In this document: positions 1 through 54,956 of the stretch, piece after piece
How positions within the stretch are numbered: the first letter of the stretch is position 1
Layout of the letters: each line of letters begins with the position of its first letter
Assembly: GCA_950096985.1 (NCBI GenBank)
Contig: CATNBA010000012.1
Coordinates: 1 to 54,956, forward strand
From: an uncultured Candidatus Melainabacteria bacterium
Lineage (GTDB): Bacteria > Cyanobacteriota > Vampirovibrionia > Gastranaerophilales > Gastranaerophilaceae
Direction: 5' to 3'
DNA length: 54,956 nucleotides
Position numbers and translations under genes: made by a program
The notes under the pieces: generated by a model
Told to the model about the DNA's origin: nothing
The model's input: the letters and a program-made list of their open reading frames with translations, nothing else
Database searches by the model: none

Positions 1-34
1 AAGAAATATATGTATAATTATGAGGAGTATAATT

Positions 35-232
35 ATGGGCGTAGATGCTATTGGTGCAATCGGACATGGTGATCAAGAGAAAAAAACACAATATGCAACA
101 GATTTAAAAAAGAGAAATCCATGGGACGAAATCGGTAATTTGATGAATGGTTTCGGGTCATATCTGAATATTAATCCAGGTAACAGTGTTTTTACCGCAG
201 GAACTAATGTTCAGGGGGCATTTGGCGACTAA
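35..232 (+). CDS. small hypothetical protein, 65 aa
   Basis: Not recognised. The ATG at 35 is chosen over the one at 20 because GAGGAG (22-27) lies 7 nt upstream of it. The product has no signal peptide or membrane segment. It begins with a Gly/Asp-rich stretch (MGVDAIGAIGHGDQ), has a charged middle, and ends with a Gly/Asn-rich tail. It precedes coaX in the same orientation, separated by a strong hairpin (260-290). A lineage-specific small cytoplasmic protein is the safest description. Confidence 0.6.
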   Translation: MGVDAIGAIGHGDQEKKTQYATDLKKRNPWDEIGNLMNGFGSYLNINPGNSVFTAGTNVQGAFGD

Positions 233-259
233 CCTTTTGCAAAATGTTTTTGTTTAATG

Positions 260-290
260 TAGACTAATTCTCGAAAAGAGGATTAGTCTA
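260..290 (+). promoter_or_regulatory. hairpin covering the coaX ribosome-binding site
   Basis: TAGACTAAT (260-268) pairs perfectly with ATTAGTCTA (282-290). Inside it CTC pairs with GAG around a GAAAA loop, with one T-G wobble between the two stems. The 3' arm contains the GAGGA ribosome-binding site of coaX and ends 2 nt before its GTG start. No T-run follows, so it is not a simple intrinsic terminator. A translational control element is inferred. Confidence 0.6.
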
Positions 291-292
291 TC

Positions 293-1078
293 GTGTTATT
301 AACAGCAGATATTGGAAATACAAGTATTACATTGGGTATTTTTGAAGAAGAAGCTCTTGTAGAAGAATTTCGTCTTGCATCGGATAAAGATTTATCTTTG
401 GAAGAATATGAAGTACTCGTAAAATCCTTATTTAAAAATTATAATGTTAACGGGTGTATAATTTCGTCAGTTGTAGAAGAACTTACGGTTAAATTTAAAA
501 ATGCCGTTGATAATGTATTTAAAATTAATTCGCTTGTTTTATCTACAAAAATTAATACAGGTGTAAAAATATGTCTTGATAATCCGGATGAGGCAGGGGC
601 AGACAGAATAGCTAATGCCGTCGGTGCATATGTTCTGTATAATCATCCGGTAATTGTTGTTGATTTTGGAACTGCAACGACTTTTGATATTGTAAACGCA
701 AAGGGAGAATTTATAGGAGGGGTAATTTCTCTCGGTATAATGTCACAGATGAAAGCTTTAAACAGGTTTACTTCTAAATTGCCCCAAACAGATGTGAGTA
801 TTTCAAATTCTGCAATCGGGCATAATACAAACGATGCGATTTTATCGGGTGTAATCAGAGGTACTGCCTGCATGATAGACGGACTTGTCGAGCAATGTGA
901 AAAAGAACTCGGGCAGAAAAGCATCTTAGTGGCAACAGGCGGTTACTCAGGATTAATTGCAAATTATTTAAAACGACCGTTTGACTTTATCAATCCGACA
1001 TTGACGCTTGAAGGTTTGAGATATTTATATGGAATAAACTCAAATATTATAGGTAAATTGCAGGAAATTACCCATTAA
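293..1078 (+). CDS. coaX: type III pantothenate kinase
   Basis: ATP-dependent phosphorylation of pantothenate, the first step of coenzyme A synthesis, in the cytoplasm. The 261-residue length is normal for the type III (ASKHA-fold) family. The phosphate-binding motif DIGNTSITLG is at residues 6-15, the GADR motif at 102-105, and DFGTATT at 124-130. Translation starts at GTG 293, with GAGGA upstream inside a hairpin. The last 39 bp overlap the convergent rex gene. panD, which supplies beta-alanine for the same pathway, lies elsewhere in the window (19835). Confidence 0.95.
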   Translation: MLLTADIGNTSITLGIFEEEALVEEFRLASDKDLSLEEYEVLVKSLFKNYNVNGCIISSVVEELTVKFKNAVDNVFKINSLVLSTKINTGVKICLDNPDEAGADRIANAVGAYVLYNHPVIVVDFGTATTFDIVNAKGEFIGGVISLGIMSQMKALNRFTSKLPQTDVSISNSAIGHNTNDAILSGVIRGTACMIDGLVEQCEKELGQKSILVATGGYSGLIANYLKRPFDFINPTLTLEGLRYLYGINSNIIGKLQEITH

Positions 1079-1654
1079 GTTTTCATTCCATACCTGAACA
1101 TTATCAGGCACTGATAGGACTTTGGGGGTAAAATTCCAAATATATTTTATGTGAGCATTTACAAGGAAGTCGGCTGTACTTTGTGCAAATTTCCCCGGGA
1201 CTGTAAGAATTGCAATATCTATATCCTCTTTTGATGCGGTTGCGGCAAGTTCATACATATTTTGAATTTCCATACCGTTGATAACTTTACCGATTTTGTT
1301 TTTGTCATTATCAAAAATCGCAAGTATTGTCAAACCATAATCGGTAAAATTTCCGTAGTTTGCAATTGCAGTTCCGAGGTTGCCTGCTCCTATAATGAGT
1401 GCTTTTTTTGTTTTTTTAAATCCTAATGTTTTTTCGATAGAAATTTTCAATTCTTTAACAATGTATCCGATACGAGATTTGCCTGAATTATTCAATAAAT
1501 TAATATCTTTTCTCACCTGCGAATCATCGATGTTAAGAAGTTCAGATATTTGTTTGCTTGAAATATATTGAATATTTTTGTCAATAAAATCAGTCAATAT
1601 GCAGTGATAAAGTGTTAATCTGTTTATAACTTTATCTGAAATTTTTTTATCCAT
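1040..1654 (-). CDS. rex: Rex-type redox-sensing transcriptional repressor
   Basis: A 204-residue NADH/NAD+-responsive repressor. An N-terminal winged helix (SSKQISELLNIDDSQVRKDI) is followed by a Rossmann fold with the dinucleotide loop GAGNLGTAIANY, and the C-terminal helix swaps domains in the dimer. ATG 1654 is preferred because it sits one base after the stop of the upstream gene; an in-frame ATG at 1681 would overlap that gene. It is the last gene of the murT-pdxJ-zinc-finger operon. Rex usually controls fermentation and respiration genes. I found no clear Rex box in front of the Ehr operon or elsewhere in the window. Confidence 0.9.
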   Translation of the reverse strand: MDKKISDKVINRLTLYHCILTDFIDKNIQYISSKQISELLNIDDSQVRKDINLLNNSGKSRIGYIVKELKISIEKTLGFKKTKKALIIGAGNLGTAIANYGNFTDYGLTILAIFDNDKNKIGKVINGMEIQNMYELAATASKEDIDIAILTVPGKFAQSTADFLVNAHIKYIWNFTPKVLSVPDNVQVWNENLMGNFLQFTYNI

Positions 1655-1655
1655 A

Positions 1656-1970
1656 TTAGTTGTTATTCCTGTTTTCTTCATCTTTCACAAATTTTGCTAA
1701 TTGTTCAAGATGTTTATCTTCAATTGCATCAATAAGTTCGGTTACCGATTTAATTTTGCCAAGAGCAAAGCCTGTTTCTGCAAGAAGTACACAATCGTTA
1801 CAAAGTCTGTAGCCTTCATATTCAATAGAACCTGCAAGACATTTCGTTTCTCCGCAGCAGTCACAATCAAAAGTTTCATCGATAATATCGCGGTTATCCT
1901 CGATATCGTCAAGCCTCATTTGCTCAACTACCTGTGACATTTCTTCGATTATCTCTTGTTTATTTTTCAT
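1656..1970 (-). CDS. small protein with a four-cysteine zinc-finger-like motif
   Basis: A 104-residue orphan. Cysteine pairs in CDCCGETKC and again in RLCNDC look like a zinc-ribbon or treble-clef knuckle at about residues 36-60. It is flanked by acidic, helical N- and C-terminal segments. Its ATG overlaps the pdxJ stop by 4 nt (ATGA), and its stop lies one base before the rex start, so it is translationally coupled on both sides. Coupling to rex suggests a regulatory role, but that is inference only. Confidence 0.7.
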   Translation of the reverse strand: MKNKQEIIEEMSQVVEQMRLDDIEDNRDIIDETFDCDCCGETKCLAGSIEYEGYRLCNDCVLLAETGFALGKIKSVTELIDAIEDKHLEQLAKFVKDEENRNNN

Positions 1971-2677
1971 GAAATAAGCTCCTTCATTTTACTTACGGCT
2001 TCAGGTAGACCTGTGAATACTGCGCGTGAAATTATACTGTGACCGATATTTAGCTCATACAAACCTTCAATTTCGTGCATCCTGTGAACGTTTTCGTAAT
2101 TAAGACCGTGTCCTGCATTAACTTTTAAACCTAAACTTTGTGCAAGTTCTGCTGAATTTTTAAGTTTTTGGAATTCCTTTTCTTCATCCTCGTAGCCAAA
2201 ACATTCAGAATAAGTTCCAGTGTGCATTTCAATAAATTGAGCACCTGTTTTGGCTGAAGCTCTGACCTGTTCTTCATAAGGGTCAATAAATAAGCTTACT
2301 ATAATTCCTGCATCCAGAAGTGGTTTAATAAATTCTGTCACTTTATCTAATTGTCCAGCAACATCAAGTCCGCCTTCTGTTGTAACTTCCTGACGTTTTT
2401 CCGGAACAAGACATATTGAATGTGGTTTAATCTCGAGTGCGATTTTTTGAATATCATCAGCCATTGCCATCTCTAAATTTAAACGTGTTTTTAGTGTATT
2501 TATAAGTGTATAAACATCTTCATCTTTAATGTGTCTTCTATCTTCTCTCAAGTGGGTTGTAATTGATGAAGCACCATTTTGTTCTGCAGTTTCTGCCCCT
2601 TTTATGATGCTCGGTTCAATTCCGCCTCTTGCATTTCTTAGTGTTGCTATGTGATCTATATTTACGCCAAGTAACAT
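1967..2677 (-). CDS. pdxJ: pyridoxine 5'-phosphate synthase
   Basis: Condenses 3-amino-2-oxopropyl phosphate with 1-deoxy-D-xylulose 5-phosphate to give pyridoxine 5'-phosphate (the DXP-dependent B6 route). The 236-residue length and the start MLLGVNIDHIATLRNARGG are diagnostic. EMHTGTYSE and LNAGHGLNY-type segments (here VNAGHGLNYENV) carry the active-site residues. It lies 10 bp downstream of murT and overlaps the next gene by ATGA. The pathway needs DXP, which bears on the DXS-like gene at 39408. Confidence 0.97.
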   Translation of the reverse strand: MLLGVNIDHIATLRNARGGIEPSIIKGAETAEQNGASSITTHLREDRRHIKDEDVYTLINTLKTRLNLEMAMADDIQKIALEIKPHSICLVPEKRQEVTTEGGLDVAGQLDKVTEFIKPLLDAGIIVSLFIDPYEEQVRASAKTGAQFIEMHTGTYSECFGYEDEEKEFQKLKNSAELAQSLGLKVNAGHGLNYENVHRMHEIEGLYELNIGHSIISRAVFTGLPEAVSKMKELIS

Positions 2678-2687
2678 TTTTTTTCTC

Positions 2688-3977
2688 CTATTTTTTTATT
2701 GATAACAAAGCTGTATATGACGGCAAAATTGTTGTTTTACCGTCTTTTGTAGCTCTATCGATTGCTTTTTTGATGTTTGGTTCTATTATAATTTTTTCCT
2801 GAGGTATTCCAGCATATTTAAGTCGTGTTGCCATATCGTTTGCGCGGATGCCCGATGTGATTACAAGTTTTTTTGCATCCTTTAATTGTTCAAAATCGCT
2901 GTCCCAAAGCCAGCTAATGTCGCGTCCGTCAGCATAGTTATCGTTAATTGCGATTACAATATTTGAGTTTAAGTCAACTGTTTTTAAAACTTCGCTTGCA
3001 CCTGTCGGATTTTTAATAAGTTGAATTAATGCAGGATTTCCGTTTATAATCCTTTTTTCTGTTCTGCCGAAAATTGCGTGATAGCTGTCAAGAGCTTTTT
3101 GAATTTGTTCTGCCTTTAGCCCGAGTTCATAGCCGAAAGCAATTGATGCAAGAGCATTGTATGCATTATAAAGTCCTGTAAGGTAAATCTTAAACTCTTG
3201 ACCTTTTAATGTGATTATTGAATAATCCTCAAGCACTTCTACATCTGCTGGATAGTCGCATTCGTGGCGTTTGTAACCGCATTTTGGGCAGAAGTAATGT
3301 CCTTGTTGTGCAAAAAATTGTTTTGAATACTCTAAAGGATGACCGCACATACAGTTAAAAACTTCTGACGGGGCGTTTGACTTTGTATTGCATTTTACGT
3401 TTTCAAACCCGTAGTATACTGCGTATTTTGTTCTGTCAAATGTTGCAACAAGCGGGTCGTCTGCATTCAAAATGAGTTTCAAGTCAGGGTTTTTATCAAT
3501 TGCGTTTTTAATAAATCCGGCTGTTGTATTTAATTCTCCATATCTATCCAACTGGTCACGAAAAAGATTTGTTACAACCAGATAATCTGATTTCAAATAG
3601 TCATAGAGTTTTGTAAGGTAAGCCTCATCACTTTCTATAACTGCATAATCATATTTTTTTAAAGGCTTTATGCCGAGAGCAAAGACATTTGCGACCCCTG
3701 TAAGCATATTCGCGCCTTCAAGGTTATGAATAACTTTTTGCCCGTTGGTTTCCAGAATATGCGCCATTAGACCTGATGTTGTAGATTTCCCGTTAGTACC
3801 CGTCACAGTTGCAACATCTTTCGTGATATATTTTCTGCAGTATTTCAAAAAATCAGGACAAATTTTTAGTGTAAGCATACCCACAAATGAAGTACCTGAT
3901 GATTTGTTTCTCAGTTTTATTGCTAAATAGGCTAGTCTTGCTATGATTAATGATATATAAAATCTCACTCTGTTCAT
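2688..3977 (-). CDS. murT: MurT-like Mur ligase (lipid II isoglutaminyl synthase subunit)
   Basis: A 429-residue Mur-ligase-family protein. MurT with GatD amidates the alpha-carboxyl of D-Glu in lipid II. The ATP loop TGTNGKSTT is at 59-67. An inserted zinc-ribbon-like cysteine set (C209, C211, C230, C233) is typical of MurT. The C-terminal DUF1727-like segment keeps NDNYADGRDISWLWD, which includes the residues that work with GatD. AAAGGA precedes the ATG. No gatD lies upstream or downstream, although the two are commonly adjacent; the next gene is pdxJ. Confidence 0.9.
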   Translation of the reverse strand: MNRVRFYISLIIARLAYLAIKLRNKSSGTSFVGMLTLKICPDFLKYCRKYITKDVATVTGTNGKSTTSGLMAHILETNGQKVIHNLEGANMLTGVANVFALGIKPLKKYDYAVIESDEAYLTKLYDYLKSDYLVVTNLFRDQLDRYGELNTTAGFIKNAIDKNPDLKLILNADDPLVATFDRTKYAVYYGFENVKCNTKSNAPSEVFNCMCGHPLEYSKQFFAQQGHYFCPKCGYKRHECDYPADVEVLEDYSIITLKGQEFKIYLTGLYNAYNALASIAFGYELGLKAEQIQKALDSYHAIFGRTEKRIINGNPALIQLIKNPTGASEVLKTVDLNSNIVIAINDNYADGRDISWLWDSDFEQLKDAKKLVITSGIRANDMATRLKYAGIPQEKIIIEPNIKKAIDRATKDGKTTILPSYTALLSIKK

Positions 3978-4039
3978 TTAAATAGTCCTTTAGACGTATT
4001 CCCCTAATTCTAATTATATATTAGTATAAAAACTGTAAA

Positions 4040-4399
4040 ATGTATATGTTTATAGCAATAATTTTCATAGCAGAGCTGATAATTGCCTTAAATCTTGTCG
4101 CATTGATTGTTAAGGCTGATAAAAAAGTGCGTGAATATAATATATGTGTTAATGCGTTTAATCCGCTTGCTGAAATAGCTTTAAAGTATGCAAGATGTAA
4201 GATTTCAGAATTTAATAAGTCTTTCGGATGTGTTTTTGAGTTTATAAAAAAGAAAAAAGAACAGGTTATCTTTAAGACTGTTTTTATGGTTTCAATTTAT
4301 GTGCTTTTGATTGTATTTAAAATAAAGATGAAAAAAGCATCCAAAATTTATAAGCTGATAAGTGTAATGCGTGATTTGGCGATTGAATTGACCGTTTAG
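4040..4399 (+). CDS. small membrane protein of unknown function
   Basis: A 119-residue orphan. Hydrophobic helix 1 is at about residues 2-24 (FIAIIFIAELIIALNLVALIV) and helix 2 at about 78-95 (VFMVSIYVLLIVFKI), with a basic cytoplasmic-type stretch between and after. No ribosome-binding site is visible. A second ATG at 4046 is an equally possible start. It is divergent from murT and upstream of the YtxH/DUF948 cluster. I cannot name a family. Confidence 0.55.
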   Translation: MYMFIAIIFIAELIIALNLVALIVKADKKVREYNICVNAFNPLAEIALKYARCKISEFNKSFGCVFEFIKKKKEQVIFKTVFMVSIYVLLIVFKIKMKKASKIYKLISVMRDLAIELTV

Positions 4400-4448
4400 C
4401 TTGTAATCTTAAAAAAAATATGATAGAATAACGCTATAATTTATAAGA

Positions 4449-4523
4449 AAGGATAAAACGGAGGTGTAAGCCTCTGACCAAAATCTAAAAAGTCTGACCA
4501 AGGTTGGCGGAAAGGATAAAAAA
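4449..4523 (+). promoter_or_regulatory. structured leader A of the YtxH gene at 4524
   Basis: The leader runs AAAGGATAAAACGG, then a GAGG/CCTC hairpin, a GAC/GTC stem, a CCAA-GG-TTGG hairpin, and finally GGCGGAAAGGATAAAA before the ATG. Leader C (5375-5451) has the same order of elements and the same ends. Its distal hairpin changes to CCGA/TCGG, so pairing is kept while the sequence differs. The ribosome-binding site AAAGGA lies in the conserved 3' end. Confidence 0.5.
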
Positions 4524-4832
4524 ATGAGTAAAAACAAATCATTAGTGTTCGGCATGGGATTGCTTGCTGGTGTTGTCGGCGGACTTCTTGCGGGTGTTTT
4601 ATTTGCTCCTAAATCAGGCGAAGAATCAAGACGTCAGATTAAAGAAACTGCATGTGAGTTATATGAAAAGCATTCTCCGGCAATAAATGAGGCAAAAAAA
4701 CAGGCTCTTGAAAATGTTGATTTAATGAAATATAAGTTAGAAAGACAATTGAGAAAATTTAATAACATGATAAAATCAAAGAAACTTCTTAAAGCAAAAG
4801 AGCTTGAAGAAATGGACGATATCGGTTATTAA
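4524..4832 (+). CDS. YtxH-domain protein
   Basis: A 102-residue member of the YtxH (gas vesicle GvpP-like/DUF948-associated) family. It has one N-terminal glycine-rich hydrophobic segment followed by the family hallmark LFAPKSGEESR at about residues 27-37, then a basic amphipathic helix. Function is unknown; members are often stress-induced and membrane-associated. Its neighbours are a DUF948 protein and a second YtxH paralogue, each behind a similar leader. Confidence 0.85.
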   Translation: MSKNKSLVFGMGLLAGVVGGLLAGVLFAPKSGEESRRQIKETACELYEKHSPAINEAKKQALENVDLMKYKLERQLRKFNNMIKSKKLLKAKELEEMDDIGY

Positions 4833-4849
4833 TTAAGGTAAAGAAAATA

Positions 4850-4959
4850 TAACGGGAGTAAGCGTAAGCAGTCTCTCAAAAACTAGAATAAGTAACAAAA
4901 AGCGAAACGACTGACGTTAACATAAAATGTTTAACCAATGTCGTCGCAGAGGGTAAAAT
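4850..4959 (+). promoter_or_regulatory. structured leader B of the DUF948 gene at 4960
   Basis: This leader shares the AACGGGAG...GTAAGC start and the GCAGAGGGTAAAA end with leaders A and C. CAGTC near the 5' side can pair with GACTG. A distal arm CGAC/GTCG encloses GTTAACAT-AAA-ATGTTTAAC. It is longer than leaders A and C because the middle and distal hairpins are extended. The ribosome-binding site AGAGGG is 6 nt from the ATG. Confidence 0.45.
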
Positions 4960-5316
4960 ATGGAGATGTCACAAATAGCATTAAATCAAGGGTTAACTTT
5001 TCTTGCTTGGGCAACAGGAGTTGTTGTAATTGTTGTTGCAGGTTTTTTGGTTAAACTATTGATTGATCTTTCAGCATTGGCAAAAAATCTAAATCAAACT
5101 TCAATTATTGTTAACACAGAATTAAAACCTACGCTGAATGAATTAAATCAAACTTTGAGTTCAATTAATGAAATTGTTAAAAATACTGACAAAGGTGTCG
5201 GAGATTTCAAGACAGCTGTCGGCGGATTTTTTGATAAAACAAAATTAATTTCCGGAACTTTATTCGGTGGTTTACTCAAAGGTTTTACAACAGCTTATAA
5301 TATGTTTAAAAAATAG
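4960..5316 (+). CDS. DUF948-domain membrane protein
   Basis: 118 residues. One transmembrane helix lies at about residues 13-36 (LAWATGVVVIVVAGFLVKLLIDL). It is followed by an Asn/Thr/Leu-rich heptad region (LNQTSIIVNTELKPTLNELNQTLSSINEIV) that should form a coiled coil. This is the DUF948 pattern, which frequently sits next to YtxH proteins, as here. Starting at ATG 4960 gives a 6-nt spacing to AGAGGG; ATG 4966 is possible. Function is unknown. Confidence 0.8.
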   Translation: MEMSQIALNQGLTFLAWATGVVVIVVAGFLVKLLIDLSALAKNLNQTSIIVNTELKPTLNELNQTLSSINEIVKNTDKGVGDFKTAVGGFFDKTKLISGTLFGGLLKGFTTAYNMFKK

Positions 5317-5374
5317 CCGTTTAGTGGGATTATTTATTGATTCTTAAACGATAGAATGAATATGGAACATACAT

Positions 5375-5451
5375 AAAGGATAAAACGGGAGCGTAGCGAC
5401 TGTCCAAAATATTAAAAGTCCGATTAGTGTCGGCAGAAAGGGTAAAAAAAG
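5375..5451 (+). promoter_or_regulatory. structured leader C of the YtxH gene at 5452
   Basis: AAAGGATAAAACGG at the 5' side is identical to leader A. GACT and AGTC can form a stem. The hairpin CCGA-TTAGTG-TCGG follows, then GGCAGAAAGGGTAAAA and the ATG. It aligns along its full length with leader A despite divergence in the stems. Confidence 0.5.
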
Positions 5452-5724
5452 ATGTCAGCAGGTAAATTTTTAGCAGGTTTTATAGTAGGCGGAGCAATTG
5501 GTGCTATTGCGGGTGTTTTATTAGCCCCAAAATCAGGCGAAGAAACCCGTGCAATGATTGCAGACGGTGCTAAAGAAGCTTTGAAAAGAGCAGATGAAAC
5601 CGTAAAAGAAATTCAATCTAAAGCAGATGATGTTGTTTCTGATATGCAGAAAAAAGGCGATGAGATTAAAGAAAAACTTCAAAACCTTATTAATCAGCAG
5701 AAAGAAGCAAAGCAAGAAGCTTAA
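5452..5724 (+). CDS. YtxH-domain protein, second paralogue
   Basis: 90 residues. The N-terminal glycine-rich membrane segment (FLAGFIVGGAIGAIAGVLLAPKSGEETR, at about residues 6-33) is followed by a long charged helix rich in Lys, Asp and Glu. It is closely related to the product at 4524, especially around APKSGEE. AAAGGG precedes the ATG. It ends in a strong bidirectional terminator. A membrane-associated stress or envelope role is likely from the family but not shown. Confidence 0.85.
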   Translation: MSAGKFLAGFIVGGAIGAIAGVLLAPKSGEETRAMIADGAKEALKRADETVKEIQSKADDVVSDMQKKGDEIKEKLQNLINQQKEAKQEA

Positions 5725-5758
5725 AATAAAGGGGCGTTATGCCCCTTTATTTCTTTTT
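5724..5758. terminator. bidirectional intrinsic terminator
   Basis: AAATAAAGGGGC (5724-5735) pairs with GCCCCTTTATTT (5741-5752) around GTTAT, with T-rich sequence on the plus side and A-rich sequence on the other. It serves the convergent YtxH and LapA-like genes and reaches into the coding end of the latter. Confidence 0.85.
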
Positions 5759-6108
5759 AAAGCATCATCAAGAGCTTTTTCCAGTACCGTAATTTTGTTT
5801 TCTAAAACTTTTATTTTAGCCTCACCGTTGGAGTTTGAAATTGAGCCTTTTTCAAGTTCACGTTTATATGCGTTAAATTTTTCTTTCAAGGAGAAATACA
5901 AAGGTCCGAAGAAAAATAATACTGATAATATTCCAATCAAAAATACAATTAGAGTATATACTGCAAAATCAAAGTTTATTGTGTGTACAGAAAGATTTGT
6001 CAGTGCTGCAAATTTGGGGCTTAATAAATTAATGTTCACATTGTTGTGGTAATTCATTAATATCAAAAAACCTACGCTTAACGCAGATATAATAGAAAGA
6101 GCTTGCAT
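5737..6108 (-). CDS. LapA-like small membrane protein
   Basis: 123 residues. Two hydrophobic helices lie at about 1-18 and 48-72 (FAVYTLIVFLIGILSVLFFFGPLYF), followed by a cytoplasmic coiled coil (KIKVLENKITVLEKALDDALKR). This layout matches the LapA/DUF1049 family of lipopolysaccharide-assembly membrane proteins, although the family signature is weak. It lies 3 bp downstream of the rluD-type gene and probably shares its operon. Confidence 0.55.
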   Translation of the reverse strand: MQALSIISALSVGFLILMNYHNNVNINLLSPKFAALTNLSVHTINFDFAVYTLIVFLIGILSVLFFFGPLYFSLKEKFNAYKRELEKGSISNSNGEAKIKVLENKITVLEKALDDALKRNKGA

Positions 6109-6111
6109 TTT

Positions 6112-7047
6112 TTATCCTCTTAAATATCTTAATACTTTATTGATTTTTTCATCGGGTTCAATTTCCAAATCTATTATTTCATTTCCAAACGGTTTTGTAA
6201 AGCTCAAATAATAAGATTGCAAAACCTGTTCTTGTGTTTTAACTTTTCCCTGTCCTGCTCCGTATAAGGTATCATTATAAACAGGGTGTTTCAGATGGCT
6301 CATGTGAACGCGGATTTGGTGGGTTCTGCCCGTTATGAGAGTTAGTTCAATGTATGTATGTTCTTTAAATCGTTCAAGTACTTTTACGCGTGTAAGGCTT
6401 TCTTTTCCATCCTCTCTAACCATCATTTTGTGAGGTTGATTAGGGTTTCTGCCTATCGGAAGATTAATTTCAAATTCATTTGTATTGAAAAATTTTTCAA
6501 TGCCTAATGTGGCTACATGCGTAGCACCTTTTACAATTGCCCGATATTTTTTTGTTACAGTGTGTTCTTTTATTTGCCCGCTAAGAAATTCATGAGTTTT
6601 GTTATTTTTAGCAATCATCAAAAGCCCTGATGTGTTGCGGTCAAGACGGTGCAAAATCCCTCTGCGAAATTCACCGTTTATATCTGATAAATTTTCGCCG
6701 TATTTATATAAAAGTGCATTTACAAGGGTGTTTTCGCGCTCAATTGGTGTCGGATGTGTAAGCATTCCCGAGGGTTTATTTACGACAAGCATATTTTCAT
6801 CCTCATAAACAATATCAAGCGGAATGTTTTGCGGTAAAACTTTCAAATCTTCATGTTCGGGAATTTCAAATTCTATCCTGTCGTTTTCTTTGAGAGAATA
6901 AGAGGGTTTTTTGACGGTATTATTAATTTTTACTGCACCTGATTTGATTAAACTTTGAATTTTTGAGCGTGACAAATTCGGTGTTATTTCAGCTAAATAA
7001 CTGTCCAGTCTTTTGTTTTCGTCATTTTCGTCGATATTTATAAACAT
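6112..7047 (-). CDS. rluD: RluA/RluD-family rRNA pseudouridine synthase
   Basis: Isomerises specific uridines, probably in 23S rRNA, to pseudouridine. It has an S4 RNA-binding domain at residues 12-60 (RLDSYLAEITPNLSRSKIQSLIKSGAVKIN) and a catalytic motif HRLDRNTSG at 133-141 with Asp136 as the catalytic residue. GRTHQIRVH and HPVYNDTLYG are further family signatures. At 311 residues it is full length. It follows lspA with no gap, an arrangement widespread in bacteria. The exact target (RluD versus RluC or RluA) cannot be told from sequence alone. Confidence 0.9.
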   Translation of the reverse strand: MFINIDENDENKRLDSYLAEITPNLSRSKIQSLIKSGAVKINNTVKKPSYSLKENDRIEFEIPEHEDLKVLPQNIPLDIVYEDENMLVVNKPSGMLTHPTPIERENTLVNALLYKYGENLSDINGEFRRGILHRLDRNTSGLLMIAKNNKTHEFLSGQIKEHTVTKKYRAIVKGATHVATLGIEKFFNTNEFEINLPIGRNPNQPHKMMVREDGKESLTRVKVLERFKEHTYIELTLITGRTHQIRVHMSHLKHPVYNDTLYGAGQGKVKTQEQVLQSYYLSFTKPFGNEIIDLEIEPDEKINKVLRYLRG

Positions 7048-7509
7048 CTATTTTGTTTTCTTAATTAAAATCAATATTATTAATGCGATTACGCCGACAT
7101 TTATAAAAATGTCTGAAATGTTGAATACAGGAAAGTTGATAAAATTCAATTGAAAATAATCTCTCACAAAGCCGTATGCAATTCTTTCGTGAAGGTTTCC
7201 CGCAATCCCTGCAGAAAGCAAGGAAATAAAAAAACAGGTTTTTAAAGAAATTGATTTTAAATTGTGAATTACGTGCATAGCAAGCAAAACAAGTGCAATC
7301 ATAGATAGAATGATTAATAATTCTCTTGAATCCTGTAGAATACTAAATGCTGCTCCGGTATTTTTTACGTAATTTAATGAAAAAACAGGGTTTGACATAT
7401 GAAATCCGTCACGTAAATTTTCAACCATTACGTTGGACAGATAAAGGTTTGTAAATATAAAAAATATATAACATACCGTGAAATATATAAATTTACTTGC
7501 TTTGTTCAT
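7048..7509 (-). CDS. lspA: lipoprotein signal peptidase (signal peptidase II)
   Basis: Cleaves prolipoprotein signal peptides in the inner membrane. There are four transmembrane helices over 153 residues. Family motifs NTGAAFS, GNLHER, VRDYF and FNISDIF are visible; the Asp residues in VRDYF and NISDI are the expected catalytic dyad. Two oddities: the normally Asp-containing GNxxDR motif reads GNLHER, and the DQxxK motif of helix 1 is missing. ATG 7509 is chosen; a TTG at 7533 would extend the gene further into its neighbour. The gene overlaps the preceding gene by 17 bp. Confidence 0.9.
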   Translation of the reverse strand: MNKASKFIYFTVCYIFFIFTNLYLSNVMVENLRDGFHMSNPVFSLNYVKNTGAAFSILQDSRELLIILSMIALVLLAMHVIHNLKSISLKTCFFISLLSAGIAGNLHERIAYGFVRDYFQLNFINFPVFNISDIFINVGVIALIILILIKKTK

Positions 7510-8407
7510 TTTTCTCAACTTTCTTGTCTTCAATATTTACAAATTTATTTTCAGGAATTACATTTACTCTTGTCATAATAAATGCAAGTCCGTCCATATA
7601 TACTTTCAAATCTTTTTCCTGTTCTTCAGCATGTGCAAGACCTACAGATGCTATTGCATATTCATTAACATTGTCTTTATTTGAAAGAAATACGCGTTCA
7701 AGAACATTGTCGTTTGGAACTCTTCTGAAATTATCTTCAATTCTGGTTTGAGGATAAATTATTTTTTCTCTGCCGATAGATGCTATAGCGTTAAATCCCT
7801 CCGGTACATTAATTTTAAGTGTTGCAGTATAATATTTGTCTGCGCCTATTTGTTTTGGAGTATCTAAACCGATTTGAATGTATCTTGTGCCTCCATATTT
7901 TAGAGTTGAGGTTTCTTCAAGCATATCTTCCGATGAAATAAGCCAAATGGTGCCATGTTTTTCAAGGTGATAAATACATTTTGATACTGAATAAAGTTCT
8001 CCGACTGTTTGAAATTCTCCGATTTGTTCTTTTGGAGCAGCTACTGCTGTTTCTGTAACAAGTACACGTGCATAATTATCACTAAATTCAATTTTCTCTA
8101 TTTTGGTAGAGTACATAATGTCCGGATAAGTTTTCCATGTGTCTTCAACCATCTTCATATAAATATCATAATTAAACCCGTCGGAGTTAACAAAATCTTT
8201 TGAGTAAACTGACTGAAGTCCTGTTAAACTATGTTTGTTAGCCTGTTTAAGCATTTCACCGAAAAGTGCTTTTATTTCTGCGACTTTAGTTTTTTCTGTT
8301 TTAACTTGTTCAATTTTTGCTTTTTGTACTTTTATAATTCCTGCTTCAGAAGGAACTTGAACTGATAAAAATAAAGCTAAAATTAAAAATACGGATATCT
8401 TTTTCAT
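7493..8407 (-). CDS. exported protein of unknown function, NTF2-like N-terminal part
   Basis: 304 residues from ATG 8407. A signal peptide (MKKISVFLILALFLSVQVPSEAG) is followed by a region of about 115 residues (ALFGEMLKQANKHSLTGLQSVYSKDF...RVLVTETAVA...WLISSEDMLEE) that resembles a nuclear-transport-factor-2/SnoaL-like fold. A beta-rich C-terminal half follows and then a charged tail. No family can be assigned with confidence. Upstream in-frame codons exist, but only this start gives a signal peptide, and the -10 box TATAAT lies exactly 6 nt before it. Confidence 0.7.
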   Translation of the reverse strand: MKKISVFLILALFLSVQVPSEAGIIKVQKAKIEQVKTEKTKVAEIKALFGEMLKQANKHSLTGLQSVYSKDFVNSDGFNYDIYMKMVEDTWKTYPDIMYSTKIEKIEFSDNYARVLVTETAVAAPKEQIGEFQTVGELYSVSKCIYHLEKHGTIWLISSEDMLEETSTLKYGGTRYIQIGLDTPKQIGADKYYTATLKINVPEGFNAIASIGREKIIYPQTRIEDNFRRVPNDNVLERVFLSNKDNVNEYAIASVGLAHAEEQEKDLKVYMDGLAFIMTRVNVIPENKFVNIEDKKVEKNEQSK

Positions 8408-8413
8408 AGTTTT

Positions 8414-8444
8414 ATTATACATAAAAAATTTTTTTATGTATAAT
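8414..8444. promoter_or_regulatory. divergent promoter palindrome
   Basis: Two perfect 15-bp arms, ATTATACATAAAAAA (8414-8428) and TTTTTTATGTATAAT (8430-8444), surround one central base. Each arm ends in an extended -10 box: one drives the exported protein (minus strand, ATG 6 nt away), the other leuS. No -35 box could fit independently on either side. Confidence 0.75.
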
Positions 8445-8476
8445 ATTCTCATATAGATTAGGAGAGATGAAAAAAG

Positions 8477-10951
8477 ATGAAAAACGCATATTTTCCACAA
8501 GAAATAGAAAAAAAATGGCAAAAAATATGGGAAGAAAACGGCACGTTTAAAACCCCTGATGAGAGTGCTAAACCCAAATATTATGCACTTTCGATGCTGC
8601 CTTATCCGTCAGGCAAACTTCATATGGGGCATGTAAGAAATTATACGATTACAGACGTTATAGCACGTTTTAAGAAAATGAACGGATTTAATGTTCTTCA
8701 CCCTATGGGATGGGACAGTTTCGGACTTCCTGCAGAAAATGCAGCTATGAAACATGGTGCAGAGCCTGAAAAATGGACTTTGGAAAATATTGCATATATG
8801 ACAAAACAGTTAAAAATGCTGGGACTTTCTTATGATTGGGACAGAGAAGTTACAACTTGTCTTCCTGATTATTATAAATGGACTCAGTGGCTGTTTTTAC
8901 AATTATATAAAAAAGGTTTAGCTTACAAAAAAAGTGCCGCAGTTAATTGGTGTAACGAATGCGGGACTGTACTTGCAAACGAACAGGTAATTGACGGTAA
9001 ATGCTGGAGATGCGACAGCGTTGTTGAGAAAAAATATTTATCTCAATGGTTCTTTAAGATTACAGAATACGCGGATGAATTATTGAAAGATCTTGATAAA
9101 TTACCCGGTTGGGGCGATAACGTAAAAACAATGCAGGCTAACTGGATTGGTAAATCTGAGGGTGCAATTTTTAATTTTAAAGTTGTTGAAAATGATATGG
9201 TTGTACCGGTTTACACAACAAGACCCGACACGGTTCACGGCATAACTTACCTTGTTGTAGCACCTGAATACAAAGATATTGAGGCTTTGACAACTCCCGA
9301 AAACAAAGAGGCTGTTGAGGCTTATAGGGCTAACGCTCGCAAAATGACAGAAATTGAAAGACTTTCAAATGACAGAGTTAAAACGGGTGTTCCTCTCGGA
9401 ACTCACTGTATAAATCCGTTTACAGGTGAAAAGTTCCCATTATGGACTGCCGATTATGCACTTGCCGAATACGGAACAGGTGCTGTAATGGCTGTTCCAA
9501 CACACGATGCGCGTGATTTTGATTTTGCTAAAAAATATAACTTGCCAATGAAAGTTGTAATACAAAATGCTGAAAATCCATCTGATTGTAATGATGCAGC
9601 TTATACTGAAGAAGGTGTTCTTATTAATTCTAATGAATTTAACGGCATGAAAAATACAGAGGCTAAAAAAGCTATTACTCAAAAAGCTGTTGATGAAGGT
9701 TTTGGAGAATTTAAAACTCAATACAGATTAAGAGATTGGTTGATTTCACGTCAGCGATACTGGGGTGCTCCTATCCCTGTTGTTTACTGTGAAAAATGCG
9801 GTATTCAGACTGTTCCGGAAGAACAGCTTCCTGTATTATTGCCGAAAGATGTTGATTTTTCAGTAGTCGGCAAATCTCCGATTACAACTTCAAAAACTTT
9901 CGCGGAAGCTACTTGTCCATGCTGCGGCGGTAAAGCAACCCGTGAAACTGATACAATGGACACATTTGTTTGCTCAAGCTGGTATTATATGAGATACGCT
10001 GATGCGAAAAATGATAAAGCACCGTTCTCAAAAGAATTGATTAATCACTGGCTGCCTGTTGATCAGTATGTTGGCGGTATTGAACACGCAATTTTGCACT
10101 TGTTGTATTCAAGATTTTTCACAAAAGCTTTGAGAGATTTAGGATTGCTTGATTTTGACGAACCGTTTAAAAACCTTTTAACTCAGGGTATGGTCTTGAA
10201 AGACGGTGCAAAAATGTCTAAATCAAAAGGAAATACGGTTGACCCTGACGAAATCTTTGAAAACTACGGGGCTGATACAGCAAGATTGTTTATCCTTTCA
10301 GATTCACCGCCGGCAAGAGATTTTGACTGGTCAGACGCAGGCGTTGAAGGATGTTACAAATTCTTGAACAGAGTTTGGAGATTGATTTCTTCTAATGCAG
10401 AAAATATCAGCGTTTCATACTCACTGCCGTCAAGTTTGACAAAAGACAATGATGATTTGGTTCGTATTGTTCATATGGCAATCAAAGGAATTACGAATGA
10501 TATTTCAAACGACTTCCAGTTCAATACTGTAATTTCTAAATACCGTGAACTTGTTAATGCGATTTACGACTGGTGTGGCAAAAAATCTCAACTTAGTGAT
10601 GAAGATAAGGCAGTTTTAAGCTTTGCAATTGTATCATTGATTAAGTTAATGTCACCTGTTGCAGTTCATTTATGTGAAGAAGCTTGGACTGAGCTTGGCG
10701 GTGAGGGTTCAATCCACGCTCAAGAATGGCCTGTTTGGGATGAAAATCTTGCAAAAGCAAGTTCAATTACTCTTGTTGTTCAGATTAATGGAAAATTAAA
10801 AGATAAGATTGAGGCAGATGAGGCTTTAAATCAAGACGAACTAAAAGAGCTTGCTCTATCAAGTCCGAAAGTCAAAGAATTGACAGAGGGCAAGACGATT
10901 GTGAAAACGATTGTTGTGCCAAAGAAATTGGTTAACATAGTTGTAAAATAA
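8477..10951 (+). CDS. leuS: leucyl-tRNA synthetase
   Basis: Charges tRNA-Leu. At 824 residues it is the usual bacterial length. The HIGH motif appears as KLHMGHVRNY near residue 50 and the KMSKS motif as KMSKSKGNTVDP near 580. The CP1 editing domain lies between them (TTRPDTVHGITYLVVAPE, GTGAVMAVPTHDARD). Cysteine pairs in NWCNECGTV and WRCD form a zinc knuckle. AGGAGAG lies 11-12 nt before ATG 8477; an out-of-frame ATG at 8467 sits too close to it and gives only 27 codons. No T-box is seen upstream. Confidence 0.98.
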   Translation: MKNAYFPQEIEKKWQKIWEENGTFKTPDESAKPKYYALSMLPYPSGKLHMGHVRNYTITDVIARFKKMNGFNVLHPMGWDSFGLPAENAAMKHGAEPEKWTLENIAYMTKQLKMLGLSYDWDREVTTCLPDYYKWTQWLFLQLYKKGLAYKKSAAVNWCNECGTVLANEQVIDGKCWRCDSVVEKKYLSQWFFKITEYADELLKDLDKLPGWGDNVKTMQANWIGKSEGAIFNFKVVENDMVVPVYTTRPDTVHGITYLVVAPEYKDIEALTTPENKEAVEAYRANARKMTEIERLSNDRVKTGVPLGTHCINPFTGEKFPLWTADYALAEYGTGAVMAVPTHDARDFDFAKKYNLPMKVVIQNAENPSDCNDAAYTEEGVLINSNEFNGMKNTEAKKAITQKAVDEGFGEFKTQYRLRDWLISRQRYWGAPIPVVYCEKCGIQTVPEEQLPVLLPKDVDFSVVGKSPITTSKTFAEATCPCCGGKATRETDTMDTFVCSSWYYMRYADAKNDKAPFSKELINHWLPVDQYVGGIEHAILHLLYSRFFTKALRDLGLLDFDEPFKNLLTQGMVLKDGAKMSKSKGNTVDPDEIFENYGADTARLFILSDSPPARDFDWSDAGVEGCYKFLNRVWRLISSNAENISVSYSLPSSLTKDNDDLVRIVHMAIKGITNDISNDFQFNTVISKYRELVNAIYDWCGKKSQLSDEDKAVLSFAIVSLIKLMSPVAVHLCEEAWTELGGEGSIHAQEWPVWDENLAKASSITLVVQINGKLKDKIEADEALNQDELKELALSSPKVKELTEGKTIVKTIVVPKKLVNIVVK

Positions 10952-10977
10952 AAAAAGGAGCATTAGCTCCTTTTTTT
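10951..10977. terminator. bidirectional intrinsic terminator
   Basis: AAAAAAGGAGC (10951-10961) pairs with GCTCCTTTTTT around ATTA. It ends leuS on the plus strand and the orphan gene at 10976 on the minus strand. Confidence 0.9.
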
Positions 10978-11302
10978 ATACTACAAAACCTTTGCGATCT
11001 TGCAGGTATTCTATTTCTATAACCCGTCCCAGGTCTGCATATTCGTTATTGCAGGCTTTATTATATTCCATTATGACACTTTTAATCGGTAAAGTCGGAA
11101 CTGAGATTACAGCAAACGGATATTTTTTGTTATTGTCGTGTGTATTTTTTATAAGAATTTTAGTTTCGTCTTTACACTGTCTGCCGTTTTCTTGTTTTTG
11201 CTGAATACCTAAAATATTTTGAGTATCAAGAGTTGTAACTATTTGGTCTCTCGGACCTGTATATTGAACAAAACCTGTAAAATTAATTCCATTTATTTTC
11301 AT
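10976..11302 (-). CDS. hypothetical protein, 108 aa
   Basis: Not recognised. The ATG at 11302 is chosen because AAAGGAG lies 8-9 nt upstream; the upstream in-frame extension lacks a ribosome-binding site. The product begins MKINGINFTGFVQYTG, has no signal peptide or membrane helix, and looks like a small mixed alpha/beta protein. The start with a short Ile/Asn segment ending in F-T-G resembles the N-termini of other orphan proteins in this window. Confidence 0.65.
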   Translation of the reverse strand: MKINGINFTGFVQYTGPRDQIVTTLDTQNILGIQQKQENGRQCKDETKILIKNTHDNNKKYPFAVISVPTLPIKSVIMEYNKACNNEYADLGRVIEIEYLQDRKGFVV

Positions 11303-11380
11303 TAAATTTCTCCTTTCTTTACTCTTAAAATACAAAAATAAATTTTTTTGCTATATAATAATAAAAGAGAGGGGAAGATT

Positions 11381-12751
11381 TTGAAAAACAAATTTTATTT
11401 TATAGCAATAGGCGGAGTTGGAATGAGTGGTTTAGCAAAATATTTGCTTGAAAACGGCTGTGAAGTTTCTGGTTCTGACATTGTTGACAGCAAATATATT
11501 GATAAATTAAGAAAATTAGGCGCGACAGTACATATAGGTCAAAAGGCTGAAAACGTACCTTCTGATGCAATTGTGGTTGCTAGTACGGCTATCAGAGAAA
11601 ATAATCCTGAAATGGTTCGTGCAAGAGAATTGGGTTTGAAGGTTTACCACCGCTCAGATATTTTGGCGGAAATTTCAAGCTGGGGTAAGTTCTTTTTAGG
11701 TTTTTCCGGAACTCACGGAAAAACTACTACAAGCGGGCTTTGTTCTTACGTTTTGGAAAAAGCAGGCTTGATGCCGTCTTACGTTGTCGGCGGTCTTTTG
11801 CCTGATATCGGCTTGAATGCTCATTCTCAGGACGGAAAATTTTTCTGTGCGGAATTGGATGAAAGCGATGGCACAATCGTTAAGTATTCGCCGAATATCT
11901 GTGTTGTAAACAATTTGGAAGCTGACCATTTGGACTTTTATAAAGACGGTTTGAAATCAATTTTGGAAACTTTTGAGAAATTTATTTCAAATATGGCAGA
12001 TGATGCGGTTTTGCTTGTAAATAAAGATTGTAAAGGCGCAATGAGATTAAACAGCCACAAAGCAATTACTTTTGGATTATCTGATGCTGATTACACTGCC
12101 AAAAATATTGAGTTTAAGTCTGATTGCACGACATTTGATATTTATTATAAAAATAATTTTTTAACAGATTTGACGATTATTTTGCGCGGTATGCACAATG
12201 TTTACAATGCCTTATCAGTACTTGCAAGTTTACATCAGGCTGGTGTAGATATTGAAAAAGTTAAACCTCATTTCGCAACTTTCTCAGGAATGGGAAGGCG
12301 TTTTCAAAAAGTCGGCGAATTTGACGGTATAAGCATTTTTGATGATTACGCTCATCACCCGACAGAGATTAAGGCAACTCTTTCATCTGCTGAAGGTATG
12401 GATGGAAAACGAATTATAGCAGTTTTTCAACCTCATAGATATACAAGATTAAAAAATCTTTGGAACGAGTTTTTGGATGCATTTTCAGTAGTTGATAAGG
12501 TTTATGTTACTGATGTCTATGCAGCATCCGAAGATGAAATTGAGGGCGTTAATTCTGAGAATTTTGTTAAAGAATTATCTTCTCAAGTTGATTGTGAATA
12601 TATTCCCGGGTCTATCAAGGATGTCGCTAAAAAATTGTATCCGCAATTAAATGAAAATGATGTTGTTATCGGACTTGGAGCAGGCACTATTACAAATCTT
12701 GGAAAAGAACTTTTGATGATAAAAGATGAGGTTGCTGCAATTGCTCGTTGA
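11381..12751 (+). CDS. murC: UDP-N-acetylmuramate--L-alanine ligase
   Basis: Adds L-Ala to UDP-MurNAc, the first peptide step of peptidoglycan synthesis. From TTG 11381 (GAGGGGAAG just upstream) it has 456 residues. GGVGMSG is at 11-17, the ATP loop SGTHGKTTT at 109-117, and FDDYAHHPTE lies in the C-terminal domain. An in-frame TTG at 11348 falls inside the probable -10 region (TATAAT, 11354-11359), so it is rejected as the start. This is the first gene of the murC-murB-ddl-ftsQ operon; its end overlaps murB by 26 bp. Confidence 0.97.
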   Translation: MKNKFYFIAIGGVGMSGLAKYLLENGCEVSGSDIVDSKYIDKLRKLGATVHIGQKAENVPSDAIVVASTAIRENNPEMVRARELGLKVYHRSDILAEISSWGKFFLGFSGTHGKTTTSGLCSYVLEKAGLMPSYVVGGLLPDIGLNAHSQDGKFFCAELDESDGTIVKYSPNICVVNNLEADHLDFYKDGLKSILETFEKFISNMADDAVLLVNKDCKGAMRLNSHKAITFGLSDADYTAKNIEFKSDCTTFDIYYKNNFLTDLTIILRGMHNVYNALSVLASLHQAGVDIEKVKPHFATFSGMGRRFQKVGEFDGISIFDDYAHHPTEIKATLSSAEGMDGKRIIAVFQPHRYTRLKNLWNEFLDAFSVVDKVYVTDVYAASEDEIEGVNSENFVKELSSQVDCEYIPGSIKDVAKKLYPQLNENDVVIGLGAGTITNLGKELLMIKDEVAAIAR

Positions 12752-13586
12752 GAATAATTTTGAAATAAAAAAACTTACTTCTTTTAAAATCGGCGGGAAA
12801 ATCGCAAAAATGATTTTCCCTGAAACAGTTGAAGAATTTGTTCGAGCATTGCGGGAGAATGAAGGAGCTTTTGTTGCCGGAAATCTTTCCAACACTCTTG
12901 TTTCTTCAAACGACTTTGATGGTGTGGTGATTTCTACTTCAAAATTAAACAGTATTAAAATTGAAGGCAACAGGGTTACGGCAGGCGCAGGTGTCAGAGG
13001 CCCAAAACTTTCCCAAACCGTTGGCGAAAAAGGTCTATCAGGATTGGAGTTTATGATTGGCTTTCCGGGCTCTGTGGGCGGTGAAGTTTATATGAACGCA
13101 GGGGCAAATGGTCAGTGTATTGCGGACTCATTAAAATCTGCAAAAATTTACTGTCTTGAAAAAGGCTTGGTTACCTTGACAGATTTAGAATTTGGCTATA
13201 GAACTTCAATTTGCCAGAAGAAAAATTATATTGTCCTTGAGGCTGAATTTGAACTTACGCCGTCCGCGGGTGTTAAAGAAAAAATGGAAGAAAATCTTGC
13301 ATTTCGAAAAGCTCATCAACCATCTTTAGCCTTACCAAATTGCGGCAGTATATTCAAAAATCCCGAAGGTCATTCAGCAGGCAGATTGTTGGATGAATGC
13401 GGTGTAAAAGGTCTTTCTGTCGGCGGGGTTAAGGTTTGGGAAAATCACGCTAACTTTATTGTAAACTATAATGATGGAACATCTGAAGACGTTGTAAGAT
13501 TAATGCGTGAAATGCAAAAAAGAGTAAAAGAGAAATTTGATATTGAATTGAAGCCTGAAATCAGGTTTTTGGGAGAAGAATTATGA
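12726..13586 (+). CDS. murB: UDP-N-acetylenolpyruvoylglucosamine reductase
   Basis: An FAD enzyme that reduces UDP-GlcNAc-enolpyruvate to UDP-MurNAc using NADPH. 286 residues. The N-terminal SFKIGGKIAKMIFPE and GFPGSVGGEVYMNAGANG are FAD-binding motifs. GSIFKNPEGHSAGRLLDE carries the catalytic Ser, and a family Glu is in the KPEIRFLGE tail. It overlaps murC by 26 bp and ddl by 4 bp (ATGA), so translation is coupled. Confidence 0.96.
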   Translation: MRLLQLLVENNFEIKKLTSFKIGGKIAKMIFPETVEEFVRALRENEGAFVAGNLSNTLVSSNDFDGVVISTSKLNSIKIEGNRVTAGAGVRGPKLSQTVGEKGLSGLEFMIGFPGSVGGEVYMNAGANGQCIADSLKSAKIYCLEKGLVTLTDLEFGYRTSICQKKNYIVLEAEFELTPSAGVKEKMEENLAFRKAHQPSLALPNCGSIFKNPEGHSAGRLLDECGVKGLSVGGVKVWENHANFIVNYNDGTSEDVVRLMREMQKRVKEKFDIELKPEIRFLGEEL

Positions 13587-14515
13587 TAGATAAAAATGCA
13601 AAAATTGCTGTACTTGCAGGCGGAATGTCATCTGAAAAAGAAGTTTCAATGCGTTCGGGTAAAGGTTGCTATGAAGCTTTAAAAAGGCTTGGATATAATA
13701 ATGCCGAATTAGTTGTAGTTGATGAGAATATTGCTCAAACTTTAAAAAACCGCAGCTATGATATTGCTTATAACGCACTTCACGGGAAATACGGTGAAGA
13801 CGGCTGTATTCAAGGTTTATTGGAAATTTTGCAAATCCCTTATACCGGATGCGGAGTTATGGCAAGTTCTGTTTGTATGAATAAAGAATATACAAAAAGA
13901 ATTCTTTCAACTTGCAAAGATATTCCGCTGATAAAATCCGTTTTTGTCAGAAAAGGTGATGATGTTAAAGAAATGACTAAATGTTTAAAATATCCTTTAA
14001 TCACAAAACCTGTTTCTGAAGGTTCAAGTTTTGGTATGACAAAAGTAAATACTCCTGATGAGCTGGAAAAAGCTTACGAAGATGCAATCAAATATAATGA
14101 TGATGTTCTGATTGAAGAATATCTTGTGGGAATTGCGGCAACTGTTGGTATTATCGGTGACGGTGCTGACAGGCAGGTAACAGAGATTTTGGAAATGCGT
14201 CCGAAACACGAATGGTATGACTATGAATGCAAATATACTAAAGGAATGACACAATTTGTTCTGCCTGCCGAACTATCTGATGATATGACAAAAAGAGTTA
14301 AAGAAATTGCATTGAAAGCCTTTGAAATTGCAGGATGCTCAGGTGTTTCAAGAGTAGATTTTCATATTGTCGGTGATATTCCTTATGTGTTGGAAATCAA
14401 TACAAGTCCCGGTATGACAGAAACAAGTGATTTGCCGGCTCAGTCAGCCGCAATGGGTATAAATTATGATAATCTGGTACAACTAATTTTAAACAGTGCA
14501 GGGTTAAATAAATAA
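13583..14515 (+). CDS. ddl: D-alanine--D-alanine ligase
   Basis: Makes the D-Ala-D-Ala dipeptide of the peptidoglycan stem in an ATP-grasp fold. 310 residues. The N-terminal substrate motif AVLAGGMSSEKEVSMRSG, ALHGKYGEDGCIQGLLE, the ATP-binding PLITKPVSEGSSFGM, and the C-terminal metal-site motif EINTSPGMTETS are all present. The start overlaps the murB stop (ATGA) with GGGAGAAG upstream. Its stop overlaps ftsQ by one base. Confidence 0.97.
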   Translation: MIDKNAKIAVLAGGMSSEKEVSMRSGKGCYEALKRLGYNNAELVVVDENIAQTLKNRSYDIAYNALHGKYGEDGCIQGLLEILQIPYTGCGVMASSVCMNKEYTKRILSTCKDIPLIKSVFVRKGDDVKEMTKCLKYPLITKPVSEGSSFGMTKVNTPDELEKAYEDAIKYNDDVLIEEYLVGIAATVGIIGDGADRQVTEILEMRPKHEWYDYECKYTKGMTQFVLPAELSDDMTKRVKEIALKAFEIAGCSGVSRVDFHIVGDIPYVLEINTSPGMTETSDLPAQSAAMGINYDNLVQLILNSAGLNK

Positions 14516-15390
14516 TGGACGAAAACGAACAACAAATTAACGAAGAAAAGCAGCAAGCACCAAATGACGGCAAACACTTTGTAAAAAAGAAACGCCGTGA
14601 GAGAGTTGTGCGTAAAGGCAGAATGAAACAAGAACGTTTTAGAGCTTTTATGCGGTTTTTTATTTCTATAGGTTTGATTGCAGGAATGGCATATGCACTT
14701 AAATCTAACGGTTGGTATATGGATAAAAATGCATTTAATACCGCAGATGGAAGTTCTGTTCAAATTATTAATAATAAAATAGTTCCTTCAGTAAAAATTC
14801 TTGCATTATTAAAAAACAGCAATGTACCCAATGTTCCTTTGTATATGGCACGTACAAATTCTATAAAAAAAGAATTAATGCAGCTTGCTTCCATTGAAAA
14901 TGTTTATATCAGACGGTATGCTTTCCCTGCGCGTATTCAGATTATTATCAGAGAACGTACACCTGTAATTACAGTTTCACCAGATGTTAAATCTGCGCCC
15001 GTTGCATTTTTTACGACGGATGGCAGCCTAATCGGAAGAGAATTTTTGCCGCTTGACAAAGCGTATAAAACAATTCTTGTCCTCTCATACGGAAATAAAG
15101 GTGACGATTATCATAAATGGGATTTGGATAGAATTAAAGAAATTCAAAAAATAGTTAAATACATAGAAACGTATTCAAAAGAACAGGTGGAATATGTTGA
15201 TTTTAGAAATCCAAATGACGTTTTTGTCAAAATAAAAACTGTTAATATAAGAATAGGCAAACTTGACGACAATGTATACAAGCGAATTGAAAGAATTCCA
15301 TCAATTTTGCCTCAGGTAAAAGATGTTGAAACAAAAGTTAAATATTTGGATTTGAGCTGGGAAAAGGTTAATTATTTGAAATTGAAGTAG
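14515..15390 (+). CDS. ftsQ: FtsQ/DivIB-type cell-division protein
   Basis: 291 residues. A long, very basic cytoplasmic tail (KKKRRERVVRKGR at 24-36) is followed by one transmembrane helix at about 43-62. The POTRA domain comes next (about 80-150, with VPLYMARTNSIKKELMQLASIENVYIRRYAFPARIQIIIRERTPV), then a beta domain. It links FtsB/FtsL to the division septum. The position after murC, murB and ddl is the classic dcw order. There is little sequence identity outside POTRA, so the call rests on architecture and context. Confidence 0.85.
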   Translation: MDENEQQINEEKQQAPNDGKHFVKKKRRERVVRKGRMKQERFRAFMRFFISIGLIAGMAYALKSNGWYMDKNAFNTADGSSVQIINNKIVPSVKILALLKNSNVPNVPLYMARTNSIKKELMQLASIENVYIRRYAFPARIQIIIRERTPVITVSPDVKSAPVAFFTTDGSLIGREFLPLDKAYKTILVLSYGNKGDDYHKWDLDRIKEIQKIVKYIETYSKEQVEYVDFRNPNDVFVKIKTVNIRIGKLDDNVYKRIERIPSILPQVKDVETKVKYLDLSWEKVNYLKLK

Positions 15391-15488
15391 CGGATTGCGA
15401 GCTGAAGGCGAAGGTCGCACACGGCGGCGAGGAGACGGCGGAGCAGACCGTAGACCCGTTAATCGCAAGCAACCAAGAAAGGGTGAAA
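15391..15488 (+). promoter_or_regulatory. GC-rich structured leader D of nadE
   Basis: About 98 bp, far richer in G+C than its surroundings. TTGCGA (15395-15400) pairs with TCGCAA (15463-15468) to enclose the element. Inside are repeated GGCG/GGAG runs and a possible GGTC/GACC stem. ACCC (15454-15457) can pair with GGGT (15481-15484), which overlaps the nadE ribosome-binding site. The 3' end AAGAAAGGGTGAAA resembles the ends of leaders A to C. Confidence 0.45.
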
Positions 15489-16880
15489 ATGAAGATTACA
15501 TTAGCACAAATAAAATTAAAAACTGGTGATTTTGAATTTAATTTTGAAAATATAATAAAGAATATTAAAGGTGATTTGATAATTTTTCCGCAGTCTGATA
15601 TTGAAAGTCTTGGTGGAAAAGATTTGGTATTGGATGAAAAATGTAGAAAGTTCCAGAGTGAATTTTACCAAAAAATTGCGGATAAAAACTTTTCTCAAAA
15701 TATTTTAATCGGAGATGTGCTTATTCGAAATGGCGAAGTCGAAGTGTCTGATGACGGATTTTACGATATTTGCGGGAAAAAAGTTTTTGTGTCCGATACG
15801 TTTATAGAAGATATTGAATGTGATTTATATGTATTGGCTAAAAATCGATATTTTGCTATGAATACATATAAAGAATTTGTCGACAGCATTGAAACAAAAA
15901 CAAATTTTGTTTATGTAAATGCGCTTGGACTTGCTGACTGTAATGTATATGCAGGTGGAAGTTTTGCAAAAAATGCAGATAACGAACTTGTTCTTCAAAT
16001 GCCTGTTTGCGAGGAAGATATTGATACGGTAGATTTTTCAAGAGTTATAGAATTTTGTGATGAACCTATAGAAAAGCAGGTTCTTGCAGTTACAACTTTT
16101 GCATTGAAAGAATATTGTGAAAATACAGGCTTTAAAAAAGTAGTTTTAGGTTTATCAGGCGGTATTGACAGCGCATTAACGGCAGCACTTGCAGTAAAGG
16201 CTCTCGGTAGTGAAAATGTTTTCGGTATTTTAATGCCAAGTATGTTTTCATCAGAAGGCAGTATTAAGGATAGTTTGAGGTTGGCAGAAAATTTAGGAAT
16301 GCAAACTGTGACAGAGCCAATTACCTCGTTGTTTGATGCCTTTATGCAAGAGAGAGAAAGAAAACATGACCTTGCCGAGGAAAACCTACAGGCGCGTTTA
16401 CGTGGACTTATTTTGATGTTTTATTCAAACAGAGAAAATATGCTCCTTTTATCTACAGGCAATAAATCTGAAAGTGCTATGGGTTTTGGGACTTTATACG
16501 GCGATTTGGCTGGTGGATATAATTTAATTTGCGACCTTACTAAAACCAATGTTTATAAGCTTTCAAATTATATAAATCGTGAAGGTGAAATTATTCCTCA
16601 AGAGATTATTGATAAAGCTCCGTCAGCAGAACTTCATCCAAATCAAAAAGACAGCGATAGGCTGCCTGAGTATGATGTTTTAGACCAAATTATTGAAATG
16701 TATCTTGAGCAAAATATGTCAGCTGATGAAATCCCTTTTGAACGTTCAATTGTAGATGAAGTTATTACAAAAATTCACAGATTTCAATTCAAACGTCATC
16801 AGGTCTGTCTTGGTGTAAGGCTTACAGAACGGGCATTCTGCGGCGGTGTAAATTTACCTGTTATTCAAAAACTATATTGA
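15489..16880 (+). CDS. nadE: NAD+ synthetase with degenerate glutaminase-like domain
   Basis: Converts deamido-NAD+ to NAD+. From ATG 15489 it has 463 residues: a shortened nitrilase-like domain (1-185) and an intact synthetase domain. The latter has the ATP loop LSGGIDSA at 222-229, STGNKSESAMGFGTLYGDLAGGYN, and the C-terminal RFQFKRHQ. The nitrilase domain reads FPQ (33-35) where glutamine-dependent enzymes have a catalytic Glu (FPE). The expected ICED-type Cys is absent (FIED at 105-108) and no catalytic Lys is apparent. It may therefore use free ammonia or a partner glutaminase. Confidence 0.9.
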   Translation: MKITLAQIKLKTGDFEFNFENIIKNIKGDLIIFPQSDIESLGGKDLVLDEKCRKFQSEFYQKIADKNFSQNILIGDVLIRNGEVEVSDDGFYDICGKKVFVSDTFIEDIECDLYVLAKNRYFAMNTYKEFVDSIETKTNFVYVNALGLADCNVYAGGSFAKNADNELVLQMPVCEEDIDTVDFSRVIEFCDEPIEKQVLAVTTFALKEYCENTGFKKVVLGLSGGIDSALTAALAVKALGSENVFGILMPSMFSSEGSIKDSLRLAENLGMQTVTEPITSLFDAFMQERERKHDLAEENLQARLRGLILMFYSNRENMLLLSTGNKSESAMGFGTLYGDLAGGYNLICDLTKTNVYKLSNYINREGEIIPQEIIDKAPSAELHPNQKDSDRLPEYDVLDQIIEMYLEQNMSADEIPFERSIVDEVITKIHRFQFKRHQVCLGVRLTERAFCGGVNLPVIQKLY

Positions 16881-16963
16881 TTTATTCACCACATTTTGTT
16901 TGGTTGTTATATATATCACAATATTACTGTTTTACATTTGATAAAAATTTTTTTAAAATAATA

Positions 16964-16992
16964 TTGCAAATTTTAAAAAAAATTGTTATAAT
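16964..16992 (+). promoter_or_regulatory. sigma-70-type promoter of the MBL-fold gene
   Basis: TTGCAA (16964-16969), a 17-bp spacer, then TATAAT (16987-16992). The gene start follows 26 bp downstream. Confidence 0.7.
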
Positions 16993-17017
16993 GTGTTTAA
17001 GATAGTTGAGGGTATTA

Positions 17018-17809
17018 ATGGATTTAACAGTTTTAGTCGACAACAACTGCAAAATTGAGTACAATCTTTTAGCTGAACCGGCTTTATCGTTTTTGCTTGA
17101 AAATGAATATCACAAAGTATTGTTTGATTGTGGATATAGTGATGTATTCATAAAAAATGCTTACAAGCTTGGTTTGGATTTAAGCGATGTGACGGACATT
17201 GTATTATCACATGGTCATAATGACCATACAGGCGGCTTGTTAAGGCTTGAGGCTTTATATCGTAAAATGATGAAAGCCGGAATTAGTTTGAATTTAAAAA
17301 CTATATTTTGTACTCCAAATGCATTTGATATTAAGTTGGATACCAACGATCGTAATATAGGTTTCCCGGGTAAAGTTGAAGAATTATGCGATATATTTGA
17401 AGTTGACTTCACAGATAGCTGTACTTGGCTTTCGCCTAAATTGCTTTTTTTAGGTCAAATCCCTAAAACTTACGATACCGATTATAAATATGACGACGAT
17501 ACTGCACTTGTATTTAAATCCGAAAATGGTCTGGTAATAATAAGCGGATGCTGTCATATCGGGATTAAAAATCTTATTGAGTATGCACAAAAAGTCACAG
17601 GTGAAAAACGTATAGATACTTTCATCGGCGGAATACATTTAGTTGATAAAAGTGAATATAGAATTAGAGAACTTGGCATTTATTTGCGAAATTTAAATAT
17701 TAATAATTTTTATCCTTGTCACTGTTGTGATTTAAATGCAAAAATTATTTTGTCTGAATATATTAAGGTTAAAGAAGTTTATTCAGGTTTATTTTTGTCA
17801 TTTAATTAA
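17018..17809 (+). CDS. metallo-beta-lactamase-fold hydrolase
   Basis: 263 residues from ATG 17018 (GAGGG upstream; TTG 17006 rejected). The metal motif SHGHNDHTGG is at about residues 64-73, with further metal-binding His in SGCCHIG and in the C-terminal YPCHCCD. The overall pattern resembles the 7,8-dihydropterin-6-methyl-4-(beta-D-ribofuranosyl)-aminobenzene-5'-phosphate synthase-like branch, whose bacterial members have no agreed substrate. It is a single gene with its own promoter. Confidence 0.8.
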   Translation: MDLTVLVDNNCKIEYNLLAEPALSFLLENEYHKVLFDCGYSDVFIKNAYKLGLDLSDVTDIVLSHGHNDHTGGLLRLEALYRKMMKAGISLNLKTIFCTPNAFDIKLDTNDRNIGFPGKVEELCDIFEVDFTDSCTWLSPKLLFLGQIPKTYDTDYKYDDDTALVFKSENGLVIISGCCHIGIKNLIEYAQKVTGEKRIDTFIGGIHLVDKSEYRIRELGIYLRNLNINNFYPCHCCDLNAKIILSEYIKVKEVYSGLFLSFN

Positions 17810-17826
17810 CAATTTTTACAATGTGC

Positions 17827-17855
17827 TTGCAAATCAATATTTTGCGTAATATAAT
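17827..17855 (+). promoter_or_regulatory. promoter of rpmI-rplT
   Basis: TTGCAA (17827-17832), 17-bp spacer, TATAAT (17850-17855). Transcription from about 17862 gives a leader of about 68 nt that contains a 13-codon reading frame (17873-17914). Confidence 0.7.
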
Positions 17856-17872
17856 AGGTTTGAAAGGATTTT

Positions 17873-17914
17873 ATGGCTTTGGTATGCCTGAAATTCCTAA
17901 GAGTACACTTGTAA
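17873..17914 (+). other. possible 13-codon leader ORF before rpmI
   Basis: ATG 17873 follows GAAAGGA and reads MALVCLKFLRVHL before TAA at 17912-17914, within the rpmI-rplT leader. It could be a regulatory upstream ORF. It could equally be chance, since 13-codon frames are common. Confidence 0.25.
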
Positions 17915-17929
17915 AAAAGGAGAACTTAA

Positions 17930-18139
17930 ATGCCAAAAATGAAAACACACAAATCTGCTGCAAAACGCTATAAAGTTACTGCAACAGGCAAAATCGTTAG
18001 AAGACAAGCAGGCATTGGCCACTTACTTCAACACAAATCTGCTTCAAGAAAACGCAGAATTTTCAAAATGATTTCAATTTCAGATTCACATTTCAAATTG
18101 ATTTCAAAAGAGTTACCTTACAGAAAGTATGCGAGATAG
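17930..18139 (+). CDS. rpmI: 50S ribosomal protein L35
   Basis: 69 residues and very basic. It starts MPKMKTHKSAAKRYKVTATGKI, the L35 signature. AAGGAG precedes the ATG. It is followed 10 bp later by rplT. infC, usually the first gene of this operon, is not in front; an MBL-fold gene and an independent promoter are there instead. Confidence 0.98.
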   Translation: MPKMKTHKSAAKRYKVTATGKIVRRQAGIGHLLQHKSASRKRRIFKMISISDSHFKLISKELPYRKYAR

Positions 18140-18149
18140 GAGGCAGTAA

Positions 18150-18503
18150 ATGAGAGTAAAACGTGGTAATGTATTACGCAAAAGACATAAAAAAATCTTA
18201 AAATTAGCTAAAGGCTTTATTGGTGCAAGAAGCAGAATTTTTAAAGTTGCTAACTGTGCTGTTATGAAAGCTTTAAAATATGCTTACAGAGACAGACGTA
18301 CCAACAAACGCAACATGCGTCGTTTATGGATTGTTAGAATAAACGCAGCTGTTAGAGAACGCGGAATGAGCTATTCTAAATTTGTTAACGCTTGCAAAAA
18401 AGCTAACATTACTGTAAACAGAAAAATGTTGGCTGATTTGGCAGTAAGAGATGCAGAAGCTTTCTCAGTAGTTTTCGAAACAGCTCAAAAAGCTGCTAAA
18501 TAA
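18150..18503 (+). CDS. rplT: 50S ribosomal protein L20
   Basis: 117 residues. It contains the L20 signatures [21 protein letters not shown] and [26 protein letters not shown]. It binds 23S rRNA early in 50S assembly. AGGAGG lies just before the ATG. In several bacteria L20 represses its own operon through the leader; no clear mimic of its rRNA site could be recognised in the 68-nt leader here. A strong terminator follows. Confidence 0.98.
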
Positions 18504-18521
18504 GATTATAATAACGATTTT

Positions 18522-18558
18522 AAAAGAGGGACAACTAATTTGTTGTTCCTCTTTTTTT
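18522..18558 (+). terminator. intrinsic terminator of rpmI-rplT
   Basis: GAGGGACAAC (18526-18535) pairs with GTTGTTCCTC (18542-18551) around TAATTT, followed by a run of seven T. Confidence 0.92.
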
Positions 18559-18644
18559 ACATTTCTTTACAAAAAGTCAATTTTCCTAAAATAAAATACT
18601 TTATATAGATGTAAGGTTAGGTTAATAATTTTGGAGAAATCGTT

Positions 18645-19151
18645 ATGTTAGGCGGTGACTTTGATACACCAATTATGTATCAAGATTTAGGGAAATATAC
18701 TATGGGCGGAATTCCTCCTATGTATGGCGGAATGTACGGTAGTGGTATAATTGGAAACTCGTCTTATCTTGGCGGGGTTCAAATTCGTCCTCAACTTGAC
18801 CATGATAAAATTCAATTAATAAATAAGAAAAATAAAGAAGGCAAAGATACGTTTAAGAAAGCTATGCTTGGTATAGGTGCCTGTCTGTTGTTAGGTTTTA
18901 TTCCTGTTATCAAAAAAGGAATTAAAAAATCCGGCGGTGTGGGTAAATATATAAAGGATGTATGGACATCTTTAACAGCTCCAAAAGCTAAAAAACCGTC
19001 ATTATGGCAGAGAATTAAAAATAAATTTAAGAAAAATTCGTCAAATAATACATCATCTCCATCAACGAGTTCAAGAATTAAAGGTTGGTGTAGTGCAAAA
19101 TGGAATTCATTTAAAAAGTTATTTAAGAAGAAAACTCCGGTTCAGCCTTAA
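18645..19151 (+). CDS. hypothetical protein with Gly/Met/Tyr-rich start and basic tail
   Basis: 168 residues, not recognised. The N-terminal 45 residues are rich in Gly, Met, Tyr and Ile (YGGMYGSGIIGNSSYLGG). One hydrophobic segment lies at about 73-90 (KAMLGIGACLLLGFIPVI), followed by a strongly basic, Ser/Asn-rich tail with repeated Trp-Lys motifs (SLWQRIKNKFKK, KWNSFKKLFKKK). GGAG precedes the ATG. The layout suggests a membrane-anchored protein whose basic amphipathic tail binds nucleic acid or membrane; this is inference. Confidence 0.6.
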   Translation: MLGGDFDTPIMYQDLGKYTMGGIPPMYGGMYGSGIIGNSSYLGGVQIRPQLDHDKIQLINKKNKEGKDTFKKAMLGIGACLLLGFIPVIKKGIKKSGGVGKYIKDVWTSLTAPKAKKPSLWQRIKNKFKKNSSNNTSSPSTSSRIKGWCSAKWNSFKKLFKKKTPVQP

Positions 19152-19235
19152 AAAATTTTTTTAAATGTGTAATGAATTAACATAAAAAAGTAGTGTGTAT
19201 TATATAAAAAACCTAAACCATAATAACCAATCTTA

Positions 19236-19265
19236 GTGCAAGTGTTTTACATCTTGCACTTTTTT
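19236..19265 (+). terminator. intrinsic terminator upstream of yajQ
   Basis: GTGCAAG (19236-19242) pairs with CTTGCAC (19253-19259), followed by six T. It lies about 85 bp after the orphan gene at 18645. The extended -10 of yajQ (TATGTATAAT) begins directly after the T-run. Confidence 0.8.
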
Positions 19266-19307
19266 ATGTATAATATAAAACATATTTAAGAGAAAGAGGT
19301 GTTTATT

Positions 19308-19808
19308 ATGGCAAAAGATTGTAGTTTTGATGTTGTATCTGAATTTGATAGACAGGAGCTTGTAAATGCTGTTGATCAGGTTAAACGTGATGTTGCATCT
19401 CGTTTTGATTTGAAAGATTCGGGTTCATCTGTTGAATTAGAGGCTGATAAAATGATTACTGTTACAACAAGTGATGAAATGAAATTGAGAAATATTTATG
19501 ACATAATGCAGTCAAAACTTGTTAAAAGAAATTTGAGTATCAGAATTCTTGACCCGCAGCCTGTAGAAAATGCTCTTGGCGGAAAAGTTCGTCAGGTTTT
19601 TAAACTCAGAAAAGGTTTAAATCAAGAGCTTGCCAAAAAAATAGTAGCTGATATTAAAGATAGCAAAAAGAAAGTTCAGGCATCTATTCAAGGAGATCAG
19701 GTCAGAGTTTCAGGCAAGGATAAAGATGATTTGCAGGCAATTATTCAGTTATTGCGCTCAAATGAAGAAAAATATGATTATCCGTTGCAGTTTACAAATT
19801 ATCGCTAA
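19308..19808 (+). CDS. yajQ: YajQ/DUF520-family nucleotide-binding protein
   Basis: 166 residues from ATG 19308 with AAGAGGTG upstream; GTG 19299 overlaps that site and is rejected. Two ferredoxin-like domains and the typical start AKDCSFDVVSEFDRQELVNAVDQ identify the YajQ family. GGKVRQVFKLRKGLNQELAKKI and SKKKVQASIQGDQVRVSGK also match. Some members bind cyclic-di-GMP; the role here is unknown. It ends at a strong bidirectional terminator shared with panD. Confidence 0.93.
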   Translation: MAKDCSFDVVSEFDRQELVNAVDQVKRDVASRFDLKDSGSSVELEADKMITVTTSDEMKLRNIYDIMQSKLVKRNLSIRILDPQPVENALGGKVRQVFKLRKGLNQELAKKIVADIKDSKKKVQASIQGDQVRVSGKDKDDLQAIIQLLRSNEEKYDYPLQFTNYR

Positions 19809-19810
19809 AA

Positions 19811-19840
19811 AAATAAGCCTCGATTACGCGAGGCTTATTT
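19811..19840. terminator. bidirectional terminator between yajQ and panD
   Basis: AAATAAGCCTCG (19811-19822) pairs perfectly with CGAGGCTTATTT (19829-19840) around a 6-nt loop. The panD stop codon lies inside the stem. Confidence 0.9.
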
Positions 19841-20185
19841 AGTAATTTTGTTATTTTCATCAACTATAATAATAGTCGGTTTGTAATTATCCATTTCATC
19901 CGGATTATAAAGTCCATATGCAATGATAATAACTTTATCTCCCGGTTGAACTTTTCTTGCTGCAGCTCCGTTCAAGCATATTTGACCGGAATCAGCTTCA
20001 CCTTTTATTACGTATGTATGAAATCTTTCACCGTTATCTATATCTAAGATATCAACTTTTTGCCATTCTTTTATTTTAGATGCTTTCATCAATGTCTCGT
20101 CAATTGTTATTGACCCAACATAGTTTAGGTTTGCATCTGTAACAGTTGCTCTATGTATTTTTGAACTAATGAATTCTTGCAACAT
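19835..20185 (-). CDS. panD: aspartate 1-decarboxylase
   Basis: Decarboxylates L-aspartate to beta-alanine for pantothenate synthesis. 116 residues. It is a pyruvoyl enzyme: the self-cleavage site is Gly24-Ser25 in NYVGSITID. Also present are the start [22 protein letters not shown] and [20 protein letters not shown]. It stands alone here; panB and panC are not in the window. Confidence 0.97.
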
Positions 20186-20255
20186 AATTTTATCCTTTTT
20201 ATTGAAGGTTTTTTTATTCCTCGCGAGAATATTTTAACCCAAACATATTTAAAAA

Positions 20256-20292
20256 TCAAAAAAAGAGTACGTAATATTTACATACTCTTTTT
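20256..20292. terminator. bidirectional terminator after the GH13 gene
   Basis: AAAAAGAGTA and TACTCTTTTT pair, with an inner GTAA/TTAC stem and one C-A mismatch, between 20258 and 20292. It ends the minus-strand WDLY/GH13 operon. Confidence 0.75.
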
Positions 20293-20318
20293 TTTCTTCT
20301 GTGTTATTTAATGTGCCT

Positions 20319-22028
20319 CTATAAATTTTGTTTATATATTCGTTTTGAATGATTTTCTATGTTAGGAGTGTCGATCTCAAAAACATGAATTCTTGCAGGA
20401 GCTAAGTTTACAGCAAGTTGATTGTCTTTTGCCTGCAGTGCACTTTGCTGTCCGTAAGACGGCAGTAAATTTTTAAGCTCCTGAGAAGATTTTAATGTCG
20501 GAACATTTATCGTACAAGAAACTTTTCTGTTTACATTTTTGTTTGCGACGACAAGAAGTGTTTTTCCGTTTAAATGTCTCGCATAAGCGATAATCTGGTC
20601 ATTTTTATCACCTTTTTTGTCAAGCGGTATAAATGTTCCTTTATTTACCACGTCAGCAAATTTGTCTTTAAGTTCAAATGCGCTTGTCATGAATTTCCCG
20701 ATTTCAGGCTCACTGCCTCCAGGTTTTCTTGAAAGATTAAAAATATCCAGTCTGCCTCTGTGAACTGTCATTTGATGATTATCTGTTGCAGTTACCGGAT
20801 TGTATTTATCCTCATACGGATAAGAATATTTATCCCCTGATTGATAACCGTCAACGATATAAGGACTAAGCATAGGCAATGTTGCCTGTAGACCCATTGT
20901 AAGATTACAATAATCTGCTCCGCCATGATACATTGGTGAAATGTCATCATGTGTTGCAAAAGAACCAATCAAGGCTTTGCCTTTTGGCAATTTATAAGAC
21001 ATATCCAACTGTTCTTTTATGTAATCAATAAATGTCGTTGCATCAGGCCATTCATGGAAAATATGATATTGTCCGTAAATTGTATCAAAACCCGCTCTTA
21101 AAGAGTCTTCAGGTCTGTCATAAGGCATATTTGCCTGAGGTGAAGCATCTTCATAAGTATATGTTTCACCAAGCCATCCGAATTCAGGGTCGCGCATTCT
21201 TGAATACGGGATGATTATATCCCAGAATTCAACAGGTTTAGCTCTTGCAACGTCTGCTCTTATACCGTCAATTCCTAAATCAATACACATATCAACGTAT
21301 TCTTTATGAAGTTCCAGAAGTTTTGGGTTTAAAGTTCTTTTGCCTTCATCTTGCCAAGGTTGAAACATTCTTATGTCATTCCAACCTTGTGGTGTTTTTG
21401 CTAAACCGTCACGTTCCATTGCCATTAATTCAGGATATTCAAGGAACATATCGTATGATGCACAGCTGGGCATATCAAGCATTACTTTAATTCCGCGCTT
21501 ATGGCATTCGTCAATAAAAGCTTTAAACTGTTCTTTATCACTTCGCGGATCTTTAGGGTCAATAAGTTTTGGGTCTATACCGAGCATATCTTTTGGTGAA
21601 TATAAAGACCCCGCAGTGCCCATTGCTTTCATTTTACCAGGTTCGTGGACAGGCAGAATATGAAGTGTATTAAACCCTTGAGCTTTAACTTCATCAAGTC
21701 TTTCAATTGCGTTTAAAAAAGTTCCATGCTGCTCATTTCCGTCAATAAATTCGTTGCCGTTTAAATCTTTTGCATTAAATGTTCTTGGAATAATTGCAAG
21801 AATTTTAGCCTGATTTGTTCTAAACAATGTTTTTAAATCATTATGGTAATTAACAGGCCAGCTGTGTTCAGATTTTTTTACAGCAGGTGTATTAATCATT
21901 GCAATATTGTTTAAATAAGCGTTCAGTAACCCCGAATTTGTTTGTGCCGGCTGTTCTGTTTGAGTTTGTACAGCTTGCTTGAATGTCGGTTGAGCTTTAA
22001 TGTTGAGTATATTTATTGCATTAATCAT
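20319..22028 (-). CDS. GH13-family alpha-glucan-active enzyme
   Basis: 569 residues and cytoplasmic (no signal peptide). The catalytic (beta/alpha)8 barrel shows region II GIDGIRADVARA with nucleophile Asp259, region III GWLGETYTYED with acid/base Glu288, and region IV FATHDD with Asp361. Region I is unusual: DMPSCASYD replaces DxVxNH. A C-terminal beta domain spans about 475-555. The substrate cannot be fixed (glucanotransferase, maltosyltransferase or amylase). Its ATG overlaps the stop of the preceding orphan by 8 bp, so it is the third gene of a coupled operon with two membrane-associated proteins. Confidence 0.85.
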   Translation of the reverse strand: MINAINILNIKAQPTFKQAVQTQTEQPAQTNSGLLNAYLNNIAMINTPAVKKSEHSWPVNYHNDLKTLFRTNQAKILAIIPRTFNAKDLNGNEFIDGNEQHGTFLNAIERLDEVKAQGFNTLHILPVHEPGKMKAMGTAGSLYSPKDMLGIDPKLIDPKDPRSDKEQFKAFIDECHKRGIKVMLDMPSCASYDMFLEYPELMAMERDGLAKTPQGWNDIRMFQPWQDEGKRTLNPKLLELHKEYVDMCIDLGIDGIRADVARAKPVEFWDIIIPYSRMRDPEFGWLGETYTYEDASPQANMPYDRPEDSLRAGFDTIYGQYHIFHEWPDATTFIDYIKEQLDMSYKLPKGKALIGSFATHDDISPMYHGGADYCNLTMGLQATLPMLSPYIVDGYQSGDKYSYPYEDKYNPVTATDNHQMTVHRGRLDIFNLSRKPGGSEPEIGKFMTSAFELKDKFADVVNKGTFIPLDKKGDKNDQIIAYARHLNGKTLLVVANKNVNRKVSCTINVPTLKSSQELKNLLPSYGQQSALQAKDNQLAVNLAPARIHVFEIDTPNIENHSKRIYKQNL

Positions 22029-24558
22029 TTTTTACCTGCCTTGGGCTTTTAAGCTTACCTAAGAAGAACTGTATAAGTACTGTAGTTCCTAATAATCCAG
22101 CTCCGAAGCCACCGAACATTTTAAGCCATTTTTTTGTATTAAATGCCTGTTGACCTGCTTTAAAGAAAAATTCGTCAGGAGCTATGCCTGTTAATAAGAA
22201 TTTTATATCCGAGCCTGTGTGATTTTTGCCGCTTACTAAATGGCGTGGTTTTGCGAAGTATTTTTCCCCTCCCAGTTTTTCCATAATAAGCTGTCTATAT
22301 CTTGTAAATTCATCTCTGATAGAAACATTTTTTTCAAGTATAGCTTTTGTGTCCGGATGAATTTCATCACCGAACAGGAATTTCATTGCATTTTGATAAA
22401 AATACTTATCTGTTGAAATATCAGTTGTCCCGGCTGCGTTTCCTAAGTATTTATTCTTAATTTTGCCGCCTTCAACTTCTAACGGACTTGTGTCTAATGC
22501 AGGATTTGGATTTCTAAGCATCCAGAATTTTGTAGCATGGTCTGATGAGTGACCTTCAAGCATAATTATTTTACAAAGTTCAATTAGTTCTTCTTTAACT
22601 TCACGAACTAATGTCATTTCGGGATTAATATGAGTTAATGCATTAGGGTTTGTAGCTGCACGTCTATATAAATCAAGAGTGTTAATAAGTCTGTTAAATG
22701 AGCTTTTAACACCAAGCAATCTGTCTTCTACATAAGCTTTTTGAATACGTATATAACTACCATTGTCGTTATTGCCGTTTCCTATAATTGAGTTTGCTGT
22801 TCTTGTAAAACCTTGTTCTCTAAGCTTTTTCGCAAATTCTTCGAATATAGTGTGAACTTTTTCTTCATATATTGTCTGAGATCCGGTATCTGTAAGCATG
22901 TGTGATGCTATATCACTGGGTTTAATTTGAGTGTTTAATGATGCAACTTTTTCAACAAGAATGCCCATAACTCTATCATATGCTGATTTATCAGAAACAA
23001 TTTGTTCCAGTTTACCTCTTAACAGTTCGCCCATAAGTGTTCTGTTGAATCTTACTTTTTCTATTTCTTTAGAAGTAAATCCAATAGATTTCATAAGTTC
23101 TTGTGAAACATTGTTCCAATAATTTGCAATAACAGTTTCCGGCGCAGAACCTACTTTTGTCAGTGCATATTCATCAAGCGAAAGATTTTTAGCTCTGAAA
23201 TTATCAAGAATTCCTGCAAGTTTTTTTAATTTTCCCTGCGCAGTTTCGTCTAATACAGATGCTCGAACTTCTTTAAGAGATTTAGCTATAGGATGTTCTT
23301 CAGTTTTATTTGCACTGATAAGCTCTCTGATATAACCTAAATCTTCAGCATCATCAGGATGAGCTTGATTGAAAATATGTGCTCTGTTAATAATTTCGTC
23401 AACTATTGTGTTACTTATTTCTGTATGGTCAACTTTAAGGTAATTATTTCCACTGAAACCTCTATCTTTCATAAACTGTATCATTGCAGTTTCATCAGGA
23501 ATTACTGCTTGTAAAAATTCTTTTGAAAACCCTTTATCAGCAAACTGTTTGTGTAAATTTGCAGTAATATTTTTTGCAGTGGTATCGTTTATAGAATATC
23601 TGTCGTTAGAAAGCAGTCCCAGCAAGTCTTTTTTAAAATTTTCCGATGTTACAGGGTCAATATCGGTTGTGAAAACGTCTGTAATTTTATCAATTAATTC
23701 TTGATTTATAGGCTGATTACTATGTTTTTTTATAATTTCGGTTAACGATTTTTCAACAGGGTTAGTTTGATATTTTTTAGAATAATTTTCAAGGTTTGTT
23801 AAAATTTGGTCTGCTTTTTTATTTTTTTGATTGTTTTGATATTTCAAAAGATATGGTTCTGCCTGATTACAGATTAACGCACTCATAATTGGAGTTGCAA
23901 ACCCTGCAGTTAGCATCCATAATGTGTTATTTTGCACAGCAAGTTTTCTCATTTTTTCCTGAATGAAATCCCTTCTGTTTGGGATATCTTTAGGAACACC
24001 CATTCTATCCCCGATTTTTTGTATTTCTTCGTCTTTATATAAATCCCAAGGAATAAATTGCGGGTCTTGATAGAAAGGTTTTCTTCTTCCAAAACTGTCT
24101 TGATATTGCTTTTGGACATCTACTCCATGTAATAAGTAAGCAGGGAGCTGTATTGCAATTTTAGGCCATATTGCCATTGAGGCAAAAAATGAGCCAAGAC
24201 CGACAAATTCCATACCTTTGGTTAAAGGTGTAGTCTTTTTAGTAAATAAGTAGCTTGCGATTGCAAGACCGCCTGTCATCATTCCTAAATCATTAAGTTT
24301 ACCGAGTTCATGGTCATTAGCTTTTCCTTTTGCCGCATGACTCAAGGCCTTCATGCTGTATTTAACATCTCTGAATGTATCAATAGGAGCATAAAGAATA
24401 TTCCCGCTAAGCAGTTTACCTTTACCTTTTAAAGGTTTAATAAAGGTCCTGTTATTTAATTCATTTTGAATATTAAAATCAGGTTTAGGTTTTACAGATG
24501 TTTGTTGTTGTGTAATCTGCGATTTAGATATGTAGTTGTTAATTAAATTTGAACTCAT
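22021..24558 (-). CDS. large membrane-associated orphan protein (WDLY family, long form)
   Basis: 845 residues, no recognisable domain. Hydrophobic segments lie at about 92-140, 212-235 and 812-832. A long, mostly helical hydrophilic region (240-800) lies between them. IPWDLYKDEEIQKIGDRMGV (169-188) followed by a hydrophobic LWMLTAGFATP aligns with the neighbour at 24560. It starts 1 bp after that gene's stop and overlaps the GH13 gene by 8 bp. A scaffold or envelope complex is possible; nothing in the sequence proves it. Confidence 0.75.
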   Translation of the reverse strand: MSSNLINNYISKSQITQQQTSVKPKPDFNIQNELNNRTFIKPLKGKGKLLSGNILYAPIDTFRDVKYSMKALSHAAKGKANDHELGKLNDLGMMTGGLAIASYLFTKKTTPLTKGMEFVGLGSFFASMAIWPKIAIQLPAYLLHGVDVQKQYQDSFGRRKPFYQDPQFIPWDLYKDEEIQKIGDRMGVPKDIPNRRDFIQEKMRKLAVQNNTLWMLTAGFATPIMSALICNQAEPYLLKYQNNQKNKKADQILTNLENYSKKYQTNPVEKSLTEIIKKHSNQPINQELIDKITDVFTTDIDPVTSENFKKDLLGLLSNDRYSINDTTAKNITANLHKQFADKGFSKEFLQAVIPDETAMIQFMKDRGFSGNNYLKVDHTEISNTIVDEIINRAHIFNQAHPDDAEDLGYIRELISANKTEEHPIAKSLKEVRASVLDETAQGKLKKLAGILDNFRAKNLSLDEYALTKVGSAPETVIANYWNNVSQELMKSIGFTSKEIEKVRFNRTLMGELLRGKLEQIVSDKSAYDRVMGILVEKVASLNTQIKPSDIASHMLTDTGSQTIYEEKVHTIFEEFAKKLREQGFTRTANSIIGNGNNDNGSYIRIQKAYVEDRLLGVKSSFNRLINTLDLYRRAATNPNALTHINPEMTLVREVKEELIELCKIIMLEGHSSDHATKFWMLRNPNPALDTSPLEVEGGKIKNKYLGNAAGTTDISTDKYFYQNAMKFLFGDEIHPDTKAILEKNVSIRDEFTRYRQLIMEKLGGEKYFAKPRHLVSGKNHTGSDIKFLLTGIAPDEFFFKAGQQAFNTKKWLKMFGGFGAGLLGTTVLIQFFLGKLKSPRQVKND

Positions 24559-24559
24559 A

Positions 24560-25573
24560 TTAATCTACCACATACCTTTCATTTTTATTAATAACATTTT
24601 TAGTATTTGTTGATTTTGGCGATACTGCATTAATAACACCTGTAATTGTGCTTAAGGCTGCAGCTCCCGCAAGTGCCTTGCCTGTATGTTTTGTAATGCC
24701 TTTTCCTTCGCCTTTCCAAAACTCTTTTATACTTTCTATAAAGTTATGTCCAAAAGATTGCATACTCTTTTTAAATTCTTTACCTTTCCAGAATTTAAAG
24801 GTCATTACGTTAAAGAAATTTTCCCAGGGTTTTTGGAACGCAATACCAACACCTGTTGCAGCCCAAAGATATGAAGATATGTTTTTAGCTAAATTAGTTT
24901 TTATAACTATTTCTTTGATTCTTGGTTTTACTTCCTGATCAGAATCATTTAAGTTTTCTCCCATTCCTAATTTTTTGGCAATTTTATCATATCGGTAATT
25001 TCTTTTTTCGCCCTTTTCTTCATTTCCGTACAGTAAATCCCAACGGGGAAATTCAACACTTTCAAATACTTTGTGATGCTCTATGCTTGTAATATCAGTG
25101 TCATTAATATCATCCGGAAGTTCATAAATGACTTTCGCATAAGGTCTTTCGGTGTCAATTCCTGTCATCATTTTTACAGGTTTTGTTACGAGTGATTTAG
25201 ATGCGTTCTTTAATAATCCGTAGAACAAAACACCCAGAGCCATTTTTTTACCGATTGCAGATGCTTTTGTTTTTGCAAATGGTGCAAAATGTTTATTTGC
25301 AGAGTTAAATACCGACATCATGGTGATACTTCCAATTATATATGGAACTGTTCCCATTGTCAGAAATTCATAGAAATTAGCGTTTTTGCTGCCTTTAAAT
25401 CCTTTTGCGGGATATACTGTTAATGCGTTTGTGAGTTTATCTATACCGATTTTTGTGCGTGTTGCAAAGTTATTGTCCAGTAATGTGTCGTGGTTATATT
25501 CCAAAGATTTTTTGTTTTTATCCCCGGCAGAAAATTTTATTATATTATTATGATTATTTACCGCTAAAATCAT
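24560..25573 (-). CDS. membrane-associated orphan protein (WDLY family, short form)
   Basis: 337 residues from ATG 25573 (GGAG 5 nt upstream; ATG 25588 lacks one). Hydrophobic segments lie at about 68-90, 110-122, 232-246 and 310-325. It shares with the 845-residue neighbour, in the same order, a P-x5-G-[IV]-D-x4-Y segment, a WDL[LY] motif (178-183), an I-x-K-x-[LM]-G-M segment and a hydrophobic LW-x3-[AT]G stretch. The N-terminus MILAVNNHNNIIKFSAG has no signal peptide. No known family was recognised. Confidence 0.75.
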   Translation of the reverse strand: MILAVNNHNNIIKFSAGDKNKKSLEYNHDTLLDNNFATRTKIGIDKLTNALTVYPAKGFKGSKNANFYEFLTMGTVPYIIGSITMMSVFNSANKHFAPFAKTKASAIGKKMALGVLFYGLLKNASKSLVTKPVKMMTGIDTERPYAKVIYELPDDINDTDITSIEHHKVFESVEFPRWDLLYGNEEKGEKRNYRYDKIAKKLGMGENLNDSDQEVKPRIKEIVIKTNLAKNISSYLWAATGVGIAFQKPWENFFNVMTFKFWKGKEFKKSMQSFGHNFIESIKEFWKGEGKGITKHTGKALAGAAALSTITGVINAVSPKSTNTKNVINKNERYVVD

Positions 25574-25658
25574 TTTTACTCCACACACACATGAATTTCA
25601 GTATATTAAGACCTCTGAATATATTTTTTTGTTAGTCTGATACAGATTTTTACATTTA

Positions 25659-26501
25659 TTAACAAACACTAAAAAATACTGCTGTTGCAATTCCTGCAAT
25701 TATACAATAGTATCCGAATATCCCCAGTGAAAATTTAGAAATAAATTTCATGAAATATTTAATACAAATGTATCCGGTTAAAGCAGAAACTATTGTTCCT
25801 GCTATTATTGCGGTCCAATTATACATAGCGGCTTCATGAACATCAATCTCTATAAGAGGATATACCATTGATGCCCCTAAAATAATTGGGATACTCAGTA
25901 AGAAAGAATATCTTGCCGATGTTACTCTATCCAAACCCAAAAACAGACCCGTTGCAATTGTCCATCCGGAGCGTGAAAAGCCTGGTAAGGATGCAAGCCC
26001 TTGGGCTATACCAATAAAGACTGAAGTTTTTAGGTCAACTTCACATTTTTTTTCTTCGATTTTTTTTGATTTATATTCACTGTATAAAAGGGCAAAGCCT
26101 GTTATAAACAGTAAAATTCCAACGATAGCAGGTGAGTACACAAGTTTCTCTGCAACATTGTTTATAGGGAGAGCCATTGCAACAGTTATAATTGTACCGG
26201 CAGCTATGAATAAACCTAATTTAGCCTCATGGTTTGACCAGTCTTTAGACTTAAAAGCATGATACATTGCTTTTAAAATATTCATCACATCTTTACGGAA
26301 AAAAATTAAAACAGCAATTAAAGTTCCAAGATGCACCATAATGTCAAAAAATACTTCTTCATTAGATGTTTGAACTATCTCGATTCCTTTAAAAACTTTA
26401 TAAAAATTTGATGTAAACACAAGGTGAGCAGAACTTGATATAGGCAAGAACTCGCTCAATCCCTGAACTATTCCCATTAATATTGCTTGTATAAGGTTCA
26501 T
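25659..26501 (-). CDS. uppP: undecaprenyl-diphosphate phosphatase (BacA type)
   Basis: Recycles undecaprenyl pyrophosphate to the monophosphate carrier for wall and polysaccharide synthesis. 280 residues with about eight membrane helices. Catalytic motifs EFLPISSSAH (17-26) and GFSRSGWTIATG are intact (the usual G-x-SRSG). It lies 55 bp after queD and is probably in the kdsC-queD-uppP operon. Confidence 0.97.
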   Translation of the reverse strand: MNLIQAILMGIVQGLSEFLPISSSAHLVFTSNFYKVFKGIEIVQTSNEEVFFDIMVHLGTLIAVLIFFRKDVMNILKAMYHAFKSKDWSNHEAKLGLFIAAGTIITVAMALPINNVAEKLVYSPAIVGILLFITGFALLYSEYKSKKIEEKKCEVDLKTSVFIGIAQGLASLPGFSRSGWTIATGLFLGLDRVTSARYSFLLSIPIILGASMVYPLIEIDVHEAAMYNWTAIIAGTIVSALTGYICIKYFMKFISKFSLGIFGYYCIIAGIATAVFFSVC

Positions 26502-26556
26502 TTTTCTCTTTCCAAAACTTTTAAAACTTGTTCAAAACCTGATTAGCGGAGAGCGG

Positions 26557-26919
26557 CTATTCTTCTTCATAATAGCTGCAACAAGATGTTTGAGTTTCCC
26601 AAACCTTTATTTTGCTCAGCTGAACAATTCTTTCTTTAAGTTTAGTGTAAATGAAATATGCAATCATTTCGCTTGACGGGCTTTCACCTTTAAATTCAGG
26701 CAGTTCATTGATATCTTTATGGTCAAGCATATCCAAAACCGTATTCAGTTCTTTTTTTAATACTTTATAATCAATTAAGATATTGCTTTTGTCTAACGTA
26801 TCCCCTTTTACATAAGCCTCTACCATCCAGTTATGTCCATGCTGGTTCTCACATTCCCCATCATAGTTCAAAAGGTGATGCGCAGCAGCAAAAAAAGCCT
26901 GTGTTTTAATTTCAAACAT
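26557..26919 (-). CDS. queD: 6-carboxytetrahydropterin synthase (QueD/PTPS family)
   Basis: Converts 7,8-dihydroneopterin triphosphate to 6-carboxy-5,6,7,8-tetrahydropterin for queuosine/7-deazaguanine synthesis. 120 residues. The zinc-binding His are in FAAAHHL and NQHGHNW. The catalytic Cys precedes the latter as C-x3-HGH, and the C-terminal Glu-containing WETQTS is present. GGGGAG is upstream. Other queuosine genes are not in the window. The gap to kdsC is 3 bp. Confidence 0.94.
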   Translation of the reverse strand: MFEIKTQAFFAAAHHLLNYDGECENQHGHNWMVEAYVKGDTLDKSNILIDYKVLKKELNTVLDMLDHKDINELPEFKGESPSSEMIAYFIYTKLKERIVQLSKIKVWETQTSCCSYYEEE

Positions 26920-26922
26920 TAT

Positions 26923-27396
26923 TTATTCTCCCCTCAGTATATAATCACAAAATTCTCTGACAGCACCTCGTCCGCCATTTTTTGACGAAATAAAATTAGC
27001 AATGGCTTTAACTTCATCAACCGCATCAGCCGGACAGCCTTTCAATTTTACTTTTTCCAAAACGCATATATCCGGCAGGTCATCTCCCATATATGCGACA
27101 TTTTCAAAAGTTAAATTATATTTTTTCAATATTTCTTCAAGTGTTGCAATCTTATTTTTTGACCCCTGATGAAGTTCTTTAATATTTAGGTTTTTAGCTC
27201 TGTGTTCAACAGTTCCGTTATTGCGTGCGGTAATTATTGCAGTAATTACACCGGCATTATTAAGGTTTACAATACCCTGACCGTCTTTGGCATTAAAAGT
27301 TTTATATTCATGTCCAAATTCGTCAAAAGTAAGACTTCCGTCAGTTAATACTCCATCAACATCAAATGCAGCAAGTTTAATATCTGAATTTTTCAT
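26923..27396 (-). CDS. kdsC: 3-deoxy-D-manno-octulosonate 8-phosphate phosphatase (KdsC type)
   Basis: Releases Kdo from Kdo-8-phosphate for lipopolysaccharide inner core. 157 residues, a cap-less HAD phosphatase. Motif I is DVDGVLTDG (Asp12 and Asp14), motif II ITARN, and motif III YMGDDLPD. The KNGGRGAVRE tail is typical of KdsC. It implies an outer membrane with Kdo. -10 GATAAT lies exactly 6 nt before the ATG, so the mRNA may be leaderless. Confidence 0.92.
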   Translation of the reverse strand: MKNSDIKLAAFDVDGVLTDGSLTFDEFGHEYKTFNAKDGQGIVNLNNAGVITAIITARNNGTVEHRAKNLNIKELHQGSKNKIATLEEILKKYNLTFENVAYMGDDLPDICVLEKVKLKGCPADAVDEVKAIANFISSKNGGRGAVREFCDYILRGE

Positions 27397-27472
27397 AATT
27401 TTATTATCCTATAAAAAGACTAAATTTATACAAAATATTTAATTTTTGTTAAATATTTTCGATATTTTATGT

Positions 27473-27643
27473 ATGAAAAACATAGAAATTGATTTAACAG
27501 CAATGAATATTTTTGACAGTTTAAGGATGATGGTACTGTCATCTGCACATAATCCGGAAAGTATGTTGAGATGTAAAGGTGCTTCTGATGATGCAAAAGC
27601 TCTTATTTCTGCATTTGAAGTCAAAAATCTTGAATTTGTATAA
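27473..27643 (+). CDS. small hypothetical protein, 56 aa
   Basis: Not recognised. It reads MKNIEIDLTAMNIFDSLRMMVLSSAHNPESMLRC and continues with an acidic C-terminus. It has a single Cys and no membrane helix. No ribosome-binding site is seen. It is divergent from kdsC. An upstream ATG at 27446 is possible but leaves no room for a promoter. It could be a real small gene or an untranslated coincidence; codon use looks like its neighbours. Confidence 0.45.
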   Translation: MKNIEIDLTAMNIFDSLRMMVLSSAHNPESMLRCKGASDDAKALISAFEVKNLEFV

Positions 27644-27670
27644 TATTTTTTTTCATTATAAAATGTTTGC

Positions 27671-28018
27671 GTGAAAAAATTTCTGATATTCGTATCATTT
27701 ATATTTTTATTTTTGTCATGCTGTTTGACTTCATTAGAGTTTAAATCGCCGGATATTAAAACCTTTGCAGTTCAACAGCAGATTACTTCCGTATGTCCAT
27801 CAGTTGAAAAAAAAGATATAACTTCTGATTATTATATTGCATGCTCTTCACATTTGAATTTGTCACAGTATCTTGCAAATTTATTCGGTAATTTCTGTGC
27901 AGTTTGTGAAAATAATACATATAAAAAATTAAATTTAAATCTTGTATTTACCCATTGGGAAATTATTTCTTCATCAAATTTGAAGATTTCTACTGTTCTC
28001 AATCCCAGAGCTCCTTAG
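27671..28018 (+). CDS. small exported hypothetical protein
   Basis: 115 residues from GTG 27671. A clear signal peptide (FLIFVSFIFLFLSCCLTS) includes a Cys pair that only loosely fits a lipobox. The mature part has several Cys (VCPS, IACSS, NFCAVCENN) that could form disulphides. There is no ribosome-binding site, but TAAAAT (27659-27664) lies exactly 6 nt before the GTG. Function is unknown. Confidence 0.55.
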   Translation: MKKFLIFVSFIFLFLSCCLTSLEFKSPDIKTFAVQQQITSVCPSVEKKDITSDYYIACSSHLNLSQYLANLFGNFCAVCENNTYKKLNLNLVFTHWEIISSSNLKISTVLNPRAP

Positions 28019-28047
28019 CTTTTATTCTCCCGTTGTTTATGTATAAG

Positions 28048-28063
28048 GCGATTTAAAAATCGC
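28048..28063. promoter_or_regulatory. 16-bp palindrome in the OadG leader
   Basis: GCGATTT-AA-AAATCGC is a perfect inverted repeat directly after a TATGTATAAG box and 32 bp before the OadG start. It could be an operator or a 5'-end stabilising hairpin. No T-run follows. Confidence 0.45.
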
Positions 28064-28094
28064 TGAATTTTGATATGTTAAAAAAGGAGAATTT

Positions 28095-28340
28095 ATGGAA
28101 AATTTTACAAATAATATTCAAGATGGTGTAATTATTATGCTCATAGGTATGGGGGTAGTATTCTTATTCCTTACAATTATGGTTTTTGTTATGGGATGGA
28201 CGTCAAAACTAGTATTGAAACTTAATGAAATATTTCCTGAAGAAATTAAAGACGAAAGACCTGTAAAAAAACAAAATAAAACAGATGATAGTGAAATTGC
28301 GCTTGCTATTGCAATAGCTTGTGCTCAAAGGAGAGGATAA
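28095..28340 (+). CDS. OadG-like small membrane subunit
   Basis: 81 residues. One transmembrane helix lies at about 12-36 (GVIIMLIGMGVVFLFLTIMVFVM), followed by a charged linker and a helical AIAIACAQRRG end, as in the gamma chain of oxaloacetate and methylmalonyl-CoA decarboxylase sodium pumps. No alpha or beta decarboxylase subunit lies nearby. AAAGGAG is upstream. Its stop overlaps the transporter ATG by one base, so the two products are probably made together. Confidence 0.8.
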   Translation: MENFTNNIQDGVIIMLIGMGVVFLFLTIMVFVMGWTSKLVLKLNEIFPEEIKDERPVKKQNKTDDSEIALAIAIACAQRRG

Positions 28341-29665
28341 TGGAACATTTACACACTTTTGTTCAGGCGCATGCTGTTATGATTTCAGCCTTAATTTTAT
28401 TGACGGCTTATATTTTTATCGCGCTTGAAAAAATTCCAAAAGTTACTGTAGCACTTTTGGGAGCAGGGTTAACAATTTTGCTAGGGCTTGTAAGCCAGAC
28501 AAAATTTGTCGGAGAAACAATTAATTCGCATTATTTTATAAATTTTGTTGATTTTAATGTTATTTTCCTGCTTGTATCAATGATGATTATTGTAAGCATT
28601 TCGGCAAAGAGCGGTATGTTTAACTGGATTGCAAATGAGCTTTTAAGGTTTACCAAAGGACATCCCAAACTTGTCCTTCTGACACTGGGTATTTTTACAG
28701 CCGTAACCTCGGCATTTTTAGATAACGTAACAACAGTAATTTTGATTATGCCGGTTACATTTTTTATTGCAAAACAGTTGGATATTAATCCTTTACCGTT
28801 TTTGATTACAGAAATTTTTGCATCAAATATAGGTGGTACTGCAACTTTAATCGGTGACCCGCCGAATATTATTATAGGAAGTGCCGCTGGACTTTCGTTT
28901 ATGGACTTTTTAAAAGAACTTACAGGGGTTGTGCTTGTAATCTTAATTGTTATTGTAGGATTAATGATGTTTATATTCAGAAATCAGCTTAAAACATCAC
29001 CTGAAAAAATGAAGGCAGTAGCAAATTTAGATAATTCAAATACAATAACAGACTTTTCTTTGATGATAAGGAGTGGTATTGTATTATTTCTTGTGATATT
29101 AGGGCTTGTACTCCACGATGTAACACATATTGAAACTTGTGTTACAGCTATGCTGGGTGCAAGTTTTTTACTTTTATTTGAAAAGCCTAAAGATATTCTT
29201 TGTGATGTTGAATGGAATACAATCTTCTTCTTTATCGGGTTGTTCATAATTATAGGCGGGCTTGAAGCATCAGGCGGTATTGCTTTAATGGCGCAATGGA
29301 TTTTGAAAGTTACCCAGGGATCGCAAGAGGCAACTGCAATGATAATACTTTGGGCATCAGGAGTTATATCGGGAATAATAGATAATATCCCTTATACAGC
29401 TACAATGACACCTATGATTTTACAAATTCAAAAAACTATGGGAGCTGATTATACATATCCCTTGTGGTGGTGTTTATCATTAGGTGCTTGTCTTGGCGGC
29501 AATATGACAATTATTGGCGCAGCCGCAAATGTTATTGTTTCTGAAACTTCGGCACATAACGGTTATCCGATACCGTTTATGAGGTTTTTGAAATACGGTG
29601 TGATAACAATGGTGATTTCATTGCTTATAAGCTCGGCTTATATTTATATAAGATTTATTCATTAG
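28340..29665 (+). CDS. ArsB/NhaD-family ion transporter
   Basis: 441 residues from ATG 28340 with AGGAGAGG upstream. About 11-12 membrane helices in two inverted halves. Family motifs: AFLDNVTTVILIMPV and SNIGGTATLIGDPPNIIIG in the first half; GIIDNIPYTATMTPMI and GGNMTIIGAAANVIV in the second. Members exchange Na+/H+ or export arsenite; there is no arsenic gene nearby. The coupled OadG-like subunit hints at a sodium-linked role. Confidence 0.88.
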   Translation: MEHLHTFVQAHAVMISALILLTAYIFIALEKIPKVTVALLGAGLTILLGLVSQTKFVGETINSHYFINFVDFNVIFLLVSMMIIVSISAKSGMFNWIANELLRFTKGHPKLVLLTLGIFTAVTSAFLDNVTTVILIMPVTFFIAKQLDINPLPFLITEIFASNIGGTATLIGDPPNIIIGSAAGLSFMDFLKELTGVVLVILIVIVGLMMFIFRNQLKTSPEKMKAVANLDNSNTITDFSLMIRSGIVLFLVILGLVLHDVTHIETCVTAMLGASFLLLFEKPKDILCDVEWNTIFFFIGLFIIIGGLEASGGIALMAQWILKVTQGSQEATAMIILWASGVISGIIDNIPYTATMTPMILQIQKTMGADYTYPLWWCLSLGACLGGNMTIIGAAANVIVSETSAHNGYPIPFMRFLKYGVITMVISLLISSAYIYIRFIH

Positions 29666-31196
29666 TTTTGGCCCTCTTTTGAGGGCTTTTTAATAAAAAC
29701 AAAAATGGCATAATTAAAATACACATTAATGCTAATAGACTGAATGCGTCAAAAAACGATGCAAGTCTGGCTTGCTGTAAAAGTTCTTTATACAAACTGC
29801 CGTTTGCTTTTTTTAAAGCAAGAACAGACGGGTAATGTATTAGAAATTTAGATTTTAACATTGTTAACTTATACTGAAACATAGGATTATGAATTGAAAG
29901 GTTCCCAACAAGGTATGTTTGGTGAACTTGTGAAACTCTTGCAATAAATGTTGCAGACATTGCTGTTGCAATTGCAGTAACAATGTTTTTGAATAAAGCA
30001 TGTAGTGATGCTGCATCTGCATTTTTAGATGCGGGTAAAGTCTGGAATGATAAAGCTGTAATCGGTACAAATGCAAAAGGTACTCCCAGGCACAGTAATA
30101 AATTGGGGAAAATTATACTTTCCATTGATGAAGTTGAATTCATTTGTGTAAGCATTAAAATTGAAATTCCCATTATAAACAGTCCGATACCGGCAAGTAT
30201 TTTTGCCTTAACATATTTTGAAATTTCACCTGCAATTATTAATCCGACAAGACAAACAATTGCGCGCGGGAACATTGTTAATCCCGACATCGACGGGCTA
30301 TAGCCAAGCAGACTTTGAACAAACATGGGAACTAACAGCAAAGTTGAATAAAGCATAACATTTATAAAAGAACTGATAAATGTTCCTACAAGAAAGTTTT
30401 TGTCTTTAAATACTCTAATATCAATAACGGGATATTTATATTCAAGTTCCCATACATAAAAGAATATAAATGCAAATATACATACACCCGTTGTCCAGCA
30501 TACCCATCGTTCATCAAACCAATTGAACTGCTGACCTTTATCAAGAACAACTTGCATACATCCCATAGCTATGACAATTGATGTATAACCAATAATATCG
30601 AATTTTTTATTATATCTTTGTTTAACAGGTTTGTCGACAGGTACAAAAAGTTTTACAAGCAAAAATGATAGCATGCAAAGCGGTATATTTATGATAAAAA
30701 TCCATTGCCATGACCAATTGTCTGTTAAAAATCCTCCAATAAACGGACCTGCAAGAGGAGAAAACATTGCAGCTATTCCAAATAAGCCCATTGCTACCCC
30801 TCGTTGGTTTTCCGGAAAAACTTCAAGAAGAATTGCCTGGCTAAGCGGTAAAATGCATCCGCTGCCTACACCTTGTATAATTCTTGCCCCTATAAGTGCC
30901 TGCAGATTTGGTGCAAGTATACAAAGCAGGCATCCAAGTGCAAATCCCCATATACTATAGTAAAGCAGAAGCTTTTTGCCTATAGTTCTAACCAGATAAC
31001 CTGTCACGGGTATCATAAGCCCGCCCGATATTATGTAGCATGTAATTACTGTATTTGCCTCATATTGGGTTGCTCCATAAAATCCTGCAATATGCGGCTG
31101 ACTCACATTTGTAGCAGAAGATGCAGCCAGTGCCAGAAATGATGGCAGTAAAACAGCAAGTGCTACTATATAAGGATTTGGTTTTGTTTCTTCCAC
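29655..31196 (-). CDS. emrB: EmrB/QacA-type MFS multidrug efflux transporter
   Basis: 513 residues with 14 predicted helices (DHA2 family). Motif A-like and motif C-like segments are visible (GARIIQGVGSGCILPLSQAIL, FSPLAGPFIGGFLTDNWSWQWIFIINIP). It is a proton-driven efflux pump of the inner membrane working with the adjacent EmrA-type adaptor and probably the divergent TolC. It starts directly after the emrA stop. Its end overlaps the convergent transporter gene by 11 bp. Confidence 0.93.
   Translation of the reverse strand: MEETKPNPYIVALAVLLPSFLALAASSATNVSQPHIAGFYGATQYEANTVITCYIISGGLMIPVTGYLVRTIGKKLLLYYSIWGFALGCLLCILAPNLQALIGARIIQGVGSGCILPLSQAILLEVFPENQRGVAMGLFGIAAMFSPLAGPFIGGFLTDNWSWQWIFIINIPLCMLSFLLVKLFVPVDKPVKQRYNKKFDIIGYTSIVIAMGCMQVVLDKGQQFNWFDERWVCWTTGVCIFAFIFFYVWELEYKYPVIDIRVFKDKNFLVGTFISSFINVMLYSTLLLVPMFVQSLLGYSPSMSGLTMFPRAIVCLVGLIIAGEISKYVKAKILAGIGLFIMGISILMLTQMNSTSSMESIIFPNLLLCLGVPFAFVPITALSFQTLPASKNADAASLHALFKNIVTAIATAMSATFIARVSQVHQTYLVGNLSIHNPMFQYKLTMLKSKFLIHYPSVLALKKANGSLYKELLQQARLASFFDAFSLLALMCILIMPFLFLLKSPQKRAKTNE
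29671..29691 (+). terminator. intrinsic terminator of the OadG/transporter pair
   Basis: GCCCTC-TTTT-GAGGGC followed by five T. It lies inside the last codons of the convergent emrB gene; the reverse direction lacks a T-run. Confidence 0.85.
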
Positions 31197-32252
31197 CTAT
31201 TTTACCTTAACCTTTGGTACAACTGACATGCCGGGAACTATATTATAATCTTCAATATTTTCGTCAAAAACTATTTTTACAGGAATTCGTTGAACTATTT
31301 TTACATAACTGCCTACAGCGTTTTCCGGCGGGAAAAGACTGGATTTTGCGCCTGTTGCGCGCTGAATGCTGTCAATATGTCCATTAAATCGTTTGTTAGG
31401 ATATGTATCTACTTTTATAGAAACTTTTTGTCCTTTTTTCATATATGTAAGCTGATTTTCTTTAAAGTTTGCAACTATCCAGACGTTTTTAGGTACTATC
31501 TGCATTACGGGCTGTCCTATTTGAAGATAGTTACCTTTTTCAACACTTCTTGCCGAAACCATCCCGGATTGAGGCGCATAAATTTTTGTATAGGATAAGT
31601 CAAGTTTTGCCTGCTCCACTTCCGCTTCAAGTTTTTTTATTTCAGCTTCTACAGCTTGTGCTTTGGCTTTATTTGATGCCAGAGCTGATTTCATTGCTTT
31701 GGATTTTTCTTCGGAAGCTTTATGATTTGCAAGAGCAACTGTATAATGTGTAGTACTGTTGTCATATTCTTGTTTTGATACGATACCTTCTTTGTACATA
31801 TCAGTGTATCTTTTATGGTCAGTTTGTGCAAAATCCAGTTTTGATTTTGTAGAATTTATATCTTCATATGATTGTTGAACATTTGAACCACCTTCTTCTA
31901 TTTGTCTTTCTGTTACATTAAGCTTTGCTTTTGCTTCTTCAAGTTTAGCTTCGGTTTGATGTAGTTTGACTTCATAATCTGACGGATCAATTTCAAGGAT
32001 AAGCTGTCCTGTTTCAATTTCATCATTGTCGTCGACAAGAAGATTTATTACAGGTCCTGATACTCGCGGAGCAACAGATATAAGTCTGCCTTCTACGAAA
32101 GCATCATCTGTTGATTGGTAATATGTTGAATGTATTGCAGTTCCAATACCAAGCAATATAAGTATTATCGCTGTAATTGAAGGTACAATTACTCTTTTTT
32201 TCTTATATTCGGGTCGTTTCTTTTTGGTTTTTTTCGCGGTAGTTTCTGTCAT
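31197..32252 (-). CDS. emrA: EmrA/HlyD-type membrane fusion protein
   Basis: 351 residues. A basic cytoplasmic start is followed by one transmembrane helix (about 23-42), a lipoyl/biotinyl half-motif (DDAFVEGRLISVAPRVSGPVINLLVDDNDEIETGQLILEID), and a long periplasmic coiled-coil hairpin (about 90-210). Then come the second half (IYAPQSGMVSARSVEKGNYLQIGQP) and a beta-barrel. It bridges EmrB to the outer-membrane factor. AGAGGTG lies before the ATG. The gap to marR is 9 bp. Confidence 0.94.
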   Translation of the reverse strand: MTETTAKKTKKKRPEYKKKRVIVPSITAIILILLGIGTAIHSTYYQSTDDAFVEGRLISVAPRVSGPVINLLVDDNDEIETGQLILEIDPSDYEVKLHQTEAKLEEAKAKLNVTERQIEEGGSNVQQSYEDINSTKSKLDFAQTDHKRYTDMYKEGIVSKQEYDNSTTHYTVALANHKASEEKSKAMKSALASNKAKAQAVEAEIKKLEAEVEQAKLDLSYTKIYAPQSGMVSARSVEKGNYLQIGQPVMQIVPKNVWIVANFKENQLTYMKKGQKVSIKVDTYPNKRFNGHIDSIQRATGAKSSLFPPENAVGSYVKIVQRIPVKIVFDENIEDYNIVPGMSVVPKVKVK

Positions 32253-32261
32253 ATTTCACCT

Positions 32262-32720
32262 CTATATTTGCATATTTAAATTTTTTTCCAGATTTTCTTT
32301 GATTTTATTTAAAACTTTCAAACAACTTTCAAGTTCTTCATCAGTTACGCCGTCTACAGTTTCCTGCCAATGCTTTAATACACTCGGTACTACACCGGCA
32401 TGTACCTGTCTGCCTTTTTCGGTAATATTAATCTTGAATATTTTTCGTTTGTTTACGTCAGGGGTTTTGGTAATAAGTTCGGCTTTTTCAAGTATATGAA
32501 TAATTCTTGTAATATTGGGTCTGTCTTTGAGTGTAAGCGCACCAATTTGTCTTTGATAAAGACCGTCATGGTCGATAATTGCAGTCAGAACTGTAAATTG
32601 TTCAGGTGTGATTGGATATTTTTCTTGTGCAAATCTATGATTAGCTATAGCACGAACCATTTTTCCTATTCGCACCAATTTCATCCCTATTCTGCTTTCC
32701 AATAAATTTGACTTGTTCAT
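32262..32720 (-). CDS. MarR-family transcriptional regulator
   Basis: 152 residues from ATG 32720. Winged helix at about 45-105 (LTAIIDHDGLYQRQIGALTLKDRPNITRIIHILEKAELITKTPDVNKRKIFKINITEKGRQ) with flanking dimerisation helices. It is the first gene of marR-emrA-emrB and divergent from tolC. The 20-bp palindrome at 32727-32746, just upstream, overlaps the promoter region of both directions, the expected place for autoregulation and efflux control. The inducer is unknown. Confidence 0.92.
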   Translation of the reverse strand: MNKSNLLESRIGMKLVRIGKMVRAIANHRFAQEKYPITPEQFTVLTAIIDHDGLYQRQIGALTLKDRPNITRIIHILEKAELITKTPDVNKRKIFKINITEKGRQVHAGVVPSVLKHWQETVDGVTDEELESCLKVLNKIKENLEKNLNMQI

Positions 32721-32726
32721 GATGTT

Positions 32727-32746
32727 TGTGTTATTATGATAACACA
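32727..32746. promoter_or_regulatory. probable MarR operator
   Basis: TGTGTTATTATGATAACACA: TGTGTTAT and ATAACACA are perfect arms around a 4-bp centre. It lies between the divergent marR and tolC starts and overlaps candidate -10 boxes in both directions. Confidence 0.75.
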
Positions 32747-32764
32747 AAAAGGAAAATAGCAAGC

Positions 32765-34120
32765 ATGAAATTTTTTATTACATTTTTAACCCTGTTTATT
32801 TTGTTATCAAATTGTGCATATGGCGAAGATTTCAGGGGTGAATATTTAAACTGGTGGAAGAAATATAACGATGAAAATTTAATTGATTATATGGCAACTG
32901 CCTTTGCCAATAATCAGGATTTAAAAATTGCATCATTAAATATAAAGCAGTCTGAGCAAATTGTTAAACAGGCACTTGCAAATCAAATGCCTTATTTGGG
33001 ATTTCAGGGAGATATATCACGAACTTTTACGTCTTCTGATATCAGATTTGGGGACGTTTTGATTAATGATTATAAACAAAGCCGTTTTCTTATGCCTTTA
33101 ACAATGAGTTATGAGGTCGATATATGGGGTGAAAATTATCTCAAAACTAAGTCGTTAAAAAAACAGGTTGATATTTCAAAACAAAATGAACGTGCTGTGT
33201 ATATTTCATTAACATCAGCGATTGCGTCACAGTATTTTAATTTAATTAAACTTGATAAAATTATAGAAAATTATGAACAGCTGGTTGAAATACAATCAGA
33301 AGTTGTGAAAAAAACAGATGTAAAATATAATAACGGACTTTGTCCTGTTACAGAACTTATTAATGAACAGCAGATTTTTACATTATTCCAAAAAGTTCTG
33401 AACAATTATGTTAATGACAGAGAAATAATAGCCAGAGAGTTGGGTGTTTTGACAGGTCAAAGAGAAAAAGATTTAAATTTATTTAACAGGGGAGAATATT
33501 GTGCGCTTACTGCACCAGCTCTGCCTGAAAGTATTAGTGCAGAAGTTATAAAATACAGACCTGATCTGTTAATAGCTGAAGATTATATTCAAAAAGCAGG
33601 AATTGATATAAAATCTGCAAGACGTAATTTTCTGCCAAAGTTTTTGATTTACGGGAATGCAGGGTTCAATGCATATCAATTAGGGAATATTTTTGGTAAT
33701 AATACATTTTTATCTGATATTGGTGTTATTCCAAAGTTAGATTTGTTTACCGGCGGATTAAAAATGGCACGTTTAAAATTTAATAAACTTGAACTTGAAA
33801 AAGCACAGCAAATTTATGAAAAAACTATTTTAACTTCAATTCAGGAAATTAACAATTCAATGAGTACCGCAAATAAAAATGATCTAAACTATAAGGAAAG
33901 CCAGAAAAAATTTAATCTTGAAAAACAAAAGTTTGAATTGTCAAACCGCAAATATGACATTGGTGCTAAATCCCGACTTGATAACATGAGGGCTAAAGAA
34001 GCTCTTTTACTTGTAGAAGTAGAAGAAGTTTCAAGTAAAATTGATTATTTGATATCTACTATAGGGATATATAAAGCCATAGGCGGTAAAGATTATACAA
34101 CTATCAATGATGATTTATAA
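32765..34120 (+). CDS. TolC-like outer-membrane efflux protein
   Basis: 451 residues from ATG 32765 (AAGGA upstream; the extension to 32726 would run through the operator). A signal peptide (MKFFITFLTLFILLSNCAYG) precedes a mature protein with two outer-membrane efflux repeats made of long helices and short strands (SRFLMPLTMSYEVDIWG; NTFLSDIGVIPKLDLFTGG). It provides the exit channel of the tripartite pump with emrA and emrB. The Cys near the signal-peptide end lacks a proper lipobox. Confidence 0.9.
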   Translation: MKFFITFLTLFILLSNCAYGEDFRGEYLNWWKKYNDENLIDYMATAFANNQDLKIASLNIKQSEQIVKQALANQMPYLGFQGDISRTFTSSDIRFGDVLINDYKQSRFLMPLTMSYEVDIWGENYLKTKSLKKQVDISKQNERAVYISLTSAIASQYFNLIKLDKIIENYEQLVEIQSEVVKKTDVKYNNGLCPVTELINEQQIFTLFQKVLNNYVNDREIIARELGVLTGQREKDLNLFNRGEYCALTAPALPESISAEVIKYRPDLLIAEDYIQKAGIDIKSARRNFLPKFLIYGNAGFNAYQLGNIFGNNTFLSDIGVIPKLDLFTGGLKMARLKFNKLELEKAQQIYEKTILTSIQEINNSMSTANKNDLNYKESQKKFNLEKQKFELSNRKYDIGAKSRLDNMRAKEALLLVEVEEVSSKIDYLISTIGIYKAIGGKDYTTINDDL

Positions 34121-34185
34121 AATTACCTTATTGAGTAGTGCCAAAGTATAATTATTTTTATTTAAAAAAGTGTTTTAATTTCGAT

Positions 34186-34749
34186 ATGAAGAAATTTTTA
34201 CTAATAATATGTGCATTACTTTGTTCTCAGATAATATGCTTATCTGAAGAAATTCATTTTGATAATGAAGTATATAAATTAAAATTCAGTGCTCTGGCTC
34301 CTAAAACAAATGGATACGGTAATGAATACTACAAAAATACAGAAAATGCTTCTAATTGGACAAAAATGATTGGTGTTTATTATTATCCCGAGGAAGATAA
34401 TCCTGTAAAATATGCGCAGAATTTTGATAAAACTGTCGAAAATACAGAAAACAGTATGCTGTTAAAATTACTTGAAAATAAAAAGACTAACAAATCAGCA
34501 ATAAGTTTTCTCGTTAACGGATGTGAAAATGCTAAGAAATATTTTGAGCACGATATATATAAATTTGAAAAGCATCCGACTAAGGGTATGATAGTAACTA
34601 AGTATGCTGTTAAACATTTTTTTAATAACGATAATGAAATAGCAAAAATCGCGCAAAGTATTAAAGAAAGCAATGATAAGTATCTTGAAATGCTGGTTAT
34701 CTCACAGCCGCCCAGGGTAATTGAAGAAGATATCGCGTTCGAGAATTAA
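34186..34749 (+). CDS. exported hypothetical protein, 187 aa
   Basis: Not recognised. A signal peptide (MKKFLLIICALLCSQIICLS) precedes an acidic, mixed alpha/beta mature protein with a central YYYPEEDNPVKYAQNF and a single internal Cys. GTG at 34138 is rejected because only ATG 34186 gives a signal peptide. TTTAAT (34174-34179) with an upstream TG lies exactly 6 nt before the ATG and there is no ribosome-binding site. It is downstream of tolC but probably has its own promoter. Confidence 0.6.
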   Translation: MKKFLLIICALLCSQIICLSEEIHFDNEVYKLKFSALAPKTNGYGNEYYKNTENASNWTKMIGVYYYPEEDNPVKYAQNFDKTVENTENSMLLKLLENKKTNKSAISFLVNGCENAKKYFEHDIYKFEKHPTKGMIVTKYAVKHFFNNDNEIAKIAQSIKESNDKYLEMLVISQPPRVIEEDIAFEN

Positions 34750-34761
34750 AAGTCAATGGTA

Positions 34762-34790
34762 TTGACATTAATTGTGTAACCTTATATTAT
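34762..34790 (+). promoter_or_regulatory. strong sigma-70 promoter, leaderless radical SAM gene
   Basis: TTGACA (34762-34767), 17-bp spacer, TATTAT (34785-34790). The start codon begins 6 nt later at 34797, where transcription itself should start. Confidence 0.8.
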
Positions 34791-34796
34791 ACAAAT

Positions 34797-35597
34797 ATGA
34801 TTGCTCAAGATTATACAAGAGTTAAAGACTACTTGAATAAAACAAAGCTTAAAAGCCTTGATTATGTGATAAATCCATACGTCGGCTGTCCTCACAAATG
34901 TTTATACTGCTATGCAGCATATATGTCTAGTTTTAGTAAGCATAGTGAGGGATGGGGCGATTTTATAGATGTAAAGTGTACAAATAAAAAAATTAATACT
35001 TTTAAAATTAAAAATAAAAAAGTAATGATTAGTACTGTCACTGACCCATACAATTATTTTGAAAAAGAATTTTGTGTTACAAGAAAAATATTGGAACAGC
35101 TTGTAAACTCTGAAGCGCTTATAAGTATTGTAACAAAATCCGATTTGATTTTAAGAGATTTGGATTTGTTAAAGCAGATGAAATCTGTTGAAACAGCTTT
35201 GTCGATTTGTATTTTGGATGAGGACCTTAAAAATAAACTTGAGCCGTCTTCTCCCTCTGTAGAACAAAGAATTCAAACATTAAAAGTTTTGAAATCAGAA
35301 GGTATAAAAACAATATGCTCTATATCTCCTATAATCCCCGGATTAACTGATTATGAAAAAATTATTAATATGACTAAAGATTATGTTGACGAATACCAAT
35401 TTGATAAATTGGATTTAAGAAGCAGCTTTAAAACAAAGATGTTTAATTTTATTAAGCAGGAGTATTCGGCTTTAATTCCTCTTTATGATAGTATTTATAA
35501 TAAAAAAACTTCAGATTATTTTGAAAAAATTGCTGATGACATAATAAACTATTGCAATAAAAATAATATCAAATATAATATATGTTATCGGAATTGA
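34797..35597 (+). CDS. radical SAM protein, SplB-like
   Basis: 266 residues. The [4Fe-4S]-binding motif C-x3-C-x2-C is at Cys31, Cys35 and Cys38 (GCPHKCLYCYA). The pattern NPYVGCPHKCLYCYA...VMISTVTDPYNYFEKEFCVTRKILEQL is typical of the SplB-like (Rv2578c-type) branch, which resembles spore photoproduct lyase but has no proven substrate. There is no ribosome-binding site; the promoter predicts a leaderless mRNA. It ends near a strong bidirectional terminator. Confidence 0.88.
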   Translation: MIAQDYTRVKDYLNKTKLKSLDYVINPYVGCPHKCLYCYAAYMSSFSKHSEGWGDFIDVKCTNKKINTFKIKNKKVMISTVTDPYNYFEKEFCVTRKILEQLVNSEALISIVTKSDLILRDLDLLKQMKSVETALSICILDEDLKNKLEPSSPSVEQRIQTLKVLKSEGIKTICSISPIIPGLTDYEKIINMTKDYVDEYQFDKLDLRSSFKTKMFNFIKQEYSALIPLYDSIYNKKTSDYFEKIADDIINYCNKNNIKYNICYRN

Positions 35598-35672
35598 AAT
35601 TAAGTATTTTTGCCGGCACATAAATTGCTTCTTGACAAAACATAAATTAACTTTGCCGGCTTTTCCTAAATT

Positions 35673-35702
35673 AAAAAACCTGACTTAAGTCAGGTTTTTT
35701 TA
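35673..35702. terminator. bidirectional terminator
   Basis: AAAAAACCTGACTT and AAGTCAGGTTTTTT form a perfect 28-nt palindrome (35673-35700). It serves the radical SAM gene and the convergent WG-repeat gene. Confidence 0.92.
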
Positions 35703-35703
35703 T

Positions 35704-36573
35704 CTATTGCATTTTTTGTTTTAATTCATATTTAATATTTGTTAATGGTCCGTTATTTGGAGTTCTGATATTATGATAATATTTTTTAGCAAAAGTAAAC
35801 GGATATTTTGGCAGCCAGGTCATTTTTATTAAGATTGAAACAGTGTCCGCACCTTGTGATAACATTAATTCATCAATCGTTTCTTCATGCGATGGAGAAA
35901 TTGATGAAAACATTTTAATAAAATAATCAGTAAATGTTACGGCAGAATATCCTGATGCGGTAACAGGAGCTTTTATAAAAGATGTAACTTTAAAATTATC
36001 ATCATCTTTAACCGTTTTTATATCTTCAGGTAATTCAAAATCTGAGTTTTTAATCTGTTCAATTTCATACCATTCTCCGTTGTATTGAATACGCATTATA
36101 TTCGGTTTAGGCATATAAATGTCGTCAAATTTATTTTCAAGAATAACCTTTCCGTTTTTGTCAACGATACCATATTTATAATCTTTTTTTGTAAGAAACA
36201 TACCTCCAAAAAGCATGCTTATTGAAGAATATTCAGGTTTAACTATCACTTCACCTAATTCATTATATACAGCAAAGTCGTTGTCGTTTCCAAGTTTTAC
36301 ATACTTTGATGTTAATCTGTCAACGTGTCTGTATTTAACAGGAACAAGATTTTCTCCTTTGCTGTTGATAAGTCCGTACTTGCTTTTTTTTTGGACAATC
36401 CATCCTTCATTGCCAAGTCGTATTAGTTTTGTATACTGTGCGGGTGTAATAATGTTTCCGTCAGTATCTTGTAAACCGAATTTGTTTTTTTCGTTAAAAA
36501 CTTTAACATCTGAAGCAAAAACAACAGAGTTTAACAGTACGATTAATGCAAATAATGTAAAAAATCTTTTCAT
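35704..36573 (-). CDS. exported WG-repeat protein
   Basis: 289 residues. A signal peptide (MKRFFTLFALIVLLNSVVFAS) is followed by four repeats of about 23-30 residues (KFGLQDTDGNIITPAQYTKL, KYGLINSKGENLVPVKYRHV, FAVYNELGEVIVKPEYSS, YGIVDKNGKVILENKFDD). These are beta-hairpin WG/KWG repeats that usually mediate protein contacts at the cell surface. The C-terminal 110 residues are unrelated and unrecognised. TATAAT lies exactly 6 nt before the ATG. It is divergent from the AsmA-like gene. Confidence 0.85.
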   Translation of the reverse strand: MKRFFTLFALIVLLNSVVFASDVKVFNEKNKFGLQDTDGNIITPAQYTKLIRLGNEGWIVQKKSKYGLINSKGENLVPVKYRHVDRLTSKYVKLGNDNDFAVYNELGEVIVKPEYSSISMLFGGMFLTKKDYKYGIVDKNGKVILENKFDDIYMPKPNIMRIQYNGEWYEIEQIKNSDFELPEDIKTVKDDDNFKVTSFIKAPVTASGYSAVTFTDYFIKMFSSISPSHEETIDELMLSQGADTVSILIKMTWLPKYPFTFAKKYYHNIRTPNNGPLTNIKYELKQKMQ

Positions 36574-36579
36574 AACATT

Positions 36580-36605
36580 ATTATAACATAAAATCGTGTT
36601 ATAAT
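36580..36605. promoter_or_regulatory. divergent extended -10 promoters, inverted repeat
   Basis: ATTATAACA (36580-36588) and TGTTATAAT (36597-36605) are perfect arms 8 bp apart. Each contains TGTTATAAT reading outward, and each start codon lies exactly 6 nt beyond its -10 box (36573 minus, 36612 plus). Confidence 0.75.
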
Positions 36606-36611
36606 TTCATT

Positions 36612-39398
36612 ATGAAGTTATCAAAAAGATTTAAATTTGGAATTACAGCCGGTGCGGCTGTTTGTATGCTCGGATATATTCCGTTTGCTTTGTATTTGAA
36701 TGTTTTGCCTTGGGCTGTGTCTAACCCTCAAGCAATCAATTTTGTTGAAAGAACACTTAAAGATACTATGGGGTTGGAATTAAATATTAAAAACCCTGTA
36801 TTAAAAACATCTCTTTCGCCTGATATCGAATTCAAAGTTGATGAATTGTCGCTTTTTAATAAAGGCGCAAACCTGTTGCAAGTAGACAATTTTGATACTG
36901 CAATTTCATTTAAGGAAGTTTTTAACAAAAATATTATTGTCAAAAAACTTGGTGCTGATTATATATTTGCAGATATTAACAAGCTTTCGACACTTGCGCA
37001 GGCCGAACAGAGTGAACCGCAAAAATTGGATTGGAATTTTGATTTTTATGATTCGATTTTGTATGTTAAAAAATCTTTGTTTTTATACAAGGTTGAACCA
37101 TCAACTTATGTTTCTTTAAAAGCCGATGATATAAGTATTGATAATACGCAAAAAGCTTTGCGCTACGTGCATTTTAATATCACTTCCGATATCAAAAAAG
37201 GTTCTGACAAAGTTCATTTTAATATTGCAGACCAAAACACTGTGTACATAAAAGATAAAGCATTATGGGTTGATAAATGTTATTTGGTATTCAACAAATC
37301 AAAAATATTTTTTAATGCAAAATCAGATAAAAACAGCAAATTTAATCTTGAAGTTTTTTCAGACAGAATTGATATCTCAGATGTCCTTGCTTTAATTAAT
37401 TCGGGACTTGTTGAAAATAATCTGAATGAACCTCTCGCGTTTTTTAAAGATTTGAAAGGCAGTTTCAACTTCAATATAAAACTTTCCAACAATGATTTGA
37501 ACGGGGTTGTAAATCTCAATAACTTTACGGGTAAAATTGTTCCGATTGCAGACATTCCAGTCCGCCTTGAAAAAGGTAAGATTGTGATGACTAAAGATGA
37601 AATTACTCTTGAGGATTTTGAGGGTGTTTATAACAACCGCGATGAAAACAAAATTACAATGGAAGGTTCTGTTAAAGATTACCTAAAATCCATTGATACA
37701 AATATTGTTGCGCGTGCTGTTGTGACAAACGATTTTGCGCAGAACTATATGTCGAAAATTATCGGAATTCCTGTTGAATTGACGGGCGGTTCTACAAAAA
37801 CAAGACTTGATATTACATCTATCAATAATAAAATTGATTTAAAATGGTTATTTGGGCTTAAAAGCGGTCAGGATATTTTGCTTGACGGGGCTTCTTTAAC
37901 CCCTGCGAGCTACAGAAGAATGCTTAAGGCTGATATGCATTTTGAGGATATGCTGCTTGATATAAAATCAATTGATTATTATATTGCACCTGACAATCTT
38001 GATAAAGAAAAACGTACTAAAATTCAGCCTGTATTAAAGCTTGCAGGAAATGTTGACTGCTCAAAAGAAATTCCTGATGTTAAAAATATGGGATTTGAAA
38101 TTCCTAATCCTTTACCAAGTGAATTTTTGAATGTGTTTATGGGACAAAAACTTTTTAAGGGCGGTAAAATAGCTGGTAATATGGAATATATTAATACCGG
38201 CAAATATCCAATGCTTGAAGGTAAATTGACAATGGATGAAGTTCGTATACCTTCTCAGAGAGTTTTCTTAAAACATGGTGAAATGAATACCGAAAACGGG
38301 CTTTTAAACTTAATTGCTGACGGCAGATACAGACGCTCTGCCTATGATTTTGACGGAAGTCTTATAAATGAAATTAAATTGCCGATTGTGGTTAAAAATA
38401 TTAATTTAACCGTTGATGATATTGATATCGAAAAATTTATCGCATCTGCAAATAATCAGAGTTCTGAGATAAACTCAAATGAAAAACTTGATTTAACCCC
38501 GTCAGGAACAGCTAAAGACGACGATGACGATACTCCGACATTTGATGCGGGAAGTTTTATTGTTGAAGATTGTGTGCTGCATATATTAAAAGGGCATTAT
38601 AAAGACATCAATTTTAGTGATGTGAAAGCTACATTAACATTTGATAAAAATAGTGTCTTGGATATGTATTCAAATAAGTTTGAAATTGCAGAAGGACATT
38701 CTTCAGCAAAAATTAATTGTGATTTGAAAAAACACAAATATAATATACGTCTTGGTATAAAAGATGTTAATTCAGATTTGATGGCATCAACTATTCTTCA
38801 ATTGAAAAAAGAGATTACCGGTAAGGCAAGCGGTCTGATTGAACTCAACACTGATGACAGCATGAAACTAAACGGCTCGATTAAGTTTTTGGTAGAAAAC
38901 GGCACAATTCAAAAAGTCGGATTAGTTGAGTATGTCTTAAAATTTGCGGCACTTTTCAGAAATCCTGTAGCATCAATCAGTCCTTCAATATTCTCTGATT
39001 TGGTAAATGTTCCTGAAGGTAATTTTGATAGAATTTCCGGAGTGCTTGATCTTAAAGATAATATTATTGAGAGCATGAGAATAAAATCTTCGTCTCCTCA
39101 GTTAAGTTCATACATTGCAGGTAAATATAACCTTGAAAACGGCGATGCTGCTTTGAGAATTTATACAAAATTTAGCAGTAAAAATAAAGGGTTTGCAGGT
39201 GCGTTGAGAAATATCTCACTAAACAGTCTTGCAAACAGAATGCCAATGAATACCAGAAATGATGCACATTATTATGAGGCTGAATTATCCCAGCTGCCAG
39301 AGTTGGAAGATGAGCGCGGTGCGCAGATATTTATGACAAAAGTTGATGGTGATGTTGAGCATAACAATTTCATTTCATCATTAAAAAAATTAAAATAA
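36612..39398 (+). CDS. AsmA-like envelope protein
   Basis: 928 residues. One N-terminal transmembrane helix (about 8-28) precedes a very long periplasmic part made of short alternating beta strands. The C-terminal section (GKASGLIELNTDDSMKLNGSIKFLVENGTIQKVGL...GVLDLKDNIIESMRIKSSSPQLSSYIAGKYNLENGDAALRI) matches the AsmA C-terminal domain. Such proteins form hydrophobic grooves that move phospholipids toward the outer membrane. Starting at ATG 36612 implies a leaderless mRNA. The gap to the DXS-like gene is 9 bp, so they may be co-transcribed. Confidence 0.85.
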   Translation: MKLSKRFKFGITAGAAVCMLGYIPFALYLNVLPWAVSNPQAINFVERTLKDTMGLELNIKNPVLKTSLSPDIEFKVDELSLFNKGANLLQVDNFDTAISFKEVFNKNIIVKKLGADYIFADINKLSTLAQAEQSEPQKLDWNFDFYDSILYVKKSLFLYKVEPSTYVSLKADDISIDNTQKALRYVHFNITSDIKKGSDKVHFNIADQNTVYIKDKALWVDKCYLVFNKSKIFFNAKSDKNSKFNLEVFSDRIDISDVLALINSGLVENNLNEPLAFFKDLKGSFNFNIKLSNNDLNGVVNLNNFTGKIVPIADIPVRLEKGKIVMTKDEITLEDFEGVYNNRDENKITMEGSVKDYLKSIDTNIVARAVVTNDFAQNYMSKIIGIPVELTGGSTKTRLDITSINNKIDLKWLFGLKSGQDILLDGASLTPASYRRMLKADMHFEDMLLDIKSIDYYIAPDNLDKEKRTKIQPVLKLAGNVDCSKEIPDVKNMGFEIPNPLPSEFLNVFMGQKLFKGGKIAGNMEYINTGKYPMLEGKLTMDEVRIPSQRVFLKHGEMNTENGLLNLIADGRYRRSAYDFDGSLINEIKLPIVVKNINLTVDDIDIEKFIASANNQSSEINSNEKLDLTPSGTAKDDDDDTPTFDAGSFIVEDCVLHILKGHYKDINFSDVKATLTFDKNSVLDMYSNKFEIAEGHSSAKINCDLKKHKYNIRLGIKDVNSDLMASTILQLKKEITGKASGLIELNTDDSMKLNGSIKFLVENGTIQKVGLVEYVLKFAALFRNPVASISPSIFSDLVNVPEGNFDRISGVLDLKDNIIESMRIKSSSPQLSSYIAGKYNLENGDAALRIYTKFSSKNKGFAGALRNISLNSLANRMPMNTRNDAHYYEAELSQLPELEDERGAQIFMTKVDGDVEHNNFISSLKKLK

Positions 39399-39407
39399 GG
39401 AGAGACA

Positions 39408-41144
39408 ATGATATTAGATAAAGTTTATTCAGCTGATGATGTTAAAAAATTATCATTTGATGAAATGAAATCGCTTGCCGGTGAAATCCGCGAACTTATT
39501 ATAAAAAAGGTTAATACAACAGGCGGTCATATGGGACCGAATTTAGGGATTGTAGAAGCAACAATTGCAATGCACTATGTTTTTAATTCTCCTGTTGATA
39601 AATTTGTATTTGATGTTTCACATCAATGTTATCCGCATAAAATTTTAACAGGCAGAAAAGAAGGCTTTACAAACCCTGACAAATATAATGTTTATACAGG
39701 ATACACTGCTCCTGAGGAAAGTGAACATGATTTATTTAAAGTCGGTCATACTTCAACTTCTGTTTCACTTGCTTGCGGTGTTGCAAAAGCAAGAGATTTA
39801 AAAGGTGAAAAAGGTAATGTTATAGCGCTTATTGGCGACGGCTCACTCAGCGGCGGCGAAGCTTTAGAAGGGCTTAATAATGCCGGAGCTATGAATAGTA
39901 ATATCATTATTATTGTTAACGATAATGATATGTCTATTGCTGAAAATCAAGGCGGACTTTATGATAATCTTAAACTTTTAAGAGAGACAAACGGTCAGGC
40001 TGAATGTAATTTCTTTAAATCACTGGGATTTGAATATCTTTATGTTGCAGAGGGCAACAATGTTGAAAAACTTGTTGAGGCATTTGAAAAGGTTAAGGAC
40101 ACAAAATGCCCGATTGTTGTTCATATCAAAACTTTAAAAGGATGCGGACTTGCACAGGCAGAGGAGAATAAAGAGGCATTTCACTGGATTTTACCTGGAA
40201 CTCTTGATGAAGACAAAGGTTCTGTTGATTTTGTTGAAAATTACACATCACTTACGCGTCAATATATTTTGGACAAAGCAAAAGAGGATAAGACCGTAAT
40301 TGCAGTTAATGCTGGAACACCCGGTGTTTTTGGATTTGATAAAGAATTTAGAAATAGTCTCGGCGTACAGTATACTGATGTCGGTATTGCGGAGGAACAT
40401 GGTGTAGCATACTGTTCTGCTCTTGCAAAAGGAGGAGCAAAACCGATTTTTGCAGTTATGAGTTCATTTGTTCAGAGAACTTATGACCAAATTTCACAGG
40501 ATTTATGTCTAAATAATTCTCCTGTAACAATGCTGATATATTGGGGCGGGATTTCGGGTGCGGATGCAACTCATCTTTGCACATTTGATATTCCTTTGAT
40601 TTCAAATATTCCTAATATGGTTTATCTTGCGCCTGCAAATAAGGAAGAATATCTTGCAATGCTTGATTGGTCTTTAGAGCAGACTGAAAAACCAGTTGCA
40701 ATAAGAGTGCCTAATGTTGAGCTTATATCAACGGGAGTTGAGGATAAAACAGATTATTCTGTTGTTAAATTTAAAGTTGTTGAACAGGGTGAGAAAGTTG
40801 CAATTCTTGCTTTAGGAAATTTCTTTGAACTTGGCAGAGAGGTCAAAGAACAACTCGGAATTAATGCAACACTCATTAATCCATGCTTTATGACAGATAT
40901 TGATGAGGAATTATTGGAAAGTTTAAAAGCAAATCACTCCGTTGTGGTTACTCTTGAGGATGGTGAGCTTGACGGCGGATTTGGCGAAAAAATTACAAGA
41001 TTTTACGGTAATTCGGATATGAAAGTTCTAAACTACGGCGCAAAAAAAGAATTTACTGACAGAGTTCCGTTGGAAGAATTATACATAAGGTATCGTCTGA
41101 CAAAAGAACTTATTGCAGAAGATGTGAAAAATTTAATTTCATGA
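39408..41144 (+). CDS. DXS-like thiamine-diphosphate transketolase family enzyme
   Basis: 578 residues, shorter than typical DXS (about 620). Thiamine motifs are present: FDVSHQCYPHKILTGR (68-83), GDGSLSGG (143-150) and NDNDMSIAEN (171-180). AEEHG holds the activating Glu at about 330. The DRAG segment that helps bind the acceptor in DXS is replaced by YWGGISGADATH (378-389). It may be a paralogue using another acceptor, although pdxJ needs DXP and no other DXS is in the window. AAGGAGAG is upstream. ilvE follows after 27 bp. Confidence 0.8.
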   Translation: MILDKVYSADDVKKLSFDEMKSLAGEIRELIIKKVNTTGGHMGPNLGIVEATIAMHYVFNSPVDKFVFDVSHQCYPHKILTGRKEGFTNPDKYNVYTGYTAPEESEHDLFKVGHTSTSVSLACGVAKARDLKGEKGNVIALIGDGSLSGGEALEGLNNAGAMNSNIIIIVNDNDMSIAENQGGLYDNLKLLRETNGQAECNFFKSLGFEYLYVAEGNNVEKLVEAFEKVKDTKCPIVVHIKTLKGCGLAQAEENKEAFHWILPGTLDEDKGSVDFVENYTSLTRQYILDKAKEDKTVIAVNAGTPGVFGFDKEFRNSLGVQYTDVGIAEEHGVAYCSALAKGGAKPIFAVMSSFVQRTYDQISQDLCLNNSPVTMLIYWGGISGADATHLCTFDIPLISNIPNMVYLAPANKEEYLAMLDWSLEQTEKPVAIRVPNVELISTGVEDKTDYSVVKFKVVEQGEKVAILALGNFFELGREVKEQLGINATLINPCFMTDIDEELLESLKANHSVVVTLEDGELDGGFGEKITRFYGNSDMKVLNYGAKKEFTDRVPLEELYIRYRLTKELIAEDVKNLIS

Positions 41145-41171
41145 TATAAATAAATTTGGAGGAATAAGAAT

Positions 41172-42188
41172 ATGGTAAAAGATATTGACTGGAGCAGTTT
41201 GGGGTTTGGTTATTTAAAAACCGATTACAGATATGTTTCAAATTTTAAAGACGGTAAGTGGGATGAAGGCACTTTATCAACTGATGAAACTGTAACTATG
41301 CATGAAAGTGCAGGTGTTTTGCAATATGCACAAACTTGTTTTGAAGGTATGAAGGCATATAGAACTGCGGATGGTAAAGTTGTGTGTTTCCGCCCTGACC
41401 TTAATGCTCAAAGAATGGCTGATACTTGCGAAAGACTTGAAATGCCGGTATTTCCAATCGTAAGATTTATAGATGCTGTGGAAAAAGTAGTAAAAGCTAA
41501 TTTAGATTTTGTTCCTCCATACGGTTCCGGAGCATCATTATATTTAAGACCTTATATGTTTGGTACTAATGCTGTAATCGGTGTTAAACCTGCGGAAGAA
41601 TTCCAATTCAGAATTTTTGCAACACCTGTAGGTCCTTATTTTAAAGGCGGGGTGAAACCTATTTCTTTAAGAGTTCCTGATTTTGACAGAGCTGCACCGC
41701 GCGGTACGGGACATATTAAAGCAGGTTTAAATTATGCAATGAGTTTACATCCGATTGTTGATGCTCACAAGCAAGGTTTTAACGAAAATATGTATCTTGA
41801 TTCAAAAACAAGAACTAATGTTGAAGAAACAGGAGGAGCTAATATTATCTTTGTAACCAAAGATAACACTGTTGTTACTCCTAAATCAGATACAATACTT
41901 CCTTCCATTACAAGACGTTCATTAATGTATGTTGCAGAACATTATTTAGGGTTGAAAGCTGAAGAAAGAGAAGTTCCATTTACAGAAGTAAAAGATTTTA
42001 AAGAATGTGCATTGTGTGGTACAGCTGCGGTTCTTTCACCTGTTGGCAAAGTTGTGAACAAAGACCAAGAAATTGTTTTTGGTATGGACGCAATGGGCGA
42101 AGTTACTCAAAAACTTTATGACACATTAACAGGAATTCAGATGGGCAGAATAGAAGCTCCCGAAGGTTGGATTAAAGTTATTGCTTAG
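41172..42188 (+). CDS. ilvE: branched-chain amino acid aminotransferase
   Basis: Transfers the amino group from Glu to branched-chain 2-oxoacids. It is a fold-type IV PLP enzyme of 338 residues. The PLP Lys is Lys183 in RGTGHIKAGLNYA. CFEGMKAYRTADG, LYLRPYMFGT and EETGGANIIFV are class signatures of the long (type II) IlvE form. GGAGG lies before the ATG. Its end overlaps the convergent porin gene by 4 bp. Confidence 0.95.
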   Translation: MVKDIDWSSLGFGYLKTDYRYVSNFKDGKWDEGTLSTDETVTMHESAGVLQYAQTCFEGMKAYRTADGKVVCFRPDLNAQRMADTCERLEMPVFPIVRFIDAVEKVVKANLDFVPPYGSGASLYLRPYMFGTNAVIGVKPAEEFQFRIFATPVGPYFKGGVKPISLRVPDFDRAAPRGTGHIKAGLNYAMSLHPIVDAHKQGFNENMYLDSKTRTNVEETGGANIIFVTKDNTVVTPKSDTILPSITRRSLMYVAEHYLGLKAEEREVPFTEVKDFKECALCGTAAVLSPVGKVVNKDQEIVFGMDAMGEVTQKLYDTLTGIQMGRIEAPEGWIKVIA

Positions 42189-43372
42189 AGTGCAATCTGT
42201 GTTCCGACAATAATTCTATGGCTGTCGGGAGATGCCTGATTTTGACAGAAAACGTAATTAAGGATAAGCTTTAGGGCTTGTCCTTTTACGTAATAATTTA
42301 TTCCGGCAGTATACTCACGTTTGTTGTTATTACTTATTTTTTTGTCGGGGTCAAATTCATCGTAACGTAAAATTGCCTCAAGTTTTTTGGTAATATGATA
42401 ACCTAAAGTTACGTACCAGCCTTGACGTTTTTTGTTGGTTAGCCCGTCACCGCCGTTTGAACCGTCAGAACTTGCGTATTCTGTGCGCATCCATAATTTT
42501 TTGTATTCATAACCGATATAAGCTCCTGCAACAAAGTAATCTGTTGAGTGCTTTTTACCTGATACAATACCACCGCCTGTTGTAAGTTTTCCGTATCTTC
42601 CATCTGTTTTGCCAAGCGGTTTGATATTTACCCATCCGTCAAATTCTGCTCCGGGGAAAAATTCTCTAAAATATGTATCTGTACTATAACCGCCAAAATC
42701 ATAGTCTACGAGTGAGTAATTGCCTCTAACTCTTACTCCGAATTTTCTTACGTTTGCTAAATTTCTTGATATTTGTGAGCGGCTTACAAATGGTAATGTA
42801 TAAGGTGATTGAGCACCTTCAATACCTACACCAGGACGTGAGTTACCGATTAATACAGAATGATTGGGAATTCTGTGTGTTTCTACGTACAAATCTTGAA
42901 TAAATTGTTGGAAAAAACCTCTATCGTGCGTTGGTGTAGGATCAAGCATAATTCTGAAATCTTCTTTGCCACCTTTGAATTTACCGTCAATAAGTGCGTT
43001 TATAAGTCCAACCCTGAAATTGTTATCAGTATCGTTATCATTAAAATTTGTGCTGTTATTCATCTGAATAACACTCCATAGATGAACGCTTTCTAAAGGA
43101 CCTTTTTCAAATGTATGTGTCAAAGGTTCTTTTAAAAGACAAGATGGCACATTAGTGTTTTCAATTTGCAGGTTGTAAACATTTTGAGCGTTTTTAGAAA
43201 GTTCGTCATAAAACTTTGTGTGGTGGTGGACAGGACTATCAATGTTTTCAATATTTTCTTCTACTACTGCATCTGTTTCGAACAAAGGTGTTTGCTCAAG
43301 TAAAACTTCTTCTTCTGCAAATGCAGAAGAAGAAGTTAAAAATATTAAAAGTATTAATAAAATCTTTTTCAT
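42185..43372 (-). CDS. outer-membrane porin-like beta-barrel protein
   Basis: 395 residues. A signal peptide (MKKILLILLIFLTSSSAFA) and an acidic linker (about 20-80) are followed by a barrel-like region of alternating strands rich in Tyr and Gly (FGVRVRGNYSLVDYDFGGY, YFVAGAYIGYEYKKLWMRTEYASS, QGWYVTLGYHITKKLEAILRYDEFDPD, REYTAGINYYVKGQALKLILNYVF). This resembles phosphate-selective porin O/P-like proteins. Its ATG overlaps the FNT stop by one base, so channel and porin are co-expressed. Confidence 0.8.
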   Translation of the reverse strand: MKKILLILLIFLTSSSAFAEEEVLLEQTPLFETDAVVEENIENIDSPVHHHTKFYDELSKNAQNVYNLQIENTNVPSCLLKEPLTHTFEKGPLESVHLWSVIQMNNSTNFNDNDTDNNFRVGLINALIDGKFKGGKEDFRIMLDPTPTHDRGFFQQFIQDLYVETHRIPNHSVLIGNSRPGVGIEGAQSPYTLPFVSRSQISRNLANVRKFGVRVRGNYSLVDYDFGGYSTDTYFREFFPGAEFDGWVNIKPLGKTDGRYGKLTTGGGIVSGKKHSTDYFVAGAYIGYEYKKLWMRTEYASSDGSNGGDGLTNKKRQGWYVTLGYHITKKLEAILRYDEFDPDKKISNNNKREYTAGINYYVKGQALKLILNYVFCQNQASPDSHRIIVGTQIAL

Positions 43373-44238
43373 TAATCGTGATGATCGTCTCTTAAATAAG
43401 CTGTCCAGAATAATAATACTACAAAAACCAGTGCTCCTACCATATTACCGAGAGTAACCGGGATAAGGTTTCCGAATATACAAGTTTTTAAATTTAATAC
43501 AGAAAGCTGATCTGCTGTAAGACCTGATGCCGCAACAACAGCCGGTGTATTTTTTAAGAACAAGCCGTTAGTTAAGAAATACATGTTTGCAATACTGTGT
43601 TCATAGCCTGATGCTACGAAAGTCATAATCGGGAAGAATATAGCAAAAATTTTACCAATTACGTGTCTTGAAGATGATGCCATCCAGATTGCAAGACATA
43701 CTAACCAGTTGCATAAAATGCCTCTTGTAAAAGCTTCAACAAGCGGGAGTGATGCTTTTGTATAAGCTGTTGTTAATCCCATAACGCCTAATGCTTCGTG
43801 TGAGTTATGAGATGCTCCGGAAAAATAAATCAATGTAGCCAAAATTATAGAGCCTACAAGGTTTCCAAGATAAACGATTGACCAGTTTCTTAATAGTTTT
43901 GCAAGACTTGTTTTTTTCTCTATAACAGAAAATGTCATCATAACATTACCTGTGAAAAGCTCAGCCCCTGTCAAAACTACCATCATCAAACCTGTAGCAA
44001 AAGTCATTGCACCAACAAGTTTTGCCAAGCCCCAGCTTATCTGTTCCGTTCCTGTCATAACAGTCAATGAAACCTGAGCGCCAAAAGCAATTAATGCGCC
44101 TGCTGCTATTGCAAGAACGAATGTTTTTGATTTTCTAAAATTTGCTTTTGCAGGCATAACTGTTTCTGTCAGTTCATGAGCTACATCTGTCGGATTGATA
44201 CAATCTTTAGTATCCAAATTTTGTTGTAATATTGTCAT
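43372..44238 (-). CDS. formate/nitrite transporter family channel
   Basis: 288 residues. Six membrane helices of the FNT fold (FocA/NirC), with hallmark segments GALIAFGAQVSL, GAELFTGNVMM, YLGNLVGSI, GILCNWLVCLAIW, GYEHSIANMYF and NLIPVTLGNMVGA. It moves formate, nitrite or similar small anions; which one cannot be told. AAAGGAGAAG is upstream. It is the first gene of the FNT-porin pair and divergent from the Ehr-type operon, suggesting formate as a likely but unproven substrate. Confidence 0.93.
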   Translation of the reverse strand: MTILQQNLDTKDCINPTDVAHELTETVMPAKANFRKSKTFVLAIAAGALIAFGAQVSLTVMTGTEQISWGLAKLVGAMTFATGLMMVVLTGAELFTGNVMMTFSVIEKKTSLAKLLRNWSIVYLGNLVGSIILATLIYFSGASHNSHEALGVMGLTTAYTKASLPLVEAFTRGILCNWLVCLAIWMASSSRHVIGKIFAIFFPIMTFVASGYEHSIANMYFLTNGLFLKNTPAVVAASGLTADQLSVLNLKTCIFGNLIPVTLGNMVGALVFVVLLFWTAYLRDDHHD

Positions 44239-44510
44239 TTTTCTTCTCCTTTAATCATCACCAAACACCCGCAAAATACTGCAGTGTTGTGGGGGTATAT
44301 TTCCAAAAATCTTAAATTGTCCAAAATCCGTTTTTATTTTATATCGTGAAATTTAAAATGCAAGAGGGAATTTTTATTTTGACCCAAAACTATTGGGGCA
44401 CTTAGTTTGTAAGCGTATTTTTGTTAACTGTAAAATCCATACTTGACTTTCATGCTTGTTAGATTTACAACAGAATTGTTATTTACACGAACTGAGGGAA
44501 GAGATTATAT
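44239..44510. promoter_or_regulatory. 272-bp divergent control region, FNT versus Ehr operon
   Basis: No gene is seen. An imperfect 28-bp dyad centred on ACTGCAGT (about 44268-44295; CCCGCAA on one side, TGTGGGGG on the other) lies close to the FNT start. On the Ehr side are TTGTAA-N18-TAAAAT (44407-44436) and TTGACT-N17-TACAAC (44443-44471). GAGGGAAGAG precedes the Ehr start. Confidence 0.45.
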
Positions 44511-46487
44511 ATGAATAGCTTTTTCATAGGTATAATTATTTTATTACTCTGCGGATTTATTGCAGGAATATTTTCGGATAAGCTTAAAATTATTGCATTG
44601 TCTATATTTACAGGTTTAGCATCCGTTTTTTGTTTTGTGCCTGCTATTAAAGTTTTGCTCAATGGTGAAGTTCTGATTAAAACCTTTGATTTTAATGAAT
44701 TGTTCGGAACGGTAAACTTTGTAATTGACCCGCTTTCAGCATTTTTTGTCGCAATAATTTCGGTTATGAGTTTAGTTACGGTAATCTATGCTAACGGGTA
44801 TTTAAGACCTTATATTGAAAAGGGTAAAAATATTAATGCACATTTAATATTTTTGCCTATGCTTTTTGCATCTATGCAGGCTGTTGTTACCTGCCAGAAT
44901 GCGTTTATGTTTTTAATATGCTGGGAAATAATGTCATTAAGTTCATTTTTTCTTGTTATTTTTGAAAACGAAAAAAAAGATGTTTTAAGGGCCGGAATAA
45001 AATACTTAGTATTTATGCATATTTCGGTTATTTTTATAATGATTGCATTTGCTCTTTTATCTGTTAAGGCAGGAAGCTTTGATTTTAATGCTTTCAAATC
45101 GGTTTTAGGTGAAAATGTTCATTTTGCAAATTCGGTATTTGCATTATTATTTATAGGGTTTGGAACAAAAGCAGGTTTTGTTCCGTTCCACAACTGGTTA
45201 CCTGACGGACACCCCGCTGCACCATCTCATGTTAGTGCTGTTATGTCAGGTGTAATGATTAAAACCGGTATTTATGGAATATTAAGATTAATTTCACTTA
45301 TGGGAACTCCGGCTAAGGGTATTGCTTTTGCAGTGCTTGTAATATCTTTGGTTACTGCTTTATATGGAGTTTTATATGCAATCACGCAAAACGATATTAA
45401 AAGACTTCTTGCATACAGCAGTATTGAAAATATAGGTATAATTGGTATGGGTATCGGTGTTGGTATGCTTGGACTTGCATACAACCATCCTGTTGTAGCA
45501 ATGCTCGGGTTTGCAGGCAGTATGTTTCATATCTTGAACCACTCCATATTTAAAGAACTTTTATTTATGGGGGCAGGAAGTGTCTACACAAAAACTCATA
45601 CAAGAAATATTGAAATTCTTGGCGGATTAATAAAATCAATGCCAAAAACAGGGTTATTATTTCTTACAGGTGCTGTCGCAATTTGCGGGTTGCCGCCTTT
45701 TAACGGATTTATAAGCGAATTTTTGATTTATCTTGGGATGTTCAAAGGACTTTTAATTCACAATTTTTCATCTGTAATTTTAATTTTGTTTGCGATTGCA
45801 GGTTTAGCATTAGTTGGGACTATGGCTTTATTATGTTTTACAAAAGCATTCAGTATAATATTTCTTGGAATGCCAAGAAGTGCTTCTGCACAAAAAGTTA
45901 CAAGAGATTGTGAATTTTCAATGATCTTACCGATGGGATTTCTTGCGGTAATGGCACTTTTAATAGGAGTTTTGCCAATATTTGCATTTGTGTTGATTTT
46001 AAGTCCGGTAAGCGTTTTAATGCCTGTTGTACAATATAATATATTACCGACACTTTCGATTGTTAGTGTAATTACATTATATGCGCTTGCATTTTTGGTA
46101 TTCCTTGCAGTTCTTATAATTGTTAAGGTAAAACTTACAAACGGTAAAATTGATATGCACGAAACATGGGGATGTGGTTACAATAGAGCAAATAACCATA
46201 TGCAATATACTGCATCTTCTTATGCAAGTCCGTTTTTATCAATGTTAAATCCTTTATTTAAGAAAGTATTTGATGTAGAAAAGCCTAGAAAATTATTCCC
46301 GCACAGTGCTCATTTTAATTTCCACGTAGAAGATATAGAAGAGGCTTATGTGATTGAACCTATTTTGAAATCTGATGAGTGGTTCTTATCTAAATTTGAA
46401 GGTCTTCAAAGCGGTAATATTCAGTCGTATATTAAATATGGCTTAATATTCCTTGTAATTGTAATAATCGGGAGTTTGTTAATATGA
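44511..46487 (+). CDS. hyfB: Ehr/hydrogenase-4-like membrane subunit B (NuoL-type)
   Basis: 658 residues and about 14-16 helices. A proton/cation-conducting antiporter-like subunit of group 4 hydrogenase and Ehr complexes. GTKAGFVPFHNWLPDGHPAAPSHVSAVMSGVMIKTGIYG is the diagnostic helix pair with conserved Lys and His, and KRLLAYSSIENIGIIGMGIG follows. CGLPPFNGFISEF is also typical. A C-terminal extension (KIDMHETWGCGYN...) is as in HyfB/HycC. It overlaps the next gene by 4 bp. The symbol is by homology. Confidence 0.92.
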   Translation: MNSFFIGIIILLLCGFIAGIFSDKLKIIALSIFTGLASVFCFVPAIKVLLNGEVLIKTFDFNELFGTVNFVIDPLSAFFVAIISVMSLVTVIYANGYLRPYIEKGKNINAHLIFLPMLFASMQAVVTCQNAFMFLICWEIMSLSSFFLVIFENEKKDVLRAGIKYLVFMHISVIFIMIAFALLSVKAGSFDFNAFKSVLGENVHFANSVFALLFIGFGTKAGFVPFHNWLPDGHPAAPSHVSAVMSGVMIKTGIYGILRLISLMGTPAKGIAFAVLVISLVTALYGVLYAITQNDIKRLLAYSSIENIGIIGMGIGVGMLGLAYNHPVVAMLGFAGSMFHILNHSIFKELLFMGAGSVYTKTHTRNIEILGGLIKSMPKTGLLFLTGAVAICGLPPFNGFISEFLIYLGMFKGLLIHNFSSVILILFAIAGLALVGTMALLCFTKAFSIIFLGMPRSASAQKVTRDCEFSMILPMGFLAVMALLIGVLPIFAFVLILSPVSVLMPVVQYNILPTLSIVSVITLYALAFLVFLAVLIIVKVKLTNGKIDMHETWGCGYNRANNHMQYTASSYASPFLSMLNPLFKKVFDVEKPRKLFPHSAHFNFHVEDIEEAYVIEPILKSDEWFLSKFEGLQSGNIQSYIKYGLIFLVIVIIGSLLI

Positions 46488-47392
46488 TTATAAATTTGGT
46501 AATACTTTTAATTATTCCGTTTTTGATGGCGGGTATTATAAAAAAGACAAAAGCTTTTTGGGGCGGACGAAAAGGAGCACCGATACTTCAGCCTTTGTAT
46601 GATTTTATAAAGTTATTGAAAAAAGATTTTGTAATAAGCAAAACAACATCTTCAATATTCAAGATTGCCCCTGTTGTTCAGATTGCATCAGTGTTGTTTG
46701 CATCAATGTTTGTGCCTTTGGCTTGCGGCAGTGCATTAATTAATGTTTCGGCAGGATTGGTAATTTTTGCTTATACATTGAGTTTAGGTAAATTTGTTTC
46801 ACTGATTTCGGCAATGGATACAGGAAGTTCATTTGAAGGAATGGGCGCATCACGTGAGGCTTGTTTTACAACAATTGTTGAACCGGCATTTTTTATGTTA
46901 ATTGCTTCGATTATGGTATTGAGCGGAAACTTCACATTTGACAGTTTACAGAATATTCTGGTAAGTGCGGGAAATTATGGTGTATTAATTCAAATATTTG
47001 CGGTTGTTGTATTATTTATTATGATTTTGATTGAAGGGTCAAGAGTTCCTGTTGACGACCCTGCAACTCACCTTGAGTTGACTATGATACATGAAGTTAT
47101 GATTTTGGATAATTCAGGAAGCGACCTTGCATTCTTTACGTGGGCAAATTCAATAAAGATGTTTTTGTTGTCATCTTTAATTGCTTATATTGTTATTCCA
47201 CAGGGGTTAACTGAGTGGATGTCGATTGCGGCTTACCTTTTAGTAATGTTTATAATCTCTGTTGTTATTGGAACTATTGAGTCGGCAATGGCAAGATTTA
47301 GAATGTCGCACGTATTTGAATTTGTATTTTTAATGAGTTCATTTGCGCTTGTGGTTCTTGCGCTTGTTACTGCAAGGATGTTTGGAGGTTAG
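46484..47392 (+). CDS. hyfC: Ehr/hydrogenase-4-like membrane subunit C (NuoH-type)
   Basis: 302 residues with about eight helices. It is the NuoH/HycD-like connector between the peripheral arm and the ion-pumping subunits. RKGAPILQPLYDFIKLLKK (near the start), FEGMGASREACF and ILIEGSRVPVDDPATHLELTMIHEVM carry the acidic residues of the E-channel. It overlaps hyfB by 4 bp (ATGA); the gap to hyfE is 3 bp. The symbol is by homology. Confidence 0.94.
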   Translation: MIINLVILLIIPFLMAGIIKKTKAFWGGRKGAPILQPLYDFIKLLKKDFVISKTTSSIFKIAPVVQIASVLFASMFVPLACGSALINVSAGLVIFAYTLSLGKFVSLISAMDTGSSFEGMGASREACFTTIVEPAFFMLIASIMVLSGNFTFDSLQNILVSAGNYGVLIQIFAVVVLFIMILIEGSRVPVDDPATHLELTMIHEVMILDNSGSDLAFFTWANSIKMFLLSSLIAYIVIPQGLTEWMSIAAYLLVMFIISVVIGTIESAMARFRMSHVFEFVFLMSSFALVVLALVTARMFGG

Positions 47393-47395
47393 AGG

Positions 47396-48046
47396 ATGGT
47401 AAACGGATTTTTGATACTTTTCGGACTTACAATGCTATATTTATCTGCAACCAGCAGAATTGTTGCGCATATAAGATTATTGATTGCACAGGGAATTTTA
47501 CTTTTCCTTATCTGCTGTTGTGGTATGGAACATATTGATAAACTTAATTTTGCTTTTTTGACAGTTGAAACTTTAATTGTCAAAGCAATTATTATACCAT
47601 GGTTTTTGTACAGAGTTTTGAGAAAAACTCATTCAAACCGTGACGTTGCGGCAAATATTCCTCACTTTTACTGTTTGGTAATTTCAAGTGTAATTTTATT
47701 GGCAGGATTTTTGGTGTCAGAATATTTTGTTTCTTCAATGAAACTTATTTCGCCGATGTTCTTCGGAGTTTCTGTTGCAACAATTATTATTAGTTTATGG
47801 TTGATTACTATTAAACACAAAATTATTTCTAACGTAATCGAGTTTATTACAATGGAAAACGGTATATTTTTATTATCGCTTTCTGTTGCAAAAGAAATGC
47901 CTATCTTGGTTAATATGGGCGTTTTGCTTGACGTATTTATTGCCGTTTATATTTTGGGCTTATTCGTTAACGTTATTAACAAGGAATTTAATGACCTTGA
48001 AGTTTCTAATTTATCAGATTTAAAGGATTATGAAAACAATGATTAG
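47396..48046 (+). CDS. hyfE: Ehr/hydrogenase-4-like membrane subunit E
   Basis: 216 residues and about six helices. It resembles HyfE, which corresponds to NuoK in the N-terminal part of complex I modules. ITMENGIFLLSLSVAKEMPILVNMGVLLDVFIAVYILG is the characteristic conserved stretch with a buried Glu. AGAGG precedes the ATG. Its end overlaps the following gene by 17 bp. The symbol is by homology. Confidence 0.9.
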   Translation: MVNGFLILFGLTMLYLSATSRIVAHIRLLIAQGILLFLICCCGMEHIDKLNFAFLTVETLIVKAIIIPWFLYRVLRKTHSNRDVAANIPHFYCLVISSVILLAGFLVSEYFVSSMKLISPMFFGVSVATIIISLWLITIKHKIISNVIEFITMENGIFLLSLSVAKEMPILVNMGVLLDVFIAVYILGLFVNVINKEFNDLEVSNLSDLKDYENND

Positions 48047-49466
48047 CACACTTTTAATATTTCCGATAATTGCATGTATATTGACGCTTTTAATCAAAAA
48101 CAGAAAATTTAATACGTTTTTGGTAAGTTTGTATGCAGTTGTACATTTTGTAATTACAGTATTGCTGACACTTGGTTATGGTGACAAGACAATACCTTAT
48201 TTTGCGGTTGATAATACAAATTTAATCTTTTTAATTGTATTGTCACTCGTATTCTTGATGGTAGCTGTTTATAATGCAGGTTATGTCAAGAATTTTGAAT
48301 TTCCCGACAAAAAGATTAGTCATTATTCATTTATGATTTTGATATTTGTACTTTCAATGACAGGAACATTATTAAGTACTGATTTGGGATTGGCCTGGGT
48401 TTTGGTTGAGGCTACAACTTTATCAAGTGCATATTTGATTTATTTCAATAAAACAAAACATTCAATTGAAGCTGCCTGGAAATATGTATTCATTTGCTCA
48501 ATCGGTATTGCTTTGGCGTTTGTCGGAATTATTTTGTTAAACATTTCAACAGGTTCGGTAAACTCCTTGAGTTTTGCAGAACTTTACAGCCATGCGGGTC
48601 AATTTGATTTGAATTGGTTGAAAATTGCATTTGTATTTATGCTGTTCGGGTTTGGTGCAAAAATGGGATTGGCTCCAATTCATTTCTGGTTGCCTGACGC
48701 GCACTCTGAAGCTCCGTCGCCGATTTCCGCATTGCTTTCGGCTTGTCTTTTGAATTCTGCTTTTCTTGTAATTGTCAGAGTATTTAAAATTTTAGACATT
48801 GCGGGATGCGCCGATTATGCAAGATTAATGCTTTTTGTAATGGGATTTTTGTCATTATTTGTGACTGCGGTGTTTGTTTACCATATCAAAAATTACAAAA
48901 GAATGCTTGCATATTCATCAATTGAAAATATGGGTATTCTTGCAATTGGAACAGCTTTGGGCGGTGCTGCATTTTATGCTGTAATCTTGCACTTGATAGG
49001 TCACTCGCTTGCTAAAGCATCATTCTTCCTGACTTCAGGTAATGTTTTGGAACTATACGGAACAAAAAGAATTAAGTCTGTAAACGGACTTATAAAAGCT
49101 GACGGCAGAACGGGCTGGCTATGGGTTGCATCATTTTTGGCAATTTGTGCATTCCCTACTTCAGTATTGTTTATCAGTGAGTTTTTGATGATTAAACAAA
49201 TGATTATTGAACATAAGTTTGTGCTTTGTACTTTGTTTGTAATCCTTTTAACAATTGTTCTTTATGGTTTGGGAAAAGTTGTTATTAAGACAGCTTTTGG
49301 AAACGTAAGTGATGATAAGGCAAAAGTTATTGAAGAAAACAGACACAAGGTAAGTGCCTGTATGTATATTCCTCAATTTGTAATGCTTGTAATTGTATTT
49401 GTATTGGGGGTATACATTCCGCCGTTTTTGAATAACATAATTAAACTTGCTATGGCAGGATTTTAG
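48030..49466 (+). CDS. hyfF: Ehr/hydrogenase-4-like membrane subunit F (NuoN/M-type)
   Basis: 478 residues and about 14 helices; the second antiporter-like subunit. GAKMGLAPIHFWLPDAHSEAPSPISALLSACLLNSAFL and KRMLAYSSIENMGILAIG are the diagnostic motifs. TLLSTDLGLAWVLVEATTLSSAYLI carries the conserved helix-5 Glu. Two antiporter-like subunits suggest an ion-pumping complex. It starts within the hyfE end. The gap to the large subunit is 12 bp. The symbol is by homology. Confidence 0.92.
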   Translation: MKTMISTLLIFPIIACILTLLIKNRKFNTFLVSLYAVVHFVITVLLTLGYGDKTIPYFAVDNTNLIFLIVLSLVFLMVAVYNAGYVKNFEFPDKKISHYSFMILIFVLSMTGTLLSTDLGLAWVLVEATTLSSAYLIYFNKTKHSIEAAWKYVFICSIGIALAFVGIILLNISTGSVNSLSFAELYSHAGQFDLNWLKIAFVFMLFGFGAKMGLAPIHFWLPDAHSEAPSPISALLSACLLNSAFLVIVRVFKILDIAGCADYARLMLFVMGFLSLFVTAVFVYHIKNYKRMLAYSSIENMGILAIGTALGGAAFYAVILHLIGHSLAKASFFLTSGNVLELYGTKRIKSVNGLIKADGRTGWLWVASFLAICAFPTSVLFISEFLMIKQMIIEHKFVLCTLFVILLTIVLYGLGKVVIKTAFGNVSDDKAKVIEENRHKVSACMYIPQFVMLVIVFVLGVYIPPFLNNIIKLAMAGF

Positions 49467-49478
49467 AGGATAAAAGAG

Positions 49479-50927
49479 ATGTTAAAAATTCAAAATAATT
49501 TAAAAGTAAACTTATCAGATATTCCCGTTTTGAAAATCGGTGAATTACGTGATGAAATTATAAAAGAAAACAAACGCCCAATTGCGTTTTTCGGTAAAGA
49601 TTGGGGCGAAGGCAGAGTAAGATTGTTTGTAGTTTTGGAAGATGCGCCAAATTTGTTGGTGTCATCTGCTATATTTGAGGCGGACGAAAGATCTTACGAA
49701 TGCATAACAAATGCAATACCAGCTTTCCATATTTATGAAAGAGAATTTTTTGAACAGTTCGGAATTAAACCACTCAATCATCCATGGTTAAAACCAGTGA
49801 GAAAAAATCAGGATAATTATGAATTCTTTGAAATGACCGGTGATGAAGTTCATCAGGTTGCCGTAGGGCCTATTCACGCTGGTGTAATTGAACCGGGACA
49901 TTTCAGATTTATGTGTAACGGCGAAACTGTTTATCATTTAGAGATTATGCTCGGCTATCAGCACAGAGGGGTTGAAGATATGATGGTTAAATGCCCGTCA
50001 AATCAGCTTGCCGAATCAATATGCGGAGACAGTGTTATTGCATATAATACAGCTTATTCTCAAATTATGGAAACTTTAAAAGGTATTCAAATTTCTAATA
50101 AAGCTCAATTGATTAGAAAAGCTTGTTTAGAAATGGAAAGAGCGGCAATTCATATCGGAGATTTGGGCGCAATTGCAGGTGACATAGCATATCTTATGGG
50201 CGCGTCAGTATTTGGCGCGACAAGAACGCTTGTAATTAATACTATGCTTGAATTTTCTGGAAGCCGTTTTGGGCGCGGTATGGTAACCGTCGGCGGTGTA
50301 AATTACGATATTTCCCAAGAAAAAATTGACAGAGCATTAAAAACTTTTGCAAAAGTTGAAAAAGATGTTGAGCGTATGACAAATACAATGCTTAAAAATT
50401 CGACAGTTATGTCAAGATTGGAAAAAACAGGTACAGTAAGTACCGAACGCGCTCAAGAGGCTGGGTTAGTCGGTATGGCAGGACGCGCTTGCGGCGTTGA
50501 TGTAGATGCTCGTTTTGATTTTCCTGATAAATGGAATGAAGAATTGGGTATTCGTAAAAAAGCTTTTAAAGCTACAAATGATGTGAACTCACGCTTTAAA
50601 TTAAGATATAAAGAAATTTTGCAGTCGTTTTCAATTATCAGAAAGTGTTTTGCAAAACTTGCGGAATATAAAGACGAACCTTTTATAGCACAGGGCGGAG
50701 ATTTGCCAAAAGATGCTTTTGTAATTTCGATAGTTGAAGGCTGGAGAGGAGAAGTTGTTCATATTGCAATGACTGACGGCAGTGGAAAGCTTAGCAGATA
50801 TAAAATAAAAGACCCATCTTTTAATAACTGGTACGGCTTGGCTTTGGCTGTCAGAAACAATGGAGTTTCAGACTTCCCGTTATGTAACAAAAGTCACAAC
50901 TTATCATATTGCGGAAATGATTTATAA
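49479..50927 (+). CDS. hyfG: Ehr-type large subunit (NuoC-NuoD fusion) lacking NiFe ligands
   Basis: 482 residues. A NuoC-like part (1-105, with FHIYEREFFEQFGIKPLNHPW) is fused to a NuoD/hydrogenase large-subunit part (PIHAGVIEPGHFRF, HLEIMLGYQHRGVEDMM). The first NiFe motif C-G-x-C reads CGDS at 182-185, so its second Cys is Ser. The C-terminal DPCxxC position reads NLSYCG (474-479), so neither aligned Cys is conserved. It therefore should not bind a NiFe centre and is Ehr-like, not a true hydrogenase. The symbol is by homology only. Confidence 0.9.
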   Translation: MLKIQNNLKVNLSDIPVLKIGELRDEIIKENKRPIAFFGKDWGEGRVRLFVVLEDAPNLLVSSAIFEADERSYECITNAIPAFHIYEREFFEQFGIKPLNHPWLKPVRKNQDNYEFFEMTGDEVHQVAVGPIHAGVIEPGHFRFMCNGETVYHLEIMLGYQHRGVEDMMVKCPSNQLAESICGDSVIAYNTAYSQIMETLKGIQISNKAQLIRKACLEMERAAIHIGDLGAIAGDIAYLMGASVFGATRTLVINTMLEFSGSRFGRGMVTVGGVNYDISQEKIDRALKTFAKVEKDVERMTNTMLKNSTVMSRLEKTGTVSTERAQEAGLVGMAGRACGVDVDARFDFPDKWNEELGIRKKAFKATNDVNSRFKLRYKEILQSFSIIRKCFAKLAEYKDEPFIAQGGDLPKDAFVISIVEGWRGEVVHIAMTDGSGKLSRYKIKDPSFNNWYGLALAVRNNGVSDFPLCNKSHNLSYCGNDL

Positions 50928-50939
50928 GGAATAAAAACT

Positions 50940-51668
50940 ATGTTTGATACATTAAAATCAAGAATTTTTCAAGGAAATCAATTTATAAAAGATATTAAAA
51001 ACGCTCCAATGAGAGAGCAGTTTAGAGGTTTTCCTATATTAAAAGAGGGGCTGAATTGTGATGAAAGTGTCTGTCCGACTGGCGCATTAAAATCTAACTC
51101 AATTGATATGGGCAAATGTACATTCTGCGGAGCTTGTCAATTGCAGGGCGTTGAGTTTACTAACGGTTATAAATTATCATCAACCGACAGAGAAAAATTA
51201 ATCGTTACCCCTCAATCAAATTATGAGGATTACGTAAAATCTGCTGTTGAAGTTAAAAAAGAAATTGTTCAAATGTTCGGACATTCTTTGAAACTTCGTC
51301 AGGTTTCGGCAGGCGGATGCAACGGATGTGAAATGGAATTGAATGCCTGCTCAAACGTTAACTTTGATATGGGTAGATATGGCATAGACTTTGTGGCATC
51401 TCCGAGACATGCTGACGGTATCGTAATTACTGGTCCTATTACAAAAAATATGGCTTATGCATTGGAAGATTGCTACAAATCAGTTCCAAATCCGAAATTA
51501 GTAATCCTTTGCGGAGCTTGCGCAATTTCTGGCGGTGTTTTTCAAAACAGTATAGAATTAAACAGAGAATTTTTGGATAAATATCCGATTGATTTGTATA
51601 TTCCGGGATGCCCCGTTCATCCTCTTACATTCATAAACGGGGTTTTGAGCTATATTTCGCAGAAATAA
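50940..51668 (+). CDS. hyfI: Ehr/hydrogenase-4-like small subunit with ferredoxin domain (NuoB-type)
   Basis: 242 residues. A ferredoxin-like N-terminus has C45-P with C60-x2-C63-x2-C66, enough for one [4Fe-4S] cluster. The NuoB-like part carries the N2-type cluster ligands: C127-x2-C130 (GGCNGCE), C194 (LCGACAISGG) and C224 (PGCP). Electron relay is therefore intact even though the partner large subunit lacks its metal site. It is the last gene of the complex; dapL follows with its own promoter. The symbol is by homology. Confidence 0.92.
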   Translation: MFDTLKSRIFQGNQFIKDIKNAPMREQFRGFPILKEGLNCDESVCPTGALKSNSIDMGKCTFCGACQLQGVEFTNGYKLSSTDREKLIVTPQSNYEDYVKSAVEVKKEIVQMFGHSLKLRQVSAGGCNGCEMELNACSNVNFDMGRYGIDFVASPRHADGIVITGPITKNMAYALEDCYKSVPNPKLVILCGACAISGGVFQNSIELNREFLDKYPIDLYIPGCPVHPLTFINGVLSYISQK

Positions 51669-51676
51669 CTATTTTA

Positions 51677-51698
51677 TGGTAAAATTTTTGCATAGGAG
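51677..51698 (+). promoter_or_regulatory. promoter and ribosome-binding site of dapL
   Basis: An extended -10 TGGTAAAAT (51677-51685) lies 12 bp after the Ehr small-subunit stop and is followed by TAGGAG (51693-51698). It gives dapL independent transcription. Confidence 0.65.
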
Positions 51699-51706
51699 AG
51701 TGTGAC

Positions 51707-52876
51707 ATGAATATAAATGAAAATTATTCTAATTTGGAACAAAGCTATTTGTTCTCAACTATTGCAAAAAAAGTTAAAGAGTTTAGCGAAAATAACCCTT
51801 ATAAAAAAATCATAAGATTAGGTATCGGCGATGTTACTCTGCCGTTGTGCAAATGTGTTACAGATGCTATGCACAAAGCGGTTGACGAGATGGGTGTACA
51901 GGAAACTTTCAGAGGTTACGGCCCTGAACAAGGGTATCAGTTTGTAAGCTCTGCCGTTCAGAGTTACTATGCAAAACGCGGAGTCACTTTGGAACTTGAT
52001 GAAATCTTTATTTCTGATGGTGCAAAAAGTGATTTGGGAAATATTCTGGACTTGTTCTCAAAAGATAATACAGTGTTAGTTCCCGACCCTGTTTATCCTG
52101 TCTATGTCGATACAAATATTATGGCAGGCAGAAAAGTTATTTTTGCTGATGCAAACGGTGAAAATGAATTTTTACCGATGCCTGACAATAATGTAAAAGC
52201 TGATTTAATTTATATATGTTCTCCGAACAATCCGACAGGTGCTGTTTATAACAAAGAACAATTGAAAAAATGGGTTGATTATGCGCTTTCTAATAATGCA
52301 GTAATCCTTTTTGATGCTGCTTATGAAAGCTTTATTTCTGATGAAAATCTTCCGCGTAGTATTTATGAAATTGAGGGCGCAAAAAATTGTGCGATAGAAT
52401 TTTGTTCATTGTCTAAAACCGCTGGGTTTACAGGTACAAGATGCGGGTATACAATTGTTCCTGCTGCACTTGGCGCGCTTAATAAATATTGGTTAAGACG
52501 TCAGACAACAAAATTCAACGGTGTGCCTTATATCATTCAACGCGGTGCAGAAGCTGTGTTTACAGAACAGGGACAAAAAGAAATTAAAGAAAATATTGCT
52601 TACTATAAAGAAAATGCAAAAGTTATCTCAGAAACATTGACCCGTCTGGGTATCTGGCATGTAGGAGGAAAGCACTCTCCTTATATTTGGTTAAAGTGCC
52701 CGAATAATATGTCATCTTGGGATTTCTTTGATTATTTATTGGAAAATGCGCAGGTTGTGGGAACGCCCGGAGCAGGATTTGGTAAAAACGGCGAAGGATA
52801 TTTCAGACTAACTTCTTTCGGTTCAAAAGAGAATACTATCGAAGCAATGGAAAGATTTAAGAAATTATTCAAATAG
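51707..52876 (+). CDS. dapL: LL-diaminopimelate aminotransferase
   Basis: Converts tetrahydrodipicolinate directly to LL-diaminopimelate, supplying lysine and peptidoglycan. 389 residues, a fold-type I PLP enzyme. The PLP Lys is Lys237 in SLSKTAGFTGTRCGY, and CSPNNPTGAVY and LFDAAYESFI are further signatures. FRGYGPEQGY is typical of the DapL group found in Cyanobacteria, plants, Chlamydia and some Bacteroidetes/Clostridia. The relation to the upstream Ehr operon seems only positional. Confidence 0.96.
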   Translation: MNINENYSNLEQSYLFSTIAKKVKEFSENNPYKKIIRLGIGDVTLPLCKCVTDAMHKAVDEMGVQETFRGYGPEQGYQFVSSAVQSYYAKRGVTLELDEIFISDGAKSDLGNILDLFSKDNTVLVPDPVYPVYVDTNIMAGRKVIFADANGENEFLPMPDNNVKADLIYICSPNNPTGAVYNKEQLKKWVDYALSNNAVILFDAAYESFISDENLPRSIYEIEGAKNCAIEFCSLSKTAGFTGTRCGYTIVPAALGALNKYWLRRQTTKFNGVPYIIQRGAEAVFTEQGQKEIKENIAYYKENAKVISETLTRLGIWHVGGKHSPYIWLKCPNNMSSWDFFDYLLENAQVVGTPGAGFGKNGEGYFRLTSFGSKENTIEAMERFKKLFK

Positions 52877-52883
52877 ATAAATA

Positions 52884-52913
52884 TTGACGAGTTTTTAAAG
52901 TAAATGATATAAT
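52884..52913 (+). promoter_or_regulatory. promoter of the candidate small RNA
   Basis: TTGACG (52884-52889), 18-bp spacer, TATAAT (52908-52913). The predicted transcript begins at about 52920. Confidence 0.7.
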
Positions 52914-52919
52914 AACAAA

Positions 52920-52993
52920 TATACAATTAAATATGATTAAACGAGTAAGGTAAGATAATTTAGAGGATTAAATTTCTGCCTTACTCGTTTTTT
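52920..52993 (+). ncRNA. candidate small RNA of about 74 nt
   Basis: It lies between a good sigma-70 promoter and an intrinsic terminator, with no reading frame of note. ACGAGTAAGG (52941-52950) pairs perfectly with CCTTACTCGT (52979-52988), and AATTTA/TAAATT pair inside the loop around GAGGAT. A run of six T follows. The GAGGA in the inner loop is exposed. The alternative is a simple terminator for dapL with a fortuitous promoter. Confidence 0.5.
52941..52993 (+). terminator. intrinsic terminator after dapL / end of the candidate small RNA
   Basis: A 10-bp perfect stem closing a loop that holds an inner 6-bp hairpin, followed by TTTTTT (52988-52993). Confidence 0.85.
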
Positions 52994-53053
52994 ACAAATA
53001 AGAAAGAAGGTGAATTATGTAAAATTTTATATATTTTATGGTAAAATGAATTT

Positions 53054-53482
53054 ATGAAAAATCTTGTTAAATTTTTTTTTACAGTTTTACTGTTAACTAT
53101 GTTTATTTGCGAATGTAATGCAAAAGAAGTAGCCGAAATTATAGACCCTATAGATAAAGCTGAACGGGAATGCATTTCAAAAACTGCAGATACTTATGAA
53201 ATGAATAGATGCTCTCAAGTTGCTCAACAATCTTGGGAAAAAGATATACACAAAAATTTAACCGAATTAAAAAAAGTTTTAAACACTCAAGATTATAAAA
53301 TTTTACAACTTTCGCAAGTCTCTTGGGAGAATTATAAAAATAATGAGTATACTTTGATTGACACTATAATTGCATACAAGCAGGGAACAATGTACCTGAA
53401 TTTCTGTGAAGGCTGGAGAACAGAGTTAGTAAAACAAAGAGCATTAATTCTGAGACAATATCTAAATACTATTCAAGAGTAA
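53054..53482 (+). CDS. LprI-like/DUF1311 exported protein
   Basis: 142 residues. A signal peptide (MKNLVKFFFTVLLLTMFICECNA) precedes a mature domain of about 110 residues. Its pattern (C-x-SKTADTYEMNRCSQVAQQSWEKDIHKNLTELKKVL...LQLSQVSWENYKNNEY) matches the lysozyme-inhibitor LprI N-terminal family (DUF1311): paired Cys, helical, conserved Trp. TAAAAT (53042-53047) lies exactly 6 nt before the ATG. The next gene encodes a muramidase, which is suggestive given the family name. Confidence 0.8.
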   Translation: MKNLVKFFFTVLLLTMFICECNAKEVAEIIDPIDKAERECISKTADTYEMNRCSQVAQQSWEKDIHKNLTELKKVLNTQDYKILQLSQVSWENYKNNEYTLIDTIIAYKQGTMYLNFCEGWRTELVKQRALILRQYLNTIQE

Positions 53483-53498
53483 TACTAAATTCATTTTA

Positions 53499-53548
53499 CC
53501 TTGTTTGCAAACTATAAGTTTGTGTTTGTGTATTAGTTAAACAAGGAG
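53499..53548 (+). promoter_or_regulatory. stem-loop covering the muramidase ribosome-binding site
   Basis: CCTTGTTT (53499-53506) pairs perfectly with AAACAAGG (53539-53546), which includes most of the AAGGAG ribosome-binding site of the gene at 53557. A second hairpin, CAAACT-ATA-AGTTTG (53508-53522), sits inside. Translation should be low when the outer stem is closed. Confidence 0.55.
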
Positions 53549-53556
53549 AAAATCAA

Positions 53557-54339
53557 ATGAATGATCAAAATTTTGACAAAATGCTGAAATTTGTATTACA
53601 GCGTGAGGGCGGTTATGTTAATGACCCGCACGATTTAGGTGGTGAAACCAATAAAGGAATTACCCACAATACTTATAATAGTTACAGAAAAAATAAAGGT
53701 TTACCTACAAGAAGTGTGAAGTATATTACTGATGATGAAGTAAGAGATATTTATTATAATAATTATTATAAAGCATCTGGTGCAGATAAGCTTGGTAACC
53801 CTCAACTTGCATCTTATGTGTTTGATACTGCAGTTAATATGGGTGTCTCCAGAGCAAAATCTTTTTTAGAACAGAGCAACGGTAATTCTGAGACTTTTGA
53901 AAAACTAAGGCGTGCAAAATATGATGAATTTGCAAAAGCCAATCCAAGTCAGCAAAGATATCTGCAAGGATGGAATAATAGAGTTACAGCAGTTAAAAAT
54001 TTTGCAGAAAGTAACTTCCCTGCTTGGACAAATGAACATTCAACAAATCAAGTTTTAAAAGTCGGTATTGAAATGAATGTGGATAATTATGGTAATCCAA
54101 TTTTTACCCCGGAAGAAATCGGAAATATGTCAAGCGAAGAGTTTGAACGAAATCTTCCTATAATCGAACAACAATTAAAAGATGGATTGATCAAACCTCA
54201 ATCGGAACAACCAAAAGATTACTCAGGTTATAAAAATCCCGAAACCGGCACAGATAAAATCTATACACGAGAAGATATTTCAAAAATGTCCACAACTGAA
54301 TATTCAAAAAATGAAAAAGAAATTCTTGCTGTAAATTAA
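53557..54339 (+). CDS. GH108 peptidoglycan muramidase with C-terminal repeats
   Basis: 260 residues. N-terminal glycosyl hydrolase 108 domain (about 8-95) with Glu17 in QREGGYVNDPHDLGGETNKGIT as the expected catalytic residue. It is followed by a predicted peptidoglycan-binding segment (about 98-155) as in phage and secretion-activator (ZliS-type) proteins. The tail has two related repeats, FTPEEIGNMSSEEFERN (about 183) and YTREDISKMSTTEYSKN (about 236). There is no signal peptide, so export needs another route. No other phage gene is nearby. Confidence 0.85.
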   Translation: MNDQNFDKMLKFVLQREGGYVNDPHDLGGETNKGITHNTYNSYRKNKGLPTRSVKYITDDEVRDIYYNNYYKASGADKLGNPQLASYVFDTAVNMGVSRAKSFLEQSNGNSETFEKLRRAKYDEFAKANPSQQRYLQGWNNRVTAVKNFAESNFPAWTNEHSTNQVLKVGIEMNVDNYGNPIFTPEEIGNMSSEEFERNLPIIEQQLKDGLIKPQSEQPKDYSGYKNPETGTDKIYTREDISKMSTTEYSKNEKEILAVN

Positions 54340-54405
54340 CATGAGAAAACAGAAAAAGTAACAGGTACATCCAGAAAAATAAAAGAGCATTAAATCATTT
54401 TATAA

Positions 54406-54956
54406 TTAATAAGATTTTTTCGTTATGTCAATAAAAGCAGCACCGATAACACCAATTAGCACTGCGTGTAGGCCTATACCCATAATTGCAGTAAATGCTC
54501 CAATAAATTTACCTAGGGTTGTTATGGGGTAGGTGTCTCCATAGCCTACACTAGTAAAAGTTACAACAGACCACCAGAATGAAGACGGAATACTTGCAAA
54601 ATTTGGGTTACCTGTTTGATTTTCAGCAAAATAAATTGCTATTGAAGCAATTGTTAAACCTATAAAAAATATAGCAGCAGTTACAATTATTTCATCTTTT
54701 TTATCTGTAAAGGATTTTTTTATTTTATCAAAAGCAGATGTATATCTTGCCAATTTAGCAATTCTTAAGATTCTAACAATTCTTAGAATTCTTAAAAATA
54801 CAGTATTTACTGTAATAAAGGATAAATAATATGGAAACACTGCTAGAAAATCCACTATCATCATTGGTCTAAAAATATCTTTAATTTTTGAAAGAGAAAT
54901 TACTCTTAAGACATATTCAATTGTAAATATAATAATTGATACTAATTCAAATTTTT
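54406..54956 (-). CDS. voltage-gated potassium channel, 5' end beyond the window
   Basis: The frame stays open to the right edge, so the N-terminus is missing. At least 183 residues are seen: part of S2 (IIIFTIEYVLRV), S3 (MMIVDFLAVFPYYLSFI), and S4 with regularly spaced Arg (FLRILRIVRILRIAKLARY). Then S5, the pore loop with selectivity filter TFTSVGYGDTYP, and S6. This is the Kv-type single-repeat channel of bacteria. There is no cytoplasmic regulatory domain after S6 (short tail DITKKSY). Confidence 0.88.
   Translation of the reverse strand, partial: KFELVSIIIFTIEYVLRVISLSKIKDIFRPMMIVDFLAVFPYYLSFITVNTVFLRILRIVRILRIAKLARYTSAFDKIKKSFTDKKDEIIVTAAIFFIGLTIASIAIYFAENQTGNPNFASIPSSFWWSVVTFTSVGYGDTYPITTLGKFIGAFTAIMGIGLHAVLIGVIGAAFIDITKKSY

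Follow-up and report, generated by a model that had tools for sequence, protein, structure and literature searches.

The window, a stretch of 54,956 nucleotides from an uncultured Candidatus Melainabacteria bacterium, carries three consecutive genes on the minus strand, here called A, B, and C from upstream to downstream. The genes and the features discussed below are as follows.

24560 to 25573, minus strand: gene A, an open reading frame of 337 aa with four weakly hydrophobic segments.
24845 to 25501, minus strand: the part of A homologous to B (residues 30–248 in the 342-aa numbering; hhalign E = 3.1e-14), with segments 1–3 and the GID/WDL/KIAKKLG loop.
22021 to 24558, minus strand: gene B, an open reading frame of 845 aa, paralogous to A and extended by a large helical insert.
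23872 to 24432, minus strand: the part of B homologous to A (residues 43–229; hhalign with controls).
22117 to 23868, minus strand: the insert of B (residues 231–814), variable in length between genomes and without a match in A.
22060 to 22116, minus strand: the last hydrophobic segment of B (residues 815–833), the strongest of the four, which the GH13 domain follows in fused proteins.
20319 to 22028, minus strand: gene C, an open reading frame for a 569-aa GH13 enzyme without a signal peptide.
21456 to 21476, minus strand: region I of C, DMPSCAS (residues 185–191), with D185 and P187 in 80/80 and C189 in 76/80 family members.
21252 to 21254, minus strand: the predicted nucleophile of C, D259, in 80/80 members.

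The genes abut or overlap as had been noted before: A and B are separated by 1 bp, B and C overlap by 8 bp, and the three form a translationally coupled operon. For A, a GTG at 25588 is an alternative start giving 342 aa. The ATG at 25573 has a GGAG ribosome site in front of it, at the place where many A orthologues open with a conserved CGV(K/E)M, and several orthologues begin at the equivalent position; thus, the 337-aa start assigned earlier is probably correct. The prediction of one operon is also borne out in other genomes: of 136 loci, 122 have the genes in the order A/B/C, and most of the exceptions are contig ends; the modal gaps across these loci are +1 between A and B and −4 between B and C. 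In G053, the order is C-A-B.

The proposed paralogy of A and B is upheld by profile-profile comparison. Profiles built from 55 A and 51 B sequences are aligned by hhalign over 183 columns at E = 3.1e-14, whereas the reversed B profile gives E = 0.11 and block-shuffled profiles give 0.026–0.53. Earlier and smaller alignments of A and B gave E = 1.3e-10, and single orthologues match each other by blastp, down to 1.7e-8. Judged from these alignments, A and B are true paralogues whose similarity goes well beyond chance. Four hydrophobic segments occur in the same order in both proteins and are conserved across the family: by family-averaged hydropathy, they lie at residues 76–94, 116–134, 233–251, and 305–323 of A and at 88–106, 118–136, 212–230, and 815–833 of B. 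The GID...Y, WDL, and KIA/KIG motifs sit between segments 2 and 3, and the fourth segment alone shows weak homology between A and B (E = 0.0013). Four shared motifs had been listed in the original prediction, and P-x5-G-[IV]-D-x4-Y, WDL[LY], and the LW stretch among them are present as described, while I-x-K-x-[LM]-G-M is inexact (KIGDRMGV in B and KIAKKLGM in A). Because segments and motifs are shared in the same order, B looks like A with a helical insert of about 580 residues placed between segments 3 and 4. The insert gives no match to the A profile (hhalign E = 0.26), and in profile searches it scores weakly with helical bundles only. No family was found for A or B in Pfam, NCBIfam, PADLOC, or PDB, all matches being single-member or sub-threshold, in agreement with their earlier placement outside known families. 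The segments are of moderate hydropathy (family average 1.0–1.7 on the Kyte-Doolittle scale) and their flanking charges are ambiguous as to topology; with four such segments each, A and B may be inserted into the membrane.

C had been assigned to GH13, and the assignment is confirmed by its match to the alpha-amylase catalytic domain PF00128 (26.4 bits; curated cut-off, 22) and by a predicted catalytic triad conserved in two orders, namely D259 (80/80), the acid E288 (80/80), and D361 (79/80). An altered region I (DMPSCASYD) had also been reported. D-M-P-S-C-A-S is indeed there, and the canonical DxxxNH is not found in the C family: the form across its 80 members is D-[LMVI]-P-S-C-A-S, with S188, C189, A190, and S191 nearly invariant. 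This alteration is clade-wide and resembles the region I of GlgE and maltosyltransferase enzymes, and the branch of the nearest solved relatives of C also departs from DxxxNH there; as both GlgE and the Thermotoga enzyme lack DxxxNH too, its absence does not exclude C from GH13. Nor is it a sign of a dead enzyme, a reading ruled out by the conserved triad; as 79 of 80 copies have the complete triad, C is probably active.

The solved proteins closest to C are the Thermotoga maltosyltransferase 1gju, 4gkl, 3dhu, and GlgE, a set that includes two uncharacterised alpha-amylases. The maltosyltransferase of Thermotoga maritima (1gju/1gjw) is the best single-sequence match (E = 3.1e-16), and its region I, DFIPRTAARD, likewise departs from DxxxNH; it differs from C in being soluble with no known membrane partner. 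C also has a shorter second half, and the relationship between the two is only distant. GlgE (GH13_3), a maltose-1-phosphate maltosyltransferase, is matched by a profile alignment spanning the catalytic domain and the C-terminal one (E about 1e-20), and C may share with it a retaining GH13 chemistry on alpha-1,4-glucan. The GLGE_C domain match in C falls below the Pfam cut-off, no GlgE equivalog is matched in NCBIfam, and matches to other equivalogs are far under their cut-offs. Since the GH13 definition applies and no GlgE equivalog is matched, C is filed as GH13, not as GlgE. Furthermore, GlgE is reported to be in an operon with GlgB (PMC11046441), whereas the partners of C are A, B, and the second GH13 protein c2 described below. 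From its GH13 relatives, the substrate of C would be an alpha-glucan, and its activity may be of a maltosyl-transferase type rather than purely hydrolytic. Because it has no signal peptide, C would be cytoplasmic; a paralogue elsewhere in the genome (L110), about 40% identical, has one.

Co-inheritance of A and B with the GH13 gene, which had also been predicted, is seen in phylogenetic co-occurrence, and the refutation proposed for it, genes inherited separately, failed. Of 58 relatives, 50 give matches to both A and B and the other eight to neither; C is present in those 50 and in G050 and absent from the remaining seven. The B gene of G050 is a fragment at a contig end; counting it, A, B, and C are jointly present in 51/58 and jointly absent in 7/58. 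A sample of the class comprised 382 genomes, and B is found in 290 of them. Within the window's own family, seven genomes without B are also without C, and five of these lack c2 as well, while G286 and G329 keep it. The genomes surveyed include MAGs, whose incompleteness bears on absences, and some of the B and C absences in these seven may be assembly gaps; G342 and G393, of the same genus and 99% complete, are without B, C, and c2.

Gene fusion occurs as well. In G058, G068, and G079, which represent three genera from another order in the class, B and C are a single frame of 986–1082 residues, in which the GH13 part begins right behind the final hydrophobic segment of B. Based on operon coupling, fusion, and joint loss, C would work bound to B, and with A. 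Such physical joining of a GH13 domain to a membrane-type protein, together with the altered region I, would also suit a mainly structural role of C as a partner of A and B, with catalysis secondary. The precedents are the GH13-like heavy chains rBAT and 4F2hc of animal amino-acid transporters, in which a GH13-fold domain is tied to a multi-pass membrane protein. However, these heavy chains sit outside the cell and C has no signal peptide, no sequence relation of A or B to any transporter was found, and a triad kept in 79/80 members over two orders is not expected of a pure scaffold. We regard this role as very improbable.

The three-gene extent originally assigned to the system is right for A, B, and C, but missed the B-C fusions and a fourth component, c2. 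This giant GH13 protein is about 1370 aa long in the window's genome, where, as elsewhere in the genus, it is unlinked; its location is G000:C16 (L198 4681-8796). Nine distant genomes within the order carry a c2 of 1100–1340 aa beside A-B-C, in most cases immediately following C. Seven loci from the other order have it beside the cluster on the opposite strand, so that c2 adjoins the cluster in 16 distant loci altogether. The seven relatives without A-B-C show no c2 or only weak matches in its place; in G053, A-B-C is present and a clear c2 is not. The protein c2 is the fourth partner of A-B-C, present or absent together with it in nearly every case. Its triad (D771, E819, and D922 in the numbering of the sequence that heads alignment A3) does not vary among nine aligned sequences, and c2 has no signal peptide. 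The closest solved relatives are neopullulanase and cyclomaltodextrinase GH13 enzymes (2z1k, 1sma, and 1j0h; E = 8e-30), from which c2 differs by more than twice the length, inserts within the catalytic domain, and an N-terminal F-x-G invariant in the nine sequences, which cover two orders.

A polar N-terminal stretch ending in (S/N/V)F-x-G is also found on unrelated proteins of the lineage, including adenylate kinase as well as c2. Tagged proteins are encoded at L216:18885-19655, L216:8759-12180, L217:13314-16526, L221:12345-14333, L226:5515-6801, and L198:4681-8796, and the F-x-G peptide is about twofold enriched at N-termini relative to internal positions. A docking tag read by A and B was considered for this peptide and dropped, because the tags also occur in genomes without A and B. 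L216:8759-12180 and L217:13314-16526 each encode a tandem, mutually homologous pair of hydrophobic, F-x-G-tagged proteins of 520–571 aa (hhalign E = 4.5e-26) with no credible Pfam family; their membership in the A/B family was rejected (hhalign E 0.04–0.45).

The best 80 loci of a public genome scan all come from MAGs labelled Gastranaerophilales, Melainabacteria, Scatousia, or (uncultured) bacterium. In 386 genomes of the phylum, only two weak matches fell outside the class (E 3e-4 and 3.5e-6), possibly chance matches to the helical insert. The best reading is that the system is confined to one bacterial class, the non-photosynthetic relatives of cyanobacteria. No description of it was found in the open-access literature. 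Earlier genome papers (PMC3787301, PMC4040986) predict fermentation of starch and glycogen for the lineage, in passages that do not describe the A-B-C system.

What, then, would the four proteins do? Family searches, on which the gene inventories rest, found one glycogen-synthase-like and one phosphorylase-like gene in the window's genome, and by Pfam search only three GH13 genes, namely C, c2, and the secreted paralogue (L110). Together with the gene linkage, the missing signal peptide of C, and the GH13 relatives, this inventory favors a complex that remodels the cell's own glucan. In the model to which we incline with modest confidence, A and B would form a hetero-oligomeric membrane scaffold, which would tether the active enzyme C to the cytoplasmic side of the cell membrane, and C together with c2 would remodel the cell's own alpha-1,4-glucan; a physical complex of all four would be implied by this arrangement. 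The membrane-bound glucan complex of the original prediction is therefore plausible and now better founded. Its link to glycogen itself is loose, because genomes without the system retain genes resembling glycogen synthase and phosphorylase, and in G058 (f9) the system is present with no glycogen synthase match.

Alternatively, C and c2 could degrade imported oligosaccharides beside an importer formed by A and B, which would make the system a membrane station for external maltodextrins. The kinship of c2 with neopullulanase and cyclomaltodextrinase enzymes, the signal peptide of L110, and the fermentation predicted for the lineage fit this idea, but A and B match no transporter family, and genomes without A, B, C, and c2 still hold the secreted-type GH13 paralogue. 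Outside digestion thus appears independent of the system, and we consider the import function improbable. In G342, one of the genomes without the four genes, the secreted paralogue (L140; G342:C18:57844-59298) carries Ser where the nucleophile would stand (GIRASV, not GIRADV) and is probably inactive for this reason.

Genes upstream of A bring the cell envelope into consideration. At 25659–27396 of the window, genes resembling uppP, queD, and kdsC in sequence lie directly upstream on the same strand, and a uppP-type gene, by resemblance for undecaprenyl-diphosphate phosphatase, occupies the directly upstream, same-strand position in 76 loci. This linkage was observed in the window's own family and in none of the other families examined; it hints at an envelope role. 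A and B might then be a transporter or flippase for glucan or lipid-linked glucan that C and c2 tailor for the envelope. The uppP-type gene, the kdsC-like gene further upstream, the large B domain between segments 3 and 4, which may face outward, and the partial export of GlgE-made glucan to the mycobacterial capsule (PMC11046441) are consistent with such a function. It is nevertheless unlikely, given the restriction of the uppP linkage to one family and the lack of an ABC, Wzx, or known flippase signature or any Pfam match in A and B. A bolder reading, which we put forward as a tentative and rather doubtful proposal, is that A and B are a new, class-wide membrane machine through which two dedicated GH13 enzymes would remodel alpha-glucan in a way coupled to glucan assembly or export at the membrane, organised unlike GlgC/GlgA, GlgE, and secreted-amylase systems.

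In bacteria, enzymes of alpha-glucan metabolism are usually either soluble or secreted. The present system is one in which an entire class, living in the gut and in the environment, ties a GH13 enzyme to an unclassified paralogous pair of membrane-type proteins and to a large second GH13, the tie of C to A and B resting on operon, joint loss, and gene fusion. This offers a function hypothesis for two unclassified protein families found in nearly every sampled genome of a single gut lineage. For this group, of which very few members are in culture, it points to a carbohydrate store organised at the membrane or to a glucan of the envelope.

A defence system was also considered for the locus and dismissed, PADLOC having given only a weak match to a GlgB-type model. 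Two further neighbors of the cluster were observed. A 168-aa protein at 18645–19151 of the window, Gly/Tyr-rich and then Lys-rich, belongs to no Pfam or NCBIfam family. In G039, the stretch directly downstream of C (L097:10564-14483) encodes two proteins in tandem, each of about 628 aa and weakly matching EF-hands.

Follow-up and report, generated by a model that had tools for sequence, protein, structure and literature searches.

What does a membrane complex built like a hydrogenase do when its NiFe site has been lost? The question is raised by six genes in the window, the whole stretch of 54,956 nucleotides analysed here, which comes from an uncultured Melainabacteria bacterium of the Gastranaerophilales. 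Energy-converting hydrogenase-related (Ehr) complexes, described by Marreiros et al. 2013 (as cited in PMC3787301) and present also in CPR bacteria (PMC7304191), stand where hydrogenases and complex I meet. In Melainabacteria, Di Rienzi et al. 2013 (PMC3787301) reported a six-subunit complex annotated as a NiFe membrane-bound hydrogenase, without the required hydrogen-binding motifs and with Rnf and formate dehydrogenase lacking, and suggested its use in reverse to obtain reduced ferredoxin. Ehr was then described from four Melainabacteria genomes by Matheus Carnevali et al. 2019 (PMC6349859), who proposed a complex of Ehr with formate dehydrogenase (FDH-Ehr) elsewhere. The core finding is already known, because both reports describe the Melainabacteria complex; we address here its active site, its electron wire and its possible substrates.

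A complete operon under purifying selection

We identified six genes on one strand that form one tight operon, with overlaps or gaps of 3-17 bases (Table 1). The operon is complete, in the order hyfB-C-E-F-large-small (44511-51668), and it unites antiporter-like and NuoH-like membrane subunits with the peripheral arm, as in Ehr complexes. The first-pass annotation had described six overlapping or closely spaced hydrogenase-4/complex I genes, and profile matches to B, C, E, F, large and small subunits agree. Its warning that pipelines would misname the complex hydrogenase-4 was also apt: the best NCBIfam matches are hydrogenase 4 subunits B/F/E, all falling under their cut-offs.

Table 1. Genes of the Ehr operon and of the adjoining channel and porin, with residues of interest (positions of the window; residues numbered within each protein)
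Feature	Coordinates	Strand	Length (aa)	Residues and motifs
hyfB-like antiporter subunit, NuoL/MrpA type	44511..46487	+	658	Ion-path residues E139, K220, K251, K297, H340, H344, K348, E403 kept
hyfC-like (NuoH/HycD) membrane anchor	46484..47392	+	302	Conserved EGSRxPxDDPxTHLELTMIHE loop
hyfE-like small membrane subunit	47396..48046	+	216	
hyfF-like antiporter subunit	48030..49466	+	478	E127, E147, K151, K211, K290, K329, E384 kept
Large subunit, NuoC-NuoD/HycE type (fused NuoC/NuoD-like)	49479..50927	+	482	Ligand positions C182, S185, S476, G479; E138, D184, H225, R423 kept; C-terminal motif FPLCNKSHNLSYCGNDL, then stop
Small subunit, NuoB/HycG-like	50940..51668	+	242	N-terminal ferredoxin domain, inner cluster only (C45, C60, C63, C66); HycG/NuoB domain, proximal cluster C127, C130, C194, C224
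FocA-type formate/nitrite-family channel	43372..44238	-	288	Divergent from Ehr operon
Porin_O_P outer-membrane porin	42185..43372	-	395	Adjoins focA

By sequence, the closest solved relative of the large subunit is E. coli HycE (E 5e-40). The AlphaFold2 model of the large subunit (pLDDT 92.8, alignment of 45 sequences) matches HycE with Z 39.2 across 462 residues, so the relationship is not due to chance; Z is 35-37 against the complex I 49-kDa subunits (NuoD/NDUFS2). A search of genome contigs returned at least 559 relatives. The best 80 of these, which were kept, belong to Gastranaerophilales, Bacteroidota, Spirochaetes, Planctomycetes, Verrucomicrobia, Acidobacteria, Desulfobulbaceae and others. 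All six subunits and their gene order are conserved in about 75 loci from many phyla.

Comparison of the window with three sister species of its genus gave dN/dS values of 0.026-0.15 across the six genes (0.039-0.083 for the large subunit and 0.026-0.034 for the small subunit), which resemble those of focA and dapL. Within the genus, purifying selection on the operon is strong and extends to the shortened small subunit, and we therefore conclude that the Ehr complex is used.

Loss of the NiFe ligands and a conserved pocket

The large subunit is related to those of group 4 NiFe hydrogenases and lacks both of their NiFe-ligating CxxC motifs, a combination typical of Ehr. Residues 182-185 read CGDS where hydrogenases have C-G-x-C, and residues 474-479 read NLSYCG at the place of the C-terminal DPCxxC. 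In a profile of 45 sequences the latter segment aligns without gaps to the DPCYSC of E. coli HycE, SLDPCYSC pairing with SFNLSYCG. Ligands 2, 3 and 4 of the NiFe site are Ser185, Ser476 and Gly479, in agreement with the earlier claim that at least three of the four ligands are gone. Cysteine occurs at none of these positions in 92 relatives: position 185 is Thr in 72, Ser in 18 and Ala in 2, and positions 476 and 479 are Ser and Gly, respectively, in all 92.

The first-pass reading of Cys182 as the remaining ligand is not supported. Position 182 is Ala in 67 of the 92 relatives, Cys in 17, Ser in 5, Thr in 2 and Val in 1. The bearers of Cys182 are the window's genus, eleven more gut-clade loci (L031-L041) and two others (L045 and L057). 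Since the gut clade is nested on the tree inside members of the order that mostly have Ala, Cys182 is most simply a secondary (derived) cysteine rather than a surviving ligand. A genuine hydrogenase-4 with the unusual ligands Cys182, Cys469 and Cys478 would accord with the best named matches, which are hydrogenase-4/FHL subunits. Against it, three ligand positions are non-Cys in 92 of 92 relatives, position 182 is mostly Ala, hypD is absent (see below) and the large subunit terminates at GNDL. The alignment places neither Cys469 nor Cys478 at a ligand position, Cys478 being one residue off and replaced by Ser or Ala in 11 relatives. We rejected this ligand set because two of its three members lie off the ligand positions and two vary among relatives, and we give a true hydrogenase-4 practically no credence.

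A new observation is that the pocket motif FPLCNKSFNLSYCGxDL is near-universal in the family, with the stop codon directly after it and Asn replacing the canopy Asp. The latter (HycE Asp529) has been described as strictly conserved across hydrogenases and complex I (PMC9474812); its equivalent is Asn474 in the window, and among the 92 relatives Asn in 80, Asp in 11 and Ala in 1. The loop Glu (Glu138; HycE Glu193, MbhL Glu21) and the canopy Arg (Arg423; HycE Arg478) are present in 92 of 92, and since both are kept a proton path into the pocket may remain (PMC9474812, PMC7684303). Gly183 occupies the position of the complex I quinone Tyr (Nqo4 Tyr87); this equivalence and those of Glu138, Arg423 and Asn474 are taken from sequence alignment.

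Respiratory complex I (NuoB/C/D/H/L/M/N) shares the architecture of the window complex. Unlike complex I, the window complex has no NADH module and no equivalents of the quinone-site Tyr and His in its large subunit, with Gly183 and the Glu138 loop instead, and the proximal motif at 127-130 of the small subunit is CNGC, with the CxxC spacing of hydrogenases and not the adjacent CC found at N2. As regards a quinone acceptor, the genome encodes one UbiA/MenA-like protein of uncertain role, which scores under all NCBIfam cut-offs.

Genome context and the adjoining channel

The host genome is 1.65 Mb in size and 98.8% complete. Profile searches found in it no NiFe catalytic subunit (PF00374), no hypD (PF01924), the maturation gene searched for in response to the proposal that such genes be sought, no pyruvate formate-lyase (PFL) and no Rnf or Nqr, and no molybdopterin oxidoreductase (PF00384) either in it or in the other carrier genomes. 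Rnf is missing from all 33 species of the genus and was rejected as a partner or alternative. Because these genes are absent and the ligands are lost, we conclude that the Gastranaerophilales (gut Melainabacteria) complex is Ehr, as the first-pass annotation had proposed, and neither hydrogenase-4 nor FDH-Ehr. E. coli formate hydrogenlyase/hydrogenase-4 (HycE, 7z0s; PMC9474812) shares with it the fold, the subunit set and the equivalents of Glu193 and Arg478; the window differs in that the four NiFe ligands are lost or derived, Asp529 is replaced by Asn474, and FdhF and maturation genes are lacking. The genome also encodes PFOR, a second gene of the 2-oxoacid:ferredoxin type, and a complete trimeric FeFe hydrogenase, HydABC, with all three H-cluster motifs.

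Ehr is carried by 4 of the 33 species of the genus, and the FocA-type channel follows it exactly, being present in all 4 carriers and in none of the 29 non-carriers, a match that is new. The gene lies divergent beside the operon in the carriers; in one (G028) the same neighbours are seen at the two contig ends. Such co-occurrence has a probability of 1 in 40,920 if the genes are independent; they are linked, however, and on the Ehr tree the four carriers group as a single clade, so that one gain or loss of a unit may account for the match. The order porin-focA-Ehr recurs in L111, L113 and L033, and its retention in L033 at 67% identity argues that selection holds the unit together. For the gut Melainabacteria, the exact co-occurrence provides a concrete lead to the substrate. 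The channel scores 181 bits against E. coli FocA, 146 against algal LCIA and 90-94 against other formate/nitrite-family entries and NirC, including 94 against 3tdo/3tds. Elsewhere in the family, in Desulfobulbaceae-like loci, the product of a gene beside Ehr resembles LCIB-type carbonic anhydrase; the matches are weak (E 5e-5 and 9e-4, under the gathering score), none was found in the PDB, and we keep the observation as a lead only.

A complex linked to formate through formate dehydrogenase, as proposed for Riflemargulisbacteria and Saganbacteria (PMC6349859), would fit the FocA-type channel that adjoins the operon in every carrier, and PFL does lie near Ehr in one relative (L032). The operon, however, includes neither a formate dehydrogenase nor a NuoE/F-like gene, and with no molybdopterin enzyme in this or the other carrier genomes a classical formate dehydrogenase partner was rejected. 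PFL was likewise rejected as the source of formate, as it is missing from the organism's own genome and present in only 4 of the 33 species, one of them an Ehr carrier. The formate dehydrogenase link suggested earlier is contradicted in this genome, and we regard a formate-linked complex as very improbable.

Hydrosulfide is carried by some FNT channels, and neither PFL nor formate dehydrogenase accounts for the channel seen here. Both points would suit an MBS-like sulfane-sulfur (polysulfide) reductase that acts through the proximal cluster and releases HS- through the FNT-family channel. The characterised relative, Pyrococcus MBS (6u8y; PMC7684303), is a complex I-family reductase that has also lost NiFe ligand cysteines, keeps the proximal cluster and reduces its substrate there. 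MBS differs from the window in keeping two other cysteines, in its other membrane subunits, and in relying on a shortened CxxC loop with three-Cys ligation, whereas the loop here is the CNGC of hydrogenase-type spacing; the loop Glu that MBS lacks (PMC7684303) is invariant here (Glu138, 92 of 92). The channel is also much nearer to FocA than to 3tdo/3tds. We consider such a reductase improbable.

An eroding electron wire and a constant pocket

None of the four proximal cysteines has been lost from the small subunit, and its ferredoxin domain has one full four-Cys set, the inner cluster, so that the N2-type cysteines and one-cluster ferredoxin domain noted at first pass are both present. The outer cluster (three upstream cysteines and the last one) is missing in 4 of 4 carriers of the genus; from NuoI (N6a/N6b), we take it to be the cluster farther from the proximal one. 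Both ferredoxin-domain clusters are kept in the order-level relatives G037, G038, G042, G043, G049, G054 and G055. This loss is new, and it recurs across the family: among 100 small subunits scored, 98 have an intact inner cluster, 44 an intact outer one and 70 an intact proximal one. Described Ehr complexes share with the window the group 4-type large and small subunits, the antiporter subunits, the lack of NiFe ligand cysteines and the lack of a known acceptor; the window is distinguished by a small subunit whose fused ferredoxin domain has the inner cluster alone, by the derived Cys182, by the absence of a formate dehydrogenase partner and by its FocA-type neighbour.

Also new is the loss of the proximal-cluster cysteines in Bacteroidales and a few others, in which the pocket and ion-channel residues stay. 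The set is missing in all 27 Bacteroidales small subunits scored (DxxC..D..N in 25, DxxC..E..N in one and DxxG..D..N in one) and in L051 and L109 (Opitutae) and L054 (Planctomycetales), with a different pattern in each. On a quick maximum-likelihood tree of the large subunit, the proximal state changed at least 4 times and the outer state at least 8 times, counts that are rough minima because many inner branches are weak. In the 29 members that lack the proximal cluster and have an aligned large subunit, that subunit is unchanged at all 77 positions whose conservation among cluster bearers reaches 97% or more. In the members checked, HyfB and HyfC have the same charged residues throughout, and in HyfF only one His differs (Tyr or Phe, in three Bacteroidetes). 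The family repeatedly loses parts of its wire, and the old active-site pocket remains almost unchanged. We found no earlier description of this combination in the open-access literature, where a search for Ehr in Bacteroidetes also found nothing.

Because the window has the wire, the pocket and the pump, each of them conserved, the best-supported reading of its complex, which we hold with moderate confidence, is a ferredoxin-linked ion pump of the Ehr type whose hydrogenase-like peripheral arm has no NiFe site. The sequence shows a full membrane arm, the proximal cluster and one ferredoxin-domain cluster, with the NiFe ligands and maturation lost; with PFOR and ferredoxin clusters both encoded, ferredoxin as the driver is plausible. 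Reduced ferredoxin made by PFOR would dock straight onto the inner cluster, the outer one being lost, and electrons would pass from there to the proximal cluster. Inside the remodelled pocket, an acceptor that is neither protons nor quinone would then be reduced, or oxidised in reverse, and this reaction would drive ions through HyfC, HyfB and HyfF. In this lineage, the FocA-type channel and the porin beside the operon point to a role for a small anion. Against the ferredoxin-linked pump, the operon encodes no acceptor and none is known, and the loss of the outer cluster in the window's own clade likewise erodes the wire. It also leaves unexplained the Bacteroidales and the three other members without proximal cysteines, whose large-subunit and membrane residues are kept.

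Either those Bacteroidales members have changed function or the family as a whole does not share electron transfer as its function; the latter would follow if their complexes still move ions. We therefore weighed a reading in which the redox chain is dispensable: Ehr would be a regulated ion transporter, either Mrp/antiporter-like or one whose ion flux is coupled to a small anion or CO2 that is bound or converted in the old pocket. The Fe-S clusters would be leftovers shed piecemeal. The repeated changes of cluster state and the near-identical ion-path residues of members without the proximal set argue for it, as do the neighbours of Ehr across phyla, which include HTH+PTS-EIIA regulators and anion carriers (FNT, SulP). 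These neighbour links are lineage-specific, however, the inner cluster is almost always intact, and the proximal cluster is kept by the window and by most small subunits scored; we consider this reading unlikely, though a serious contender. A related proposal, slightly more doubtful, is that Ehr is partly redox-free: the pocket (Glu138, Asp184, Arg423, Asn474, Asn470-Lys471, Ser476-Tyr477 and Asp481) would bind or convert some small molecule, which may be a small anion or CO2/bicarbonate, and nothing else would be needed to gate or drive the complex I-type ion path. Such a machine would explain why clades of the Bacteroidales type keep pocket and pump and drop the proximal cluster. The lineages that lack the outer cluster, the proximal cluster or every cluster of the ferredoxin domain constitute a natural deletion series, in which the pocket and ion-path residues are constant.

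Cysteine ligands of the small subunit

Relatives' Ehr (energy-converting hydrogenase-related) loci are denoted by L-numbers. The proximal-cluster cysteines are missing from the small subunits of L133-L160 (Bacteroidales), L077, L084, L089, L051, L054 and L109, and the large subunits of these loci are fully conserved. In most of these small subunits the cysteine set is replaced by the pattern DxxC..D..N; CxxA..C..W, NxxE..E..W and DxxV..C..W also occur. Two Omnitrophota small subunits (L079 and L098) retain the proximal cluster and lack both ferredoxin-domain clusters.

Duplications

We identified a tandem pair of Ehr operons in L104 (2225-17031), and the hyfB-like gene is duplicated in L054, L059, L062, L081, L082, L086, L089, L093, L096 and L099.

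Genes neighbouring Ehr

The most frequent Ehr neighbour across phyla, found 5' of Ehr in 20 loci, is a regulator that combines an excisionase-type HTH_17 domain and a PtsN-like PTS EIIA domain in one protein; none adjoins the Ehr operon of the window. SulP-family anion transporters adjoin the operon in four loci, in the same direction in three. Porins lie immediately 3' of the small subunit in a distant Ehr from Melainabacteria (L045, L046), and Desulfobulbaceae-like loci encode a conserved protein weakly similar to LCIB-type carbonic anhydrases. In the window, the gene for a class IV aminotransferase comes after that for a DXP-synthase/transketolase-like protein, which is short at 578 aa. L031 also has a dxs-like gene close to Ehr.

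Coordinates of genes near Ehr operons
Feature	Locus:coordinates	Position
SulP-family anion transporter	L068:541-2250	adjoins Ehr operon
SulP-family anion transporter	L087:570-2279	adjoins Ehr operon
SulP-family anion transporter	L110:207-2234	adjoins Ehr operon
SulP-family anion transporter	L064:451-2115	adjoins Ehr operon
Porin_O_P-type porin	L045:10222-11424	directly downstream of small subunit, same strand
Porin_O_P-type porin	L046:6250-7455	directly downstream of small subunit, same strand
HTH_17 + PTS EIIA regulator (example)	L062:362-1030	upstream of Ehr
HTH_17 + PTS EIIA regulator (example)	L068:2334-3002	upstream of Ehr
HTH_17 + PTS EIIA regulator (example)	L102:1482-2174	upstream of Ehr
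Weakly LCIB-like conserved protein	L056:10648-11826	adjoins Ehr
Weakly LCIB-like conserved protein	L065:1697-2866	adjoins Ehr
Weakly LCIB-like conserved protein	L095:87-896	adjoins Ehr
DXP-synthase/transketolase-like protein	window:39408-41144
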